Part shown: positions 1 to 64,000 of the stretch, in pieces | Numbering within the stretch: the first letter of the stretch is position 1 | Layout of the letters: each line of letters opens with the position of its first letter | DNA from: Pseudooceanicola marinus | GTDB lineage: Bacteria > Pseudomonadota > Alphaproteobacteria > Rhodobacterales > Rhodobacteraceae | Direction: 5' to 3' | Length of the DNA stretch: 64,000 bases | Assembly (NCBI RefSeq): GCF_020177265.1 | Contig: NZ_JAIVMC010000006.1 | Span: 62,001 to 126,000, forward strand | Notes under the pieces: model-generated | What the model saw: the letters and a program-made list of their open reading frames with translations, nothing else | Databases searched by the model: none | What the model was told of the DNA's origin: nothing | Translations under genes and position numbers: made by a program

Positions 1-399
1 CTGCTCGGCCCGGGCATCGGCCAGGTCCGCCTCGGCGCGATCCCGCGCGGTCTCGGCCTGCGCCGGGTCCAGCCGCAACAGGACCTGGCCCGCGCTGACC
101 TGACCGCCCTCGACGAAATCTTCCGACAGCTCCACAACCTCGCCGCCGACGGCGGCGCGGATTTCCAAGATGCGGCGGCTTTCCACCTCGCCGAAGACCG
201 TCAGCACCGGGGCCACGGTGCCCGCGCGCGCCTCCACCACGTTGACCGCGAACTCCCGCTCGCGCCCGCGCGGCATGAAGGGTTCGCGCGCCATGCGCAC
301 CTGCACCGCGTCATAGACCAAGCTGCCCGCGTAGGTCAGCAGGCCCAGGGTCAGGGAAAGGAGGAACAGCCCCAAGAGGCTGCGGCTGAGAAATCTCAT
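1..399 (-). CDS. HlyD/MFP-type periplasmic adaptor subunit of an RND efflux pump (5' part only)
   Basis: Only the first 133 codons are in the window; the 3' end lies beyond position 1. The product opens with an uncleaved-looking signal anchor (about residues 4-29, leucine-rich) and continues into a short beta segment with 'VLTVFGEVESRRILEIRAAV' followed by 'VVELSEDFVEGGQVSAGQVL', the lipoyl/barrel-sandwich half-motif seen in membrane fusion proteins, then the start of an alpha-helical hairpin rich in Ala, Glu and Arg. Family members bridge an inner-membrane RND transporter and an outer-membrane channel. The RND gene would be expected further left, downstream of this one. The substrate cannot be judged. 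Confidence 0.8.
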   Translation of the reverse strand, partial: MRFLSRSLLGLFLLSLTLGLLTYAGSLVYDAVQVRMAREPFMPRGREREFAVNVVEARAGTVAPVLTVFGEVESRRILEIRAAVGGEVVELSEDFVEGGQVSAGQVLLRLDPAQAETARDRAEADLADARAEQ

Positions 400-529
400 G
401 CGGTTCGGTCCCGTCAGATCGGCGCGGCAAGGGTCATGGCGACCAGCCTGCACCACGCCCGGTCAGTCTCCAACAAACAATACGGTTATGACGATCTACA
501 CGATCACTTGGAACGTCTTACGCAGAGGT

Positions 530-1063
530 TCACGGTTTCCGTCGCAGATGTTCATCCAGTCGGGGCATAATTTCGACGAAATTGCAGGGCGCGTGGCGAT
601 AATCCAGCTGCTTGACCAGGATTTCGTCCCAGGCATCCTTGCAGGCGCCGGGGCTGCCGGGCAGCGCGAAGAGGTAGGTGCCCCCCGCGACCCCGCCCGT
701 GGCGCGGCTTTGTACCGCGCTGGTGCCGATCTTGTTCATCGAGACGATGGTGAAAACCGTGGCGAAGGCCTCAATCTCCTTCTCGTAGATGTCACGATGC
801 GCCTCGACAGTCACGTCGCGCCCCGTCAGCCCGGTACCCCCGGTGGAGATCACCACGTCGATACCCGGATCACCCACCCAGGCGGCCAGCTGATCGCGGA
901 TCTGCGGGCGGTCGTCGGGCAGGATGTGGCGCGCGGCCAGGATATGGCCCGCCGCCTCGATCCGCGCCGCCAGCGTGTCGCCCGACCGATCCTCGGCCAG
1001 GGTCCTGCTGTCGGACACGGTCAGCACGGCGATGCGCACCGGGATGAAGTCTTTCTCGCTCAT
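530..1063 (-). CDS. moaB: Molybdenum cofactor biosynthesis protein MoaB
   Basis: The 177-residue product is full length for the MoaB/MogA family, which adenylylates molybdopterin before molybdenum insertion. Visible hallmarks are 'RIAVLTVSDSRT' near the N terminus (about residues 10-21), the 'DVVISTGGTGLTGRD' loop (about 69-83) that binds the pterin phosphate, and 'FALPGSPGACKDAW' (about 132-145). It follows the uracil-DNA glycosylase gene by 40 bases on the same strand, so the two are probably cotranscribed. Together with moaD and moaE at about 15 kb the window contributes three molybdopterin genes from separate sites. Confidence 0.93.
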   Translation of the reverse strand: MSEKDFIPVRIAVLTVSDSRTLAEDRSGDTLAARIEAAGHILAARHILPDDRPQIRDQLAAWVGDPGIDVVISTGGTGLTGRDVTVEAHRDIYEKEIEAFATVFTIVSMNKIGTSAVQSRATGGVAGGTYLFALPGSPGACKDAWDEILVKQLDYRHAPCNFVEIMPRLDEHLRRKP

Positions 1064-1103
1064 CGGATCTCCTCCTCGGGGCGCACCGGGTCCGGGCCAG
1101 GCG

Positions 1104-1940
1104 TCAGCCCCGGTCCTCCAGCCGCGCCTTCAGCGACAGCAGATCCGCCCAGGCCTCGCGCTTGGCATGGGGCTGGCGCAGCAGGTAGGCGGGGTGGGTC
1201 ATCGGCAGCGCGGGCAGGCCGAAGGCCTCGGCCCAGGTGCCGCGCAGTTTCAGGATACCACGTTTTTTCAGCGCCGCCTGGCAGGAAATATTGCCCATCA
1301 GGATCAGCACATCGGGGTTCGCCAGTGCCACGTGCTTCTGCACGAAAGGCAGCATCATGGCGATTTCCTCGGGTTTCGGGTCGCGGTTTTGCGGCGGCCG
1401 CCAGGGCAGCACGTTGGTGATGTAGACCGCTTCCTCCGGCTCCTCGGCGTCACGCGCCAGGCCGATGGCGGCCAGCATCCGGTCCAGCAGCTGGCCCGCC
1501 CGGCCGACGAAGGGACGCCCCTCGCGGTCCTCGTCGCGACCCGGCGCCTCGCCCAGGATCATCACCTTCGCCGCCGGGTTGCCGTCGGAGAAGACCAGGC
1601 TGCGGGCGCCGCGCTTCAGCTCGCAATGTTCGTAGGCGGCCAGGGCCTCGCGCAGGCCCTCCAGGCTGGCGGCGCCCTCCGCGGCTTGGCGGGCGACCTC
1701 CACCGCGTCGATCTCCTGACGCGGCTGCACCGGGGTTTCGGGGGCGTGGGCCTGCCCCGGCGCGCGCGCCGGCGCCTTCGGGCGCTCGGCCTCCACGGCG
1801 AAGCGATCGACCGGTGCCTCGGCCATGCATTCGTCGACGCCCATCTCGATCTGCCATTCCAGAAGGGCACGCGCCAGGTGCCAGTCCATCTGGCCGGCGG
1901 GCATCTCTGCGATCATGTCGAGGGGGGGCTGCGATTCCAT
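1104..1940 (-). CDS. Family-4-like uracil-DNA glycosylase lacking most Fe-S cysteines
   Basis: The 278-residue product removes uracil from DNA as the first step of base-excision repair. The catalytic motif '[20 protein letters not shown]' (about residues 130-149) and the C-terminal 'HPAYLLRQP' (about 249-257) identify the family 4/5 superfamily. Residues 40-100 form an extra Pro/Ala/Glu-rich N-terminal segment. Of the four cysteines that hold the [4Fe-4S] cluster in family 4, only one has a counterpart (Cys106): the partner upstream is Tyr103, the 'KCRPP' cysteine is Trp180 ('PWRPPQNR'), and the fourth is Met/Leu around 195-197. The enzyme therefore probably folds without the cluster. It is the first gene of a unit with moaB. 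Confidence 0.85.
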
Positions 1941-2011
1941 GGCGCCACCCTATCCTGCCGTCCGCGCGGGGAAAAGCGCGGGCGCGCCGCCCCCGGCAGA
2001 CGTCCCGGCGA

Positions 2012-2503
2012 TCAGAGCGGCGGGAACTGCCCCGCGTAGCGCTTCCAGTCGGCCCCCGGCATCGGGGCCCCGTATCCACCGCTGTAGGCGCCGCCGTAGC
2101 TGCCGCCATAGCCCGACCGGACCTGTCCCGCCGTTGCCGAGGCGCCGGTGCAGCCCTGTTCATGCATGGCCTTCACCAAGGCATCGTAGTGACCGCGCGC
2201 AGAAGACAGCTGGGCTTGCTGATCCACCGTCAGGGGCAACGCGAAGAGGGCCGGCCATACGATCAACGTGCCGACGAAGACGGCGGCGAAATCCGCTTGC
2301 GCCGCGTGGCGCTGTGCCAAGGTGACATGCTGCACATAGGCGTAGAGCGCGCGCTGTTCCTGGTGCAGTTCACCACAGCTGGCCCCACGGTAGACCAGGC
2401 TGGGAATATAGGTGGCGGGCACGTTGCGCGCCTGTTCCGCGCAGCCCGACAGCGCCAGCACCACCCCTACGGCGGCGCCGGATAGACCTCTGAAAAATTT
2501 CAT
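2012..2503 (-). CDS. Putative lipoprotein of unknown function
   Basis: I chose the internal ATG at 2503 because the 163-residue product then starts with a classic lipoprotein signal: Lys and Arg near the start, a hydrophobic stretch, and the lipobox 'LALSGC' at about residues 16-21. A second hydrophobic segment, '[20 protein letters not shown]', lies near residues 74-93 and is followed by a helix ending 'MHEQGC'. The last 45 residues are rich in Gly, Ser and Tyr. I do not recognise a named family. It stands alone between the glycosylase gene and the divergent pyrB, with an AT-richer upstream region than its surroundings. Confidence 0.65.
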
Positions 2504-2704
2504 GATTATCCCGTTAGTTCCAATTGTGCCCCACATCCGTACCCTAGATATGGACGCCAAAGCGCGTCAAGCGCCAAGGAAAGTATTTTTGCCTTCCCGA
2601 GGCCGACGTGCCGTCCCTGCCACCCCGGGGACATTCCCACGCGCCCCGCTTGCCGCGCGCCCCCGCCCGCGCCTATAAGGCCCCAAACGAGCGGGAGACA
2701 GCAG

Positions 2705-3658
2705 ATGAGCTTCAGGCAACAGCACCTTCTGGGCATCGAACGGCTGGCCCCGGATGAGATCACGACCCTTCTCGACCTGGCGGAGGATTACGTCGCGCTG
2801 AACCGCTCGGACGACAAGCATTCCGAAGCGCTGGCGGGTCTTACCCAGATCAACATGTTCTTCGAGAATTCCACCCGCACCCAGGCCAGTTTCGAACTGG
2901 CGGGCAAACGGCTGGGCGCCGACGTGATGAACATGGCGATGCAGGCCAGCTCGGTGAAGAAGGGCGAGACCCTGATCGACACCGCACTGACGCTGAACGC
3001 CATGCACCCGGACCTGCTGGTGGTGCGTCACCCGAACTCGGGCGCCGTCGACCTGCTGTCGGAAAAGGTGAACTGCGCCGTGCTGAACGCCGGGGACGGG
3101 CGGCACGAGCACCCCACCCAGGCGCTGCTGGATGCGCTGACCATCCGCCGTGCCAAGGGGCGGCTGCACCGGCTGAACATCGCGATCTGCGGCGACGTCG
3201 CGCATTCCCGCGTGGCGCGGTCGAACCTGCTGCTGCTGCACAAGATGGAAAACCGCATCCGCCTGGTCGGCCCACCGACCCTGGTGCCCGGCGCCTTCGC
3301 CGAGCTGGGCTGCGAGGTCTACGACAGCATGGAAGAAGGTCTGAAGGACGTGGACGTGGTGATGATGCTGCGCCTGCAGAAGGAACGCATGGACGGCGGT
3401 TTCATCCCCTCGGAACGCGAGTATTACCACCGCTATGGCCTGGATGCCGAAAAGCTGGCCCATGCCGCGCCCGATGCCATCGTCATGCATCCCGGCCCGA
3501 TGAACCGCGGCGTGGAGATCGACGGCACCATCGCCGACGACATCAACCGCAGCGTGATCCGCGACCAGGTGGAAATGGGCGTGGCCGTGCGCATGGCGGC
3601 GATGGACCTTCTGGCCCGCAACCTGCGCGAGCGCCGCGCGGCAGAGGCCGCCGCATAG
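2705..3658 (+). CDS. pyrB: Aspartate carbamoyltransferase catalytic subunit
   Basis: The 317-residue product transfers the carbamoyl group to aspartate, the committed step of pyrimidine synthesis. The carbamoyl-phosphate motif '[13 protein letters not shown]' (about residues 56-68), '[10 protein letters not shown]' (about 137-146) and the late 'MHPGPMNRG' (about 262-270) are all intact. A GGGAGA ribosome binding site sits 5-10 bases before the ATG. No regulatory-chain (pyrI) gene is present. The gene lies upstream of a dihydroorotase-like gene that has lost its metal ligands, an arrangement known from bacteria in which ATCase forms a holoenzyme with an inactive PyrC homologue. Confidence 0.96.
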
Positions 3659-3831
3659 CCGCGCGCGCCCCGTCGGTCGCCTTCGCCAAAAAGCGGCATC
3701 TGATGAAACGCGGAACCCAGACCCCGAAGCTCGGGTTTGAATGTATAGCAGACGGTCAGAAGGTCTTTCCCTGATCGAGGGGATCCGCGACTGACAGACC
3801 GCCTGAGCATAGTCGCAATACGAGGCCCGCC

Positions 3832-4431
3832 ATGTCGCCGTCAGACCCCGTCATTCCCGCCAGCGCCGAGGTGCTGACCCTGACGCCCGCCGATCGCAGC
3901 GCCGTCTACCTGCTGGCCGTCGACCCGGAGGCACCGCAGATGGCCGCCCTGCTGGCGCCGCGCCGGTTGAACGGTGAGACCGGCGCCACCCTTGCCGCCC
4001 TGCTGGGCCTGCCGCCCGAGGCCGAAGATGAGCTGGAGCTGGTGAACCCCGCCGACCTGGAGGGCGTGGGGCTGTCGGGCTACCTGACCGAAGGGCTGGG
4101 CCTGGATCCGGAGGAGGTCACGCCCGACCGCGCCCGGCTGGACGCGGTGACCGCGCCGGTGGTCCTGCTGCGCGGGCGGCTGACGGGGCTGGAGGACCGG
4201 GTGCTGCCGCTGCCGCGCGGGCTGTCCCTGCTGGGACGGTATGATGCCGACTACACCCCCATCGGGCTGGGCCAGATCCCCACGCGCACGGCCACCGCCG
4301 GCACCCTGCCGCCGCCCCAGGGCCCCCTGCCCGGCCCCTTCCGCCTGTCGCGGCCCTGGCAGATCACGCTGATCCTCACCGGGATCGTCGCCCTGGGCCT
4401 GCTGTTGTGGTTCGCCCTGGCGCTGATCTGA
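3832..4431 (+). CDS. Conserved-looking hypothetical protein with C-terminal membrane anchor
   Basis: The 199-residue product has no domain I recognise. Residues 1-175 are soluble and acidic, with many Ala, Leu, Pro and Glu; the last 24 residues ('WQITLILTGIVALGLLLWFA' and on) are a single strong membrane helix with almost nothing after it, so it looks tail-anchored with the bulk in the cytoplasm. It lies on the same strand between pyrB (173 bases upstream) and the dihydroorotase-like gene (130 bases downstream), which suggests conserved cotranscription rather than a known role in pyrimidine synthesis. Confidence 0.7.
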   Translation: MSPSDPVIPASAEVLTLTPADRSAVYLLAVDPEAPQMAALLAPRRLNGETGATLAALLGLPPEAEDELELVNPADLEGVGLSGYLTEGLGLDPEEVTPDRARLDAVTAPVVLLRGRLTGLEDRVLPLPRGLSLLGRYDADYTPIGLGQIPTRTATAGTLPPPQGPLPGPFRLSRPWQITLILTGIVALGLLLWFALALI

Positions 4432-4561
4432 CGGCGCGGGGCCATCGGCGGCGGGGCCACGGGGCCTGACCCAGACCGGACGGGGCCATTTCCCCCCTCC
4501 CCCCTCGCCCCCCGATGGCGTATAGCGGGCGCAACGACGCAGACGACAGGCAGGCGCGCCC

Positions 4562-5857
4562 ATGACCACGACCCTTCTCACCAATGCGATCCTGATCGAC
4601 CCCGAGGCGGGCACCGAGGCCCCCGGCAGCCTGTTGATCGGCGAGGGCCGGATCCTGGCCACCGGCGCCGAGGCGGAGGCCCATGGCGCCACCGAGGTCG
4701 TGAACTGCGGCGGCAGGTACCTGGCGCCGGGGATCGTCGACATCGGCGTGAAAGTCTGCGAACCGGGCGAGCGACACAAGGAAAGCTTCGGCACCGCCGG
4801 ACGCTCTGCAGCCGCCGGCGGCGTCACCACCATCGTCACCCGTCCCGACACCGATCCGTCGATCGACAACCCCGAGACACTGGAATTCGTCACCCGCCGC
4901 GCGCGCGAGGCCGCGCCGGTGCGCGTCCTGCCCATGGCCGCGCTCACCAAGGGCCGGCAGGGGCGCGAGATGACCGAGATCGGCTTCCTGATGGATGCCG
5001 GCGCCGTGGCCTTCACCGATTGCGACCACGTGGTCACCGACACCAAGGTTCTGCAACGCGCCCTGACCTATGCCCGCGCCCGCGGCGCGCTGGTGCTGGG
5101 CCATATCCAGGAACCGGGCCTCTCGGCAGGCGCCTGCGCCACCTCAGGCAAGTTCGCGGCGCTGAAGGGCCTCTCGGCCGTCTCGCCCATGGCCGAACGG
5201 ATGGGCATCGACCGTGATGTCTCGCTGCTGGAGATGACCGGCGCGCGCTACCACTTCGACCAGGTGACCACTGCCCGCGCCCTGCCCGCGCTGGAACGGG
5301 CCAAGCGCAACGGCCTGGACGTGACCGCCGGCGTCTCGATCCATCACCTGACCCTGAACGAATATGACGTCAGCGACTATCGCACCTTCTTCAAGGTAAA
5401 GCCGCCCCTGCGCGCCGAGGAGGACCGCCAGGCAGTGGTCGAGGCCGTGGCCTCGGGGCTGATCGACATCATCAGCTCGATGCACACGCCCCAGGACGAG
5501 GAAAGCAAGCGCCTGCCCTTCGAGGAGGCGGCGTCGGGCGCAGTGGCGCTGGAAACCCTGCTGCCCGCCGCGATGCGGCTGGTGCATGCGGGCGATCTGA
5601 CCCTGCCGGTCCTGTTCCGCGCCCTGTCGCTGAACCCGTCGAAACGGCTGGGGCTGGAAACCGGGCGGCTGGCCACCGGCGCCCCCGCCGACCTGGTTCT
5701 GTTCGATCCGCATGCACCCTTCGTGCTCGACCGGTTCAAGCTGCTGTCGAAATCGAAGAACACCCCCTTCGACTCCGCCCGGATGCAGGGTCGCGTCCGC
5801 GCGACCTGGGTGGGTGGCGCGCTGATCTTCGGCGAGGTGTCCTATGTGGCTGCCTGA
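4562..5857 (+). CDS. pyrC: Dihydroorotase homologue without metal ligands (PyrC-prime type)
   Basis: The 431-residue product has the overall amidohydrolase fold of a class I dihydroorotase, the enzyme that closes carbamoyl-aspartate to dihydroorotate. The key residues are missing. The DxHxH metal motif reads 'VDIGVKVCEPG' (Gly62 and Lys64 in place of the two His), and the catalytic 'TDHAPH' segment reads 'SSMHTPQ' (Met307 for Asp, Gln311 for His). The 'IHHLTLNE' segment is retained. In Pseudomonas such an inactive PyrC homologue is a structural partner of ATCase, and the neighbouring pyrB fits that role. An active dihydroorotase would then be encoded elsewhere. Automatic annotation would probably call it dihydroorotase. 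It overlaps plsY by 14 bases. Confidence 0.85.
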   Translation: MTTTLLTNAILIDPEAGTEAPGSLLIGEGRILATGAEAEAHGATEVVNCGGRYLAPGIVDIGVKVCEPGERHKESFGTAGRSAAAGGVTTIVTRPDTDPSIDNPETLEFVTRRAREAAPVRVLPMAALTKGRQGREMTEIGFLMDAGAVAFTDCDHVVTDTKVLQRALTYARARGALVLGHIQEPGLSAGACATSGKFAALKGLSAVSPMAERMGIDRDVSLLEMTGARYHFDQVTTARALPALERAKRNGLDVTAGVSIHHLTLNEYDVSDYRTFFKVKPPLRAEEDRQAVVEAVASGLIDIISSMHTPQDEESKRLPFEEAASGAVALETLLPAAMRLVHAGDLTLPVLFRALSLNPSKRLGLETGRLATGAPADLVLFDPHAPFVLDRFKLLSKSKNTPFDSARMQGRVRATWVGGALIFGEVSYVAA

Positions 5858-6455
5858 GCTGACCTCCCCCGCGCTGACCCTGCTGCTGGCGGGCGGTCTG
5901 GGTTACCTGCTGGGGTCGATCCCCTTCGGCATCGTCATCGCCCGCGCCTTCGGGCTGGGCGACCTGCGCCAGATCGGGTCGGGCAACATCGGGGCGACCA
6001 ACGTTCTGCGCACCGGCAACAAGCTGGCGGCGCTGCTGACCCTGATCTGCGACAGCGGCAAGGGCGCGGCGGCGGTGCTGATCGCCCGGGCGCTGGCCGA
6101 TGCGGATGCGGTGCAGCTGGCGGGCTTCGCGGCTTTCCTCGGCCATTGCTTCCCGGTCTGGCTGGGTTTCAGGGGCGGCAAGGGCGTGGCGACCTACCTC
6201 GGCACGCTGCTGGCGCTGTTCTTCCCCGTGGGGCTGGCGGCCTGTGCCACCTGGGCCTTCACGGCGCTGGTCTTCCGCATCTCGTCGCTGTCGGCGCTGG
6301 TGGCGGCAGCGGCGGTGCCGGTCTGGCTCTGGGCCTTCGACAGATCCGAAATGATCGTCCTGGCCATCGCCCTGGCGGTGCTGATCTACATTCGCCATGC
6401 GCCCAATATCCAGCGTCTGCTGGCCGGAGAAGAGCCCAGGATCGGGAAAAAATAG
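5844..6455 (+). CDS. plsY: Acyl-phosphate:glycerol-3-phosphate acyltransferase PlsY
   Basis: The 203-residue integral membrane protein makes lysophosphatidate from acyl-phosphate and glycerol-3-phosphate at the start of phospholipid synthesis. The three PlsY motifs are visible: 'GYLLGSIPFGIVIAR' (about residues 20-34), 'GSGNIGATNVLRTGNK' (about 46-61) and 'HCFPVWLGFRGGKGVATYLG' (about 101-120), with five or so membrane helices. Its ATG lies inside the last codons of the dihydroorotase-like gene, so the pair is translationally coupled. It is the last member of the pyrB unit in this strand run. Confidence 0.95.
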   Translation: MWLPELTSPALTLLLAGGLGYLLGSIPFGIVIARAFGLGDLRQIGSGNIGATNVLRTGNKLAALLTLICDSGKGAAAVLIARALADADAVQLAGFAAFLGHCFPVWLGFRGGKGVATYLGTLLALFFPVGLAACATWAFTALVFRISSLSALVAAAAVPVWLWAFDRSEMIVLAIALAVLIYIRHAPNIQRLLAGEEPRIGKK

Positions 6456-6548
6456 GCAAAGGCCACGCTGCGGGCCGCCTGCGGTTTGGAAAAGACCGGA
6501 CCCGTGCTACGTCTGCGTGCAGCACACGCCAGACGGAGAACCGATCAC

Positions 6549-7094
6549 ATGGCCGAACTGACCCCGGCGATGCAGGCCATGATCCTGCATTGGGGTGAAA
6601 TGGGCAGCAAGTGGGGCCTGAACCGATCTGCCGCGCAGATGCTGATCCTGCTGCACCTGTCGCCCGATCCGCTCAGCGCCGGAGAGATCAGCGAGACCCT
6701 GGGTCTGGCGCGATCCAACGTGTCGGCAGGCCTGAAGGAGCTGCACGGCTGGCAGGTGATCGAGGGCAGCCGCCAGCTGGGCGACCGCAAGGAATATTAC
6801 ACCGCCCCCCGGGACCTGACCGTCCTGGCCCGCGCCGTGATCGCCGCCCGTCACGAACGCGAGATCGCCCCCTACCGTGCCGCGCTGGACACCCAGATGG
6901 CCGCCGCCACCCGCGACGGCACCCCCGCGCCGGTCCTGGCGCGCCTGCGCGAAACGGCCCGGGTCATGGATGCGCTCGACAGCAGCGCGCGCCAGGCCCT
7001 GGACGACACGCTGACCGCACTTGCCGCCGACGCCGAAAGCGCAAGCCCGGACGGCACGACCAAGCCGAAGAAGAAAAAGAAGAAGAGCGGCTGA
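6549..7094 (+). CDS. GbsR/MarR-family winged-helix transcriptional regulator
   Basis: I start at the ATG at 6549 ('MAELTPAMQAMILHWGEMG'), which matches the usual N terminus of this family; the frame is open further upstream without support. The 181-residue product has a winged helix at about residues 25-90 ('LSAGEISETLGLARSNVSAG' is the recognition helix region), then a helical dimerisation part. It ends in a run of lysines ('TTKPKKKKKKSG') encoded by a purine-only tract that could add non-specific DNA affinity or be prone to slippage. Its target is not evident; the next gene is on the other strand and converges on it. Confidence 0.8.
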   Translation: MAELTPAMQAMILHWGEMGSKWGLNRSAAQMLILLHLSPDPLSAGEISETLGLARSNVSAGLKELHGWQVIEGSRQLGDRKEYYTAPRDLTVLARAVIAARHEREIAPYRAALDTQMAAATRDGTPAPVLARLRETARVMDALDSSARQALDDTLTALAADAESASPDGTTKPKKKKKKSG

Positions 7095-7146
7095 CGCGAA
7101 GGGGCCCCTCGCTGCTGACGCCGCGGCAGCGCCCTGCGCCCCCGGC

Positions 7147-7521
7147 TCACTCGGTGGGCGTGGCCTCGATCAGCTTCACCAGGCGGGTCATGCGGCGGTA
7201 GATCCCGGTCAGGGTCAGGGCCGCGCCGCTCAGCAGGATGATCGACAGGTAACCCGCCAGCAGGACCGCCCCGGCGCTGAGCCAGACCGCCAGCGCACTG
7301 TCCTGCACGGCATCGGGCAGCGGCTCACCCGTGAGCTCCGCTGCCATCCGCTGCGCCTGCAGCTCCGTGCCCACGCCCAGCATCGACAGCGGCCCGTCCA
7401 ACTCGGCCAGGGTCACCTGGCCCATGACCATGCCGGCGGCGGCCAGGGTCACGCCCAGGGCGGCCAGCAAGCTGAAGGCCAGGATGACGGCCTCGAAGGC
7501 CCGGATCATGAAATTGCGCAT
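7147..7521 (-). CDS. Small membrane protein of unknown function
   Basis: I place the start at 7521 ('MRNFMIRAFEAVILAF') because a GGAGGGA ribosome binding site lies just upstream; an earlier ATG at 7590 has no such site. The 124-residue product has one membrane helix at about residues 8-32 and a second at about 70-98, separated by a soluble segment of about 35 residues. I recognise no family. It converges on the GbsR/MarR gene with a 52-base gap and lies downstream of gshA on the same strand, separated from it by about 150 bases. Confidence 0.65.
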   Translation of the reverse strand: MRNFMIRAFEAVILAFSLLAALGVTLAAAGMVMGQVTLAELDGPLSMLGVGTELQAQRMAAELTGEPLPDAVQDSALAVWLSAGAVLLAGYLSIILLSGAALTLTGIYRRMTRLVKLIEATPTE

Positions 7522-7672
7522 CGTTGTCCCTCCGATGGGTCCGCCAGAGCAGGCAAAGGCCCGACACCCGGGCGGCTCACAAGATACCAACGTCGCCAGG
7601 GGCGGGCCGGTTTCCCGGCCCCGCCCCGATGCGGCTGTTCTGGCGCCGCCGCAACGCGGCGCTCAGGCCGCC

Positions 7673-9043
7673 TCAGTAGGAGTATTCACCGAAAACGCGG
7701 GAGATGTCGCCACCCCATTCGCCGTTGTACTTGTCCAGCAGTTCGTCGGCCAGCACCTTGCCGCTGTCGACGCTTTCCTTCAGCGCGTTCAGGAAATGGG
7801 TCTCATCGGGGATCAGGCCGCCGGCCCCGGGACGCGCCCGCGCCTTCAGCCCGTTTTCGGCGATTGCCAGGACCTCGCGCGCAATGTCGTGCATGTCGAT
7901 GCCGTCGACCTTGGCCTGCAGCCCCTGATCGGCGGCGGCGACGCGCAGCGCCTCGCGTTGCGGCGCGGTCCAGCCCTTCACCAGGTCCCAGGCCGCATCC
8001 AGCGCGCCCTGGTCATAGGTCAGCCCGACCCAGAAGGCCGGCAGGGCGCAAAGACGGCGCCAGGGACCACCATCGGCGCCGCGCATCTCGATGAACTTCT
8101 TCAGCCGCGCCTCGGGGAAGATCGTGGTCAGGTGATCGGCCCAGTCCGACAGCGTCGGCTTCTCACCCGGCAGCGCCGGCAGTTCGCCCTTCAGGAAATC
8201 GCGGAAGGACTGACCCAGGGCGTCGATGTATTCGCCATCGCGGTAGACGAAGTACATCGGCACGTCGAGGGCGTATTCGACATAGGCGTCAAAGCCGAAG
8301 CCCTCGTCGAAGACAAAGGGCAGCATGCCGGTGCGCGCCGCATCCATGTGGCGCCAGACCCAGCTGCGATAGCTCTTCATCCCGTTGGGCTTGTTCTCGA
8401 AGAAGGGGGAATTGGCGAAAAGCGCGGTGGCCACGGGTTGCAGGGCCAAGGCCACGCGCATCTTCTGCACCATGTCCGCCTCGGACCCGAAGTCGAGGTT
8501 CACCTGCACCGTGCAGGTGCGGCGCATCATGGTGGTGCCGGTGGTGCCCACGGTGTTCTGGTAGGCATCCATCAGCTTGTACCGCCCCTTGGGCATCAGC
8601 GGCATCTCGTCATGGGTCCAGGTGGGCGCCGCGCCGAGCCCGATGAAGCCCACGCCGATATGGTCGGCGATGCTCTTCACTTCCTTCAGGTGTTCGTTCA
8701 CCTCGTCACAGGTCTGGTGGATCGTCTCCAGCGGGGCCCCCGACAGTTCCAGCGCGCCGCCCGGTTCCAGGCTGACGTTGGCGCCGTCCTTCTGCAGACC
8801 GATCAGCTTGCCGCCCTCCTCCACGGGCGCCCAGCCGTAGCGGTCACGCAGGCCCGAAAGCACCGCAAAGATCGACCGCTCGCCCTCGTAGGGCAGCGGT
8901 TTCAGGCTGTCGGTGCAAAAGCCGAACTTCTCGTGCTCGGTGCCGATACGCCAGTCTTCCTTGGGCTTGCAGCCTTCGGCGAGGTATTCGGCCATCTGCT
9001 CGTGCCGCTCGATGGGGCCGCCGCCCGATTGGGGAATGGACAT
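7673..9043 (-). CDS. gshA: Glutamate-cysteine ligase
   Basis: The 456-residue product joins glutamate and cysteine, the first step of glutathione synthesis. It belongs to the plant/alphaproteobacterial class of the enzyme, recognisable from 'WRIGTEHEKFGF' (about residues 31-42), 'GANVSLEPGGALELSGAPL' (about 87-105), 'MRRTCTVQVNLDF' (about 177-189) and 'FIEMRGADGGPW' (about 315-326). It is the last gene of a unit rsmE, GNAT, membrane protein, gshA, with a 79-base gap ahead of it. A GGAGG site precedes the ATG. Confidence 0.95.
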   Translation of the reverse strand: MSIPQSGGGPIERHEQMAEYLAEGCKPKEDWRIGTEHEKFGFCTDSLKPLPYEGERSIFAVLSGLRDRYGWAPVEEGGKLIGLQKDGANVSLEPGGALELSGAPLETIHQTCDEVNEHLKEVKSIADHIGVGFIGLGAAPTWTHDEMPLMPKGRYKLMDAYQNTVGTTGTTMMRRTCTVQVNLDFGSEADMVQKMRVALALQPVATALFANSPFFENKPNGMKSYRSWVWRHMDAARTGMLPFVFDEGFGFDAYVEYALDVPMYFVYRDGEYIDALGQSFRDFLKGELPALPGEKPTLSDWADHLTTIFPEARLKKFIEMRGADGGPWRRLCALPAFWVGLTYDQGALDAAWDLVKGWTAPQREALRVAAADQGLQAKVDGIDMHDIAREVLAIAENGLKARARPGAGGLIPDETHFLNALKESVDSGKVLADELLDKYNGEWGGDISRVFGEYSY

Positions 9044-9122
9044 GGGGAGGATCTCCGTCGGGGTATCTGTGCCCGGTCAAGGGGCGTCGGGGTCCATTAC
9101 CTCAGCCGAATTCCGCCGGGTG

Positions 9123-9653
9123 TCAATGCAGGCGCAGCCTTGCCCGTTCCCAGATCACGACCGATTGAGCCCCGGATCCGCCCCCCTGCCCGCTCGCCGC
9201 GCGCTGCACCTCGGCCACCAGGCGCGAGGTGCGGATGTCCGGCAGGGCGGCGAAGACATCGAAAAGCGCCTCGGCGCCTTCGGCGTTCAACGGGATCTCC
9301 AACGGCGGCTGGCCGGACTGACTGAGGCGCCAGCAGGGCGGTGTGCGGCCCGCGTCCAGTTCCAGTTTCGAGATGTCCGACAGCGCCACCACGCCGCCGG
9401 TGAAGGGGCCGAAGTAGCCCACCTGGCCCTCGGTCACCTGAACCACGCCCGGGCCGCCCGCGCCGGTGCGGAAGCGGCCGCGCTGCACGCCGGTCACCGC
9501 CAGCGCCAGGCCGATCAGCGCCATGACGCCGCCGATCCAGGGAATGTAGCCATGCGCCGTCAGCGCCCACCACAGCCCCCAGGCCAGCAGGGCCGCGCCG
9601 ATCAGCGCCTCGCGCCAGCGCATAAGGGCGGTTTTCACCTCGGGTCGGATCAT
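9123..9653 (-). CDS. Membrane protein of unknown function
   Basis: The 176-residue product carries two adjacent membrane helices near the N terminus (about residues 13-32 and 36-55) followed by a cytoplasmic-looking soluble domain with 'GVVQVTEGQVGYFGPFTGGV' (about 69-88) and alternating beta strands. I do not recognise a named family. The start codon overlaps the stop of the upstream acetyltransferase gene by four bases (ATGA), which strongly supports this start and coupled translation in the rsmE-gshA unit. Confidence 0.75.
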   Translation of the reverse strand: MIRPEVKTALMRWREALIGAALLAWGLWWALTAHGYIPWIGGVMALIGLALAVTGVQRGRFRTGAGGPGVVQVTEGQVGYFGPFTGGVVALSDISKLELDAGRTPPCWRLSQSGQPPLEIPLNAEGAEALFDVFAALPDIRTSRLVAEVQRAASGQGGGSGAQSVVIWERARLRLH

Positions 9654-10528
9654 GCGGGCCCCTCCCCGGGAATGGTCAGCAGACGGTCGGCAAGCGCCAC
9701 GCGGTAGTCGCCGACGCGGACGAAGCCCAGGGCCTCATAGGCGCGGGCGGCGGCCGCATTGTTGGCAAAGAGGACGGCCAGGCGGGCGCCCGCCTGCGCC
9801 TCCTCCTGCAAGAGCGCGCGGGTAACGCGCCGACCCAGCCCTCGGTTGCGCGTCTCCGGCGGCACGAAGACGCCACCGACCTGCACCACGTCCCCCACCC
9901 GGGCGTTGATGCCTGCCATGGCCACGGGCTGGCCGTCGTCCAGCATCAGCCGCATGGGAAAGCCCGCGATGGCGGCCCGGGCCCGCGACAGGGCATCGGC
10001 GCGCGCCTGCGCCGCGTCGGCATGTGCCGTGCCGATCTCGGCCTCGTAGGTCGCGAACCAGTCGGTCAGCAGCGCCTCGTCCCCGGGTTGGGCGGGGCGG
10101 ATCACCTCGTCACCCGCCGGCAGGTCGCGCAGGGGCAGACGGTACAGCGGCTCGACATTGTCATGCGCCACCGCACCCGCCAGCCCCAGGGCCGACAGCA
10201 GCCGCGCGGCCATTTCCGCCTCGCCGGTCAGTGCGCGCAGCCCCTGCCCGGCCCAGGCGCGCGCGGCGCCGGCAAAGGCCTCCGGCTCCAGCCCCGGGCA
10301 TTGCACCAGGGTGTAGCCGCCCGAGGTCCGGCCGAAGACGGCACGGATCGGCCCTTCGGCGGGGAAAATCAGAAACTCGGTGGCATGGGGATGATCGCCC
10401 GAACCCACGCCATGGGCCGCCAGGTTGCTGCGCAGGAACATCGAGGTTTCGGGGTAACGGGACAGAAAGGCCTCCAGCGTCGCCGCATCCTCGGGCTCGG
10501 CGCGCCGCAGGGTGTCGGGCGCGGTCAT
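9650..10528 (-). CDS. GNAT-family N-acetyltransferase
   Basis: I start at 10528 because the ATG overlaps the rsmE stop by one base (TGATG). The 292-residue product is long for a single GNAT domain: the C-terminal 150 residues hold the acetyl-CoA fold, with 'VGGVFVPPETRNRGLGRRVT' (about 222-241) as the Q/RxxGxG/A pyrophosphate loop and 'LFANNAAAARAYEALGFVRV' (about 257-276) as the last helix. The N-terminal half resembles a degenerate second GNAT-like module. The substrate is unknown. It sits between rsmE and a membrane protein gene in a tightly packed unit. Confidence 0.85.
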   Translation of the reverse strand: MTAPDTLRRAEPEDAATLEAFLSRYPETSMFLRSNLAAHGVGSGDHPHATEFLIFPAEGPIRAVFGRTSGGYTLVQCPGLEPEAFAGAARAWAGQGLRALTGEAEMAARLLSALGLAGAVAHDNVEPLYRLPLRDLPAGDEVIRPAQPGDEALLTDWFATYEAEIGTAHADAAQARADALSRARAAIAGFPMRLMLDDGQPVAMAGINARVGDVVQVGGVFVPPETRNRGLGRRVTRALLQEEAQAGARLAVLFANNAAAARAYEALGFVRVGDYRVALADRLLTIPGEGPA

Positions 10529-11274
10529 CACCAATCCCCCAGGGTCGCCTGCCACAAGGTCAGCGCGGCCACGGCGGCGGTATCGGCACGCAGGATGCGC
10601 GGGCCAAGCTGCACCGGCCACACGAAGGGCTGGCTGTGCAGCCGACGCCGTTCGGCGGGGGAAAAGCCGCCCTCGGGGCCGATCAGCACCGCCCAGGCCC
10701 CCCTTGGCGCATCGGCCAGAGGCCGCGGGGCGCCGTCGGGCGTGCCGTAGCTGGCATCGGCGAAGGCCTCGTCGCAGACCATCAGCTGCCGGTCTTCCGG
10801 CCAGTCGGCCAGCAGGCGGTCCAGCTTCACCAAATCCTCCACCTCGGCCACGTGGGTGGCGCCGCATTGCTCGGCCGCCTCCACCGCATGGGCCTGCAGC
10901 CGGTCGCGGCGGATACGTTCGGCATTGGTGAACTCGGTCTGCACCGGCTGGATCTTCGCCGCGCCCATCTCAGCCGCCTTTTCGACGATGAAGTCGGTGC
11001 GCGCCTTCTTGATCGGGGCAAAAAGCAGCCAGAGGTCGGGCGGATGGGACTGCGGCCGCGACTGGCTGCGACAGACGAGTTCGCCGCCGCGCTTGCCGGC
11101 CTGCGTCACCTCCGCCTGCCATTCGCCATCGCGCCCGTTGAACAGCGCCACCATGGTCCCTTCGCCCTGGCGCATCACGCCAAAGAGGTAATGCGCCTGG
11201 TCGCGGTCGAGCGGAACGGTTTGCCCTTGCCCCAGCGGGTGCTCTACACAGAGCCTGATCTTCGCCATATCCAT
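10528..11274 (-). CDS. rsmE: 16S rRNA (uracil1498-N3)-methyltransferase
   Basis: The 248-residue product methylates U1498 of 16S rRNA using S-adenosylmethionine. It shows the N-terminal PUA-like part ('RLCVEHPLGQGQTVPLDRDQ') and the C-terminal SPOUT knot with the signature 'VLIGPEGGFSPAER' (about residues 195-208) and 'GPRILRADTAAVAAL' (about 224-238). It is the first gene of the unit running to gshA and is divergent from ubiA with only 11 bases between the two start codons, so the promoters must overlap the coding regions. Confidence 0.95.
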   Translation of the reverse strand: MDMAKIRLCVEHPLGQGQTVPLDRDQAHYLFGVMRQGEGTMVALFNGRDGEWQAEVTQAGKRGGELVCRSQSRPQSHPPDLWLLFAPIKKARTDFIVEKAAEMGAAKIQPVQTEFTNAERIRRDRLQAHAVEAAEQCGATHVAEVEDLVKLDRLLADWPEDRQLMVCDEAFADASYGTPDGAPRPLADAPRGAWAVLIGPEGGFSPAERRRLHSQPFVWPVQLGPRILRADTAAVAALTLWQATLGDW

Positions 11275-11285
11275 GAGGCCTACAT

Positions 11286-12263
11286 ATGACCAGCGGACCC
11301 ACGACGCCAGAGCAACGCACCCTCGCCGGTCAGGTCTCTGATGCGGTCAGCGGCAACTGGGTCGACACGCTCGCCCCTGCCTGGACCCGTCCCTACCTGC
11401 GCCTCAGCCGCGCGGACCGGCCGATCGGCACCTGGCTGCTGCTGCTGCCCTGCTGGTGGGGTCTGTTCCTGGCCATGGCGGCGGGCGGCGACCCGCGCTG
11501 GCAGGATTTGTGGATCTTCCTGGGCTGCGGCGCCGGCGCCTGGCTGATGCGCGGCGCGGGCTGCACCTGGAACGACATCACCGACCGCAAGTTCGACGGC
11601 ATGGTCGAGCGCACCAAGTCGCGGCCCATCCCCTCGGGCCAGGTGACCACGCAACAGGCAGTGGCCTGGATGGTGATTCAGGCGCTTGTGGCCTTCTGCA
11701 TCCTGCTGACCTTCCCCCTGCCCGCCATCGTGCTGGGAATCATCGCGCTCGGCCCGGTCTGCATCTACCCCTTTGCCAAGCGGTTCACCTGGTGGCCGCA
11801 GGTCTTCCTCGGCCTGGCGTTCAACTGGGGCGCCCTGCTGGCCTGGACGGCGCATAGCGGCTCGCTCGGCTGGCCGGCCGTCGTCCTTTACGTGGCGGGC
11901 ATCGCCTGGACGCTGTTCTACGACACCATCTATGCCCACCAGGACAAGGAAGACGACGCGCTGATCGGGGTGAAATCCACCGCGCGGCTGTTCATGGACC
12001 GCACGCCGGCCTGGCTGGCCCGCTTCCTGGTGGCCGCCGTGTCGCTGATGGGTCTGGCGGTGATCCTCGCCGTCATGCCGCGCCAGGACCCGTCGGCGCT
12101 GATCCTCGCCCTGCTGGGCCCCTGGGCCATGGGGTTCCACCTGCTGTGGCAGCTGAAAACCTTCGACAGCGAGAACATGGACGGGCTGCTGATGCTTTTC
12201 CGGTCTAACCGCAATGCCGGCCTCCTGCCCTTGCCGTTTTTCGCCGTTGCCTTTCTGCTGTGA
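11286..12263 (+). CDS. ubiA: 4-hydroxybenzoate polyprenyltransferase
   Basis: The 325-residue integral membrane enzyme attaches the polyprenyl tail to 4-hydroxybenzoate in ubiquinone synthesis. The two Asp-rich motifs that bind Mg-pyrophosphate are intact: 'NDITDRKFDGMVERTKSRP' (about residues 96-114) and 'DTIYAHQDKEDDALIGVKS' (about 214-232). Eight to nine membrane helices can be traced. It is divergent from rsmE and is followed 59 bases later by an OmpA-type gene. Confidence 0.95.
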   Translation: MTSGPTTPEQRTLAGQVSDAVSGNWVDTLAPAWTRPYLRLSRADRPIGTWLLLLPCWWGLFLAMAAGGDPRWQDLWIFLGCGAGAWLMRGAGCTWNDITDRKFDGMVERTKSRPIPSGQVTTQQAVAWMVIQALVAFCILLTFPLPAIVLGIIALGPVCIYPFAKRFTWWPQVFLGLAFNWGALLAWTAHSGSLGWPAVVLYVAGIAWTLFYDTIYAHQDKEDDALIGVKSTARLFMDRTPAWLARFLVAAVSLMGLAVILAVMPRQDPSALILALLGPWAMGFHLLWQLKTFDSENMDGLLMLFRSNRNAGLLPLPFFAVAFLL

Positions 12264-12322
12264 TTGCAACCCCTCCCCCGCACCTTTAGAGAAAGCGTGA
12301 CTTCAACGACGCAAGACCGCCC

Positions 12323-14287
12323 ATGCGACTTTCCGCCATCGCCATCCTTTCCGGTGCCTTCGCGACCGCAGCCGCCGGCAGCCTGGTCGCCGCCGGCTTC
12401 ACGGTCCGCTTGGTCGAGAACAACTCCGAGATCACGGTCCGCAATTCCCTCGACATGAACGACCTCGGCTGGGCCGAGGTGAAGGCCGACGGATTGCAGG
12501 TGATCCTGTCGGGCGTGGCGCCCACCGAGGCGCGCCGTTTCTCGGCGAAATCGGTCGCCAGCTCGGTCGTCGATGCCTCGCGGGTGATCGACGAGATGGA
12601 CGTCGAATCGCGGACCGGCATCGCCCCGCCGCGGTTCTCGGTCGAAATCCTGCGGAATGGCGCGGAGCTGTCGCTGATCGGGCTGATCCCGATGCAGTAC
12701 GACCGCGACGCCCTGGTTGAACGCGCCGGTCGCCTGAGCGGCGTCGACGAGGTGTCGGACCTGCTGCAGACCGCCGATTACCCCGTGCCCGAGGGCTGGG
12801 GGGATACCATCGACTATGCGCTTGAGGCCCTGCGCGAGCTGCCGCAGTCCAAAATCTCACTCTCCGCCGGCGAGGTGTCGATCACCGCGATGAGCCGCAG
12901 CGCCGATGAAAAGCGCGAGATGCAGGCCGCGCTGACCCGCGCCGCGGGCACCGACATCGACCTGACGATGGACATCTCCGCGCCGCGCCCGATCATCGCG
13001 CCCTATACCCTGCGTTTCGTGCTGGACGACGAGGGCGCGCGTTTCGACGCCTGTTCCGCCGACACCGAAGCGGCGCGCGACCGCATCCTTTCTGCCGCCC
13101 GCTCCTGGGGGGCGCCCGACACGGCGGGCTGCGTGATCGGCCTGGGCGTGCCGTCCTCGGACTGGTCGCAGGCCGCGTCGATGTCGATCCGCGCCGTGGG
13201 CGAACTTGGGGGCGGCACCGTCACCTTCTCGGACGCCGACATTTCGCTGATCGCGGCCCAGGGCACCGCCTCCGGTCTTTTCGATCGCGTCGTCGGCGAG
13301 CTGGAGAACAGCCTGCCTGAGGTCTATTCCCTGGCCGCCGTACTGCCCGAAGCCCCCGACGAGGAAGCCGAGGGTCCGCCGGAATTCACCGCCACGCTCA
13401 GCCCCGAAGGCCTGATGCAGATCCGCGGGCGCCTGGGGGACGAGATCACCCGCCGCGCCGCCGAATCGCTGGCGCAGGCGCGCTTCGGCTCTGAAAACGT
13501 CTATGCCGCCGCGCGTCTGGACGAGACGCTGCCGGAGACCTGGCCCCTGCGGGTGCTGACGGCGCTGGACGCGCTGTCGCAGCTGTCCAACGGGTCTGTC
13601 ACCGTCACGCCCGACGCCATCGAGATCCGCGGCAACACCGGCAATGCCGAGGCCAGCGATGCCATCGCGCGCCTGCTGGGCGAGAAGCTGGGCGCCTCGG
13701 GCACCTACGACATCGCCGTCACCTACCAGGAAGAGCTGGATCCGGTCGCCTCGATCCCGACGCCGGAGGAATGCCTGGCGGATCTGCAGGCCATCCAGAC
13801 CGCCGATCAGAAGATCAATTTCGAACCCGGCTCGACGAATGTGGATGCCGCCAGCCTCGATCTGCTTGACCGCATGGCCGAGGTGCTGAAGGAATGCCCC
13901 AACCTGCCGCTGCAGATCGCCGGTCACACGGACAGCCAGGGCCGCGAGGAAATGAACCTCAGCCTGTCGCAGCAACGCGCCCAGGCCGTGCTGAACGAGC
14001 TGCGCCTGCGTCGCGTGCTGACCCGCACCTTCGAGGCGGAAGGCTATGGTGAGACGACGCCGATCGCCGATAACGGAACCGAAGCGGGCCGCGAGGCGAA
14101 TCGCCGGATCGAGTTCAGCCTGATCGACACCGCCGACGAAACGGCGGAAGATGAGGCGGAAGAGACGGGCGAGACCGCAGAGGACTCGGCACAGGATACG
14201 GCGGACACCGCAGACGGCCCTGACGACGCGGCGGCAGAGGATGGCGCCGGCGACGAGGACACAGAGGCCGGCTCGGGCGACGAGTAA
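12323..14287 (+). CDS. OmpA-family cell-envelope protein with BON-like repeats and acidic tail
   Basis: The 654-residue product begins with a signal-like segment (about residues 1-24). Residues 30-490 contain repeated BON-like alpha/beta units (for example 'LQVILSGVAPTEARRFSAKS' and 'GVDEVSDLLQTADYPV'). Residues about 496-598 are an OmpA C-terminal peptidoglycan-binding domain, with 'INFEPGSTNVDAASLDLLDR', 'IAGHTDSQGREEMNLSLSQQ' and 'GREANRRIEF'. The last 50 or so residues are a low-complexity tail of Glu, Asp, Ala and Thr, encoded by a biased stretch at about 14130-14284. It probably anchors in the periplasm to peptidoglycan; the exact role is unknown. The next gene, 51 bases on, encodes a coiled-coil membrane protein. 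Confidence 0.85.
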   Translation: MRLSAIAILSGAFATAAAGSLVAAGFTVRLVENNSEITVRNSLDMNDLGWAEVKADGLQVILSGVAPTEARRFSAKSVASSVVDASRVIDEMDVESRTGIAPPRFSVEILRNGAELSLIGLIPMQYDRDALVERAGRLSGVDEVSDLLQTADYPVPEGWGDTIDYALEALRELPQSKISLSAGEVSITAMSRSADEKREMQAALTRAAGTDIDLTMDISAPRPIIAPYTLRFVLDDEGARFDACSADTEAARDRILSAARSWGAPDTAGCVIGLGVPSSDWSQAASMSIRAVGELGGGTVTFSDADISLIAAQGTASGLFDRVVGELENSLPEVYSLAAVLPEAPDEEAEGPPEFTATLSPEGLMQIRGRLGDEITRRAAESLAQARFGSENVYAAARLDETLPETWPLRVLTALDALSQLSNGSVTVTPDAIEIRGNTGNAEASDAIARLLGEKLGASGTYDIAVTYQEELDPVASIPTPEECLADLQAIQTADQKINFEPGSTNVDAASLDLLDRMAEVLKECPNLPLQIAGHTDSQGREEMNLSLSQQRAQAVLNELRLRRVLTRTFEAEGYGETTPIADNGTEAGREANRRIEFSLIDTADETAEDEAEETGETAEDSAQDTADTADGPDDAAAEDGAGDEDTEAGSGDE

Positions 14288-14338
14288 GAGATATTCCGGC
14301 CGGGCGCCCGCCCGGCCATGACGACGAGGACCCACCGG

Positions 14339-14668
14339 GTGAACAGGACCGAATTCATCATCGCCACGGCCATCATTCTGTTCGTGGCCTTCTGCCTCGG
14401 CTGGTTCGCCTACTGGCTGATCCATCGCTTCACCCGGGTGGCCAGCGCCGACATCGGCGAGCTGGAACGCATGGCGCAGGAGTTGCACGAGGCCGAGGAA
14501 ACGCGCGACCAGGCGATCACCTACCTGCAGCAGCGCGAGGCGGAGCTGACCAACCAGCTGTCGCAGACCGAGGCCGAGCTGTCGGCAGCGATGGACGGCC
14601 TGCGCGAGGCGCGCTCCGAGGCGGAGGAACTGCGCGCCTATATCGAGCGCGTCCACCAGCCCGGCTGA
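14339..14668 (+). CDS. Small membrane protein with coiled coil
   Basis: I prefer the GTG at 14339 over the ATG at 14318: a GAGGA site lies eight bases before the GTG, and nothing similar precedes the ATG. The product is then 109 residues: one membrane helix ('FIIATAIILFVAFCLGWFAY', about 5-24) and a long charged heptad-like helix rich in Glu, Gln and Leu (about 37-105), which should form a coiled coil. I do not know its function. It follows the OmpA-type gene and ends beside a hairpin-rich repeat cluster. Confidence 0.75.
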   Translation: MNRTEFIIATAIILFVAFCLGWFAYWLIHRFTRVASADIGELERMAQELHEAEETRDQAITYLQQREAELTNQLSQTEAELSAAMDGLREARSEAEELRAYIERVHQPG

Positions 14669-14688
14669 GGCGCCCCGACAGGCCGCGG

Positions 14689-14875
14689 CAGGGGGCTCTG
14701 CCCCCGTCTCCGGTCCGGAGACTCCCCCGGAGCATTGTCGACGAAGTGAAGACAGGGGCGTGACGCCCCGCAGGCCAAGGTGTCAGCCCGGACGGCCGCC
14801 GTGGCCTTTCGCGCCGCCCCTCAGGCTTCACCTTGTCTGAAATACTCCCGCCGGAGGCATCGGCCGCAGGCCGAC
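14689..14875. repeat. Hairpin-rich intergenic repeat cluster (copy A)
   Basis: Between two convergent genes lies a non-coding stretch of tandem perfect hairpins: GGGGGC/GCCCCC at 14691-14705, GTCTCCG/CGGAGAC at 14706-14722, GGGGCG/CGCCCC at 14755-14769, and CGGCC/GGCCG near 14861-14873. The segment 14691-14737 is nearly identical, in inverse orientation, to 51155-51201 between nrdE and nrdF, with about five differences by eye. A degenerate inverted partner ('GAAATACTCCCGCCGGAGG') lies at about 14839-14857. This looks like a dispersed gene-end repeat. Confidence 0.7.
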
Positions 14876-14887
14876 CGGGGCGGCGTG

Positions 14888-15355
14888 TCAGCCCTGCCGC
14901 CAGCGGTCCAGGGCGGCTTCATCCTCGGCCTTGGCCGCCACCCAGCTGTCGCCCGCCTCCGTCGTTTCCTTCTTCCAGAAGGGCGCGCGGCTTTTCAGGT
15001 AGTCCATCAGGAAATCCGCCGCCGCGAAGGCCGCCGCGCGATGCGCCGAGGCCGTGGCGACCATCATGATCGGCTCTTCGGGGCGCATCAGGCCGTAGCG
15101 GTGCAGGATCAGGACGGGGCCCAGATCCCAGCGGCCCGCGGCCTCCTCGGCGATGGCGGTCAGCGCCTTCTCGGTCATGCCGGGATAATGCTCGATCTCC
15201 ATCGCGTGCAACCCGCCACCCGGCAGGTCCCGGACCAGCCCGGTGAAGGTGACCACGGCGCCGGCGCCGGACCGGGCGGCGAGCTGGTCAAAATCACTGA
15301 GCAGGGCGCCGGGATCGAAGGCCGCCTCCTGCACGCGGATCTGCAGGTCGCCCAT
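14888..15355 (-). CDS. moaE: Molybdopterin synthase catalytic subunit MoaE
   Basis: The 155-residue product is the large subunit of molybdopterin synthase, which inserts two sulfurs into precursor Z. It shows 'GAVVTFTGLVRD' (about residues 32-43), 'MEIEHYPGMTEKAL' (about 52-65), 'HRYGLMRPEEPIMMVATASA' (about 86-105) and the catalytic 'KSRAPFWKKE' (about 121-130, with the active-site lysines). It starts one base after the moaD stop, so the two subunits are translated together. Confidence 0.95.
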   Translation of the reverse strand: MGDLQIRVQEAAFDPGALLSDFDQLAARSGAGAVVTFTGLVRDLPGGGLHAMEIEHYPGMTEKALTAIAEEAAGRWDLGPVLILHRYGLMRPEEPIMMVATASAHRAAAFAAADFLMDYLKSRAPFWKKETTEAGDSWVAAKAEDEAALDRWRQG

Positions 15356-15356
15356 C

Positions 15357-15611
15357 TCAGCCCCCGGTCATCGGGGGGAAGAAGGCCACCTCGCGCACGC
15401 CGGCCAGCGACGCGTCGAACTCCGCCAGTTCCTGGTCCAACGCCACGCGCACCGCCGAGAGGTCGGCGAAGGCCAGGGCATAACGATCCTCGCGCGCCGC
15501 CAGTTCGGCGACCAGTTCCGCCGGGGTTTCGGCCTTTGTCTCCCAGGTTTCGCGCGGCAGGCCGATGCGTTCGCGCAGCCAGGCGAAATAGACGATCTGC
15601 AGGGATTGCAT
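15357..15611 (-). CDS. moaD: Molybdopterin synthase sulfur carrier subunit MoaD
   Basis: I start at 15611 because a GGAGGT site stands just upstream; an earlier in-frame ATG at 15644 has none and would overlap the end of pgsA. The 84-residue product has the ubiquitin-like fold length and ends in the required Gly-Gly ('FFPPMTGG') that is thiocarboxylated by MoeB. It lies 29 bases after pgsA and one base before moaE, forming a pgsA-moaD-moaE unit. Confidence 0.94.
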   Translation of the reverse strand: MQSLQIVYFAWLRERIGLPRETWETKAETPAELVAELAAREDRYALAFADLSAVRVALDQELAEFDASLAGVREVAFFPPMTGG

Positions 15612-15640
15612 GGTTACCTCCGTCGCGTGTCGGGGGCGCG

Positions 15641-16303
15641 TCACTCGTCGCGCAGATGCGGGCGGGCCTTGAGGAAGTAGTCCGCCCCGGTGATCACCGT
15701 CAGAACCGCCGCGATCCAGACCAGGGCGAGCCCGGCCCAGGTGGCAAGGTCGTTGAGCAGGAAGAGCGGACGCAGGCCCATCTCGTCCGGCGCCTCGCCA
15801 TCGAGGATAGCCGTGACATGGCCGTTGTCGAGGCCGAAGACCGCCTCACCCAGGGTGTGTTCGGCGATCCCCTGCGCCAGCAGCACGGCAATGGCAACCA
15901 TCTGCGCCGTGGTCTTCCACTTCGCCAGCTTGGTCACCTTCAGCAGCCCGGCCGTGTCGCCCAGGTATTCGCGCAAGCCAGAGACGAAGACCTCGCGGAA
16001 GAGTATCAACGCGGCGGGCAGGATCAGCAGCGCCGAGAGGGTGGAGAAATGCGCCAGCACCATCAGCGCAATCACCACCATCGCCTTGTCGGCGATCGGG
16101 TCCAGCATGGTGCCCAGTTTCGACACCTGCTGCCATTTGCGGGCCAGGTAGCCGTCGGCATAATCGGTCAGCGAGGCGACGACGAACAGGACCAGCGCGC
16201 AGGCGTCGGCAAAGGGCCGGGGCAGCGCCAGGAAACAGATCGCGATGCCGGGCGCGGCGGCCAGGCGCAGGAGGGTCAGCAGGTTGGGCAGGGTCAGTTG
16301 CAT
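15641..16303 (-). CDS. pgsA: CDP-diacylglycerol-glycerol-3-phosphate 3-phosphatidyltransferase
   Basis: The 220-residue integral membrane enzyme makes phosphatidylglycerol phosphate. The CDP-alcohol phosphotransferase motif D-x2-D-G-x2-A-R-x8-9-G-x3-D-x3-D is present as 'DYADGYLARKWQQVSKLG' then 'TMLDPIADK' (about residues 46-72). Five or six membrane helices follow. It is the first gene of a unit with moaD and moaE and is divergent from the S49 peptidase gene. Confidence 0.95.
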   Translation of the reverse strand: MQLTLPNLLTLLRLAAAPGIAICFLALPRPFADACALVLFVVASLTDYADGYLARKWQQVSKLGTMLDPIADKAMVVIALMVLAHFSTLSALLILPAALILFREVFVSGLREYLGDTAGLLKVTKLAKWKTTAQMVAIAVLLAQGIAEHTLGEAVFGLDNGHVTAILDGEAPDEMGLRPLFLLNDLATWAGLALVWIAAVLTVITGADYFLKARPHLRDE

Positions 16304-16442
16304 GGCCCCCTCCTACTCCGCCGCGCGCGCCGGGGAAAGATCCTTCGCGCAGGCGTGAGCCGCCGAATGTTTTTTCCGCCTTTGCCCCGGGATTGCCCCT
16401 GGCCATCTTGCCTGCCGCAAGCCCCCGCCTTACATCCTCCTC

Positions 16443-17240
16443 ATGGCAGTTCGGAACCCCTTCAAGAAACGCGGCCCCACCGTCGCGGTCGTCAGGCTGA
16501 GCGGCATGATCGCCACCGGCGCACGTGCCTCTCTCAACGATGAGGCGCTAGCCCCGGTGATCGAGCGCGCCTTCAAGCGCGGCAAGCCCGCCGCCGTGGC
16601 CCTGGTCATCAATTCACCCGGCGGCTCGCCGGTGCAAAGTTCGCTGATCGCCGCGCGCATCCGGCGGCTCGCCGAGGAAAAGAAGATCCCGGTGCTGGCC
16701 TTCGTCGAAGACGTGGCGGCCTCGGGTGGCTACTGGCTGGCCTGCGCCGGGGATGAGATCATCGCCGACGAAAGCTCGATGCTGGGCTCCATCGGGGTGA
16801 TCTCCTCGAGCTTCGGCGCCCATGTCTTCCTCGCCCGTCAGGGGATCGAGCGCCGCGTCTATACCGCCGGCGAAAGCAAGAGCATGCTGGACCCGTTCCA
16901 GCCCGAGAAGGAAGAGGACGTGGCCCGGCTGAAGGACCTGCTGGGCGATATCCATGGCCATTTCATCGCCCATGTGAAGAAACGCCGCGCCGACCGGCTG
17001 AAATCCGATCCCGATCTCTTCACCGGGCGCGTCTGGCTGGGCCAGGCGGCGGTCGATCTGGGCCTGGCCGATTCCATCGGTCACCTGGTGCCGGTGCTGA
17101 AGGAACGCTACGGCAAGGACGTGAAGCTGCGCCATTACGGGCGCAAGCGCGGCTGGATGCAGCGCCTGGGCGCCTCGGTGCTGGGCGAGGCGCTGGTGAC
17201 GGTCGAGGAACGCGCGGCCTACGCGCGGTTCGGCCTGTGA
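16443..17240 (+). CDS. S49-family (SppA/SohB-like) serine peptidase
   Basis: The 265-residue product belongs to the signal-peptide peptidase A family, which uses a Ser-Lys dyad. The nucleophile motif is 'VAASGGYWLACAGDEI' (about residues 92-107) and the Lys motif is 'YTAGESKSMLDPF' (about 140-152); the oxyanion-type 'LVINSPGGSPVQSS' is at about 53-66. It is the short single-domain form and has no clear N-terminal membrane helix, so it may act at the membrane face through partners. The gene is divergent from pgsA. Confidence 0.88.
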   Translation: MAVRNPFKKRGPTVAVVRLSGMIATGARASLNDEALAPVIERAFKRGKPAAVALVINSPGGSPVQSSLIAARIRRLAEEKKIPVLAFVEDVAASGGYWLACAGDEIIADESSMLGSIGVISSSFGAHVFLARQGIERRVYTAGESKSMLDPFQPEKEEDVARLKDLLGDIHGHFIAHVKKRRADRLKSDPDLFTGRVWLGQAAVDLGLADSIGHLVPVLKERYGKDVKLRHYGRKRGWMQRLGASVLGEALVTVEERAAYARFGL

Positions 17241-17355
17241 TCGCAGCCCTGCTGCCCTTCGCGATCAGCCACCCGGCCGTTTCGGCCGCCGGGGTGCCGC
17301 GCCCCCGTGCTGACAAGGCACGGAACAGGGCACAGGCAGCAGGACCGGCCCCTTC

Positions 17356-17562
17356 ATGCTGCTGAAGATCGTCTTTCTCTTTCTCGTCGGCATGGCCGTG
17401 CTGGCCATGTTCGGCAAGCTGTCGCTGCTGCGCAAGCTGGGCAGCGATGTCCTGAAACCCGCACGCCGCGTCTCTGCGACCTGCCCCGACTGCGGGCGGC
17501 ACCGGATCGGCAAGGGCCCCTGCCCCTGCAAGACCGGCACAGAAAACCGTAAGGGGAGTTAA
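17356..17562 (+). CDS. Small membrane-anchored zinc-ribbon-like protein
   Basis: The 68-residue product has one N-terminal membrane helix ('LLKIVFLFLVGMAVLAMFGK') followed by a basic linker and a compact cysteine cluster, 'CPDCGRHRIGKGPCPCK' (about residues 43-59), that looks like a minimal zinc ribbon. Function unknown. It lies seven bases before the cation exchanger gene on the same strand and is probably cotranscribed with it. Confidence 0.75.
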   Translation: MLLKIVFLFLVGMAVLAMFGKLSLLRKLGSDVLKPARRVSATCPDCGRHRIGKGPCPCKTGTENRKGS

Positions 17563-17569
17563 TCCGCGA

Positions 17570-18520
17570 ATGCTCGTCTGGCTCATGGCCGTTCTCGGCC
17601 TCGTCATCCTGCTTCTGGCCGGCGACATGCTGGTGCGGGGCGCCGTCAACTTGGCGCTGCGCATCGGCATCCCGGCGCTGCTGGTCAGCCTGACCATCGT
17701 CGCCTTCGGCACCTCGGCGCCGGAACTCCTGATCTCGCTGAAGGCCGCCGCGCAGGAAAAGCCCGGCCTGGCCCTGGGCAACGTGGTGGGATCGAACACC
17801 GCCAACGTCCTGCTGGTGCTGGGCCTGCCCGCAATCCTGGCCACCATGTGCACCGCCGGCCACGACACCCGCAAGAGCTATGTCGTGATGCTGGGGTCGT
17901 CCTTCATCTTCGTTCTGCTGGCCTTCCGCGGCTTCACCCATCTCGACGGGCTGATCCTGCTGACCATGCTGGCGCTGATCCTGTTTGACCAGGGCCGCGA
18001 GGCGATGCGCCACCGCAGCGAGGCCAATGGCGCTGCCATAGACGAAGAAGACCTCGAAGGTGCGGATCCGAAGATGCCGGGCTGGAAGATCGGGCTCTAC
18101 CTCCTGCTGGGCCTTGTGGGCCTGCCCCTGGGCGCCTCGCTGCTGGTCGACAGCGCCTCCGAGATCGCCCGCGCCTACGGCATCAGCGAGACGGTGATCG
18201 GGCTGACCCTGGTGGCGCTTGGCACCTCGCTGCCGGAACTGGCGACCACCGTGATGGCCGCGCTGCGCCGCCAGGCCGACGTGGCCCTGGGCAACGTCAT
18301 CGGGTCCAACCTGTTCAACCTGCTGGCCATCATCGGCATCACCACGATCTTCGCCCCGATCCCCGTCGACATGCCCGAGCTGGCCTTCGACTTTGCCGTC
18401 ATGCTGGGGGCCTCGCTGCTGCTGATCCCCTTCGTCTTCTTCGCCCGCGACATCGGGCGGCTCTGGGGGATCGTGCTGACCGCGCTATATGGCCTCTACA
18501 TCGTACTTGTCCTGACCTGA
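17570..18520 (+). CDS. Calcium/sodium antiporter (CaCA superfamily, YrbG-like)
   Basis: The 316-residue product has ten or so membrane helices and two inverted alpha-repeats, the hallmark of Na/Ca exchangers: 'FGTSAPELLISLKAAAQ' with 'LGNVVGSNTANVLLVLG' (about residues 45-85), and 'LGTSLPELATTVMAA' with 'LGNVIGSNLFNLLAIIG' (about 220-260). The acidic and polar residues of both GTS/T-S/A-PE motifs are intact. It probably exports calcium or a related cation. The small zinc-ribbon gene precedes it and an SDR gene follows by 21 bases. Confidence 0.92.
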   Translation: MLVWLMAVLGLVILLLAGDMLVRGAVNLALRIGIPALLVSLTIVAFGTSAPELLISLKAAAQEKPGLALGNVVGSNTANVLLVLGLPAILATMCTAGHDTRKSYVVMLGSSFIFVLLAFRGFTHLDGLILLTMLALILFDQGREAMRHRSEANGAAIDEEDLEGADPKMPGWKIGLYLLLGLVGLPLGASLLVDSASEIARAYGISETVIGLTLVALGTSLPELATTVMAALRRQADVALGNVIGSNLFNLLAIIGITTIFAPIPVDMPELAFDFAVMLGASLLLIPFVFFARDIGRLWGIVLTALYGLYIVLVLT

Positions 18521-18541
18521 TCCCAACCTGAGGAGAGCCTC

Positions 18542-19321
18542 ATGCCCCGCGCCCTCGTCACCGGAGCCGCCAAACGCCTTGGCCGTGCCATGGCCCTGAC
18601 CCTGGCCGAGGACGGCCATGACGTCGCGGTGCATTATAACGGCTCCGCCGAGGCCGCCGAGGAGGTCGTGGCCGAGATCCGTGCCATGGGGCGCCAGGCG
18701 GTGGCGCTTCAGGCGGACATGACGCAGGAAGCTGAGGTGGCCCCCTTGGTGGATCGCGCCGCCGAGGCCCTAGGCGGGCCGCTGACCTGCCTGGTCAACA
18801 ACGCGTCGGTCTTCGACTACGACAACATCGAGACTGCCGACCGCGCCAGCTGGGACCGCCACATGGAGGTGAACCTGCGCGCGCCCTTCCTGCTGACGCA
18901 GCTCTTCGCGGAGCAGGCCCCCGCGGCCGCGACCGACGATCACGGCGAGCCCGTGGCCCAGGCGCTGGTGATCCAGATGCTGGATCAGAGGGTGCACAAG
19001 CTGACCCCGGAATTCATGTCCTACACGATTTCCAAGATGGGTCTGTGGGCCTTCACCCAGACCGCCGCCCGCGCCCTGGCGCCCGCGGTGCGCGTCAACG
19101 CCATCGGCCCCGGCCCGACCCTGCGCGGCGCCCGGCAAAGCCAGGCGCATTTCGACAGCCAGCGGCAGAACACCGTGCTGGAACGCGGTTCCGACCCGGA
19201 GGATATCTGCGGCGCGCTGCGCTATTTCCTGGGGGCGAAAGGGGTCACCGGACAGCTGATCTGCACCGACGGCGGACAGCACCTGGCCTGGCAGACACCG
19301 GACGTTCAGGGCGTCGAATGA
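18542..19321 (+). CDS. Short-chain dehydrogenase, pteridine-reductase-like
   Basis: The 259-residue product is a classical SDR. The nucleotide-binding motif is 'VTGAAKRLGRAMAL' (about residues 6-19), where the AAKRLGR form is typical of pteridine or dihydromonapterin reductases, 'NNAS' is at about 86-89 and the catalytic 'SYTISK' at about 160-165. The C-terminal 'TGQLICTDGGQHL' is the family's usual ending. A role in folate/pterin metabolism is plausible but not proven by context. GGAG precedes the ATG. Confidence 0.85.
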   Translation: MPRALVTGAAKRLGRAMALTLAEDGHDVAVHYNGSAEAAEEVVAEIRAMGRQAVALQADMTQEAEVAPLVDRAAEALGGPLTCLVNNASVFDYDNIETADRASWDRHMEVNLRAPFLLTQLFAEQAPAAATDDHGEPVAQALVIQMLDQRVHKLTPEFMSYTISKMGLWAFTQTAARALAPAVRVNAIGPGPTLRGARQSQAHFDSQRQNTVLERGSDPEDICGALRYFLGAKGVTGQLICTDGGQHLAWQTPDVQGVE

Positions 19322-19609
19322 CGGGTCACGGACAGAGTTTTGCACCTGTCACGACGCCTTTACAAATCCGTTACCAAAACCTCAATGTTTTCAGTTGGTT
19401 GCCCTTGGTAATAAAATTTCCCCAACGAAAACAACCAGTTGAAAATCCGCATAAAATTTAGTCAACTCAAGGAAAGCGCCGCGAAACAAGGGTTTTTTTC
19501 GGATGTCTAAATCCTATCCCCGGACTTATCCACAGAATGCGGGGAAAGCTTTGCTCTTGTCTCCACACGCGGAAATTTGCAGCCCTTCCGAGAATCGAGA
19601 CGGAATCGC
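19322..19609. other. AT-rich intergenic region with nested inverted repeats before uvrC
   Basis: These 288 bases are clearly poorer in GC than everything around them and hold no plausible gene. They contain a perfect 7-bp inverted repeat TTACCAA/TTGGTAA (19371-19377 and 19405-19411) and, overlapping it, an imperfect 15-base repeat, GTTTTCAGTTGGTTG at 19387-19401 against CAACCAGTTGAAAAT at 19432-19446 (12 of 15 pair). A T-tract (about 19493-19499) and a perfect DnaA box follow. The region must also hold the uvrC promoter. Confidence 0.55.
19526..19534 (+). promoter_or_regulatory. Perfect DnaA box (TTATCCACA)
   Basis: The nine bases match the consensus DnaA box exactly and lie inside the AT-rich gap, 76 bases before the uvrC start. 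I found no second perfect box nearby, so this is more likely a DnaA-responsive promoter element or a titration site than a full origin. Confidence 0.45.
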
Positions 19610-21502
19610 ATGACCGACGGAATCGACAGCACGACCGAGACGGAGACCGGCGAAAACCGGCCCCGCGGTCGTGCCGTGATCCAGTCCTACCTCGCTACGC
19701 TGGACAGCTCTCCCGGCGTCTACCGGATGCTCGATAGCGAGAGCCGGGTGCTGTATGTCGGCAAGGCGCGGAACCTGAAGGCCCGCGTATCCAGCTATGC
19801 GCGGCCCACCGGTCATTCCGAACGGATCGCCAGGATGATCCGCCAGACCGCCTCGATGATGTTCCTGACCACGCGCACGGAAACCGAGGCGCTGCTGCTG
19901 GAACAGAACCTCATCAAGCAGCTGAAACCGCGCTACAACGTGCTGCTGCGCGACGACAAGTCCTTCCCGAATATCCTTGTGGCCAAGGACACCCCCTTTC
20001 CGCAGATCCGCAAGCATCGCGGCGCGAAGAAGGACAAGGGCGCCTATTACGGCCCCTTCGCCAGCGCGGGCGCGGTGAACCGCACGCTGAACCAGCTGCA
20101 AAGGGTATTCCTGCTGCGCAACTGTTCGGATTCGATGTTCGACAGCCGCACGCGTCCCTGCCTGCTCTACCAGATCAAGCGCTGCAGCGCGCCCTGCGTG
20201 GGTTATATCTCCGAATTCGACTACGCCGCCACCGTGGCCGATGCGGAACGCTTCCTTCAGGGCCGGTCCACGGATGTGCAGGAGAAGCTGGCCGCAGAGA
20301 TGCAGGCCGCCTCCGAGGAGATGGAGTTCGAACGCGCCGCCGCCCTGCGCGACCGGATCAAGGCCCTGACCCAGGTGCAGTCGACCCAGGGCATCAACCC
20401 GCGCTCCACCGCCGAGGCGGATGTGGTGGCCCTGCACATGGAACACGGACAGGCCTGCGTGCAGGTCTTCTTCATCCGCGCGCACCAGAACTGGGGCAAC
20501 CAGGATTTCTATCCCCGCGCCGGCACCGATGTCAGCGAGGCGGAGGTCATGCAGGCCTTCCTGGGCCAGTTCTACGACCAGAAGGAACCGCCCCGGCAGA
20601 TCCTGCTGTCCCATGACATCGAGGACACTGACCTGATGCAGGAGGTGCTGTCGGAAAAGGCGGGCCGCAAGGTCGAGATCCTGGTGCCGCAACGGGGCGA
20701 GAAGATGGAGCTGATCGCGGGCGCCGCCCGCAACGCCCGCGAAAGCCTGGGCCGCCGCATGTCGGAAAGCGCGACGCAACAGAAGCTGCTGAAGGGGCTG
20801 GCCGAGGCCTTTAGCCTGGAAAAGGTGCCCGAGCGGATCGAGGTCTACGACAACTCCCACATCCAGGGCACCAATGCCGTCGGCGGCATGATCGTCGCCG
20901 GGCCCGAGGGGTTCCTGAAATCGCAGTACCGCAAGTTCAACATCCGCGGCGACGAACTGACCCCCGGCGATGACTTCGGCATGATGAAGGAGGTGCTGAA
21001 GCGCCGCCTGAAACGGTTGCTGAAGGAAGATCCCGACCACGGCAAGGGCATGTGGCCCGACCTGCTGCTGATCGACGGCGGCGCGGGTCAGGTTTCGGCG
21101 GTGCAGGAGATCCTGGAGGAGATGGGCGTGCCCGACCTGCCCATGGTGGGCGTCGCCAAGGGCGTCGACCGCGACCACGGCAAGGAAGAGTTCCACCGCC
21201 CCGGCCAGCGCCCCTTCGCCCTGAAGATGAACGATCCGGTCCTCTACTTCGTGCAGCGCATGCGCGACGAGGCGCACCGCTTTGCCATCGGCACCCACCG
21301 GGCCAAGCGCGCGAAGTCGAACATGGCCAACCCGCTGGACGAGGTGCCGGGCGTCGGCGCGGCGCGCAAACGGGCGCTGCTGGCGCATTTCGGCTCGGCC
21401 AAGGCGGTCAGCCGGGCGAACCTGGCGGATCTGAAGGCGGTCGATGGAGTCTCCGGCAGCCTGGCCGAGAAGATCTACGATCACTTCCATTCCGGCGGCT
21501 GA
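19610..21502 (+). CDS. uvrC: Excinuclease ABC subunit C
   Basis: I start at the ATG at 19610; an upstream in-frame ATG at 19577 adds 11 residues of basic, unconserved sequence. The 630-residue product makes both incisions in nucleotide-excision repair. Domains in order: GIY-YIG nuclease ('[20 protein letters not shown]', about residues 33-52), a UVR motif ('[20 protein letters not shown]', about 233-252), the UvrC RNase H-like nuclease ('[20 protein letters not shown]' and '[11 protein letters not shown]'), and a C-terminal helix-hairpin-helix pair ('[18 protein letters not shown]'). Confidence 0.96.
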
Positions 21503-21522
21503 GGGCGCAGGCCCGAGGCCCC

Positions 21523-21546
21523 ACGCCTCACGAACGCGCGAGGCGT
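21523..21546 (+). terminator. Hairpin after uvrC
   Basis: ACGCCTC and GAGGCGT pair perfectly across a 10-base loop just after the uvrC stop. No T-run follows, so it may be an mRNA-end stabiliser or part of a Rho-dependent end. Confidence 0.4.
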
Positions 21547-21635
21547 AGGAATTTCGCGCCCCCGCGTCCCGGCGGCTCTTGCGATTGGACGCCGTGCCGC
21601 GTCTAAAGCCGGGAAACCGCCATGGAGAGTGACGC

Positions 21636-23138
21636 ATGAGAACGCCGCCCACCGAACGAGAGATCCAGGCCCAGTCGGATCCGAACCACCCGCCGCACGA
21701 CGACCCGATCGAGCCGATCAAGCCGTGGAAACTTGTGGCGCTGATCCTCGGCCCCGTTGCCACGCTGATCCTGTCACTGCTGCCCGCCCCCGAAGGCATG
21801 TCGCCCGAGGCCTGGCGCCTGGTGGCCCTGACCGTCTGGATGGTCATCTGGTGGCTATCGGAGGCGGTGCCCCTGCCCGCCACGGCCCTGCTGCCCATTC
21901 CGATGATGCCGCTTCTGGGCATTCAGGAGGTGCCGGCGATCACGGTGAACTACGGCAACCACCTGATCTTCCTCTTCCTCGGCGGCTTTATCCTGGCAGG
22001 CGCCATGCAACGCTGGGGCCTGCACCGGCGCATCGCCCTGACCATCGTGCGCGCCATCGGCTCGACGCCCACGCGGATCGTGCTGGGCTTCATGCTGGCC
22101 ACGGCCTTCCTGTCCATGTGGATCTCCAACACCGCCACCGCCGTCATGATGTATGCCGTCGGCATCTCGGTGATCGAGTTCGTCGCCGCCAAGGTCGAGG
22201 ACCGCGCCCTGGTGCGCAACTTCGGCGTGGCGCTGATGCTGTCGATCGCCTTCTCCGCCTCCATCGGCGGGGTCGGGACGCTGATCGGCACGCCGCCGAA
22301 CGCGCTGCTGGCCGGCCTTCTGGGGGAAACCTACGGGATCGAGATCGGCTTCATGCAATGGATGCTGATCGGGGTGCCCGTGGTGCTGGTGATGCTGCCA
22401 GTGGCCTATCTGCTGCTGACCCGCGTGGTCTTCCCGATGAAGGGGCTGGATCTGGGCGGCGTCAACGCGGTGATCGACGAGGAATACCAGCGGCTGGGTC
22501 GCATGGACCGGGGCGAGATCATCGTCGCCGTGGTCTTCGGTGCCGCCGCCTTCTTCTGGATCACCCGCAGCTTCCTCGGCTTGCCGCTGAACGACGCGGG
22601 CATCGGCATGGCCGCCGCGCTGCTGCTCTTCGCGATCCCGGTGGGACGCGATCAGGGCTTCGTGCTGGACTGGTCCATCGCCCGCAGCCTGCCCTGGGGC
22701 GTTCTGATGCTGTTTGGCGGGGGCCTGGCCCTGGCGGGCGCCTTCAACGCCACCGGGCTGGCCGGATGGATCGGCGACGGCGTGGCCGGCCTGCAGGGCA
22801 TCAACCTGTGGCTGCTGGTGCTGATCGTTGCCGTGGTGATCGTCTACCTGACCGAGATCACCTCGAACACCGCCTCCACCGCCACGTTCCTGCCGATCTT
22901 GGGCGCGGTGGCCGTCGGCCTGGGTGTCTCGCCCGAACTGCTGATGGTGCCGGTGGCGCTTGGCGCCTCGATGGCCTTCATGATGCCGGTGGCGACGCCG
23001 CCCAATGCCATCGTCTTCTCCTACGAGGAGATGCACCTGGGCGACATGGTGAAGGCGGGCTTCCTGCTGAACATCGTGTCGATCGCGGTGGTTTTCGCGG
23101 CCATGTACCTGCTGGCGGGGCCGGTCTTCGGGTTGTGA
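21636..23138 (+). CDS. SLC13/DASS-family anion:sodium symporter
   Basis: The 500-residue product has a 45-residue hydrophilic N terminus and about eleven membrane segments. The two SNT signatures of the divalent anion:Na+ symporters are present: 'SMWISNTATAVMMYAV' (about residues 158-173) and 'LTEITSNTASTATFLPI' (about 404-420), together with 'ASIGGVGTLIGTPPNALL' (about 207-224). The family carries di- and tricarboxylates or sulfate; the substrate here is not clear. A GGAG site precedes the ATG and a strong terminator follows, so it is a single-gene unit. Confidence 0.9.
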   Translation: MRTPPTEREIQAQSDPNHPPHDDPIEPIKPWKLVALILGPVATLILSLLPAPEGMSPEAWRLVALTVWMVIWWLSEAVPLPATALLPIPMMPLLGIQEVPAITVNYGNHLIFLFLGGFILAGAMQRWGLHRRIALTIVRAIGSTPTRIVLGFMLATAFLSMWISNTATAVMMYAVGISVIEFVAAKVEDRALVRNFGVALMLSIAFSASIGGVGTLIGTPPNALLAGLLGETYGIEIGFMQWMLIGVPVVLVMLPVAYLLLTRVVFPMKGLDLGGVNAVIDEEYQRLGRMDRGEIIVAVVFGAAAFFWITRSFLGLPLNDAGIGMAAALLLFAIPVGRDQGFVLDWSIARSLPWGVLMLFGGGLALAGAFNATGLAGWIGDGVAGLQGINLWLLVLIVAVVIVYLTEITSNTASTATFLPILGAVAVGLGVSPELLMVPVALGASMAFMMPVATPPNAIVFSYEEMHLGDMVKAGFLLNIVSIAVVFAAMYLLAGPVFGL

Positions 23139-23158
23139 GCCACGGGACAGAACGACGC

Positions 23159-23183
23159 AAAGGGGGCCATTGGCCCCCTTTTT
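23159..23183 (+). terminator. Rho-independent terminator of the SLC13 gene
   Basis: AAAGGGGGCC and GGCCCCCTTT pair across ATT and are followed by further T residues, 20 bases after the stop. Confidence 0.9.
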
Positions 23184-23280
23184 CATGTCTGCCAGATGTT
23201 TCGTAGGCCCGCCCCAAAGGCACCGCCCGACCGACCTTCTTGAGCTGAAACCCCGGCGCAGAGTTCGGCAGAGAGGATGT

Positions 23281-23313
23281 GCAATGTCCGCTATGCGGGA
23301 CGAAGCGGTCGAT
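23281..23313. repeat. Short dispersed repeat, copy 1
   Basis: This 33-base stretch resembles 23658-23690 with one single-base gap; both begin GCAAT and share a GAAGCGG/AAAGCGG core. The two copies flank the small membrane-protein gene at 23398-23607. Similar GCTTTG/CAAAGC elements are common in roseobacter intergenic DNA, as far as I recall. Nearby, ACGCTCTG (23332-23339) and CAGAGCGT (23368-23375) form a perfect 8-bp inverted repeat. Nothing else is evident between 23184 and 23397. Confidence 0.35.
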
Positions 23314-23397
23314 CTGGAGCGTTCCTAAGCGACGCTCTGATCCTCACATGGGGATGACACCTCATGCCAGAGCGTGGCAGCGAAGCTTGATCTCATA

Positions 23398-23607
23398 TCA
23401 GTCTCTCGAATGGGGAAAAAAATCATAGTTGACCCAAGCAAATCCAAGCGCGGCGATGCCCCATAGCGCGGCAAGGCCCAACCAGTTGATGTCGTTCTCA
23501 AACCCTTGTCTTCTGGAGACAAAGAAAACAGTGGTTCCGATTATCGTTGAGCTAAGGATTACACCGAATACCACAGCGTGACCGAGTTTCCTCTGGTCCT
23601 TTGTCAT
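23398..23607 (-). CDS. Small two-helix membrane protein of unknown function
   Basis: The start at 23607 is supported by a GGGAGGGAA site 9 bases upstream; longer readings of the frame run through a terminator and are not credible. The 69-residue product has two membrane helices (about residues 8-27, 'HAVVFGVILSSTIIGTTVFF', and about 39-57, 'INWLGLAALWGIAALGFAWV'). The DNA is lower in GC than its neighbours and is flanked by two copies of a short repeat, so it may be a recent arrival. No family recognised. Confidence 0.6.
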   Translation of the reverse strand: MTKDQRKLGHAVVFGVILSSTIIGTTVFFVSRRQGFENDINWLGLAALWGIAALGFAWVNYDFFPHSRD

Positions 23608-23657
23608 GTCGAGTTCCCTCCCACTGGTCGCAACGAAAACATGAGGTATCAGCGATG

Positions 23658-23690
23658 GCAATATCGGCTTTGGGCTCAAAGCGGCCATTG
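23658..23690. repeat. Short dispersed repeat, copy 2
   Basis: Counterpart of the element at 23281-23313. This copy keeps a GGCTTTG...CAAAGC inverted repeat at its centre, which the other copy has partly lost. Confidence 0.35.
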
Positions 23691-23733
23691 CCCGCAATTC
23701 ACCTGTGGACACCGTGTGCGGCCCGCCTCCACG

Positions 23734-23760
23734 AAAAAGGGGGCCGAACGGCCCCCCTTC
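23734..23760 (-). terminator. Rho-independent terminator of the ABC-2 exporter unit
   Basis: Read on the minus strand, AAGGGGGGCC and GGCCCCCTTTTT pair across a short loop and end in a T-run, 20 bases after the permease stop. Confidence 0.88.
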
Positions 23761-23780
23761 GTTGTGTCCCGCAAATCGCC

Positions 23781-24542
23781 TCAGTCGCGGATGCGCCAGC
23801 CGGTCTGGAAGATCCGCGCCACCAGCCCGAGGCAGATGGTGAAGAAGACGGCGACGGCCAGCAGGCTCCACCCCACGGCGACGTCCGCCACCCCGAAGAA
23901 GGCCCAGCGGAAGCCGGAGATCAGGTAGAACACCGGGTTGAAATGGGTGATCGTCTGCCAGACCGGCGGCAGCATATCGGTCGAATAGAAGGACCCGCCG
24001 AGGAAGACCAGCGGGGTCACGACCAAGAGCGGCACCAGTTGCAGCTGCTCGAAGTTCTTCGCCCAGATGCCGATGATGAAGCCCAGAAGGGCGAAGGCCA
24101 GGCAGGTCAGCACCAGGAACAGCACCATGGCCACCGGATGCAGGATCGTCAGGTCAATGAATACCGAAGCGGTCCCGAGGATCACCATCCCGATGAACAG
24201 CGCCTTGGTGGCCGCCGCCCCCACGAAACCGATGACGATCTCCAGGAAGTTGATCGGCGCCGACAGCAGCTCGAACACCGTGCCGGTGAACTTGGGGAAA
24301 TAGATCCCGAAGCTGGCGTTGGAAATCGACTGCATGATCACCGACAGCATGATCAGGCCGGGCACGATGAAGGCACCGTAAGACACGCCCTCGACCGTTT
24401 CGATGCGCGAGCCGATGGCGGCCCCGAAGACCACGAAGTAGAGCGAGGTCGAAATGACCGGCGAGACGAAGCTTTGCAGGATGGTGCGGAAGAACCGCTG
24501 CATCTCGTTCATGTAGATGGCCTGGACGGCACGGAGGTTCAT
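23781..24542 (-). CDS. ABC-2 type exporter, permease subunit
   Basis: The 253-residue product has six membrane helices and the ABC2_membrane layout (YadH/NodJ-like): an N-terminal amphipathic start, 'YGAFIVPGLIMLSVIMQSIS' (about residues 54-73), 'STDMLPPVWQTITHFNPVFY' near the C terminus (about 187-206), and a final helix. It pairs with the ATPase gene upstream, whose stop overlaps this ATG by four bases (ATGA). Such pairs export lipids, polysaccharides or drugs; the substrate is unknown. Confidence 0.9.
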   Translation of the reverse strand: MNLRAVQAIYMNEMQRFFRTILQSFVSPVISTSLYFVVFGAAIGSRIETVEGVSYGAFIVPGLIMLSVIMQSISNASFGIYFPKFTGTVFELLSAPINFLEIVIGFVGAAATKALFIGMVILGTASVFIDLTILHPVAMVLFLVLTCLAFALLGFIIGIWAKNFEQLQLVPLLVVTPLVFLGGSFYSTDMLPPVWQTITHFNPVFYLISGFRWAFFGVADVAVGWSLLAVAVFFTICLGLVARIFQTGWRIRD

Positions 24543-25474
24543 TGCGCCTCTCCTTCTCCTTCGACGAGACCGACGAAGATCTCTTCCAGCGAGCTTTGAC
24601 TGGTGTGCAGGTCACGCAGGATGATACCGGCCTCGGAAAAGGCCCGCATCAGCCCGGCGATGCCGGTGCGGTCGGCCTGGGTGTCATAGCGGTAGGTCAG
24701 CGACAGACCGTCCGCGGCAAGCTCCAGATCGTAGTCCGACAGGGGGGCGGGGATCTCGGCCAGCGGCTCGCGCAGCTCGACCGTCAGTTCCTTGCAGCCC
24801 AGGCGGCGCATCAGGTCGGCGGTTTTCTCCACCATCAGGATCTCGCCGCCCCGGATGACCGCGACGCGGTCGGCCATGGCCTCGGCTTCCTCGATGTAAT
24901 GGGTGGTCAGGATGATGGTGACGCCCTGCTCTTTCAGCTCGGCCACCACGTCCCACATTTCCTTGCGCAGGCCCACGTCGACGCCCGCCGTGGGTTCGTC
25001 GAGGAACAGCACGCGCGGTTCATGCGCCAGGGCCTTGCCGATCAGCACGCGGCGTTTCATGCCGCCCGACAGTTCGCGGACGCGGTTGGCGCGCTTTTCC
25101 CACAGGGCCAGCTTGCGCAGCACATCCTCGACCTTGGCGTTGTCCCGCGGCTTGCCGAAGATCCCGCGCGAGAAATGCAGGTTCGTCTCCACGTAGGAGA
25201 AGGGTTCGAGGTTGATCTCCTGCGGGACCAGGCCGATCAGCTTGCGCGCCTCGCGGTACTGGGTCTTGATGTCGTAGCCCGCCACGGTCGCCGTCCCCGA
25301 GGTGGGTTCAGTGATGCCGCAGAGGGTCGAGATCAGCGTGGTCTTGCCCGCCCCGTTGGGGCCGAGCAGGGCCAGGATCTCCCCCTCCTCGATGTCGAGC
25401 GTGACGCCCTTCAGCGCCTCGAACCCGCCGTCGTAGACTTTCCGCAGATCGCGGATTTCCAGGATCGCTGCCAT
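24539..25474 (-). CDS. ABC-2 type exporter, ATP-binding subunit
   Basis: I start at 25474 ('MAAILEIRDLRKVYDGGFEA') because of a GGAGGG site upstream. The 311-residue product has a complete nucleotide-binding domain: Walker A 'GPNGAGKTT' (about residues 38-46), signature 'LSGGMKRRVLIGKAL' (about 134-148), Walker B 'VLFLDEPTAGVD' (about 155-166) and switch His 'ILTTHYIEEAE'. The C-terminal 80 residues are the extension usual in the YadG/CcmA-like subgroup. It forms a two-gene unit with the permease. Confidence 0.93.
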   Translation of the reverse strand: MAAILEIRDLRKVYDGGFEALKGVTLDIEEGEILALLGPNGAGKTTLISTLCGITEPTSGTATVAGYDIKTQYREARKLIGLVPQEINLEPFSYVETNLHFSRGIFGKPRDNAKVEDVLRKLALWEKRANRVRELSGGMKRRVLIGKALAHEPRVLFLDEPTAGVDVGLRKEMWDVVAELKEQGVTIILTTHYIEEAEAMADRVAVIRGGEILMVEKTADLMRRLGCKELTVELREPLAEIPAPLSDYDLELAADGLSLTYRYDTQADRTGIAGLMRAFSEAGIILRDLHTSQSSLEEIFVGLVEGEGEAQ

Positions 25475-25669
25475 GCGTCCCTCCGGTTGATGTCGGTTGC
25501 ACGGTCCGCGCAGGCCGCGCGGCCGGAAAGGCAAACGGGCCCATGGGGCCCGTCAGTCGCGCATCAGGTAGCCCGGGGCGTGCCGGGTTTCACTGTGCCA
25601 TTTCACACAATGGGTTCGCATCTTTGCGCCGGGCCTCCCCTCCCGTCGCCGCTGCGCCTGCGCGCGGCC

Positions 25670-26197
25670 CTAGTTGCCGCGCCAGCGCGACAGCCAGCCC
25701 TTCTTCTCGGCCTCCGACACCGGGGCCTCGTCGCCCTCGGCTTCCTCGCCCTCTGCCGGACCTTCCAGAACCTCCTGGAAGCGGGTGAAGAACTGATCCG
25801 CCATCTTCTTGGCAAAACCATCGACCACGCGGGAGCCGAGCTGCGCCAGCTTGCCACCCACCTTGGCGTCGACGTCGTAGGACAGCTCGGTGCCCTCCTC
25901 GACCTCCGCCAGGCGCACACGGGCGCCGCCCTTGGCGAAACCGGCCGCGCCGCCCTTGCCTTCGCCGGTCAGGGTCAGGGCCTCGTTCTCGACGATGTCC
26001 GACACCGTGACCTCGCCCTTGAAGGTGGCCTTCACCGGCCCGACCTTCTGCGCGACGACGGCGTGGAACCCCTCTTCGGGGGTGCCGGTCACCTCCTTGG
26101 CGCCGGGAACGCATTCCTGCAGCACCTCCGGCGAAAGCAGCGCCGCGAAAACCTTTTCCTTGTCCGCGCGGATCACGCGGCTGTCGCTCATTTCCAT
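25670..26197 (-). CDS. CoxG-like SRPBCC-fold protein
   Basis: I start at 26197, where an AGGAGG site lies about ten bases upstream. The 175-residue product is full length for the carbon monoxide dehydrogenase subunit G family: 'KVFAALLSPEVLQECVPGAK' (about residues 14-33), 'VGPVKATFKGEVTV' (about 50-63) and 'LSYDVDAKVGGKLAQLGSRV' (about 104-123). The last 30 residues are acidic and end with a WLSRW motif, a possible membrane contact. In CO dehydrogenase clusters CoxG helps anchor the enzyme; no coxMSL genes are present here, so the role is open. Confidence 0.85.
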   Translation of the reverse strand: MEMSDSRVIRADKEKVFAALLSPEVLQECVPGAKEVTGTPEEGFHAVVAQKVGPVKATFKGEVTVSDIVENEALTLTGEGKGGAAGFAKGGARVRLAEVEEGTELSYDVDAKVGGKLAQLGSRVVDGFAKKMADQFFTRFQEVLEGPAEGEEAEGDEAPVSEAEKKGWLSRWRGN

Positions 26198-26746
26198 GGG
26201 GCGCGCCTCCTGTCGTTCCTGTCGCGACAGGCTAGAGGATGTGCGGGCGCTTGAAAAGTCAGTGAGGGTCGGAGGCGGGCACAAGCTGTCCGGACCGGCG
26301 GTGGGACGTCCGCCGGTCCGGTCCCCGGGCAGCGCTGTGGGCGGCGCGGGATAAAACGCCCGGGAAGCTTGTGAGTCAGGCCGGACCATTTGGTGTGTGT
26401 GTGTCAGCTGGGCCGACCTGACTCGCTATCATTGGCAGGAGGGGCGTGCGTGTGTGTGTGTCGCGCCGCCGCCTGTCCGGTGTCCGGAGGCCGCAGGCGC
26501 AGAGCCCTCTTGCCGCGGCCCCGACCTCGCCCCGGCATGATGTGCCGGGTGTCTACCGCCAGGCGGCGCCGCACCTGTGTACATGCCCGAGATCTGCATG
26601 AATTTCAGCGGCTCAATCGTGTCACAGGGCACGCCGAGGGATAGCCGGATTATCCGAACGGATAGGTGCGGCGCGCGCGCTGTCGCTTCGTGCAGGCCAG
26701 ACCGATATGAGAGCGCCCCGGTGCCGCCTGGCAGGGGCGCCCTCCG
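26198..26746. other. Non-coding gap with two GT microsatellites
   Basis: These 549 bases hold no gene I can support. Two (GT)6 tracts occur 57 bases apart, at 26393-26404 and 26450-26461, each followed by TC and a GC-rich stretch, which suggests a short duplication. The part near 26640-26665 has ATCCG/CGGAT half-sites. The coxG-like promoter must lie at the left end. The rest shows nothing. Confidence 0.45.
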
Positions 26747-28654
26747 TCAGATGGCGGGGCGGAAGACGCCCGCCAGGAACTCCGACAGGGCCGCCACGTC
26801 TGTCAGCGGCAGCACATGGGCCACGTGCTGATCGGGGCGCACCAGCACCATCGCCCCCTGCGCCCGGTCGATGCCGCGCGCGTCGAAGATGTCGGGGCCG
26901 TGCTTCAGGTCCGGGCAGAAGACCTTCTCCTGGTCGATCAACCCGTAGCGCCCCTTCGCCGGGCGCAGAAGCGGGTGCATCTGCGGCAGGGACAGGTCGC
27001 GGTGGCCCTGCTGGACGACCGCCCGCAGGTCGAGGACCGAGTCGATGTCGTCGCCCTGCGGCGTGATCCGCCGCAGGGGCGAGGCCGGGTCGGTGCCAAG
27101 CGCCTCGCACAGCTGCCAAAGAGCGCTGTCGGGCGTGGTCGGGTCGCTGTCATCGGCAAAGGCAAAGAGTCGCCAGCGTCCGTCGGCACGCACCACATGG
27201 CCCAGCTGCAGGGGTTTGGCATCCGCCAGCCGGATCACCGGGGCGGAATGGAACCGCATGCCGATGTCGAAGCCGCGCGCTAGGCCCTGGTGCGTCTCCC
27301 GCCCGATCAGCCGCGAGGGCGCATAGCGGATCGCCGTGCCGGCGGTGAAACGGCCATGCTGTTGGAAATAGTCCTGGAAGACTGCGGGATCGACACCCTC
27401 GCCATCCTCCTCGCCAGCCTTCGGGCGGGCGCTGAACATCGCCGCGAATTCCCGGTCGAAGTCGATCAGCATCTGCGCCACGCCCTGGCGTTCCGCGCTG
27501 TAGCTGCCCAGAAGATCGGGGTCACTGCGCCCCCGCAGCACGGCGGCCAGCTTCCAGCCAAGGTTGAAGCCGTCGCGCATCGACACGTTCATCCCCTGCC
27601 CCGCCTTGGGGCTGTGGGTATGGCAGGCGTCGCCCGCGATGAAGACATGCGGCGCGCGTCCCTCCGCCCCGTCGTCGTAGCGATCACACAGGCGCTGGCC
27701 GATCTCATAGACCGACCACCAGGCGACCTCCTTCACGTCCAGACTGTAGGGGTGCAGGATCCGCTGCGCTGCCGCGATCAGGTGATCGACCTTCAGGTTT
27801 TTGTCGCGGATGCGTTCCTCGGGCGAGAGCTTGTCCAGCTCGATATAGAGCCGGACCATGTAGCCTCCCTCCCGCGGGATCACCAGGAGGCTGCCCTGGT
27901 CTTGCGAATGCACCGTAGCCTTCAGGCGGATGTCGGGGAAGTCGGTGACCGCCAGCACGTCCATCACGCCCCAGGCCTGGTTGGCGGCATCCCCCTTCAG
28001 CTCCTGCCCGATGCTGGCGCGCACCCGGCTGCGGGCGCCGTCGCAGCCCACGACGTAACGCGCGCGCAGCTCCTCGACCTCGCCGCCGCGGTCGGGGTCG
28101 GTGCTTTCGACGCGCACCAGCAGCGGATGCTCCGCGTCGTCATCGCGGATCAGTTCGACCAGGCGGCGGTTGTAGTCAGGCACGATCCCCGCCGGGCCGT
28201 CGCGCATCAGGTCAAGGAAATGGTCATGCACCCGCGCCTGATTGAGGATGACATGGGGAAACTCCGACAGCCCGTCCTCGGTGTCCTGGATACGGCCCGA
28301 GCGGGCGATGCGCGACGGATCCGCCGGGTCCGGCTTCCAGAAGGCGGTTTCATTGACCCAATAGGCCTCTTCCTCGATCCGGCGGGCGAAACCGAAGGCC
28401 TCGAACATCTCCATCGATCGGCAGGCGATGCCGTCGGCCTGGCCCACCATCAGGCGGCCCGGTTTCTGTTCGATGATCCGCGTGGTGATCCCCTCGAAGG
28501 CCGCCAGCTGCGCGGCCAGCACCAGCCCCGTGGGCCCGGCGCCGACGATCAGCACATCGACCTGGGCGGGCAGCGGACGGTGGGGCGGGGTCTCTTTCAC
28601 CGGATGGGCGATGGCCGGATTGCCGGGCCGGAACCCGTTCAGATGAAACTGCAT
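26747..28654 (-). CDS. FAD-dependent aromatic hydroxylase (3-hydroxybenzoate 4-monooxygenase-like)
   Basis: The 635-residue product is a flavoprotein monooxygenase of the phenol 2-monooxygenase/MobA group, longer than ordinary hydroxylases because of a C-terminal thioredoxin-like domain. It shows the dinucleotide motif 'VLIVGAGPTGLVLAAQLA' (about residues 34-51), the DG motif 'YVVGCDGARSRVR' (about 200-212) and the GD motif 'VFIAGDACHTHSPKAGQGMN' (about 338-357). It would hydroxylate an aromatic acid using NAD(P)H. It is divergent from a MarR regulator, with palindromes between them, which suggests induction by the aromatic substrate. Confidence 0.88.
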   Translation of the reverse strand: MQFHLNGFRPGNPAIAHPVKETPPHRPLPAQVDVLIVGAGPTGLVLAAQLAAFEGITTRIIEQKPGRLMVGQADGIACRSMEMFEAFGFARRIEEEAYWVNETAFWKPDPADPSRIARSGRIQDTEDGLSEFPHVILNQARVHDHFLDLMRDGPAGIVPDYNRRLVELIRDDDAEHPLLVRVESTDPDRGGEVEELRARYVVGCDGARSRVRASIGQELKGDAANQAWGVMDVLAVTDFPDIRLKATVHSQDQGSLLVIPREGGYMVRLYIELDKLSPEERIRDKNLKVDHLIAAAQRILHPYSLDVKEVAWWSVYEIGQRLCDRYDDGAEGRAPHVFIAGDACHTHSPKAGQGMNVSMRDGFNLGWKLAAVLRGRSDPDLLGSYSAERQGVAQMLIDFDREFAAMFSARPKAGEEDGEGVDPAVFQDYFQQHGRFTAGTAIRYAPSRLIGRETHQGLARGFDIGMRFHSAPVIRLADAKPLQLGHVVRADGRWRLFAFADDSDPTTPDSALWQLCEALGTDPASPLRRITPQGDDIDSVLDLRAVVQQGHRDLSLPQMHPLLRPAKGRYGLIDQEKVFCPDLKHGPDIFDARGIDRAQGAMVLVRPDQHVAHVLPLTDVAALSEFLAGVFRPAI

Positions 28655-28684
28655 GTCTCCTCCCAGAGCGCTCTCTCAAATTTA

Positions 28685-28717
28685 GTAAGTCAACTTACGA
28701 TAAGCATACATCTTATC
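28685..28717. promoter_or_regulatory. Two palindromic operators between the hydroxylase and MarR genes
   Basis: GTAAGT-CA-ACTTAC (28685-28698) is a perfect inverted repeat, followed directly by GATAAG-N7-CTTATC (28699-28717), also perfect. A further half-site ACTTACC lies at about 28742-28748. The spacing and the AT-rich setting fit operators for the divergent MarR regulator. Confidence 0.6.
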
Positions 28718-28796
28718 TACGGTCAAGAAATTGATGTGCCTACTTACCAACTGCGCTAAACTGGCCCGCGACATCCGGACGGCGAAGGAGAGAGCA

Positions 28797-29270
28797 TTGG
28801 AGATCACGGGCATGGCCGGGCATCTGATCCGGCGGCTGAACCAGCATTCGACCCATGTCTTCCAGCAGCGGACGAAGGCGGCCGGGCTGGACCTGACCCC
28901 GGTGCAGTTCGCCGCCATGGGCGCGGTGCGCGACAATCCCGGCATCGACCAGGCCGGGGTCGCCGGGCTGATCGCCTATGACCGCGCAACCATCGGCGGG
29001 GTGATCGAACGGCTGGTGCAGAAGGGCCACCTGCGGCGCGAGGTCAGCGCCACCGACCGCCGCGCCCGGGCCGTCTACCTGACGGAGGGCGGTGCGGCCC
29101 TGCTGGCCCAGGCCCTGCCCGTGGTGGCCGAGTTGCAGGCGGAGATCCTGACGGGGCTGACGGCGGAGGAAAGCGCGCAGTTCCACGCCCTCGCCGGCAA
29201 GGTGCTGGCGCGCCTCGACGCGCCCGACGCGGCGCCCGCCCCTGCGTCACAAGGTGGCGACGCGGGGTGA
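28797..29270 (+). CDS. MarR-family transcriptional regulator
   Basis: I choose the TTG at 28797 (product starting MEITGMAGHLIRRLNQHS) because GGAGAG lies just before it and homology begins there; an ATG at 28731 would read through the leader. The 157-residue product has the winged helix at about residues 45-100, with 'PGIDQAGVAGLIAYDRATIG' as helix-turn-helix and 'SATDRRARAVYLTEGG' as the wing with the DxRxR motif. It most likely represses the divergent aromatic hydroxylase and itself through the palindromes at 28685-28717. Confidence 0.85.
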   Translation: MEITGMAGHLIRRLNQHSTHVFQQRTKAAGLDLTPVQFAAMGAVRDNPGIDQAGVAGLIAYDRATIGGVIERLVQKGHLRREVSATDRRARAVYLTEGGAALLAQALPVVAELQAEILTGLTAEESAQFHALAGKVLARLDAPDAAPAPASQGGDAG

Positions 29271-29310
29271 AGGGCTTCCCCGACCGCCCGCAACCGGCTA
29301 GGAACGGGGC

Positions 29311-29661
29311 ATGAGACCCGCGATCGGACGCATTTTCCTGGCGCTGTGGCTCACGCTGTTGCTGGCGTGGGGGTCTGTGCTGTCCGCCGCCCACATGACG
29401 CCCACGGCCGATGACATCGCCCGCGAACGCAGCGTGCTGGTGCTGGAGGCGGGATACGATTCCCTCTGCGCCGAAGAGGGTGGCGCGGGCCATCATTGCC
29501 CCTTCTGCCATGCCCTGCCGAAGGCCGCCGCGCCGCAGGCCCCCGAGGCCCCGGCGCGGCTGATCCTCGCCCTGGCGCACGCCCCCGCGGCCCATCTGAT
29601 CTCCGGCGCCCGCCCCGGCCAGCGCCACGCGCCCCGCGCCCCTCCGGCCCCGATCCTCTGA
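29311..29661 (+). CDS. DUF2946/CutF-like small secreted protein
   Basis: The 116-residue product has an N-terminal signal helix (about residues 7-27), a cysteine/histidine cluster (Cys53, then 'HHCPFCH' with Cys63 and Cys66), and a proline-rich end ('APRAPPAPIL'). This matches the layout of CutF of Rhodobacter, a copper-responsive small protein whose translation controls downstream copper genes; I infer the link from layout, not from a database match. The next genes encode a PCuAC chaperone and an SCO protein, and a perfect hairpin lies between. An AGGA site precedes the ATG. Confidence 0.65.
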   Translation: MRPAIGRIFLALWLTLLLAWGSVLSAAHMTPTADDIARERSVLVLEAGYDSLCAEEGGAGHHCPFCHALPKAAAPQAPEAPARLILALAHAPAAHLISGARPGQRHAPRAPPAPIL

Positions 29662-29707
29662 GCGGACTGCCCCGACCGGGCGCCGCATCCCTGATCGAAA
29701 GAGACAT

Positions 29708-29727
29708 GGCACCGCCCGCGCGGTGCC
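29708..29727 (+). promoter_or_regulatory. Intercistronic hairpin before the PCuAC gene
   Basis: GGCACCG and CGGTGCC pair perfectly across six bases, 47 bases after the stop of the CutF-like gene and 56 bases before the PCuAC start. A second small stem (CGGC/GCCG) lies near 29754-29766. In the CutF system a stem-loop in this position controls translation of the following gene. Confidence 0.5.
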
Positions 29728-29782
29728 TCGGAGGAGACGCGCAGGACGGCCGAGAGCCGCCGCGCGAGACCGGAGACAGCAG

Positions 29783-30385
29783 ATGAAGACTCTCACCCTT
29801 TCCGCCCGCACCCTGACCGCCGCCGCCCTGGCCCTGGCCCTGACCGCCGGCAGCGCCGCCGCCACCGTCGCCCTGCCCGGCGCCGCGTCGCCCGCCACCG
29901 GCCTGAGCCAGCGTGCCGAGCCCAACGACACCTGCGCCCTGCCGGTGTCGGACATGGTGGTCAGCCATGACCACGTCATGGCCGGGCCGCTGAAACTCTC
30001 GGGCGGTTTTTCCCGCGCGACCCTGCCCAATGCTCCCGTCGGCGGCGGCTTCCTGACCATCACCAACACCGGGGATAGCGACGACCGCCTGGTCGGTGCC
30101 GAAAGCCCGCTAGCCGGTCACATGGAAGTCCACGAGATGGCCATGGAAGGCGACGTGATGCGGATGCGCGAACTGGCCGACGGGCTGGTCATCCCCGCCG
30201 GCGAAACCGTTGAGCTGAAGCCCGGCGGCTACCATCTGATGCTGATGGACCTGCAGGCGCCCCTGGTCGAGGGGGAGACCGCCACCATCACGCTGATCTT
30301 CGAGAACGCCGGCCGCGTCGAGGTGCCGCTGGCGATCGGCGCGCCCAATGCCCGCGGTCCCGCCGGCCACGGCATGTCGCACTGA
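29783..30385 (+). CDS. PCu(A)C-family periplasmic copper chaperone
   Basis: The 200-residue product has an N-terminal signal peptide (about residues 1-27) and a PCuAC domain with the copper ligands in the H-x10-M-x21-H-x-M arrangement: 'GHMEVHEMAMEG' and 'GGYHLMLMDL' (roughly residues 112-155). The C terminus is His/Met-containing ('GPAGHGMSH'). It delivers Cu(I) to the CuA or CuB centre of cytochrome c oxidase, often with SCO, whose gene follows by 93 bases. A GGAG site precedes the ATG. Confidence 0.9.
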   Translation: MKTLTLSARTLTAAALALALTAGSAAATVALPGAASPATGLSQRAEPNDTCALPVSDMVVSHDHVMAGPLKLSGGFSRATLPNAPVGGGFLTITNTGDSDDRLVGAESPLAGHMEVHEMAMEGDVMRMRELADGLVIPAGETVELKPGGYHLMLMDLQAPLVEGETATITLIFENAGRVEVPLAIGAPNARGPAGHGMSH

Positions 30386-30478
30386 CCCCTCCCCCATGCG
30401 CCGCCGCGCCCTGCGCGTGGCGGCCGGGCGCCCCGCCCCTGACCGGCGCCCGGCCCGACTGACAGAAAGGAACCCGCC

Positions 30479-31072
30479 ATGACCTCCAAGAAAGCGGCCA
30501 TCATCGGCCTTTGGGTGATCGCCGGCGTCGCCGTGATCCTCTTCGCCGCCTTCCGCATCCTGCAGCCGATGCTGAACCGCACCCTGGCCGATGAGCTGGG
30601 CCGGGGCGACTACGTGCTGACCACCACCACCGGGGAGACCTTCACCGAGGACAGCCTGCGCGGCGCGCCGACGGCGGTCTTCTTCGGCTTCACCCATTGC
30701 CCCGAGGTCTGCCCGACCACCCTGGGCGACATCGCCACCTGGCAGGAGGAGCTGGCGACGACCGACCAGTCGATACGCAGCTATTTCGTTACCGTCGACC
30801 CGGAGCGGGACCAGGTGGACCAGTTGCGCGACTACGTGTCCTGGGTGCCGGGGGTCGAAGGCGTGTCGGGCGACCCGGAGGAGATCGAGAAGGCGATCAA
30901 GGCCTTCCGCATCTACGCCCGCAAGGTCGATCTGGAGGATGGCGACTACACCATGGACCATTCCGCCTCGGTCCTGCTCTTCGACGACCGTGGTCGCTTC
31001 TTCGAGCCGATCGGCTACCAGGAGGACTACGACCGCGCGGTGGCCAAGATCCGGCGGTTGCTGGACAGCTGA
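30479..31072 (+). CDS. SCO1/SenC-family copper/redox protein
   Basis: The 197-residue product has one N-terminal membrane anchor (about residues 7-27) and a periplasmic thioredoxin fold. The copper site is complete: 'FFGFTHCPEVCPTTLGD' supplies the CxxxC pair (about residues 68-84), and 'TMDHSASVLLFD' the histidine (about 158-169). SCO proteins prepare the CuA site of cytochrome oxidase. It closes the copper unit and is followed by a terminator. An AAAGGAA site precedes the ATG. Confidence 0.92.
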   Translation: MTSKKAAIIGLWVIAGVAVILFAAFRILQPMLNRTLADELGRGDYVLTTTTGETFTEDSLRGAPTAVFFGFTHCPEVCPTTLGDIATWQEELATTDQSIRSYFVTVDPERDQVDQLRDYVSWVPGVEGVSGDPEEIEKAIKAFRIYARKVDLEDGDYTMDHSASVLLFDDRGRFFEPIGYQEDYDRAVAKIRRLLDS

Positions 31073-31102
31073 TCCGACGCCTGCGGGTCACGACAGTTAC
31101 AT

Positions 31103-31129
31103 GGGGGCGTCCACCAGGCGCCCCTTTTT
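31103..31129 (+). terminator. Rho-independent terminator of the copper unit
   Basis: GGGGCG and CGCCCC pair and are followed by TTTTT, about 30 bases after the SCO stop. Confidence 0.85.
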
Positions 31130-31234
31130 GATTTGTCCTCGGCGCCCCCCCTGTGGCGTGAAAGCCCCTCTCCCGGCGGCTGTCACATTGCGCCCCCTTG
31201 CCGAAACCGGGTCCCTGCACTAGCAAGATCCTGC

Positions 31235-31415
31235 TTCGGTCCGGCCCTTCCGGGGGCCGGTGAATAGGGAATGCGGTGCGGAGGATCTCCTCCCAGGCCG
31301 CGACTGCCCCCGCAACTGTAGGCGGAGAGCGACACCGGACCATGTCACTGCGGCGCGCCAGCGTCGTGGGAAGACCCGGTGAAGCCGTGACCCGCGAGTC
31401 AGGAGACCTGCCGAG
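31235..31415 (+). promoter_or_regulatory. Cobalamin riboswitch upstream of btuB
   Basis: The leader has the conserved core in order: GGTGAATAGGGAA (31259-31271), the purine-rich GCCCCCGCAACTGTA segment (31306-31320), and the B12-box-like GAGTCAGGAGACCTGCC (31396-31412). Closing stem TCGG/CCGA pairs the ends. It lies about 150 bases before btuB, so B12 should switch the whole btu-cbiZ unit off. A small hairpin ACGGA/TCCGT (31455-31468) lies in the expression platform. Confidence 0.93.
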
Positions 31416-31567
31416 GCCGATCACCCTGTCCGGGCGCGGGGCGCGCACGAGGCAACGGACCTTTCCGTCGTGGTGGCATGCAAGCAACCGCCGCGGCAGG
31501 GTCTTTCCCTTCCAAGGCTTCTCCACAGGCTCAGCCCGGGGTCCCCCCGGGTCCGAAGGGACAGCAC

Positions 31568-33415
31568 ATGACACGAACCCAGGCCGCGCTTTCGCGCACG
31601 ACCGCCCTCACCTCCGCCGCCCTGCTGGTGGCCGTCGCCCCCCCCGGCCAGGCGCAGGAGGCCTTCGACCTCGACGCGATCACCGTCACCGCCAATGCCG
31701 AGGCCACCGCGGTCGAGCGCTCCGGCTCCACCGTCGAGGTGGTCGAGGAAGAAGAGATTCGCGCCGCCGGCGAGGTCCGCCTGTCGGAATTCCTGAACCG
31801 CCTGCCGGGCGTTTCGGTCTCCAACAACGGCCCGGCCGGGGGCACATCCACCCTGCGCATCCGCGGCGCGGGCGGCGCCTACATCGGCGTCTTCGTCGAC
31901 GGCATCAACGTCAGCGACACCGCCAGCACCCAGATGGCCTTCAACTGGGCCAACATGATGACCTCGGACATCTGCCGGGTCGAAGTGCTGAAGGGCGCGC
32001 AATCCGCTCTCTACGGATCCGAAGCGGTGGCCGGTGTCATCAACATCACCACCAACCGCGCGACCGAACCGGGGCTGAGCAACCGCTACGCCGTCGAGCC
32101 GGGCAGCTACGACACCGTCAAGCTGGGCTTCAACTCGAGCTACGTGACCGACAACGGCAGCGTCTCCGCCTCGCTGACCCACATCCGCACCGACGGCTTC
32201 TCTTCCGCGGATGAGAACCTGGGCAACACCGAGGCCGACGGGTTCGAGGCGACCCGCCTGTCCTTTGCCGGCGAATATGATGTCAGCGACACGATGACCA
32301 TCGGCGGCGCGGGCTTCTACCAGACGAGCGAGGGCGAATACGACACCAGCGCGGGGGATGCCGACAATACCAGCGACACCGAGGAATACGGCCTGCGCGC
32401 CTTTGCCCGTTTCGAGACCGGCGCGGTCGAGAACGAGGTCGCCCTACAATACTACGCCATCGACCGCCGCTACCAGGAAGGCAGCGCCTCGCGCTACCTG
32501 GGCGAACGCTATGGCCTGTCCTACAGCGGTTCGGTCCAGCTCGCTCCGACCTTCGACCTGTCCTTCGGCGGTGACTACACCCGCGAAGAGTTCAAGAGCG
32601 ACGCCTTCGGCACCGCAAATGACGGCACCTACAAGACCAGCGGCGTCTTCGTCGAAGGTGCCTGGGCCCCGTCCGAGGCGCTGGACGTCGTGCTGACCCT
32701 GCGCCAGGACGACCATTCCGAGTTCGGCGGCGCCACGACCGGTCGCGTCTCGGTCGCCTATCGCCCGCAGGACGACCTGATCCTGCGCGCCGCTGTCGGC
32801 ACCGGCTTCCGCGCGCCTTCGCTCTATGAACTCTACTCCAACTTCGGCAACCCGAACCTCGATCCCGAGACCTCGGTCAGCTACGAGATGGGTGTCGAGA
32901 AACGCTTCGGCCCCGACGCCTTCCTGCGCGCCACGCTGTTCCGCATGGAAATCACCGACCTGATCGATTTCGCCGGCAGCAGCTACAATCAGGTGCCGGG
33001 CACCAGCACCATGCAGGGGCTGGAACTGTCGGGCGGCGTGCCCCTGAGCGAGACGCTGCATCTTTCGGCCGCCTATACCTACACCGACACCGAGGATGCC
33101 GATGGCGACCGTCTGGTGCGCGTACCCGAGCATGAGTTCAACGTCAGCCTGGATGCCGAGCTGACCGAGGAGCTGAACGGCAGCCTGACCCTGCGCCAGG
33201 TCTACGACACGCTGGACAATGTCCCCTGGCCTGGCTCCGGCACCCTTGCGCTGGAGGATTACACGCTGGTCGACCTCAGCCTGGGCTACCGCCTGAACGA
33301 CAGCGCGGAGGCCTACATGCGCGTCGAGAACGTGCTGGATGAGGAATACCAGACCGTCTACGGCTACGGCACCTCCGACCGCGCCGTCTACTTCGGCCTG
33401 CGCGGGCGCTTCTGA
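31568..33415 (+). CDS. btuB: TonB-dependent outer-membrane cobalamin receptor BtuB
   Basis: I start at the ATG at 31568, which gives a clean signal peptide (about residues 1-29). The 615-residue product has a TonB-box-like 'DLDAITVTA', a plug domain ('SEFLNRLPGVSVSNNG', 'VDGINVSDT', 'VEVLKGAQSALYGSEAVAGV', about residues 70-160) and a 22-strand barrel ending in Phe ('VYFGLRGRF'). Position right after a cobalamin riboswitch and before a BtuF-BtuC-BtuD transporter supports vitamin B12 as the ligand. Its stop overlaps the btuF start by one base. Confidence 0.95.
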   Translation: MTRTQAALSRTTALTSAALLVAVAPPGQAQEAFDLDAITVTANAEATAVERSGSTVEVVEEEEIRAAGEVRLSEFLNRLPGVSVSNNGPAGGTSTLRIRGAGGAYIGVFVDGINVSDTASTQMAFNWANMMTSDICRVEVLKGAQSALYGSEAVAGVINITTNRATEPGLSNRYAVEPGSYDTVKLGFNSSYVTDNGSVSASLTHIRTDGFSSADENLGNTEADGFEATRLSFAGEYDVSDTMTIGGAGFYQTSEGEYDTSAGDADNTSDTEEYGLRAFARFETGAVENEVALQYYAIDRRYQEGSASRYLGERYGLSYSGSVQLAPTFDLSFGGDYTREEFKSDAFGTANDGTYKTSGVFVEGAWAPSEALDVVLTLRQDDHSEFGGATTGRVSVAYRPQDDLILRAAVGTGFRAPSLYELYSNFGNPNLDPETSVSYEMGVEKRFGPDAFLRATLFRMEITDLIDFAGSSYNQVPGTSTMQGLELSGGVPLSETLHLSAAYTYTDTEDADGDRLVRVPEHEFNVSLDAELTEELNGSLTLRQVYDTLDNVPWPGSGTLALEDYTLVDLSLGYRLNDSAEAYMRVENVLDEEYQTVYGYGTSDRAVYFGLRGRF

Positions 33416-34230
33416 TGCTGCGACGCGCCGCCCTTGCGCTGGCCCTCTGCGCGGCAGGCCTATCCGCCGTGGCGGAGGAGGCCCCGCGGCGCGTCGTGTC
33501 GATCAACCTGTGCACCGATCAGATCGCCATGCAGCTGGCCGCCCCCGGCCAGTTGCACTCCGTCTCCTGGATCGCGCGCGATCCGCGCAGTTCCGCCATG
33601 GCGCAAGAGGCGCTGGACTATCCCGCCAACCATGGCCGCGCCGAGGAGATCTGGCTGATGAAGCCGGACCTGGTGCTGGCCGGCACCTTCACCTCCCGCG
33701 CCGCGGTCGAGATGCTGAAGCGGCTGGGCACCCCCGTGGTGGAGGTCGCCCCGGCCTACAACCTGGATGACATCCCCGACCGCATCCGCAGCATCGGCAC
33801 CGCCCTGGGGCGGGAGCCGCAGGCGGAGGAAATGATCGCCACCTTCGAGGGGCGCCTGGCCGCCCTGCGCGCCCAGGTCGGTGAGCGTCCCTCGGCCGCG
33901 CTCTACTATGCCAACGGCTATACCACCGGCGACCGGACCCTTGCGGGTGAGATCCTGATCACCGCCGGCTTCGACAATATAGCTGGCGACACCATGGGCG
34001 GGCACCTGCCGCTGGAAACGCTGGCCATGGCCGATCCCGACGCCATCATCACCGGAACACCCTACCCCGGCGCCTCCCGCTCGGAGGAGATCCTGGAACA
34101 TCCGGTGGTCGAGGCGATCCGCGACCGGGCGGCCTCGCGCGCCGTCAGTGACAGTGACTGGATCTGTGGCACCCCCTATGTTCTGAAGGCGATCGACGAT
34201 CTCGCCGCCTTCCGGAAAGGACTGGAATGA
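33415..34230 (+). CDS. btuF: Cobalamin ABC transporter, periplasmic binding protein
   Basis: The 271-residue product starts with a signal peptide (about residues 1-20, ending AVAEE) and has the class III binding-protein fold: 'RRVVSINLCTDQIAMQLAAP' (about 25-44), 'KPDLVLAGTFTSRAAVEMLK' (about 83-102) and a single long linking helix. It follows btuB with a TGATG overlap and precedes btuC with ATGA. It would hand B12 or cobinamide from the periplasm to BtuCD. Confidence 0.9.
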   Translation: MLRRAALALALCAAGLSAVAEEAPRRVVSINLCTDQIAMQLAAPGQLHSVSWIARDPRSSAMAQEALDYPANHGRAEEIWLMKPDLVLAGTFTSRAAVEMLKRLGTPVVEVAPAYNLDDIPDRIRSIGTALGREPQAEEMIATFEGRLAALRAQVGERPSAALYYANGYTTGDRTLAGEILITAGFDNIAGDTMGGHLPLETLAMADPDAIITGTPYPGASRSEEILEHPVVEAIRDRAASRAVSDSDWICGTPYVLKAIDDLAAFRKGLE

Positions 34231-35210
34231 CCCGTCTCTTCGTGGTCCTCGCGACCCTGGTGATCCTGCTGGCGCTGGCCGCGCTGATGGTGGGGCCCGC
34301 CGATGCCGGCGTTGCCGCCTCGCTCCGCGCCCTGCTGGGCGAAGGCGGCCCGCTGGTGCTGGTCATGCAGGAGATCCGCTTGCCCCGGATGATGCTGGGC
34401 CTGATGATCGGCGCCTCGCTGGGCCTGTCGGGCGCCGCACTTCAGGGCTATCTGCGCAACCCGCTGGCTGAACCGGGGCTGATCGGCATCTCCTCCTCGG
34501 CTGCCCTGGGCGCGGTGATCGCCATCCAGACCGGGCTGGCCGCAGCCTTTGCCCTGGCGCTGCCGCTGATGGCGCTGGCCTTCGCGCTGCTGGCGGTGGT
34601 GATCCTGCTGGCACTGTCAGGCACGCGGCGGGGCGACACGCTGACCCTGATCTTGGCGGGCATCGCCATTTCGGCCACCTCGGGCGCGCTGACCCAGCTG
34701 GTGCTGAACCTCTCGCCCAACCCCTTCGCCACCTCGGAAATCGTCTTCTGGCTGATGGGATCGCTGGCCGACCGATCCATGACCCACGTGGCGCTTGCCG
34801 CGCCCTTCATGGGTCTCGGCTTCCTGCTGATGGCGGGCCTTGGCCGGTCGCTGGACGCGCTGACCCTGGGGGAGGACGCCGCCGAATCCATGGGCGTGAA
34901 CCTGTCCCGGCTGCGCCTGCGGGTTGTGATCGGCACCGCCTGCGTGGTGGGCGCAGGCACCGCCGTTGCGGGCGCCATCGGCTTCATCGGGCTGGTCGTG
35001 CCGCACCTGCTGCGGCCCTTTACCGGGCACCGGCCCGGTCCGCTGCTCTGGGCCTCGGCGCTTGGCGGTGCCGCCATGCTGCTGGCCGCCGACGTGGCGG
35101 TGCGCGTCACCCTGCCCGACCGGGATCTGAAACTGGGCGTGCTGACCGCGCTGGTCGGGGCGCCGTTCTTCCTGCACCTGATCTGGCGCAACCGGAGGGC
35201 CCGCGCATGA
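34227..35210 (+). CDS. btuC: Cobalamin ABC transporter permease (FecCD family)
   Basis: The 327-residue product has about ten membrane helices and the FecCD signatures 'IRLPRMMLGLMIGASLGLSG' (about residues 50-69), 'NPLAEPGLIGISSSAALGAV' and 'GAIGFIGLVVPHLLRPFTGH' (about 250-269). The family imports iron-siderophores or B12; the riboswitch and cbiZ decide for B12. Four-base overlaps on both sides show tight coupling. Confidence 0.92.
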   Translation: MTRLFVVLATLVILLALAALMVGPADAGVAASLRALLGEGGPLVLVMQEIRLPRMMLGLMIGASLGLSGAALQGYLRNPLAEPGLIGISSSAALGAVIAIQTGLAAAFALALPLMALAFALLAVVILLALSGTRRGDTLTLILAGIAISATSGALTQLVLNLSPNPFATSEIVFWLMGSLADRSMTHVALAAPFMGLGFLLMAGLGRSLDALTLGEDAAESMGVNLSRLRLRVVIGTACVVGAGTAVAGAIGFIGLVVPHLLRPFTGHRPGPLLWASALGGAAMLLAADVAVRVTLPDRDLKLGVLTALVGAPFFLHLIWRNRRARA

Positions 35211-35953
35211 CCCTGCTGAGCGTCGACAGCCTGTCGGTGTCCCTGCGCGGGCGCGAGATCTTCCGCGATGTCAGCTTCGACATCGCCCCCGGCGAACTCG
35301 TCGGCCTGATCGGCCCCAATGGCGCGGGCAAGACCACGCTGATGCGCGCTGCCCTGGGCCTGATCGGCGCGGCGGGACAAAGCTCCCTCGCCGCGCTTTC
35401 GGCCACCGACCGCGCCCGCCAGGCCGCCTGGATGCCCCAAGCCCGCGAAATCGCCTGGCCTGTGACGGTGGAGGCACTGGTGGCCCTGGGCCGGCTGCCC
35501 CATGGCGGCGGCGGGCCGGCCGATCACGCTGCCATCGTGGCCGCGATCGAGCGTATGGCCCTGACCGAGTTGCAACAGCGCACCGCCACGCGGCTGTCGG
35601 GCGGCGAACAGGCCCGCGCCCTGATCGCCCGCGCCCTTGCGCAGGAAACGCCGCTGCTGATGGCCGATGAACCGACCGCCGGTCTCGACCCCGCACATCA
35701 GATCTCGACGATGGAGGTCTTCGCGGATCTGGCCGCCGCCGGTCAGGGGGTGCTGCTGTCGCTGCATGATCTGGGCCTCGCCGCGCGCCACTGCACCCGC
35801 CTGCTGCTGCTGGCCGAGGGACGCCTGCTGGCCGATGGCCCGCCCGAGGCGGTGCTGACCCCCGACCTGCTGGCCCGCGCCTTCCACATCACCGCCCATC
35901 ACGCCCAGACGCCCGACGGCCCGGTCTTCCAACCGCTGAGCGTGATCCGATGA
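35207..35953 (+). CDS. btuD: Cobalamin ABC transporter ATP-binding protein
   Basis: The 248-residue ATPase has Walker A 'GPNGAGKTT' (about residues 38-46), signature 'LSGGEQARALIARAL' (about 132-146), Walker B 'LLMADEPTAGLD' (about 151-162) and a switch histidine in 'LSLHDLGLAARHC'. It drives the BtuC permease. It overlaps both neighbours by four bases. Confidence 0.92.
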   Translation: MTLLSVDSLSVSLRGREIFRDVSFDIAPGELVGLIGPNGAGKTTLMRAALGLIGAAGQSSLAALSATDRARQAAWMPQAREIAWPVTVEALVALGRLPHGGGGPADHAAIVAAIERMALTELQQRTATRLSGGEQARALIARALAQETPLLMADEPTAGLDPAHQISTMEVFADLAAAGQGVLLSLHDLGLAARHCTRLLLLAEGRLLADGPPEAVLTPDLLARAFHITAHHAQTPDGPVFQPLSVIR

Positions 35954-36621
35954 GCCTGACCCTCTCCCCGCCCTGGCTGTGTTTCGACCTGGGCGCGCGA
36001 CATCGCGTGCTTAGCTGGGCGCCCTACCGCCCCGGTTTCGTCAGCGCCGAGCAGATCCTGTGGCGCGAGGTGCGCAACGCCGACCTGCCCGAGGATCTGG
36101 ATGCCCACGCCTGGCTGGCCGGCGAGGTGGCGGCGCTGGAAGGCCCCGAGGCGGTCTGCTTCCTGACCTCACGCGACATCCGCGCCCATCATCACCGGCG
36201 CATCCGGGTCGGCGGCGCGGAGGCCGAGGTGGTGGCCACCGTCGGCCTGTCGAACGCCGAACGCGTGGGCACACGGCTGGACCGCAGCGGCACCGACTGG
36301 GGCACGATCAACGTGGCCGTCCGGCTGGGCGGCGCCTTTTCCGACGTGGCCCTGCTGGAGGCCATGTCCATCGCCACCCAGGCCCGCACCGCCGCCGTGA
36401 TGGATCACGGCGCGAAGCTGCCCACGGGCATCGCCACGGGCACCGGAACCGATTGCGTGGCCGTCGCCGCCCGGCCCGGCGAGAATGCCGATGCCGGGGC
36501 CTATGCCGGGCTGCACACCGAGGTCGGCGAGGCCGTGGGCCGCGCCACCTATGACGCCGTGCTGGCGGGCGCCGCCGAATGGCAGGCCTACTGGCAGGCG
36601 CACGGGCGCGGGTTCTTCTGA
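35950..36621 (+). CDS. cbiZ: Adenosylcobinamide amidohydrolase CbiZ
   Basis: The 223-residue product matches the CbiZ family, which cleaves adenosylcobinamide (and in Rhodobacter also pseudocobalamin) to adenosylcobyric acid so that the lower ligand can be rebuilt. Recognisable are 'VCFLTSRDIRAHHHRRIRVG' (about residues 58-77), 'TVGLSNAERVGTRLD' (about 86-100), 'TINVAVRLGGAFSDVALLEA' (about 109-128) and 'GTGTDCVAVA'. As the last gene of the btu unit it turns imported incomplete corrinoids into useful precursor. Confidence 0.92.
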   Translation: MSLTLSPPWLCFDLGARHRVLSWAPYRPGFVSAEQILWREVRNADLPEDLDAHAWLAGEVAALEGPEAVCFLTSRDIRAHHHRRIRVGGAEAEVVATVGLSNAERVGTRLDRSGTDWGTINVAVRLGGAFSDVALLEAMSIATQARTAAVMDHGAKLPTGIATGTGTDCVAVAARPGENADAGAYAGLHTEVGEAVGRATYDAVLAGAAEWQAYWQAHGRGFF

Positions 36622-36640
36622 GGCCCCGCGCCGAGGCGGC

Positions 36641-39088
36641 TCAGACCTTCACCCGCTCTGACTTGGGGTCGTAGAAGGGCCGCAGGCTGACCTCTGCCGC
36701 CACGCGACGGCCCGCGATGTCGACCTCATAACGGCTGCCCAGCACCTCTTCGACCGACTGGCCGGCGCAGGGCACATAGGCCATGCCCATGGCCGCCCCC
36801 AGGTGGTGCCCATAGGCGCCCGAGGTCAGATGCGACACCACCTGCCCATCGCGCAACAGCGGCTCGGCGTGGTAGAGAAGCAGCTCTGGCTCGGTCAGCT
36901 TCAGCTGCACCAGCCGCATCGCCAGCCCCGCCTCGCGCTTGCGCAGCACCGCGTCGCGGCCGATGAAATCGGGCTTGTCGGTCTTCACCGCGAAGCCCAG
37001 CCCCGCCTCCAGCACATGATCCTCGCAGGTGATGTCATGGCCGAAGTGGCGAAACCCCTTCTCGATCCGCAGGGTGTCCATGGCGTGAAGCCCGACCAGC
37101 CGGGCGCCCTGTTCCAGACCCGCGCGGTGCAGCTCCTCGAAGACATGGGCGGCCATGTCGGTGGAGACGTAGATCTCCCACCCCAGCTCGCCCACGTAGG
37201 TGACTCGGTGCGCCCGGGCCAGGGCCATGCCGATCTCGATCTCGCGCGCGGTGCCGAAGGGGTGCGCGGCGTTGGAGAAGTCGTCAGGCGACACGGCCTG
37301 TAGCAGCGCCCGCGCCTGGGGCCCCATGACGGCGATGACGGCCTCGGCGGCGGTCATGTCGGTCAGGGTCACGCGGGCCGTACCCAGATGGCGGCGCAGA
37401 TGCGCCATGTCGGCGGGTAGTGTGGCGGCGGGTGTGACCACCAGATAGGCGGTTTCGGACAGGCGAGTGACCGTCACATCGGCCTCGATCCCTCCGCGCG
37501 TGTTCAGGAACTGGGTATAGACGATCTTGCCCGGCGCCACGTCCATCTGCCCCCCCGCCACGCGATTGAGGAAGGCGCAGGCATCCGCCCCCTCGACCCG
37601 GATCTTGCCGAAGGAGGTCATGTCGTAGATCCCCACCCCCTCGCGCACCGCGCGGTGCTCAGTGGCGACATTGTCGAACCAGCCGGGGCGCTGCCAGGAA
37701 TAGTCGTAGGCCGCCGTCTGATCGGGCCTTGCGTACCAGTTGGCGCGTTCCCAACCCGCCAGCTCGCCAAAGACCGCGCCTTCGGCCTTCAGATGCCCAT
37801 GCAGCGGCGAGCGGCGGATACCCCGCGCCGTGGCTTTCTGGCGGAAGGGGAAGTGGTCGGCGTAAAGCAGGCCCAGGGTTTCCTTGGCGCGGTCTACCAG
37901 ATAGCTGCGGTTGCCCTGAAAGGGCTGCATCCGCGCGATGTCCACATCGCCCAGATCGAAGGGTTTCTCGCCCGCCTCCATCCATTCCGACAGGGCCTTG
38001 CCCGCGCCGCCGGCCGACTGGATCCCGATGGAGTTGAACCCGGCCGCGACCCAGACATTATCCATCTCGGGCGCCTGGCCCAGGTGGTAGGCGTCATCGG
38101 GGGTAAAGCTTTCAGGCCCGTTGAAGAAGGTGTGGATCCCCGCCTCTGCCAGCATCGGCACCCGCTGCACGGCGGCCTCCAGGATCGGCTCGAAGTGCTC
38201 GAAATCCTCGGGCAGCTGGTCAAACTCGAAACTGTCGGGGATGCCCGCCATGCCCCAGGGTTTCGCCACCGGCTCGAACGCGCCCAGAAGGATCTTGCCC
38301 GCGTCCTCTTTGTAATAGGCGCATTCGTCGGGCACCCGCAGGGTGGGCAGCCGGTCAAGGCCGGGGATATCCTCGGTCACCAGGTAGAAATGCTCGCAGG
38401 CTTGCAGGGGGACGTTGGTGCCCAGCATCCGGCCCACCTCGCGGCCCCACATGCCGGCACAGTTGACGACATGCTCGCAGGTCGTGCTACCCGTGGCGCC
38501 CTCTTCGGTGGTCCACTCCACGCCGGTCACACGGCGGCCCGCGCGGGCGACGCCGGTGACCTTCACCCGTTCCAGCACCTGGGTGCCGCGCATCTTTGCG
38601 CCCTTGGCCAGGGCCAGGGCGATGTTCGCCGGATCCCCCTGCCCGTCCTTCGGCAGCCAGACGCCCGCCTTGACGTCGCCCACCTCCACATGCGGATAGC
38701 GCGCCCGGACGTCCTCCGGCCCGATCTCCTCGGCCTCGACGCCGAAGGCGCGGGCCATGGCGGCCTGGCGCAGGATCTCCTCGCGCCGCGATTCGGTCAG
38801 GGCCACGGTGATGGACCCGTTGCGGCGGAACCCGGTAGCGACGCCCGTCTCGGCCTCCAGCTCGCCGTAGAGCTCCTGCGAATATTTCGCCAGCCGGGTC
38901 ATGTTCTTCGACGAGCGCAACTGCGCGATCAGCCCCGCCGCGTGCCAGGTGGTGCCCGAGGTCAGTTGCTTACGCTCCAGCAGGACCACGTCGCGCCAGC
39001 CCAGCTGGGTCAGGTGATAAGCCACGGAACAGCCGATGACGCCGCCACCGATGATGACGACGCGGGCGGAAGACGGGGGGAGAGACAT
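36641..39088 (-). CDS. Dimethylglycine/sarcosine dehydrogenase-like flavoprotein with GcvT domain
   Basis: The 815-residue product combines an N-terminal FAD oxidoreductase of the DAO type ('VVIIGGGVIGCSVAYHLTQL', about residues 10-29; 'SGTTWHAAGLIAQLRS', about 43-58, with the histidine used for covalent FAD) with a C-terminal aminomethyltransferase (GcvT) half ('YDMTSFGKIRVEGADACAFL', 'YVGELGWEIYVS', 'DFIGRDAVLRKREAGL'). The family demethylates N-methylglycines or related amines and passes the one-carbon unit to tetrahydrofolate. The gene follows its XRE-cupin regulator by 47 bases. The exact substrate is not certain. Confidence 0.88.
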   Translation of the reverse strand: MSLPPSSARVVIIGGGVIGCSVAYHLTQLGWRDVVLLERKQLTSGTTWHAAGLIAQLRSSKNMTRLAKYSQELYGELEAETGVATGFRRNGSITVALTESRREEILRQAAMARAFGVEAEEIGPEDVRARYPHVEVGDVKAGVWLPKDGQGDPANIALALAKGAKMRGTQVLERVKVTGVARAGRRVTGVEWTTEEGATGSTTCEHVVNCAGMWGREVGRMLGTNVPLQACEHFYLVTEDIPGLDRLPTLRVPDECAYYKEDAGKILLGAFEPVAKPWGMAGIPDSFEFDQLPEDFEHFEPILEAAVQRVPMLAEAGIHTFFNGPESFTPDDAYHLGQAPEMDNVWVAAGFNSIGIQSAGGAGKALSEWMEAGEKPFDLGDVDIARMQPFQGNRSYLVDRAKETLGLLYADHFPFRQKATARGIRRSPLHGHLKAEGAVFGELAGWERANWYARPDQTAAYDYSWQRPGWFDNVATEHRAVREGVGIYDMTSFGKIRVEGADACAFLNRVAGGQMDVAPGKIVYTQFLNTRGGIEADVTVTRLSETAYLVVTPAATLPADMAHLRRHLGTARVTLTDMTAAEAVIAVMGPQARALLQAVSPDDFSNAAHPFGTAREIEIGMALARAHRVTYVGELGWEIYVSTDMAAHVFEELHRAGLEQGARLVGLHAMDTLRIEKGFRHFGHDITCEDHVLEAGLGFAVKTDKPDFIGRDAVLRKREAGLAMRLVQLKLTEPELLLYHAEPLLRDGQVVSHLTSGAYGHHLGAAMGMAYVPCAGQSVEEVLGSRYEVDIAGRRVAAEVSLRPFYDPKSERVKV

Positions 39089-39135
39089 GGGAGGCGATCC
39101 TTCGGAACGGGAGATCAGGGGGCGGCGGGGGCCGC

Positions 39136-39693
39136 CTAGTAGACCGGGGGCGAGATGACCCAGACGGCCACGGCGGGCGCGTCATAGGGATTGGCCCAGC
39201 GGAAGGTCTGCTTGCGGATGCGGAAACTGTCGCCTTCGGTGATGGTGAAGGCCTCGTCGTTCAGCCAGATGTCGAGGCGCCCGGAGACCAGATAGGCCAC
39301 CTCCTGCGTCGGGCGGCGGATCAGTTCGTCGCCAGTCTTGTGCGGCTGGAACAGCGAATGGATGACCTCGAAACTGTCGGTGAGATCGGGCGAGATCAGC
39401 TCCTCCACCAGCCCCTGTTCCGGGTCGCCCATCTTGCGCCGGGCACCGGCGCGCACGATGCGGCCCCGCTCCGCCTCGGGCGCATCGGCGGAACCGAAAA
39501 GCAGCGACAGCGGCACCTCGAAGATATCGGCCAGCTTGCGCAGGTCGGACATGCGGGGGGTCGACAGGTCACGTTCCACCTGGCTGAGCCAGCCGACAGA
39601 ACGGCCGACGCGAAAGGCCAGCTCTTCCAGCGTCAGACCACGCGCGGTGCGCAGGGCGCGAATGTCCTGTCCAAGGGTGTCGGGGCGGGTCAT
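39136..39693 (-). CDS. XRE-family transcriptional regulator with cupin domain
   Basis: The 185-residue product has an N-terminal helix-turn-helix ('LGQDIRALRTARGLTLEELA', 'VGRSVGWLSQVERDLSTP', about residues 7-50) and a C-terminal cupin_2 domain (about 115-182, 'EVAYLVSGRLDIWLNDEAFT'). Such regulators sense small metabolites, often polyamines or amino acids, through the cupin. It lies 47 bases upstream of the dimethylglycine-dehydrogenase-like gene and very probably controls it; two matching palindromes occupy its own upstream region. Confidence 0.9.
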   Translation of the reverse strand: MTRPDTLGQDIRALRTARGLTLEELAFRVGRSVGWLSQVERDLSTPRMSDLRKLADIFEVPLSLLFGSADAPEAERGRIVRAGARRKMGDPEQGLVEELISPDLTDSFEVIHSLFQPHKTGDELIRRPTQEVAYLVSGRLDIWLNDEAFTITEGDSFRIRKQTFRWANPYDAPAVAVWVISPPVY

Positions 39694-39703
39694 GGAGGCC
39701 TCG

Positions 39704-39763
39704 GAATGAAAAATTCATTCAATTCTTCACTTCAGACCCGTGAAGAAATCAATGAAATTTTCA
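39704..39763. promoter_or_regulatory. Candidate tandem operators of the XRE-cupin regulator
   Basis: GAATGAA-AAA-TTCATTC (39704-39720) is a perfect inverted repeat, and TGAAA-T-TTTCA (39753-39763) a second one. Both contain the same core ATGAAAwwTTCA about 47 bases apart. A third weaker TTCA...TGAA pair lies between them. The region is markedly AT-rich and immediately precedes the regulator's start codon. Confidence 0.6.
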
Positions 39764-39785
39764 CTTCCCAACGCGCACAGTCTGA

Positions 39786-39809
39786 AATTTCCCCTCCCGA
39801 GGGGAAATT
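39786..39809 (-). terminator. Perfect hairpin, probable terminator of tauR
   Basis: AATTTCCCCT and AGGGGAAATT pair over ten bases across CCCG. On the minus strand it lies 25 bases after the tauR stop and ends in AATTTC, a weak T-tract. It could also act on the regulator promoter next to it. Confidence 0.6.
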
Positions 39810-39833
39810 CCGCAGCTCGTGATGCATGGAATT

Positions 39834-41306
39834 TCAGCGCTCAGACAGCTCGGCGATGGCGCGGCCGATCAGCTCGACCCCCTGCGGGATGCGGTTGGTC
39901 GCGATGGAGGAATAGGCCAGCCGGTAGAACTGCTGATTCTGCTCCTCCGGCTTGAAGAAGGCCTGTCCCGGTTCGATCACCACGGAATCCTCGCGCAGGC
40001 GCATCGCCAGGTCGGTGGTGCTGACATGGGCAGGCGCGCGCAGCCAGAAGGAAGACCCGCCGGTCAGCCCCGGGGTGGCCAGGTCCAACCCCACGTCCTC
40101 GATGGCCTTTTCCATCACCGCGCGGCGGCGGCTGAAGGCATCGCCCATGCGCGCCAGTTGCGCATCGAAATGGCCCAGCGACAGGAAATAGGCCATGGTC
40201 CGCTGCACATGGCCCGGCGGGTGGCGCATGATGTAGGCGCGCATCGACCGGGCCTGCCGGATGAAGGGTTCGGGCGCCACCATGTAGCCCATGCGCAACC
40301 CGGGAAAGAGCGTCTTGGAGAACGACCCGATATAGATCACATGCCCCGTCCGGTCCTGCGCCTTCAGCGCCGGGGTGGGCGCGCGCAAGGACGGCAGCTC
40401 GAACTCGTAGTCATCCTCGACCACGACGAAGTTCTCCTCCCGCGCGCGGGTCAGCAGGTCGCGGCGGCGAGCCTGGGGCATGGTGACATTGGTCGGGCAA
40501 TGGTGGCTGGCGGTGGTGAAGACTGCGTCGATGCCGCGGGGGATGTCCTCGGGCGGCAGGCCGTCCTCGTCGATGTCGACGAAATGCGTCCGGCAGCGCG
40601 ACTGGCGCAACAGGTCGCGCAGACCCGCATAGCCCGGGTTCTCCATCGCCGCCGTGCGCTCTGACGACAGCAGCAGCTGGGTGGCGATCCACAGGGCGTT
40701 CTGCGCGCCCATGGTCAGCAGGATCTCCTGCGGTTGGGCGGAGATGCCGCGCCGCGGCAGCAACTGGCGCCGCAGGTATTCGATCAGCACTGGGTCGTCG
40801 CGTTCGTAGTAGTCGGTGGTCAGCGCCTCGAAATCCTTCCGCCCCAGGGCGTTGATCGCGCAGAGCCGCCAGTTCTGATGATCGAAGAGGCGCGGATCGC
40901 TTTGGCCGTAGATGAAGGGAAAGTGATAGCTGCGCCAGTCCGGCGGGCGCACCAGCTCCGAGGGCGGGCGCTGTGGGTTGGCGATGGCCGCCTGCCAGTC
41001 CATCGCGCCGTCGGGGTCGGCGGCGGGCGCGGTGAACTGCGGCCGCCGCGGCGCGGTGTCGGCGACGAAATAGCCCGAGCGGTCGCGCGAGACGAGGAAA
41101 CCGTTGGCCACCAGCTCGTTATAGGCCAGCGAGACGGTGATCCGCGCCACCTTCAGATGCCTGGCGAAGGCCCGGGTGGAGGGCATCTTCTCCCCCGGCT
41201 GGAACCGGCCCGACAGGATGCTGTCGGCCACCAGTTGCTGGATCTGCTGTTGCAGGGTCCGTTCGCTCTCGGGGTCGAGGAAAAGGGTTTCGGTGGGGAT
41301 CGCCAT
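39834..41306 (-). CDS. tauR: MocR/GntR-type PLP-dependent regulator TauR
   Basis: The 490-residue product joins a GntR winged helix (about residues 15-80: 'MPSTRAFARHLKVARITVSL', 'DRSGYFVADT') to an aminotransferase-like domain with the PLP lysine in 'YIGSFSKTLFPGLRMGYM' (about 308-325). This is the MocR architecture. Next to tpa and the divergent tauABC it fits TauR, the taurine-responsive activator known from Rhodobacter capsulatus and Paracoccus. It precedes neither gene as an operon leader but lies 54 bases downstream of tpa on the same strand. Confidence 0.9.
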   Translation of the reverse strand: MAIPTETLFLDPESERTLQQQIQQLVADSILSGRFQPGEKMPSTRAFARHLKVARITVSLAYNELVANGFLVSRDRSGYFVADTAPRRPQFTAPAADPDGAMDWQAAIANPQRPPSELVRPPDWRSYHFPFIYGQSDPRLFDHQNWRLCAINALGRKDFEALTTDYYERDDPVLIEYLRRQLLPRRGISAQPQEILLTMGAQNALWIATQLLLSSERTAAMENPGYAGLRDLLRQSRCRTHFVDIDEDGLPPEDIPRGIDAVFTTASHHCPTNVTMPQARRRDLLTRAREENFVVVEDDYEFELPSLRAPTPALKAQDRTGHVIYIGSFSKTLFPGLRMGYMVAPEPFIRQARSMRAYIMRHPPGHVQRTMAYFLSLGHFDAQLARMGDAFSRRRAVMEKAIEDVGLDLATPGLTGGSSFWLRAPAHVSTTDLAMRLREDSVVIEPGQAFFKPEEQNQQFYRLAYSSIATNRIPQGVELIGRAIAELSER

Positions 41307-41360
41307 GCTGTGCCTTCGTTTCTCCCGACCCTAGGCGCAAAGCCCGGGGACGGGGAAGCC

Positions 41361-42743
41361 TCAGCCGGCCACGGCGGTCAGCGCCTCATCCAGGGTGCCG
41401 GTGATCTGGTCGATCTCCGCCTCGGTGGCGATCAGCGCGGGCGCCAGGCAAAGCGTATTGTTCATCCCCGGCAGGGCGCGGGCGGTCTTGCCAATGATCA
41501 GGCCGCGCGCGCGGGCCTCGGCCACCACCTGCTGCACCGCGGCCTCTGCCAAGGGCGCGCGGCTGGCGCGATCGGCCACCAGTTCGACGCCGCAGAGCAG
41601 ACCCTTGCCGCGCACCTCGCCGATGACCGCGTGGCGGTCTGCCAGGTCCCGCAGGTTCGCCATCAGCCGCGCGCCCATGGCGCGGGTGTTGGCCAACAGC
41701 CCCTCGTCCTCGATGATCCGCATGTTTTCCAGCGCCGCCGCCGGCCCACCGGTGCAGCCCGCGTAGGTGGAGATGTCGCGGAAATGGCTCATCTCGTCTT
41801 CGGGCGCTTCCTTGAAGGTATCGAAAACCTCCTCGGTGGTCACCAGGCAGGCGATGGCGGCATAGCCCGAGGCCACGCCCTTGGCCATGGTGACGAAATC
41901 GGGGCGCAGCCCGTAGTGCTGATAGCCGAACCAGTCGCCGGTGCGACCCAGCCCGCAGACGACCTCATCCAGATGCAACAGGATGTCGTATTTCGCGCAA
42001 ATCTCCTGCACCCGGGGCCAGTAGGTTTCGGGCGGCACGATCACCCCGCCGCCCGCCGTGATCGGCTCCAGGCACAGGGCGCCCACGGTATCGGGGCCCT
42101 CGCGCAGGATGACCTCTTCGATGGCATCGGCGGCGGCCAGGCCGTAGTCCTGCGCGTCCGGGTACTGGCCGCGATAGGCCAGGCAATGGGGCACCTCGAC
42201 GAAGCCGGGCGTGAAGGGGCCGTAGTCGCGCACCCGCTCCGCCTGGCCGCAGGCCGCCAGGGCTGTGACGGAAGAGCCGTGGTAGTCGCGCTGACGATAG
42301 AGGATCTTCGACTTGCGCCCGCCGTGCCGCAGGGCGGCGATCTGGCGGACCATCTTCCAGGCCTTCTCGTTCACCTCAGTCCCCGAGCTGCCGTAGTAGA
42401 CCCGGGACATCCCCGGCATCTTCTCGATCAGTTTTTCGGCAAAACGTGCCCCCGGCACCGATCCGGTGGTCTGGGCAAAGAAGTTCATCTCGACCAGCGC
42501 CTCCTTCACCGCCTCGGCGATCGAGAGCCGCCCGTAGCCCACGTTCACCGTCCAGACCCCGCCCGAGACCGCATCCAGAAACTCCGCCCCGTCGGCATCC
42601 CAGACGCGCATCCCCCGCCCCTTCACCAGAAGGCCCGGATCGCTTGTTTCAAAGGGTTTGTGCTGGGTCAGGTGATGCCAGACATGGGCACGGTCGGCGC
42701 GCACGGCGTCACTGAAACGGGTCCGGGGCTGGTCGAGGGTCAT
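41361..42743 (-). CDS. tpa: Taurine:pyruvate aminotransferase
   Basis: The start at 42743 ('MTLDQPRTRFSDAVRADRAH') is preceded by AAGGAAA; the frame stays open upstream only because it runs antisense to tauA. The 460-residue class III aminotransferase has the PLP lysine in 'FVTMAKGVASGYAAIACLV' (about residues 286-304) and the Asp in 'ILLHLDEVVCGLGRTGDW'. It converts taurine and pyruvate to sulfoacetaldehyde and alanine. Context (tauR behind it, tauABC divergent) supports Tpa over other class III enzymes. Confidence 0.9.
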   Translation of the reverse strand: MTLDQPRTRFSDAVRADRAHVWHHLTQHKPFETSDPGLLVKGRGMRVWDADGAEFLDAVSGGVWTVNVGYGRLSIAEAVKEALVEMNFFAQTTGSVPGARFAEKLIEKMPGMSRVYYGSSGTEVNEKAWKMVRQIAALRHGGRKSKILYRQRDYHGSSVTALAACGQAERVRDYGPFTPGFVEVPHCLAYRGQYPDAQDYGLAAADAIEEVILREGPDTVGALCLEPITAGGGVIVPPETYWPRVQEICAKYDILLHLDEVVCGLGRTGDWFGYQHYGLRPDFVTMAKGVASGYAAIACLVTTEEVFDTFKEAPEDEMSHFRDISTYAGCTGGPAAALENMRIIEDEGLLANTRAMGARLMANLRDLADRHAVIGEVRGKGLLCGVELVADRASRAPLAEAAVQQVVAEARARGLIIGKTARALPGMNNTLCLAPALIATEAEIDQITGTLDEALTAVAG

Positions 42744-42828
42744 GGCGGTTTCCTTTGGCCGGGAGGGGAGATTTCTGCGGCGCGGCGAGGCCGGTGCCCA
42801 AATGAAATGCACGGAAAACGACCGCCCG

Positions 42829-42861
42829 TTAGAGCCAGATGCGCGGTTGCAATGATTCCAG
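42829..42861 (-). promoter_or_regulatory. Candidate TauR direct repeats between tpa and tauA
   Basis: On the minus strand CTGGCTCTAA (42838-42829) and CTGGAATCAT (42861-42852) lie 23 bases apart in the same orientation. From memory, TauR binds two direct repeats of CTGGACYTAA; the first copy here agrees at 8 of 10 positions, the second at about 6. Positions lie about 90-120 bases from both start codons. Confidence 0.4.
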
Positions 42862-42980
42862 TTGAGGTCGAAGATTGTCAGCGGGAGGCACGCTCGTAAC
42901 GCTCTCCCCGATAGACCGGCCGACCGCCCGCACCGGGCCCAGACAAGGCCGGAGATCGCAGCAACATGGAGATGGACCAG

Positions 42981-43979
42981 ATGAAACGAACCAAACTTCT
43001 GTCGGGGGCCGCGGTCCTTGGCGCGCTGATGTCGGCCAACGCGGCCTTCGCGCAGGAAGAGATCACCGTGGGCTACTTCCTCGAATGGCCGATGCCGTTC
43101 GAGTACGCCAAGGCCACCGGCATGTACGAAGAGGCGCTCGGCATGACCGTCAACTGGGTGTCCTTCGACGCCGGCACCGCCATGTCGGCGGCCATGGCCT
43201 CGGGCGATGTGCAGATCTCGGTCAGCCAGGGCGTGCCGCCCTTCGTCGTCGCCGCCTCCGCCGGGCAGAACCTGGTCGCCGCAGACGTGGCCGTCTCCTA
43301 CGCCGAGAACGACAACTGCGTCGTGGCCGAGATGCTGGAGATCGACAAGGACAGCGCGATGGAGCTGGAAGGCAAGAAGGTCGGCGTGCCGATCGGCACC
43401 GCCGCCCACTACGGCTTCCTCAAGCAGATGGACCACTTCGGCGTCGACATCACCACCATGGACATCGTCGACATGGCCCCCGCCGATGGCGCCGCGGCCT
43501 TCGCACAAGGCTCGCTCGACATGGTTTGTGGCTGGGGCGGTGCCCTGCGCCGCATGAAGGAGCATGGCAACGTCCTGCTGACCGGCGCCGAGAAGGAAGA
43601 GCTGGGCATCCTGGTCTTCGACGTGACCTCGACCACCGCCGATTTCGCCGCCGAATCCGGTGACGTGCTGACCCAGTTCCTCGCCGTCACCGCCGAAGCC
43701 AACGCCATGTGGGCCTCGGGCGAGCACACCGAGGAGATGCTGCCGGTCATCGCCCAGGACGCCGGCATGGACGAAGATGCCACCGCCGAAACGCTGGCCA
43801 CCTTCGAGTTCCCCACCGTCGAGGATCAGCTGACCGAGAAGTGGCTGGGCGGCGGCATCCAGGAGTTCATGCTGGGCGTGGCCCAGGTGTTCAAGGATGC
43901 CGGTTCCATCCCCAGCTCGCTGGACAGCTACGAAGGCAACGTCGACACCAGCTTCCTCGAAGCCGCCAACGAGATGTAA
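42981..43979 (+). CDS. tauA: Taurine ABC transporter, substrate-binding protein
   Basis: Two ATGs (42966 and 42981) are possible; the second leaves GGAG nine bases upstream and gives a clean signal peptide ending AFA-QEE. The 332-residue product is an SsuA/TauA-like binding protein: 'ITVGYFLEWPMPFEYAKATG' (early) and 'KKVGVPIGTAAHYGFLKQMD' (about residues 133-152), 'LDMVCGWGGALRRMKEHG' (about 178-195). It captures taurine in the periplasm for TauBC. Strong intercistronic hairpins separate it from tauB, a common way to make more binding protein than ATPase. Confidence 0.93.
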   Translation: MKRTKLLSGAAVLGALMSANAAFAQEEITVGYFLEWPMPFEYAKATGMYEEALGMTVNWVSFDAGTAMSAAMASGDVQISVSQGVPPFVVAASAGQNLVAADVAVSYAENDNCVVAEMLEIDKDSAMELEGKKVGVPIGTAAHYGFLKQMDHFGVDITTMDIVDMAPADGAAAFAQGSLDMVCGWGGALRRMKEHGNVLLTGAEKEELGILVFDVTSTTADFAAESGDVLTQFLAVTAEANAMWASGEHTEEMLPVIAQDAGMDEDATAETLATFEFPTVEDQLTEKWLGGGIQEFMLGVAQVFKDAGSIPSSLDSYEGNVDTSFLEAANEM

Positions 43980-43984
43980 GCGGC

Positions 43985-44028
43985 GGTCCCGCGGGACCGG
44001 ACCGGGGGCGCCAGAGGCGCGCCCCCGG
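43985..44028 (+). promoter_or_regulatory. Intercistronic hairpins between tauA and tauB
   Basis: GGTCCC-GC-GGGACC (43985-43998) is followed by CCGGGGGCGC/GCGCCCCCGG (44002-44011 with 44019-44028), a ten-base perfect stem. No T-run follows, so it should protect tauA mRNA and reduce, not stop, readthrough into tauBC. Confidence 0.65.
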
Positions 44029-44071
44029 CTTCCAGATAATCATAACAAACGCATAGGGGACGGTGCCGGCC

Positions 44072-44881
44072 ATGGGAGATGGGCTACACATTGAAAAGCT
44101 GTCGATGCGGTTCGACCTGCCGAACGGGTCCAGCGTCCAGGCGCTGAAGAACGTATCGCTTGATATCAAGGCGGGGGAGATGGTGTCGGTGCTGGGCCCG
44201 TCGGGCTGCGGCAAGACCACCCTGCTGAACATCTGTGCGGGGTTCCTGGCGCAGACCGAGGGCAAGGTGCGGATGAACGGCCACGAGGTCGCCGGCCCCG
44301 GCCCGGAACGCGGCATGGTGTTCCAGAAAGGCGCCCTGTTCGAATGGATGTCGGTGCGCAAGAACGTGGAATTCGGCCCCCGGATGAAGGGCATGCCCAA
44401 GGCCGAACGCGACGCCATCACCGATCACCTGCTGGGAATCGTCGGCCTGCAGGATTTCAAGGAAAAGGCCGTCTACGAGTTGTCGGGCGGCATGCAACAG
44501 CGCGTCGCCCTGGCGCGCTGCCTGGCCAACGAGCCGGACGTTATCCTGATGGATGAACCGCTGGGCGCGCTGGATGCGCTGACCCGCGAGAAGATGCAGG
44601 GCCTGGTGCTGAAACTGTGGAAGGAGACCGGCAAGACGGTGATCCTGATCACCCACTCGGTCGAGGAGGCACTTCTGCTGGGCGAGCGGCTGATCGTCAT
44701 GGCCCCGCGCCCCGGGCGCATCCACAAGGAATACCGCCTGCCCTTCGCCGAACGCGGCGTGAATGCCGACCTGCGGCAGGTGAAGAAAAGCGAGGGCTTT
44801 GCCGAGACGCGGGATGAGATCCTGTCGATGATCTGGGAGATGGAAGAGGAAATCATGGGCAGATCGGAGAGCGCGGCATGA
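44072..44881 (+). CDS. tauB: Taurine ABC transporter, ATP-binding protein
   Basis: I use the ATG at 44072 ('MGDGLHIEKLSMRFDLPNGS'); a GTG at 44063 is also possible. The 269-residue ATPase has Walker A 'GPSGCGKTT' (about residues 44-52), signature 'LSGGMQQRVALARCL' (about 139-153), Walker B 'VILMDEPLGALD' (about 158-169) and the switch in 'LITHSVEEALLLGERLIVM'. Its stop overlaps the tauC start by four bases. Confidence 0.93.
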   Translation: MGDGLHIEKLSMRFDLPNGSSVQALKNVSLDIKAGEMVSVLGPSGCGKTTLLNICAGFLAQTEGKVRMNGHEVAGPGPERGMVFQKGALFEWMSVRKNVEFGPRMKGMPKAERDAITDHLLGIVGLQDFKEKAVYELSGGMQQRVALARCLANEPDVILMDEPLGALDALTREKMQGLVLKLWKETGKTVILITHSVEEALLLGERLIVMAPRPGRIHKEYRLPFAERGVNADLRQVKKSEGFAETRDEILSMIWEMEEEIMGRSESAA

Positions 44882-46143
44882 CCGGTTGGATCGTTCTTCT
44901 TGCCTATATCGCGCTGTTTACCGCCGGGTATTTCATCGTCCTCCTGGCCAAGTGGCTGGGCCGTCCGAACCGTGATTTCACCTCGCTGAAAACCGTCACC
45001 TTCGGCGATGAAAGCGCGATCCGGCCCGACCGGGCGGCGTCCTTCCTGTCGGTTCTGGTGGTCTTCCTGATCTGGGGCGCCTTCACCGGCTCGAACTGGG
45101 TGCCCTTCCACGTGCCCGGCCCCTTCGTGGGCGACGCGCAATTCACCTACACCGCCGAAAACGCCGCCGGTGACAGCGATGACGGCACCGTCACCGTGCG
45201 GGTCCATCCGGTGGGCGAGGATGCCGAGGACCCGGAGGTCGATCCCGGCACGGGCTTTGCGCTTAATGACGTGGACACCGTGGGCGCCTGGCGCTCCACC
45301 CTGATCCGCGCCACCTCGAACGACGAGGGCGAGGATCTGACCGTGACGGCCGTGGACGGCCAGCCGATCGCGCCGGGCGAGACGGTGAAGGTGGCCGACG
45401 GCGAGGTGACGATGACGCCCAAGGGCTCGCTGAACTTCCAGCCCGCCAAGGGCCTGCAGATGGAGCCGATCTGGATGCCGCCGCCCGAGGACGTGCTGCA
45501 CCGCTTCATCGAGATCGCGACCGAAGGCTACCAGAACTTCACCCTGTGGCAGCACCTGGGGTCGTCGCTGATGCGGGTGCTGGCGGGCTTCTTCCTGGGC
45601 TCCCTGGTGGGGATCCCGCTGGGCTATGCCATGGGGCTGTCGGGCTGGTTCCGAGGCTGGTTCGACCCGATCGTCGAATTCATGCGCCCCGTGCCGCCGC
45701 TGGCGCTGATCCCGCTGGTCATCATCTGGTTCGGCATCTGGGAGACGGGCAAGATCGTCCTGCTGTTCCTGGCCGCGCTCTGGGTCATGACCATCGCGGC
45801 GCGCGCCGGCGTGTCGGGCGTCGCCATCTCGAAGGTGCACGCGGCCTATTCGCTGGGTGCGTCGAAGCGGCAGGTGCTGATGCACGTGATCCTGCCCAAC
45901 TCCCTGCCGGAGATCTTCACCGGCGCGCGGGTCGCCATGGGCGTCTGCTGGGGCACCGTGGTCGCCGCCGAACTGGTGGCGGCGCAGAAAGGCGCGGGCA
46001 TGATGATCATCGCCGCGTCGAAGTTCCAGCTGACCGACATCGTCCTGATGGGGATCATCCTGATCGGCATCATCGGCTATGGCATCGACATCGCCATGCG
46101 CTTTGCCGAGCGGGTGCTGGTGCCCTGGAAGGGCAAGATCTGA
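44878..46143 (+). CDS. tauC: Taurine ABC transporter permease with extra periplasmic Ig/cadherin-like domain
   Basis: The 421-residue product is about 150 residues longer than usual TauC/SsuC permeases (about 250-280). Residues 210-421 are the standard permease core with 'LMRVLAGFFLGSLVGIPLGY' and the EAA loop 'HAAYSLGASKRQVLMHVILP'. The extra part has two added membrane helices (about 4-24 and 55-70) enclosing, with the core, a soluble domain at about 86-192 that reads like a bacterial Ig/cadherin-like adhesin repeat: 'GDSDDGTVTVRV', 'LTVTAVDGQPIAPGETVKVA', 'GEVTMTPKGSLNFQPAKG'. Topology puts that domain in the periplasm, where it could contact TauA. Confidence 0.9.
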   Translation: MTGWIVLLAYIALFTAGYFIVLLAKWLGRPNRDFTSLKTVTFGDESAIRPDRAASFLSVLVVFLIWGAFTGSNWVPFHVPGPFVGDAQFTYTAENAAGDSDDGTVTVRVHPVGEDAEDPEVDPGTGFALNDVDTVGAWRSTLIRATSNDEGEDLTVTAVDGQPIAPGETVKVADGEVTMTPKGSLNFQPAKGLQMEPIWMPPPEDVLHRFIEIATEGYQNFTLWQHLGSSLMRVLAGFFLGSLVGIPLGYAMGLSGWFRGWFDPIVEFMRPVPPLALIPLVIIWFGIWETGKIVLLFLAALWVMTIAARAGVSGVAISKVHAAYSLGASKRQVLMHVILPNSLPEIFTGARVAMGVCWGTVVAAELVAAQKGAGMMIIAASKFQLTDIVLMGIILIGIIGYGIDIAMRFAERVLVPWKGKI

Positions 46144-46166
46144 CGCCAGTCACGCAGACAGACAGC

Positions 46167-46196
46167 AAAAGGGCCCGGTCAACGCCGGGCCCTTTT
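46167..46196. terminator. Bidirectional terminator between tauC and the dehydrogenase gene
   Basis: AAAAGGGCCCGG and CCGGGCCCTTTT pair across six bases, with A- and T-runs on both sides, between two convergent genes. Confidence 0.92.
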
Positions 46197-46216
46197 CCGT
46201 TCAGGTCACGCGCGGC

Positions 46217-47593
46217 TCAGGCCGCGAGGTAGACCGACTTGATGTTCACGAACTCCTTCATGCCGAAGCCACCGTGTTCGCGGCCATAGCCCGAATCCTT
46301 CACGCCACCGAAGGGCATGTTCGGAATGGCGATGTTGAACCCGTTGACCGAGATCATGCCGGTGTCGAAATGCTTCGTCGCCAGCTCGCGCGCCCGCTTT
46401 TCGTCCTTGGAGAACAGGCCGCCGCCGAGGCCATAGCGGCTGTCGTTGGCGATGCGCATGGCGTCATCCTCGTCCTTGGCCTTGATGATCGAGGCGACGG
46501 GGCCGAACAGCTCATCGTCATAGGCGGGCTGACCGGGGGCCACGTCGACCAGCACTGTCGCGGGATACCAGGCGCCCTTGCCTTCGGGGATCTCGCCGCC
46601 CACCAGGACGCGGGCGCCCTTCTTGACGCTTTCCTGGACCTGCTCGTGCAGCTCGTCGCGCAGATCCACCTTGGACATCGGGCCAAGCTTGGTGTTCTCG
46701 TCGGTGGGATCACCGGCCTGGATCGCCTTCACCTTCTCGACGTAACGGTCGACGAAGGCGTCGTAGTTCTTCTCGGTCACCACGAACCGCTTGGCGTTCA
46801 CGCAGGTCTGGCCGTTGTTGTAGATGCGGCCGGCCACGCAGGCCTCCACGGCCACGTCCAGGTCGGCATCGTCCAGCACCACGTAGGCATCGTTCGAGCC
46901 CAGCTCCAGCACCGATTTCTTCAGCTGCTCTGCCGCCTTGGCCGCGATCACCCGGCCGCCCTTGTCGCTGCCGGTCATGGTCACGCCGCGCACCAGCTTG
47001 TGGGCGATGATCTCATCCGAGGTATCGTGGTCGATGACCAGCACGGTGAACAGGTTCTTGGGCAGGCCCGCGCGTTCCATCACGTCGCGCAGCATCAGGC
47101 CGCTGCCGGTGCAGTTGGCGGCATGTTTCAGCAGGACGCCATTGCCGGCCATCAGGTTTGCCACGGCATAGCGCACGGCCTGGTAACAGGGGAAGTTCCA
47201 GGGCTGGATGCCGTAGATCACGCCGACGGGGGCATAGCTGACCACGCCAGTGCCGCCGGGAATGTCGCGTTCCTCATCCGCCAGCTCGGAGGGGCCGTTC
47301 TCGGCGGTGAAATCGCAGATCGACGCGCAGAGGTCGATCTCGTCCCGGCTGTCGCCGATCAGCTTGCCGACCTCGCGGGTCATCAGCTGAGCGAACTCTT
47401 CCTTGTTCTTTCGCAGTTCCTCACCGATGGCGCGGATCACCTTGGCGCGCTCCTCGGGGGCCTTCAGGCGCCAGGCATCAAAGGCGTCGTGACAGACCTC
47501 GACAGCCTCGAAGGCCTGGGTGCGGTCCATCAGCTCGTAGGAGCTGATCGGGCTTTCATCGACGGGGTTCACGGTCTGGATCTGGTTGGACAT
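46217..47593 (-). CDS. sad: NAD-dependent succinate-semialdehyde dehydrogenase (Sad/YneI-like)
   Basis: The 458-residue aldehyde dehydrogenase has the catalytic Cys in 'YNNGQTCVNAKRF' (about residues 256-268) and the general-base Glu in 'VLELGSNDAYVVLDDADL' (about 222-239); the ELGSNDAY form and 'YGIQPWNFPCYQAVRYA' point to the Sad/YneI subgroup. In E. coli Sad oxidises succinate semialdehyde. Beside the taurine genes a sulfoacetaldehyde or other small-aldehyde substrate is also conceivable, but the sequence alone does not show it. An AAAGGACG site precedes the ATG. Confidence 0.85.
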   Translation of the reverse strand: MSNQIQTVNPVDESPISSYELMDRTQAFEAVEVCHDAFDAWRLKAPEERAKVIRAIGEELRKNKEEFAQLMTREVGKLIGDSRDEIDLCASICDFTAENGPSELADEERDIPGGTGVVSYAPVGVIYGIQPWNFPCYQAVRYAVANLMAGNGVLLKHAANCTGSGLMLRDVMERAGLPKNLFTVLVIDHDTSDEIIAHKLVRGVTMTGSDKGGRVIAAKAAEQLKKSVLELGSNDAYVVLDDADLDVAVEACVAGRIYNNGQTCVNAKRFVVTEKNYDAFVDRYVEKVKAIQAGDPTDENTKLGPMSKVDLRDELHEQVQESVKKGARVLVGGEIPEGKGAWYPATVLVDVAPGQPAYDDELFGPVASIIKAKDEDDAMRIANDSRYGLGGGLFSKDEKRARELATKHFDTGMISVNGFNIAIPNMPFGGVKDSGYGREHGGFGMKEFVNIKSVYLAA

Positions 47594-47959
47594 GGGGCCG
47601 TCCTTTCGTCCTTGAAGTGTTTCCCGATCAACGCCCCCTACCGCGCCCCGGTTCCGGCGTCGCGACCTGACGCCGGGACACCGACGCCTTACCGCGCACC
47701 GGTGGCATCGTGATCCCCGGGCGCCACGATCGGGAGTTTTACCGGGCCGTTTTACGGGCTGAGGGACCTTGAGCGCGCAGAGCCAGCTCCTGCCCGGTCA
47801 GCATCCGCTGCGGCGTGACGAAGCGCCCCCACCCTCTTTTGGGTGCGAAATAGGTGCCGAAAAAAAACGCACGGCGGACGCGGCAGCGAAGCCCCTGAAA
47901 AACGGGCGCTTCCGCCCGGCTCCATCCCATGTCGTATCTCCCGAAGGCCGCTTTTGCGG
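47594..47959. other. Non-coding upstream region of sad and the nrd leader
   Basis: No gene can be supported here. CCGGCGTC (47654-47661) and GACGCCGG (47669-47676) form a perfect 8-bp hairpin about 60 bases before sad. A run of eight A residues lies near 47860. Otherwise I see nothing up to the NrdR-like boxes. Confidence 0.5.
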
Positions 47960-48007
47960 AAACCATATATTGACAGTTTTTGCCGAAAGGCACACAAGAT
48001 CGGGTAG
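47960..48007 (+). promoter_or_regulatory. Candidate nrd promoter with two NrdR-like boxes
   Basis: AAACCATATATTGACA (47960-47975) and ACACAAGATCGGGTAG (47992-48007) each partly fit the NrdR box consensus and start 32 bases apart, about three helical turns, a spacing usual for NrdR. The first ends in a perfect -35 hexamer TTGACA (47970-47975); the second covers the likely -10 region (about 47993-48000). Transcription would start just at the riboswitch. Confidence 0.5.
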
Positions 48008-48172
48008 CTATTCGGTTGTCCGGCCCTGTCGGACATCAAGAGGGAACCCGGTGCAAATCCGGGGCTGCCCCCGCAACTGTAAGCGGACAGCACGGCCGGA
48101 CGCGCCACTGGGGGACAAGCCCCGGGAAGGTCGGCCACGCGTCTACCCGCGAGCCAGGAGACCTGCCGATAG
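48008..48172 (+). promoter_or_regulatory. Cobalamin riboswitch upstream of nrdHIEF
   Basis: The core reads AAGAGGGAACCCGGTGCAAA (48038-48057), then GCCCCCGCAACTGTAAGCGG (48066-48085) and the B12-box-like GAGCCAGGAGACCTGCC (48151-48167). The ends CTATTCGG and CCGATAG pair with one bulge. B12 should repress the class Ib reductase genes that follow. Confidence 0.95.
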
Positions 48173-48186
48173 CGACTTTGGATGAG

Positions 48187-48244
48187 CCGAACGGAGGGTT
48201 CGGGATACGTCTTTGCGGCGCAGGCCATCGGCCCGCGTGGCCTG
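48187..48244 (+). promoter_or_regulatory. Two hairpins in the nrd leader after the riboswitch
   Basis: CCGAAC-GGAGG-GTTCGG (48187-48203) is a perfect 6-bp stem with a ribosome-binding-site-like loop. CAGGCCA/TGGCCTG (48221-48227 with 48238-48244) is a perfect 7-bp stem. They lie between the riboswitch and nrdH and may be the expression platform; no T-run is seen, so translation or Rho-dependent control is more likely than intrinsic termination. Confidence 0.45.
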
Positions 48245-48283
48245 ACGTCTTCTGCCCTTCGCGACAAGAGATTGAGGATGCAG

Positions 48284-48505
48284 ATGACCGTCACCGTCTA
48301 CTCGAAGCCCGCCTGCGTGCAATGCACCGCTACCACCCGCGCCCTGGAGGCCAAGGGCATCGACTATGCTCTGGTCGACCTGACCGAGGACGCCGAGGCG
48401 ATGACCCGCGTGACCGAGCTGGGCTACCGCCAGGCGCCTGTCGTCATCGCCGGTGACGACCACTGGTCCGGCTTCCGTCCCGACCTGATCGGCCGTCTGG
48501 TCTGA
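48284..48505 (+). CDS. nrdH: Glutaredoxin-like electron donor NrdH
   Basis: I start at the ATG at 48284, five bases after GAGGA; an in-frame ATG at 48278 is also possible. The 73-residue product has the NrdH redox motif 'YSKPACVQCTAT' (CxxC at about residues 11-14) and the C-terminal 'WSGFRPDLIGRL', the signature that separates NrdH from ordinary glutaredoxins. It reduces NrdE through the C-terminal cysteine pair of the latter. First gene of the riboswitch-controlled unit. Confidence 0.95.
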   Translation: MTVTVYSKPACVQCTATTRALEAKGIDYALVDLTEDAEAMTRVTELGYRQAPVVIAGDDHWSGFRPDLIGRLV

Positions 48506-48538
48506 TCGCCACCCGCTGACATCCAGGAGGGGCGGATC

Positions 48539-48955
48539 ATGCCCGGTCTCGTCTATTTCAGCTCTGCTTCCGGCAACACGGCGCGGTTCATCGGCCAGCT
48601 CGGCCTGGCCGCCGCCCGCATCCCCGTGTCGCCCAAGGAGGCGCTGCCAGAGCTGCCGGACGACTACGTGCTGATCTGCCCCACTTATGCCGATGGCGAA
48701 GGCCGGGGAGCGGTGCCGAAACAGGTGATCCGTTTCCTAAACGCGCCGGAACACCGCGCCCGCCTGCGCGGCGTCATCGCCACCGGCAACCGTAATTTCG
48801 GCCGTTTCTACGGGATGGCCGGTGACGTGATCGCGGCCAAGTGCAACGTGCCGCTGATGTACAAGTTCGAACTGGCCGGGACCACGGCCGACCTGGCCCG
48901 GGTTCGTGAGGGGCTGAGCAAGTTCTGGGGGACCGAATGCTTGATGACCGCGTGA
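48539..48955 (+). CDS. nrdI: Flavodoxin-like protein NrdI
   Basis: The 138-residue product has the NrdI signatures '[15 protein letters not shown]' (about residues 4-18), '[20 protein letters not shown]' (about 48-67) and '[16 protein letters not shown]' (about 81-96). It supplies oxidant for assembling the manganese-tyrosyl cofactor of NrdF. AGGAGG precedes the ATG; its end overlaps nrdE by 19 bases. Confidence 0.95.
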
Positions 48956-51069
48956 GCGAAACGCTCGACTACCATGCGCTGAACGCGATGCTGAACCTCT
49001 ACGATGCAGAGGGCAACATCCGCTTCGACGCCGACCGCAAGGCCGCGCGGCAGTACTTCCTGCAGCACGTGAACCAGAACACCGTCTTCTTCCACTCGCT
49101 GGACGAGAAGCTGGGCTACCTGGTCGATGAAGGCTATTACGAGCGCGAAGTGCTGGAGGCCTACCCGGCCGACTTCCTGGCGAAGATCTGGGACGCCGCC
49201 TACAAGAAGAAGTTCCGCTTCCCCACCTTCCTCGGCGCCTTCAAGTACTACACCAGCTACACGCTGAAGACCCGCGACGGGAAACGCTACCTCGAACGCT
49301 ACGAGGACCGCGTGGTGATGTGCGCCCTGGCGCTGGCACGCGGCGACGAGGCGCTGGCCATGTCCTTCATGGACGAGATCCTGTCGGGCCGCTTCCAGCC
49401 TGCCACGCCCACCTTCCTCAACGCCGGCAAGAAGAGCCGGGGTGAGCTGATCTCCTGCTTCCTGCTGCGGCTGGAAGACAACATGGAAAGCATCGGCCGC
49501 GGCATCAACTCGGCCCTGCAGCTGTCGAAGCGCGGTGGCGGCGTGGCCCTGATGCTGACCAACATCCGAGAGCATGGCGCGCCCATCAAGGGGATCGAGA
49601 ACCAGTCCTCGGGCGTCATTCCGATCATGAAGCTCCTGGAGGACTCCTTCTCCTACGCCAACCAGCTGGGCGCCCGTCAGGGGGCCGGCGCGGTCTACCT
49701 GAACGCGCACCACCCCGACATCCTGCGTTTTCTCGACACCAAGCGGGAGAACGCGGATGAGAAGATCCGCATCAAGACGCTGTCCCTGGGCGTGGTGATC
49801 CCCGACATCACCTTCGAGCTGGCGAAGCGCAACGAGCCGATGTACCTCTTCTCGCCCCATGACGTCGAAAAGGTCTACGGCGTCCCCTACTCGGAAATCT
49901 CGGTCACCGAGAAATATGAGGAGATGGTCGAGGACAAGCGCATCCGCAAGAAGAAGATCAACGCGCGCGACTTCTTCCAGACTCTGGCGGAGATCCAGTT
50001 CGAGTCGGGCTATCCCTACATCATGTTCGAGGACACGGTGAACAAGGCGAACCCGATCGAGGGGCGCATCACCATGTCGAACCTCTGCTCGGAAATCCTG
50101 CAGGTGGCCGAGGCCTCCACCTTTCGCGAGGATCTGGGCTACGATCACCTGGGCACCGACATTTCCTGCAACCTCGGCTCGCTGAACATCGCCAAGACGA
50201 TGGATGGTGGCGACCTGGGCCGCAGCGTCGGCACGGCGATCCGGGCGCTGACGGCGGTGTCGGAAATGTCCGCCATCGACAGCGTCCCCTCGATCCGCCG
50301 CGGCAATGACGAAAGCCACGCCATCGGCCTCGGCCAGATGAACCTGCACGGCTTCCTGGCGCGCGAGCACATCCACTACGGCAGCCCGGAAGGGATCGAG
50401 TTCACCTCGGCCTATTTCGCCGCCGTGGCCTATCACGCAATCCGCGCCTCCAACGCGCTGGCCCGCGAGAAGGGCGAAAGCTTCAAGGGCTTCGAAAACT
50501 CCGACTATGCCGACGGGTCGTTCTTCGAGAAATACGTCACCCGCGACTGGCTGCCCGAAAGCGAGACCGTGCGGGCGCTGTTCAAGCGTTTCGGCCACGA
50601 ACTGCCCACCCGGGACGACTGGGCCGCGCTGCGCGAGGCGGTGATGAAGGACGGGCTCTACAACCGGAACCTGCAGGCGGTGCCGCCGACGGGCTCGATC
50701 TCCTACATCAACAATTCGACCTCCTCGATCCACCCGATCGTGTCGAAGATCGAGATCCGCAAGGAAGGCAAGATCGGCCGCGTCTACTACCCGGCCGCCT
50801 TCATGAACAACGAGAACCTGGAGTATTATCGCGACGCCTACGAGATTGGCCCGGAAAAGCTGATCGACACCTATGCCGCGGCCACGGAACACGTGGACCA
50901 GGGCCTGTCGCTGACGCTGTTCTTCCCCGCCGAGGCGACCACCCGCGACATCAACCGCGCCCAGATCTACGCCTGGAAGAAGGGCATCAAGACGATCTAC
51001 TACGTCCGCCTGCGCCAGGCCGCGCTGGAAGGCACCGAGGTCGAGGGCTGCGTGAGCTGCACGCTCTGA
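48937..51069 (+). CDS. nrdE: Class Ib ribonucleotide reductase, alpha subunit NrdE
   Basis: The 710-residue product is full length for NrdE and lacks the N-terminal ATP cone of class Ia. It has '[20 protein letters not shown]' (about residues 152-171, with one active-site Cys), '[20 protein letters not shown]' (about 196-215), '[13 protein letters not shown]' (about 380-392), and the C-terminal redox pair 'CVSCTL' that receives electrons from NrdH. The start overlaps nrdI. It is followed by a hairpin-rich gap before nrdF. Confidence 0.96.
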
Positions 51070-52257
<1,188 letters not shown>

Positions 52258-52282
52258 TCCCACCTGCCAGTCAGACAGCAAG

Positions 52283-52306
52283 AAGGGGCCCACGCGGCCC
52301 CTTTTT
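52283..52306 (+). terminator. Rho-independent terminator of nrdHIEF
   Basis: AAGGGGCC and GGCCCCTT pair across CACGC and are followed by TTT, about 25 bases after the nrdF stop. Confidence 0.9.
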
Positions 52307-52326
52307 CATACGCAGACCCAGCGGGG

Positions 52327-53706
52327 TCAGAACATCCCCATCACCTGCCACCACAGGTAGTTCAGCGGGATCAGCGCCACCACCGTGACCAGTGTCAGTG
52401 CCAGGGTCATGCGCAGCAGGTGCGACAGGCTTTCCCCCGCCAGCCCCATGGCCACGATCAGCGGCCCTGCCTGGTAGGGGAAGATCACCGTCGAGAAGCC
52501 AACCACCTGGGTCATCACCACCGCGTCCAGCGTCAGGCCCGTCGCCTCCGACAGCTCGCCCGCCAGCGAGGTCAGCACCGCCGGCACGCCGGGGATCGTG
52601 GTGAAGACGCCGGTGACCATCGAAAGCCCCGACAGCGACAGGTAGTTCAGGAAGTCCTGCCCTTCGGCCAGCGGCAGCAGGCGCACGGCGGCATGGGCGA
52701 TCACCTCGCCCAGCCCGCTGTCCTTCACCACCGCGCCCAGGCCGAGCGCGCCCGAGACGAAGAGCAGCGTCGCGAAATCACTGGAGCGGCGGAAGTCCGG
52801 CGGCGAGAGGAAGCCCACGCGCGGCAGCAGCAGCACGATGGAAGCCGCCATGCCGATCCAGGCCGGGCTGATGCCGTGCAGCGTATCGGTCATCCAGAAG
52901 CCCAGGGTCGCCAGTAGCACCGCCAGCAGCCAGATCTGGCGCGCGGAGCTCTCCTCGGACGTGTTGTCGTCGCTGGCCTCCCCCAGCTCGGCCACCCGCG
53001 CGGGGTAGAGCCGCGCCACCAGCCAGGTGATGACCAGCCCCTTCAGCAGACCCAGCACTGGGTAGTGCAGCGACAACCACTCCGCATAGCCCAGGCGCAG
53101 CCCGTAGATCCGTTCGACAGACCCCGCCAGCACCACGTTGGGGATGTTCGACGGCAGCACCCCGTAGCCCGCCATGTGAGAGCCGAAGGCGATGATCAGA
53201 GCGATGCCGATCCGCCCGTTCGATCCCTTGTCGAAGCCCAGCCGTTCGGCCAGCGCCATGCCCACGGGCATCAGCACCACCGCGCGGCCCAGCGACGAGG
53301 GCATGAGGAAGCCCAGCACCATCGCCAACCCCATCAGCCCAAGCAGAAGCACGCCGTAGCTGCGGCTGAGGTGCGGGCCGATGGCGAAGGCCAGCCGGTG
53401 ACCAAGGCCCGAGCTGCGGATCGCCTCGCCGATGACGAAGCCCGACACGATCAACCACATGGCTTGCGAGGTAAAACCGGAGAAGGCCGCCTCGGGCGGG
53501 GCCAGCTCCAGGATCACCACGCCGGTCAGGAAGGTCAGGCTGGCCAGGTAGCCCGGCACCACTCCCGTGCCCCAGAGCGACAGGGTGAACAGCACCAGGC
53601 CCAGGGTGCGGGCCTGTACCGCTGGCAGGCCCATCGGGTTGGCCAGCGCCAGGGTCAGGGCGAGGAGGGCGATCAGCGCCACCAGGGCATTCTTGAACAG
53701 CGTCAT
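52327..53706 (-). CDS. SLC13-family permease
   Basis: The 459-residue product has about twelve membrane segments and resembles SLC13/CitT-type carriers: 'LIVSGFVIGEAIRSSGLG' (about residues 85-102), 'FLMPSSLGRAVVLMPVGMAL' (about 133-152), 'GSHMAGYGVLPSNIPNVVLA' (about 175-194) and 'TIPGVPAVLTSL' (about 379-390). The canonical SNT motifs are altered (PSS, PSN), so the ion or substrate preference may differ from that of the SLC13 gene at 21.6 kb. It is divergent from an AraC regulator that may control it. Confidence 0.82.
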   Translation of the reverse strand: MTLFKNALVALIALLALTLALANPMGLPAVQARTLGLVLFTLSLWGTGVVPGYLASLTFLTGVVILELAPPEAAFSGFTSQAMWLIVSGFVIGEAIRSSGLGHRLAFAIGPHLSRSYGVLLLGLMGLAMVLGFLMPSSLGRAVVLMPVGMALAERLGFDKGSNGRIGIALIIAFGSHMAGYGVLPSNIPNVVLAGSVERIYGLRLGYAEWLSLHYPVLGLLKGLVITWLVARLYPARVAELGEASDDNTSEESSARQIWLLAVLLATLGFWMTDTLHGISPAWIGMAASIVLLLPRVGFLSPPDFRRSSDFATLLFVSGALGLGAVVKDSGLGEVIAHAAVRLLPLAEGQDFLNYLSLSGLSMVTGVFTTIPGVPAVLTSLAGELSEATGLTLDAVVMTQVVGFSTVIFPYQAGPLIVAMGLAGESLSHLLRMTLALTLVTVVALIPLNYLWWQVMGMF

Positions 53707-53782
53707 CAGGGCGGCACCTCGTGTCGGGATCGGCAGCCCCCCGGTTCTAGACTGGCCCGGATGGATGATCTATCAATACATC

Positions 53783-54649
53783 ATGTCCAAGGATGTAGAG
53801 TTTCGGCCACTCTTGCGCGGTGACAGCCCCGGGGCGCTGGTGGATCCGGCGCGCCCTGTCACCGCCCATGGCCGGCCGATCGAGGCCGGGCGCCGGGTGA
53901 TGCCCCATGCCCACCCTCGCGCGCAGCTGATCATGATCCTGTCGGGCGTCATGCGGCTGGAGGCGGGCAGCGACACGTGGATCGTCCCTTCGGGCCATTG
54001 CGCCTGGGTGCCCGGCGGGCTGGACCATGCGCTGAGCAGCGAAACCGACATGGAGACCTGCAACGCCTTCATCGACCCGGCCCATGCCGGGGCCGCGCGG
54101 GCTGAAACGGCCTGCCGCGTCCTGCGCCTGACGCCCCTGCTGCGCGAGATGGCGGCGCGGCTGTCGGAGGCCGGGCGCAACGGCTCCGCCGGCCCGGAAT
54201 GGCAACGGCTGGGGCTGGCGCTGATCGACGAGATCGCCCGGCTGGAGGTCAGTGATCTGGGCCTGCCGGGGGGCCGCGACCCACGGCTCGTCCGGCTGAC
54301 CCGGCACCTGAACCGCACCCCGGCCGAACCGCGCGGTCTGGGCGAGCTGGCCCGCGAGGTGGCCGGCAGCAGCGAACGCAGCCTGGCGCGGCTCTTTCGC
54401 GAGGAAACCGGGCTGAGCTACCGGCAATGGCGCACGCGACAGCGGATGCTGGTGGCCATGCAGGCGCTGGACCAGGGGCAGAGCAGCGCCGAGGTGGCGG
54501 CGACGCTGGGATATGGCTCGTCCTCGGCCTTCATCGCCGCCTTCCGCCGGACCCTGGGCGCACCACCGCAACAGGCGCGGCGCCGGATGACCGGCGCAGG
54601 TCAGGCAGTGCGTCGGTCCGGGCCGCCATCGGGGATCGGCAACGCCTGA
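53783..54649 (+). CDS. AraC-family transcriptional regulator with N-terminal cupin
   Basis: I start at 53783 ('MSKDVEFRPLLRGDSPGALV'); an ATG at 53765 is also in frame and neither has a clear ribosome binding site. The 288-residue product has a cupin sensor (about residues 30-95, 'MPHAHPRAQLIMILSGVMRL', 'VPSGHCAWVPGGLDHAL') and a C-terminal AraC double helix-turn-helix (about 180-275, 'SSERSLARLFREETGLSYRQ', 'SAEVAATLGYGSSSAFIAAF'). Divergent from the SLC13 permease with a 76-base gap. Its last 49 bases overlap the end of the FUSC gene on the other strand. Confidence 0.85.
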   Translation: MSKDVEFRPLLRGDSPGALVDPARPVTAHGRPIEAGRRVMPHAHPRAQLIMILSGVMRLEAGSDTWIVPSGHCAWVPGGLDHALSSETDMETCNAFIDPAHAGAARAETACRVLRLTPLLREMAARLSEAGRNGSAGPEWQRLGLALIDEIARLEVSDLGLPGGRDPRLVRLTRHLNRTPAEPRGLGELAREVAGSSERSLARLFREETGLSYRQWRTRQRMLVAMQALDQGQSSAEVAATLGYGSSSAFIAAFRRTLGAPPQQARRRMTGAGQAVRRSGPPSGIGNA

Positions 54650-56505
54650 AGCGCCCGCGCCGTGCGGGCCATCAGCGCGCCCGTTTCACCACCCAGACGG
54701 CGGGCCAGCCGGTCATAGGCTCCCGCCACCCGCTCGGGTCGCTGGACCAGCGCCCGGCTGCGCGCCAGCGCCAGCGAGACCGCGCGGCGGGCGCCGGGGT
54801 CCAGCCCTTCGTCCGCCATCAGACGGTGGCACAGGGTGACGGCCCGGCCCAGCTCCATCAGCGCCTCGGCGCTGGCCAGCGCCTCTGCCCGCAGGGGGGC
54901 GGAATGCTGGGTCAGGCGCAGCAGCCGCAGCAGGCGATGGTACATCCGCGCCCGCCAGTGCAGCGGCCGGGCAACGGCGCCAGGGGCGGCGGCAATGGCC
55001 GCGATGTCCTCCAGCATGGCGCGGATCAGGGCGGCGCTGCGCCGGCGGGCCGAAGCGGGGAAGACCCAGCGATAGGCGCCGAAGGCCGCCAGAGGCGCCG
55101 CCACCACAGCCGCACCGGAGGCCAGCGAGGCACCGAAGCTGCCCGTCAGCGGCAGACCGGGGTGCAGCAACAGCAACATCACCATGTTGTAGTCGAAGGC
55201 CACCGCGACCGTGCGCCGGTGCCCCACCAGAAGCGGCCCCAGCAGGATGAAGGGCAGCACCATCAGCACCTGCTGCAATTCCGTCCCGGCCCAGGGCCAG
55301 ACAAGCCAGCGGATCACCAGCGCGCCCAGCACCCCGAGGCACTGACCCAGGAAGACGAAGCGCATCATCCCTGCCGGGTTCTCGAAGGTGGAGAAGAGCG
55401 AGGTCATCACCGACAATCCCAGAAGCATGTAGCCAAGCGCCGTCCAGCCCGTCAGCATCCACAGCAGACCGAAGAGCAGCAGCGTGCCGCCCGCGCGCAG
55501 GCCCGCCTGGGTCGCGCCGGGGCGGTCGCGATGCGGGATCACCGGATAGCCGGCGGCGGCGTCACCATCGGGCACGGCGGCGTCGGGCGCTGTCGCCCAG
55601 CCAGACAGGGCGGCCTGCAGCGCGGTGAGGTTGGCATGGGCCTCCGCCTCGGGTGGCAGGGCCTGCAGCCCCGGGGTGAGGGCCTGTGCCGCCCGGCCCG
55701 CATTGCCGTGGCGAAGGGCCTGCGCCGCCTTCGACAGGGCCGCAGCGGTCGCCGGTCGCGGCACGGCAGGCCCGGTGAACAGCAACGACATCGCCGACAG
55801 CAGCAGCGAACGCGCCGCCCGGGTCCGGGCCCGGGCGCGGGGATGGCCCGCGCCATGGGGCTCCAGAGCGTCATCCAGGGCCGCGATCCGCGCCAGCAGC
55901 GCGGCATCGGCCTCACTCGCGCCATGGGCCGCGCGCCGCCCCTGGGCCACATGCTCCAGCAGGTCGGCCAGCAGTTCCGCGATGGTGGCACGCAGGTCGG
56001 CACCGTTGGCCGCCGGCGTCCACAGCAGGCCGACGAGGGAGGCGGTCAGCACCCCGGTCAGCACCGTCGCCAGCCGGTCCGCCCCAAGCGCCAGCACCTG
56101 GTCGGGGTGCCCGGTGTCCAAAAGCGCCACCATGGCGGCAGTGTAGCCCGCCAGCACCGTGGCATAGGCCACGAAACCGCGTTGCAAGTTGCCGATGGCC
56201 GTGCAGGCGCCCACCCAGGCCGCCAGGCCCGCCACCAGGATCGCCGGATGCACCTGCATCCCCAGCACCAGCAGAATGCCCACGGCGGTGCCGCTGATCG
56301 TGCCCAGCAGGCGGAACAGGCTCTTCTCCAACAGCTGGCCGCGCAAGGGTTGGGCCGCGGCCCAAACGGTCATGCCGGCCCATTGCGGATGCTCCAGCCC
56401 CAGCCCCCAGGCCAGCAGGAAGGCGATGCAGACCGCCACGGCGGTCCGGGCGGAAAACAGGGTGCGGGGGGCGTCGAAGCCCAGGCGGGTCAGAAGGTCA
56501 TGCAT
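54601..56505 (-). CDS. FUSC-family membrane protein (aromatic-acid efflux type)
   Basis: I start at 56505 ('MHDLLTRLGFDAPRTLFSAR'), 10 bases after the MarR gene's stop. The 634-residue product has two blocks of about six membrane helices (about residues 20-165 and 345-480) each followed by a soluble part, the fusaric-acid-resistance/YccS layout. Motifs include 'GMTVWAAAQPLRGQLLEKSL' and 'VGTCTAIGN'-like 'VGACTAIGNLQRGFVAYATV'. The usual partners, an HlyD adaptor and DUF1656 protein, are absent. Control by the adjoining MarR gene is likely. Confidence 0.85.
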   Translation of the reverse strand: MHDLLTRLGFDAPRTLFSARTAVAVCIAFLLAWGLGLEHPQWAGMTVWAAAQPLRGQLLEKSLFRLLGTISGTAVGILLVLGMQVHPAILVAGLAAWVGACTAIGNLQRGFVAYATVLAGYTAAMVALLDTGHPDQVLALGADRLATVLTGVLTASLVGLLWTPAANGADLRATIAELLADLLEHVAQGRRAAHGASEADAALLARIAALDDALEPHGAGHPRARARTRAARSLLLSAMSLLFTGPAVPRPATAAALSKAAQALRHGNAGRAAQALTPGLQALPPEAEAHANLTALQAALSGWATAPDAAVPDGDAAAGYPVIPHRDRPGATQAGLRAGGTLLLFGLLWMLTGWTALGYMLLGLSVMTSLFSTFENPAGMMRFVFLGQCLGVLGALVIRWLVWPWAGTELQQVLMVLPFILLGPLLVGHRRTVAVAFDYNMVMLLLLHPGLPLTGSFGASLASGAAVVAAPLAAFGAYRWVFPASARRRSAALIRAMLEDIAAIAAAPGAVARPLHWRARMYHRLLRLLRLTQHSAPLRAEALASAEALMELGRAVTLCHRLMADEGLDPGARRAVSLALARSRALVQRPERVAGAYDRLARRLGGETGALMARTARALQALPIPDGGPDRRTA

Positions 56506-56515
56506 GATGCGGCGG

Positions 56516-57040
56516 TCAGTCGGTTGCGGAAGAGACGGAGCCGGGCGCGGCGAGGACGGCGGAGAGGCGGCTCTCGATCCGCTCCATACCGTCACACATC
56601 CGCTCCAGCGTGGCATCGTCGAGGTCGGCCAGAAGGACCTCTTCCAGCTCGCCCACCCGGGTGCGGATGCGGGCAACCTCGGCCCGGCCCGCGGCGGTCA
56701 ACAATAGGCGGCGCGCACGGCGGTCCCGGGGATCGGGGGCGCGTTCCACCAGCCCGCGCCCTTCGAGGATGTCGATCAGTCGCACGAGGGTGGAGGCGTC
56801 CAGCCCCACGCGGCGGGCCAGGTCGACCTGGCTGATGCCGTCGCCGCTTTCGGCGAGGTGGATCAGCGGCGTCCAGGTGGCATCGGTCAGCCCGGCCTCG
56901 GCCAGTTGCTGTTCGACCGCGCGCCGCCAGGCGCGGGCCAGGGTGACGAAGCGAAAGCCGAAGCGATCGCGCACTGGGCGGGCATCATGGCGGGGCGCAT
57001 CGGGTCGGGGCGCGTCAGGAGACGAGGGATCTGTGCTCAT
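56516..57040 (-). CDS. MarR-family regulator of the FUSC unit
   Basis: The start at 57040 has AAGGAG upstream. The 174-residue product has an extended polar N terminus (about 22 residues rich in Pro, Asp and Arg) and a winged helix ('DGISQVDLARRVGLDASTLV', 'RAPDPRDRRARRLLLTAAGR', about residues 68-122), resembling SlyA/HpaR-type members that sense aromatic compounds. A 21-bp perfect palindrome lies 22 bases before its start and overlaps a probable -10 element, so it should repress itself and FUSC. Confidence 0.88.
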   Translation of the reverse strand: MSTDPSSPDAPRPDAPRHDARPVRDRFGFRFVTLARAWRRAVEQQLAEAGLTDATWTPLIHLAESGDGISQVDLARRVGLDASTLVRLIDILEGRGLVERAPDPRDRRARRLLLTAAGRAEVARIRTRVGELEEVLLADLDDATLERMCDGMERIESRLSAVLAAPGSVSSATD

Positions 57041-57061
57041 GCCCCACTCCTTGCGCCACAA

Positions 57062-57082
57062 ATGATTTGGACTGCAAATCAT
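57062..57082. promoter_or_regulatory. Palindromic MarR operator
   Basis: ATGATTTG-GACTG-CAAATCAT has perfect 8-bp arms. On the minus strand the TATGAT next to and within it is a likely -10 hexamer of the MarR-FUSC promoter. Confidence 0.7.
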
Positions 57083-57286
57083 ATTGACGCATACGACCCT
57101 TGCCCTGGGCGCAAACCGCCGCCCCGCAGCGCCCGGCCCCCGCCGGACGCGCAGAAGCGCGGCAAATGGCATTGCGTCGATCAAACAAGCGGCAGCGCGG
57201 CAAAATATGTGACTTTTCACCGAGCCGCACGCTACCCGCCGCCCGCCGCCCCGCCTAGGATCACCGGATCAAGCCGGAGTGAGCCC

Positions 57287-58204
57287 ATGCGCGACGCCAT
57301 CGCTGCCCAGGAATTCGCCCATGTCGAGGCCTTTCGTGCCGGGATCAAGTCGATCTGCGGCGCCTATCACGTCGAACCCTGCCCCCGGGGCTCTGGCTTT
57401 GCGGCCCGCGCCGGCCTTGCCCGTGTCGGCGGGCTGGAGATTGCCCGAGTCGCCCTGACCGCCCGCGAGGTGCGCCGCGATGCCCGCGCCATCCGCCGCG
57501 ACGAGGCCGATCATTTCGTTCTGACCCTGCAGCGCCGGGGCGAGGCGCAGATGCTGCAGGGGGAACGCCAGACGACGCTGCGGGCGGGCGACATGTTCTT
57601 GTCCGACGCAGCCCTGCCCTCGCTGTTCGATTTCGGAGGCGCGGCGGCGGAACAGCTGTCGGTGCACCTGCCACGGGCCGAGATGACCAGCCGCTTCGGC
57701 GCGCTTGCGCGCGGCGGGCTGTCGATCCGGCGCGAGGACAGCCTGGCGGTAGCGATGACGGCCCTGCTGCAGCGCGCGCAGGAGGAAACCCCGCCGCAGA
57801 TTGACGAGGCCTTCCTGTCGCTCGTGGGGGCCTGGCTGCAGGATACCGCGCGGGGCGAGACCCGGCGCGATGCCCGCGCCGACGGGTTGCTGGGCCAGGC
57901 GCTGACGCTGATCAACCTGCATTACCGTGACCCCGATTTTGGCCCCGGCGCCCTGGCCGAACTGCTGGACGTGGCACCGCGCCGGTTGCAGCGCGCCTTC
58001 GCCCCCCTGGGCGAGACGCCGCGCGACCGCATCCTGGCGACCCGGCTGGACCAGGCGCGGCATCAGCTGGAACACCGCGGCGGGCGCAACGTCTCGGACG
58101 TGGCCTGGGACATGGGCTTTGGCGATCTGTCGCATTTCTACCATGTCTTCCGCGCCCGCTTCGGCCATGCGCCGGGCGCCACCGTCGCGCCGGGTGACGC
58201 ATAG
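57287..58204 (+). CDS. AraC-family regulator, FeaR-like
   Basis: The 305-residue product has an N-terminal AraC-binding-like domain (about residues 15-180, 'DHFVLTLQRRGEAQMLQGER', 'LRAGDMFLSDAALPSLFDF') and a C-terminal helix-turn-helix pair (about 200-300, 'LLDVAPRRLQRAFAPLGETP', 'VSDVAWDMGFGDLSHFYHVF'). The layout matches regulators of alcohol/aldehyde oxidation genes such as FeaR. It lies 95 bases before the aldehyde dehydrogenase gene on the same strand and is its likely regulator. GGAG precedes the ATG. Confidence 0.87.
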   Translation: MRDAIAAQEFAHVEAFRAGIKSICGAYHVEPCPRGSGFAARAGLARVGGLEIARVALTAREVRRDARAIRRDEADHFVLTLQRRGEAQMLQGERQTTLRAGDMFLSDAALPSLFDFGGAAAEQLSVHLPRAEMTSRFGALARGGLSIRREDSLAVAMTALLQRAQEETPPQIDEAFLSLVGAWLQDTARGETRRDARADGLLGQALTLINLHYRDPDFGPGALAELLDVAPRRLQRAFAPLGETPRDRILATRLDQARHQLEHRGGRNVSDVAWDMGFGDLSHFYHVFRARFGHAPGATVAPGDA

Positions 58205-58299
58205 GGCCAAAGCCCGCGACGCCTGCGCCCAAGACCCCTGCCCCGCGCAGCCCCTAGCCTGCTGGTCAACAACGCCCCGCAGGACAGAGGACTACACAA

Positions 58300-59727
<1,428 letters not shown>

Positions 59728-59789
59728 CGCCTTTCCCTTTACAGACCGGCCCGACACGTCGCGGGCCGGCAGACCAACAGGATCCGAAA

Positions 59790-61442
59790 ATGACCAAGAT
59801 GGACAAGACCCAGAACGGCATGACCCGGCGCAGCTTCATCGGCCACATGGCCGTGGCCACGGGCGTCATCACCACCGCCGCCGGCACGCTTGGCGCCTCG
59901 CTGAACCCGGCCCATGCGCAGGACGGCACCTTCGACTACGTGATCGTGGGGGCGGGCAGCGCGGGCTGCGTGCTGGCCAACCGGCTGACCGAGGAAGGCA
60001 AGACGGTGCTGCTGCTGGAGGCCGGCGGGCCGGATGACACCGACATGATCTGGACGCCGATGCGGGTGATCGAGCTGTGGAATTCGCCCTATGACTGGGC
60101 CTATTGGACCGTGCCCCAGGCCCATGCGCAGGACCGCGAGCTGTTCTGGCCGCGCGGCAAGACCCTGGGCGGGTCCTCTTCGCTGAACGGCATGATCTAC
60201 GTGCGTGGCTCTGCCACCGACTATGATGGTTGGGCGGCCCAGGGCAACGCGGGCTGGAGCTGGGACGAAGTGCTGCCCTACTTCCTGAAATCCGAGGACT
60301 ATTCGGGCGACCCGTCGCCCATGCACGCCAAGGGCGGGCTGCTGCATGTCACGGCGGAAATCCAGCCGCATGAGATCAACAAGGCCATGGTCGAGGCCGC
60401 CGTGCAGGCCGGGCACGCCTACAACCCCGACTGCAACTCCGGCGACCAGATGGGCGTGGGCTTCTGCGATCTGAACACCCGCGACGGCAAGCGCCAGTCG
60501 ACCGCCGTGGCCTTCCTGCAACCGGCGCTGGAGCGGCCGAACCTGACGCTGATGACCAATGCCCGCGTGCATCGGGTGGAGATCGAGGACGGCCGCGCCA
60601 CCGGCGTGACCTACATGCAGGCGGGCGAGATGCACACCGTGTCGGCCGCATCCGAGGTGATCGTCTGCGGCGGCGCCATCGAAAGCCCGCGCATCCTGAT
60701 GCTGTCGGGCGTGGGCCCGGTCGACCACCTGGGCGAGATGGGCATCGAGGTGAAACACGCCCTGCCCGGCGTCGGCCAGAACCTGCACGATCACACCCTG
60801 CTGCCCGTCACCTGGGAGGCCGAGGGCCAGGTGCCCCCGCCCCCGCATATGGGCATGACGCCGCTGCACACGCATCTCTTCGCCAAGTCCTCGCCGGATC
60901 TGCCGGAACCCGACATGCAGCCCCTGGGCCTCTTCGGCCCCTATTACGCCCCCGAGCAGGACGCCAGCGTGGCCAATGCCTTCACCTTCAACGCGGGCGG
61001 CGTGAAGCCCACCTCGCGCGGCGAGGTGCGTCTGTCCTCCGCCGATCCCGAAGACCGCGTGCTGCTGGATCCCAACGTGCTGGCTACCCAGTATGATGTC
61101 GACACCCTGGTCGCCTGCGTGAAGATGATCCGCGAGATCGCTAAACAGCCCGCCCTGTCGAAATGGATCAAGCGGGAGATCTACCCCGGCCCCGAGGCGC
61201 AGAGCGACGCAGAACTGGCCGACTATGCCCGTTCGGCAGTGATGAGCTATCACCACCAGTGCGGCACCTGCAAAATGGGCAGCGACGACATGGCCGTGGT
61301 CGATGCGGAGCTGAAGGTGCATGGGGTCGCGGGGCTGCGCGTGGTCGATGCCTCGATCATGCCCTTCGTCACCACCGGCAACACAAACGCCCCGGTCATC
61401 ATGATCGCAGAAAAGGCCGCCGACATGATCAAGGGCGCCTGA
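59790..61442 (+). CDS. Tat-exported GMC-family oxidoreductase
   Basis: The 550-residue product begins with a twin-arginine signal ('[15 protein letters not shown]' at about residues 11-25, cleavage after AHA). The rest is a choline-dehydrogenase-like GMC flavoenzyme: '[18 protein letters not shown]' (about 48-65), '[20 protein letters not shown]' (about 120-139) and the C-terminal '[12 protein letters not shown]' with the catalytic His (about 484-495). Members oxidise alcohols. Export as a folded flavoprotein would place the alcohol step in the periplasm, apart from the cytoplasmic ALDH gene 62 bases upstream. Confidence 0.9.
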
Positions 61443-61458
61443 GGCGCCGCATCAACAG

Positions 61459-61501
61459 AAACGAGGGGCCGGGCGCGGGATGCGGCCCGGCCACTTCGTT
61501 T
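61459..61501. terminator. Shared hairpin between convergent GMC genes
   Basis: AAACGA...GGGCCGGGC and GCCCGGCC...TCGTTT form an interrupted stem with A- and T-rich ends, between two convergent genes. Confidence 0.65.
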
Positions 61502-61523
61502 GCCCGGACTTCCCCAGCCCGGT

Positions 61524-63182
61524 TCAGGAGGCGCGGGCGGCTTGCTGCCCGGCGCAGTCGTCCTCGCCCCGGGCGGCGGCCAGGATCATTGCGGCGGCGC
61601 GTTCGGCGATCATGATCGTGGGGGCGTTGGTATTGCCCGAAGTGAGCGTCGGCATGACGCTGGCATCCACCACCCGCAGCCCCTGCAGCCCATGCACCCG
61701 CAGTTGCGGGTCGACCACCGCGCCCTCGTCCACGCCCATGCGGCAGGTGCCCACGGGGTGATAGATCGTGTCGGCCCGGGCGCGGATGTGCTGTTCCCAC
61801 TCGGCATCGCTCATGTCGTCGTGCATCCCGTGCAGTTCGCGCTCGCGATAGGGGGCCAGGGGCGCGCCCAGCATCAGCTGCCGCGCCTGGCGGGCGCCCG
61901 CGATCAACAGGTCCAGATCGCGGCGGTCCGACAGATAGGCCGGGTCGATCAGCGGATCGGCCAGCGGATCGCCCGAGGCCAGGCGGACCTGCCCGCGCGA
62001 ATGGGGACGCAGCACGCAGACGTGGCAGGAATAGCCATGGCCGAGATGCAGCCGCCGGACATGATCGTCGACCATGGCGATGACGAAATGCAGTTGCAGA
62101 TCGGGCCGGTCCACCTGCGGGCTCGACCGGAAGAAGGCCGCGCCTTCGGCAAAGGGCGTGGCGGCCATGGACCGCCCGTCGCGGCGCCAGCGCGCCAGGT
62201 GGCGCAACAGCCGGGCACCGGCGCGCAGCCCGATGCCGAAATTATCGGTGTCGCGGCTTTTCCAGGCCAGGATGAAATCCAGATGGTCTTGCAGGTTCTG
62301 CCCCACCCCCGGCAGTTCGTGCCGCATCTCGATGCCGTGCGGGGTGATGTCCTCGGGCCGCCCGATGCCCGACAGTTGCAGAAGCTGGGGCGAGCCGAAG
62401 GCGCCGCCCGCCACGATCACCTCGCGCCGGGCGCGGATCTGCTGCACCCGCCGCCCGCGCCGGATCTCGACCCCCGTCGCCCGGCGCCCCTGCAGCAGGA
62501 TCCGCTGAGCCCGGGCGCCGGTCAGCACCGTCAGATTGGCGCGCTGCCCCATGACCGGGTGCAGATAGGCCGCCGCCGCCGAACAGCGCTCGCCATTGCG
62601 GGCGGGGTCGTGGAACTGGGTCACCTGGAACAGCCCGATCCCCTCGTTGTCGCCGGTGTTGAAATCGGCCCGCTCGCGCAGCTGCAATTCCTGCCCCGCC
62701 GCGATGAAGGCCCGGGTGATCGGGCGCGGCGCCTTCTGGTGCGACACCTGCAAGGGCCCGTCACCGCCGTGAAAGGCATCGGCCCCGTCCTCATGCCCCT
62801 CGGCGCGGCGGAACCAGGGCAGCACGCTGTCCCAGTCCCAGCCCTCGCAGCCCAGATCGGCCCAGCCGTCGTAATCCTGCCGCTGGCCGCGCACGTAAAG
62901 CATGGCGTTGATCGCCGAGGATCCGCCCAAACCGCGCCCCCGCGGCTGGTAGCCGCGCCGCCCGTTCAGTCCGGGCTGGGGCACGGTGTGAAAGGCCCAG
63001 TTGTTGATCTTGCCATAGCCCGGAAGCATGGCCACCGCCCCGGCGGGCATCCGCACCAGAATCCCGTCGCCGCGCCCACCGGCCTCGATCAGGCAGACGC
63101 TCAGTTCCGGGTCCTCGGACAGGCGCGCAGCCAGGGTCGCCCCGGCGGAGCCGCCGCCGACGATGACGTAGTCGAAGTCCAT
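61524..63182 (-). CDS. Cytoplasmic GMC-family oxidoreductase
   Basis: I start at 63182 ('[20 protein letters not shown]'), preceded by GGGAGGG. The 552-residue product has no signal peptide. FAD motif '[19 protein letters not shown]' (about residues 5-23), GMC signatures '[20 protein letters not shown]' (about 80-99) and '[18 protein letters not shown]' (about 260-277), and the catalytic '[17 protein letters not shown]' (about 476-492) are intact. It is a choline/alcohol dehydrogenase-like enzyme, paralogous to the Tat-exported neighbour but only moderately similar. Confidence 0.9.
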
Positions 63183-63370
63183 CTTTCCCTCCCACAGCGG
63201 CCCCCTCCCCCGGGCGCCTCTGCGGGCGATAGTGGCGCGGGGCACGCCATCCGTCGACATCCGTATGGGATTGGGCCGCCACCGGGACGCAACGTCGGCC
63301 AGACTGCCCCCTGACATATTAGGGATCCCAAGGGCCGTGGGAAACGCTCGGCCCGTCGGACCGTGCGCGA

Positions 63371-64000
63371 TCAGATCAGCGGGCGGGTGGTGATGGGGCG
63401 GTCCTCCTCCATCTCGGCCAGTTCGCAGAGGCCGGAATAATCGAGGATCTTCATCGCCCCGCTGCGCCAGTCGGCCAGGCCGCGTTCGCGCATGGATTTC
63501 AGCGTCTTGTTGGTGTGCACCAGCGACAGGCCCAGGGCATCCGCCAGGTCCTGCTGGCGGTAGGGCAGCGGCATCTCGCGGTTCTTCACCATCCCCAGGG
63601 CGGTGCCGCGATCCTGCAGGCGCAGGAAGGCGCGGGCGATCCGCTGTTCGGCGCTCATATGTCCCAGCATGGCCAGGCTTTCCCCCAGGAAGCGTTCCTC
63701 GACAGCCGAAAGCCAGGTCAGGTCATAGGCCCGTTCGGGCTGTTCCTCGAAGAGCGACCATAGCGCGGCCCGGTTGAAGACGCACAGGCGCATGCGCGTT
63801 GTGGCCTCCACCGTGTGGTACATCACGTTCATCACCCCGGCCTGAAGGCCGATGAAATCGCCCGGCAGGACGAAGTTGATGACCTGCCGTTCCCCGGTCT
63901 CCAGGGTCTTGTAACGAAGGCCCTGACCCTCAAGCGCGGTATACAGGTGCGGGGCGTTCGCGCCCTCCATCATCAGCTGCGCGCCGGCCTCGACCTCCAG
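63371..64000 (-). CDS. Crp/Fnr-family transcriptional regulator (3' part)
   Basis: The reading frame runs off the right edge, so the first part of the gene is missing; 209 codons are seen. A cyclic-nucleotide-binding-like beta-roll ('HLYTALEGQGLRYKTLETGE', 'QVINFVLPGDFIGLQAGVMN') is followed by the dimer helix and a Crp-type helix-turn-helix ('MPLPYRQQDLADALGLSLVH', 'TNKTLKSMRERGLADWRSGA'). No Fnr cysteines are in the visible part. It may regulate the GMC gene 190 bases downstream or be unrelated. Confidence 0.9.
   Translation of the reverse strand: MEVEAGAQLMMEGANAPHLYTALEGQGLRYKTLETGERQVINFVLPGDFIGLQAGVMNVMYHTVEATTRMRLCVFNRAALWSLFEEQPERAYDLTWLSAVEERFLGESLAMLGHMSAEQRIARAFLRLQDRGTALGMVKNREMPLPYRQQDLADALGLSLVHTNKTLKSMRERGLADWRSGAMKILDYSGLCELAEMEEDRPITTRPLI

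Follow-up and report, generated by a model that had tools for sequence, protein, structure and literature searches.

The periplasmic P2 domain of MalF has an Ig-like fold. It comprises residues 91-271 and contacts the binding protein MalE directly (as stated in an excerpt of PMC3150292). In RTX adhesins such as AhLap a ligand-binding domain can split an Ig-like domain, being inserted behind the first strand of the latter (so described in part of the text of PMC12077191). Roseobacter-type bacteria import marine taurine via tauABC systems (for R. pomeroyi, according to a section of PMC10130141). The permease TauC of E. coli K-12 consists of 275 aa. Here we describe a TauC-like permease of Pseudooceanicola marinus, which is 146 residues longer and in which a conserved, circularly permuted Ig domain stands in the position of MalF-P2; its function may be related to the binding protein.

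The window, that is the whole stretch of DNA analysed, has 64,000 nucleotides (contig NZ_JAIVMC010000006.1, positions 62,001 to 126,000). The permease gene and its neighbours are the following:

39834..41306, minus strand: MocR-type regulator, probably TauR (GntR and Aminotran_1_2 domains)
41361..42743, minus strand: class-III aminotransferase (PF00202, 279.9 bits), probably taurine:pyruvate aminotransferase Tpa, the name Tpa being taken from context
42966..43979, plus strand: TauA-like substrate-binding protein, Sec-type signal peptide by eye (TIGR01729, 152.6 bits, below the cut-off of 304.25)
44063..44881, plus strand: TauB-like ATPase (NF008421, 280.1 bits, below the cut-off of 357)
44878..46143, plus strand: TauC-like ABC importer permease with periplasmic Ig-like insert (single ORF, 421 aa)
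46217..47593, minus strand: aldehyde dehydrogenase, convergent with tauC (succinate-semialdehyde dehydrogenase 451.3, the best NCBIfam score, and SafD 276.9, both below cut-off)

The 3' end of the tauB-like ORF overlaps the tauC-like start by 4 bases, and the aminotransferase and MocR-type genes are divergent from the tauABC-like genes. Judged by this gene context, the TauABC-like system is a putative taurine importer. Similar surroundings were seen in other genomes: among the best 80 of 584 confirmed stretches, TauA lies alongside the Ig-containing permease (Ig-TauC) in 77 of the 80 loci, some of them cut by contig ends, and a relative of the aminotransferase adjoins 57 of the 80. The MocR-type regulator passes the NCBIfam PdxR cut-off (340.6 against 320), hence the name TauR derives from context alone; automated naming may mislabel this gene. 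A search of the own genome revealed no sulfoacetaldehyde acetyltransferase (Xsc) above cut-off, and for this reason the aldehyde dehydrogenase may be the enzyme that oxidises sulfoacetaldehyde. Ig-TauC operons were also noticed on plasmids, in L201 (Ruegeria conchae) and L202 (Paracoccus seriniphilus), 2 of 6 plasmid records inspected. Their neighbours are methyltransferase, FAD oxidoreductase, FolD or PurU genes, not tpa. The Ig-TauC clade may include transporters of methylated taurine relatives or other substrates.

In the permease itself these segments were distinguished:

44881..44961, plus strand: extra N-terminal helix TM0, residues 2-28 (AF2 helix 2-28)
44989..45018, plus strand: conserved motif KTVTFGDESA, residues 38-47, before TM1, probably on the cytoplasmic side as judged by topology
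45031..45087, plus strand: ordinary permease TM1, residues 52-70
45115..45453, plus strand: circularly permuted Ig-like (Big_9-type) periplasmic domain, residues 80-192 (profile matches, fold model)
45115..45207, plus strand: first piece of the domain, residues 80-110, the C-terminal hairpin of the canonical Big_9 unit (profile, strands)
45208..45267, plus strand: linker from the original C-terminus to the original N-terminus, residues 111-130
45268..45453, plus strand: second piece of the domain, residues 131-192, the N-terminal strands of the canonical Big_9 unit (profile, strands)
45460..46137, plus strand: permease core, residues 195-420 (PF00528, NF007545, CmpB and E. coli TauC alignments)

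PF00528 (BPD_transp_1) matched residues 245-412 with 92 bits (cut-off 26.4) and was found in 90 of 90 homologues at E<=0.01. The TauC equivalog model NF007545 gave 243.9 bits over residues 195-420 (profile positions 47-273), which is below its cut-off of 342, and the protein is therefore called TauC-like and not an accepted equivalog; insert-free relatives were likewise under this cut-off (246.9 and 260.1 bits). E. coli TauC is 50% identical to residues 195-421, and CmpB aligns with residues 49-419. An earlier, sequence-only reading of this DNA had estimated that TauC was about 150 residues longer than usual, in agreement with the lengths given above. It had also assumed that two extra membrane helices flank the domain; this has to be corrected, since both helices precede the domain and only helix 2-28 is extra, helix 52-70 being alignable with the N-terminal part of CmpB/NrtB. 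The motif preceding TM1 is conserved to the same degree as the permease core (K38, T39, T41, F42, G43, D44 and E45 are invariant across 90 sequences). In the form KTVxFGD it is present also in 8 of 21 insert-free relatives, and perhaps it contacts the ATPase. The AF2 model of the full-length protein was of only moderate quality (pLDDT 76.2 for the best of five and 60.9-67.3 for the rest; pTM 0.61).

The insert occupies the first periplasmic loop, between TM1 and the permease core. Pfam Big_9 (PF17963, cut-off 23.6 bits) matched with 29.5 bits in the whole protein, with 31.0 bits in the domain segment and with 39.9 bits after rejoining of the pieces, and 75 of 90 homologues matched it at E<=0.01. 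Cadherin_5 stayed under its cut-off for the domain in native order. The profile search thus upheld the Ig/cadherin kinship proposed in the sequence-only reading; its comparison with one unit of such repeats needs correction, in that the halves are swapped and the unit is not a normal one. Against the repeat model 665 composition shuffles reached at most 8.9 bits, whereas native domains had a median of 18.2 and best-rotated domains of 35.0 bits, indicating that the Ig-likeness of the insert is not a chance effect. When modelled alone, the domain was nearly all-beta and confidently predicted (mean pLDDT 92.2). Foldseek and VIA comparisons with solved Ig-like structures yielded weak partial rows only, as expected of a circular permutant.

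The swapped order was evident from the profile coordinates. TauC residues 77-107 matched Big_9 positions 58-88, and residues 137-189 (segment residues 55-107) matched positions 15-60, so that colinear coverage of the profile was not obtained. AF2 placed strands at 85-94 and 100-110 in the first piece and from 131-136 through 185-189 in the second, and predicted no strand in the linker. The linker has a median length of 20 residues in TauC domains as compared to 13 between tandem repeats (the 237 repeats, 187 linkers and 46 motifs counted in repeat proteins come from partly overlapping loci, and some repeats were counted repeatedly). Piece order was determined in 133 distinct TauC proteins, from 149 rows chosen as full-length matches: it was swapped in 119, normal in none, and a single piece only was detected in 14. 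The best cut point fell at 108-131 in 111 of the 133. Judged by its sequence, the TauC insert is a circular permutant homologous to Big_9 with its halves swapped, and the two pieces would form one sandwich at the atomic level.

Outside TauC, the best matches of the domain were large repeat proteins; those scoring above 36 bits have open frames of 1029-8907 aa. These matches were assessed from the length of the open frame and the pattern of domains, and the sequence was inspected for five. They are colinear with the TauC domain and span repeat borders, which would be expected had a stretch of one repeat length been excised in a shifted register. L150, L185 and L186 show Big_9-type repeats, in L186 beside other sequence. 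Two candidates were discarded: L154, a 314-residue frame and no repeat protein, is weak and probably a chance match, and L157 is an insert-free TauC, which matched via its N-terminal motif and TM1. A donor repeat was sought in the own genome. The Big_9 search at E<=0.001 was empty, a weak result as the TauC domain itself was also missed, and with model A2 at E<=1e-4 TauC was the sole match. No repeat protein of the own genome was identified as the source of a local duplication, but this exclusion is not a strong one.

Repeats of this type are features of surface proteins, and with large repeat proteins as the best matches outside TauC the domain might be thought to tether the transporter to the envelope (peptidoglycan, outer membrane or a surface protein). 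We consider this very improbable, since a single domain of some 113 residues does not have the length to span the periplasm, and profile search of the TauC-like protein and 90 homologues detected no peptidoglycan-binding family. The motif NDxDxDGD binds calcium. It is carried by the fetched repeat proteins (46 occurrences, overlapping loci counted repeatedly), which would be compatible with a domain that senses ions (calcium or salt) and gates transport. However, this motif, which was chosen by us and lies outside the Pfam definition, was found in none of the 133 distinct TauC proteins at the corresponding loop of the alignment, where N148 and D149 alone are kept, making ion sensing hardly credible.

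Full-length Ig-TauC was detected in 23 of 60 sampled genomes of the family, in 8 of 22 genomes of the genus (own genome included), and in 0 of 40 genomes from other families of the class (sample of 100 relatives). In the order sample 152 of 292 genomes matched at E<=1e-60. In 147 of the 292 the E-value did not exceed about 1e-194, and the rows listed had full-length ranges; the remaining matches were G027, G260, G266 and G365, with core-type E-values, and G286, which is cut by a contig end. The ratio 147/152 overstates the frequency of the insert among TauC-like permeases, because with the full-length model and E<=1e-60 more distant insert-free permeases drop out. The wider samples contained Ig-TauC in 5 of 385 genomes at the class level and in 13 of 398 at the phylum level (12 of the 13 within the same family); both surveys used the three-sequence model A2, by which distant Ig-TauC may be missed. 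All 80 kept loci (the best 80 of 584, a choice that favours full-length matches) have the Ig-TauC architecture, and they come mostly from Rhodobacterales, with Roseibium/Labrenzia, Limibaculum and a few otherwise labelled MAGs. Two Ig-TauC contigs, L092 and L093, are labelled as Gammaproteobacteria MAGs, which may reflect transfer or a binning error. Ig-TauC is a lineage trait, common but patchy. A domain-bearing TauC, which at first had seemed unusual, is not peculiar to this genome.

In a tree of the permease core (52 rows after thinning of 174) the 27 Ig rows formed one clade with support of 100/99. This clade adjoins seven insert-free KTVxFGD rows, with weak sister support (80/80); the eighth such row, L157, was placed apart beside two long branches, and the tree carries a long-branch warning. 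We suggest that the first periplasmic loop of TauC acquired one adhesin-type Ig repeat in a shifted, circularly permuted register. The simplest scenario would be a single acquisition, in the ancestor of a lineage that is now mainly in Rhodobacterales and that also has TM0.

The mean distance between loci was 0.44 for the Ig domain and 0.15 for the core (57 loci). The insert, being about three times more divergent, could be regarded as a neutral passenger, or else as an assembly artefact. The latter is refuted. The presence of the insert in 133 distinct proteins, the dN/dS ratios, well below 1 (12 pairs; 0.01-0.30 for the domain, 0-0.15 for the core), and the length range (416-436 aa in 103 sequences, with start codons picked by us) speak against this explanation, which taken as a whole is scarcely probable. 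Conservation of at least 90% in 90 sequences was observed for the membrane connectors and for W138, R139, S140, L142, N148, D149 and G161; in a broader set (117 sequences) W138 and L142 no longer reach that level. By eye, N148 and D149 are common to the TauC domain and the repeat consensus; W138, R139 and S140 are not. The domain, the permuted order, the site, the single clade and this conservation are all established at the sequence level.

The main rival to a role in docking TauA is a structural one: together with TM0 the Ig domain would stabilise or assemble the TauC homodimer through Ig-Ig contact, with no TauA binding. Several results fit such a scaffold. The most constant stretches of the domain are the membrane connectors PxHxPGPFxG and KGxQMEPIW; TM0 accompanies an insert, being present in Ig-TauC and, by eye, in four rows with a helical insert, and not seen in the N-termini of the eight insert-free KTVxFGD rows; and Ig-domain divergence tracks the core and TauB more than TauA. 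As co-variation with TauA is weaker than with the cytoplasmic TauB, it is no demonstration of TauA contact. On the other hand, insert-free relatives sit in complete tauABC-like operons, and a role as dimer clamp would not by itself call for a domain that is large and stands upright. We judge the scaffold role rather unlikely.

A convergent TauA dock is proposed because of the MalF-P2-like site, the company of TauA and the co-divergence with the transporter genes, which Tpa does not share. The permutation would set both chain ends at one pole, so that the domain could stand upright on the membrane loop, lollipop-like. TauC is presumably a homodimer, as in its relatives NrtB and CmpB; two Ig arms per transporter would thus be expected around the TauA landing site. 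Most likely the arms would keep TauA in place on the permease or steer it there, in the manner of MalF-P2 with MalE. Dimer geometry, TauA docking and its benefit are inferred. Simple charge attraction is not indicated, since both partners are acidic (net charge of the Ig domain: median -9, -15 at this locus; of TauA: median -30, -40 at this locus). Moreover, E. coli TauC and the insert-free relatives manage without the domain, which argues against a need for a docking arm. On balance, we give about even chances to the interpretation that a single adhesin-type Ig repeat, taken up in circularly permuted form into the TauC loop, serves as a periplasmic arm docking TauA.

The same loop carries a different insert in TauC-like proteins of 644 residues (L027, L230, L231 and L232), which were encountered in 4 of 149 genomes of the family:

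L027:160-2091, plus strand: TauC-like permease of 644 residues with an N-terminal helix and, before TM1, the motif VFGDP related to KTVTFGDESA

L027 lies in a tauABC-like operon and has about 275 extra residues, helix-forming by eye; L230-L232 are 58-60% identical to it over the full length. These proteins make up a clade of their own (100/100) on a long branch, a separate TauC lineage whose insert is unrelated to the Ig domain. Repeated elaboration of this loop speaks for a role connected with the partner located above the permease, the binding protein. In its widest form our proposal is that an importer permease captured, out of register, a repeat of a giant surface protein, which permutation turned into an insertable arm. 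Doubled on the homodimer, this convergent counterpart of MalF-P2 would retain TauA at the channel in marine bacteria that consume taurine, and the loop following TM1 would be a general slot for binding-protein docks. To this we would tentatively grant slightly less than an even chance.

If many Roseobacter-type bacteria carry a two-armed dock, models of taurine uptake derived from E. coli TauABC lack one component. The locus also offers a natural circular permutation with one apparent origin, for which unpermuted repeats and insert-free sister permeases are at hand for comparison, and the question why some importers hold their binding protein becomes testable in a presumably homodimeric system. 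Among the literature matches listed (subscription papers were outside the scope), no title dealt with an Ig domain in TauC.

Compared with the described systems, E. coli TauC, NrtB and CmpB have neither TM0 nor a periplasmic domain (for CmpB and NrtB as deduced from their chains of 279-280 residues). The TauC domain resembles Big_9 (PF17963)/Cadherin_5 repeats in passing the Big_9 cut-off and in matching colinearly across repeat borders, and differs from them in being a single, permuted copy with a longer joining linker and without the calcium-type motif. An RTX split domain was considered and rejected: in contrast to the split domains of FrhA and MpAFP, the TauC insert is itself an uninterrupted permuted Ig domain, whose 113 contiguous residues leave no space for a nested one, and in the comparison only model residues 50-121, mainly the second piece, aligned. 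With MalF-P2 it shares the arrangement of a folded domain in the periplasmic loop that directly precedes the permease core of a type I importer, and MalF, too, has extra N-terminal helices, reminiscent of TM0. The correspondence of sites rests on alignment ranges (residues 260-511 of 9nxc_H, which we take to be MalF, align with TauC residues 203-416). No sequence relation to MalF-P2 was found by hhalign (probability 0.2, 13 columns); the TauC domain is not a member of that family and at most an analogue. P2 has about 180 residues and sits on one of two different subunits, whereas the TauC domain is a permuted Big_9 unit of about 113 residues that would sit on both subunits of a homodimer.
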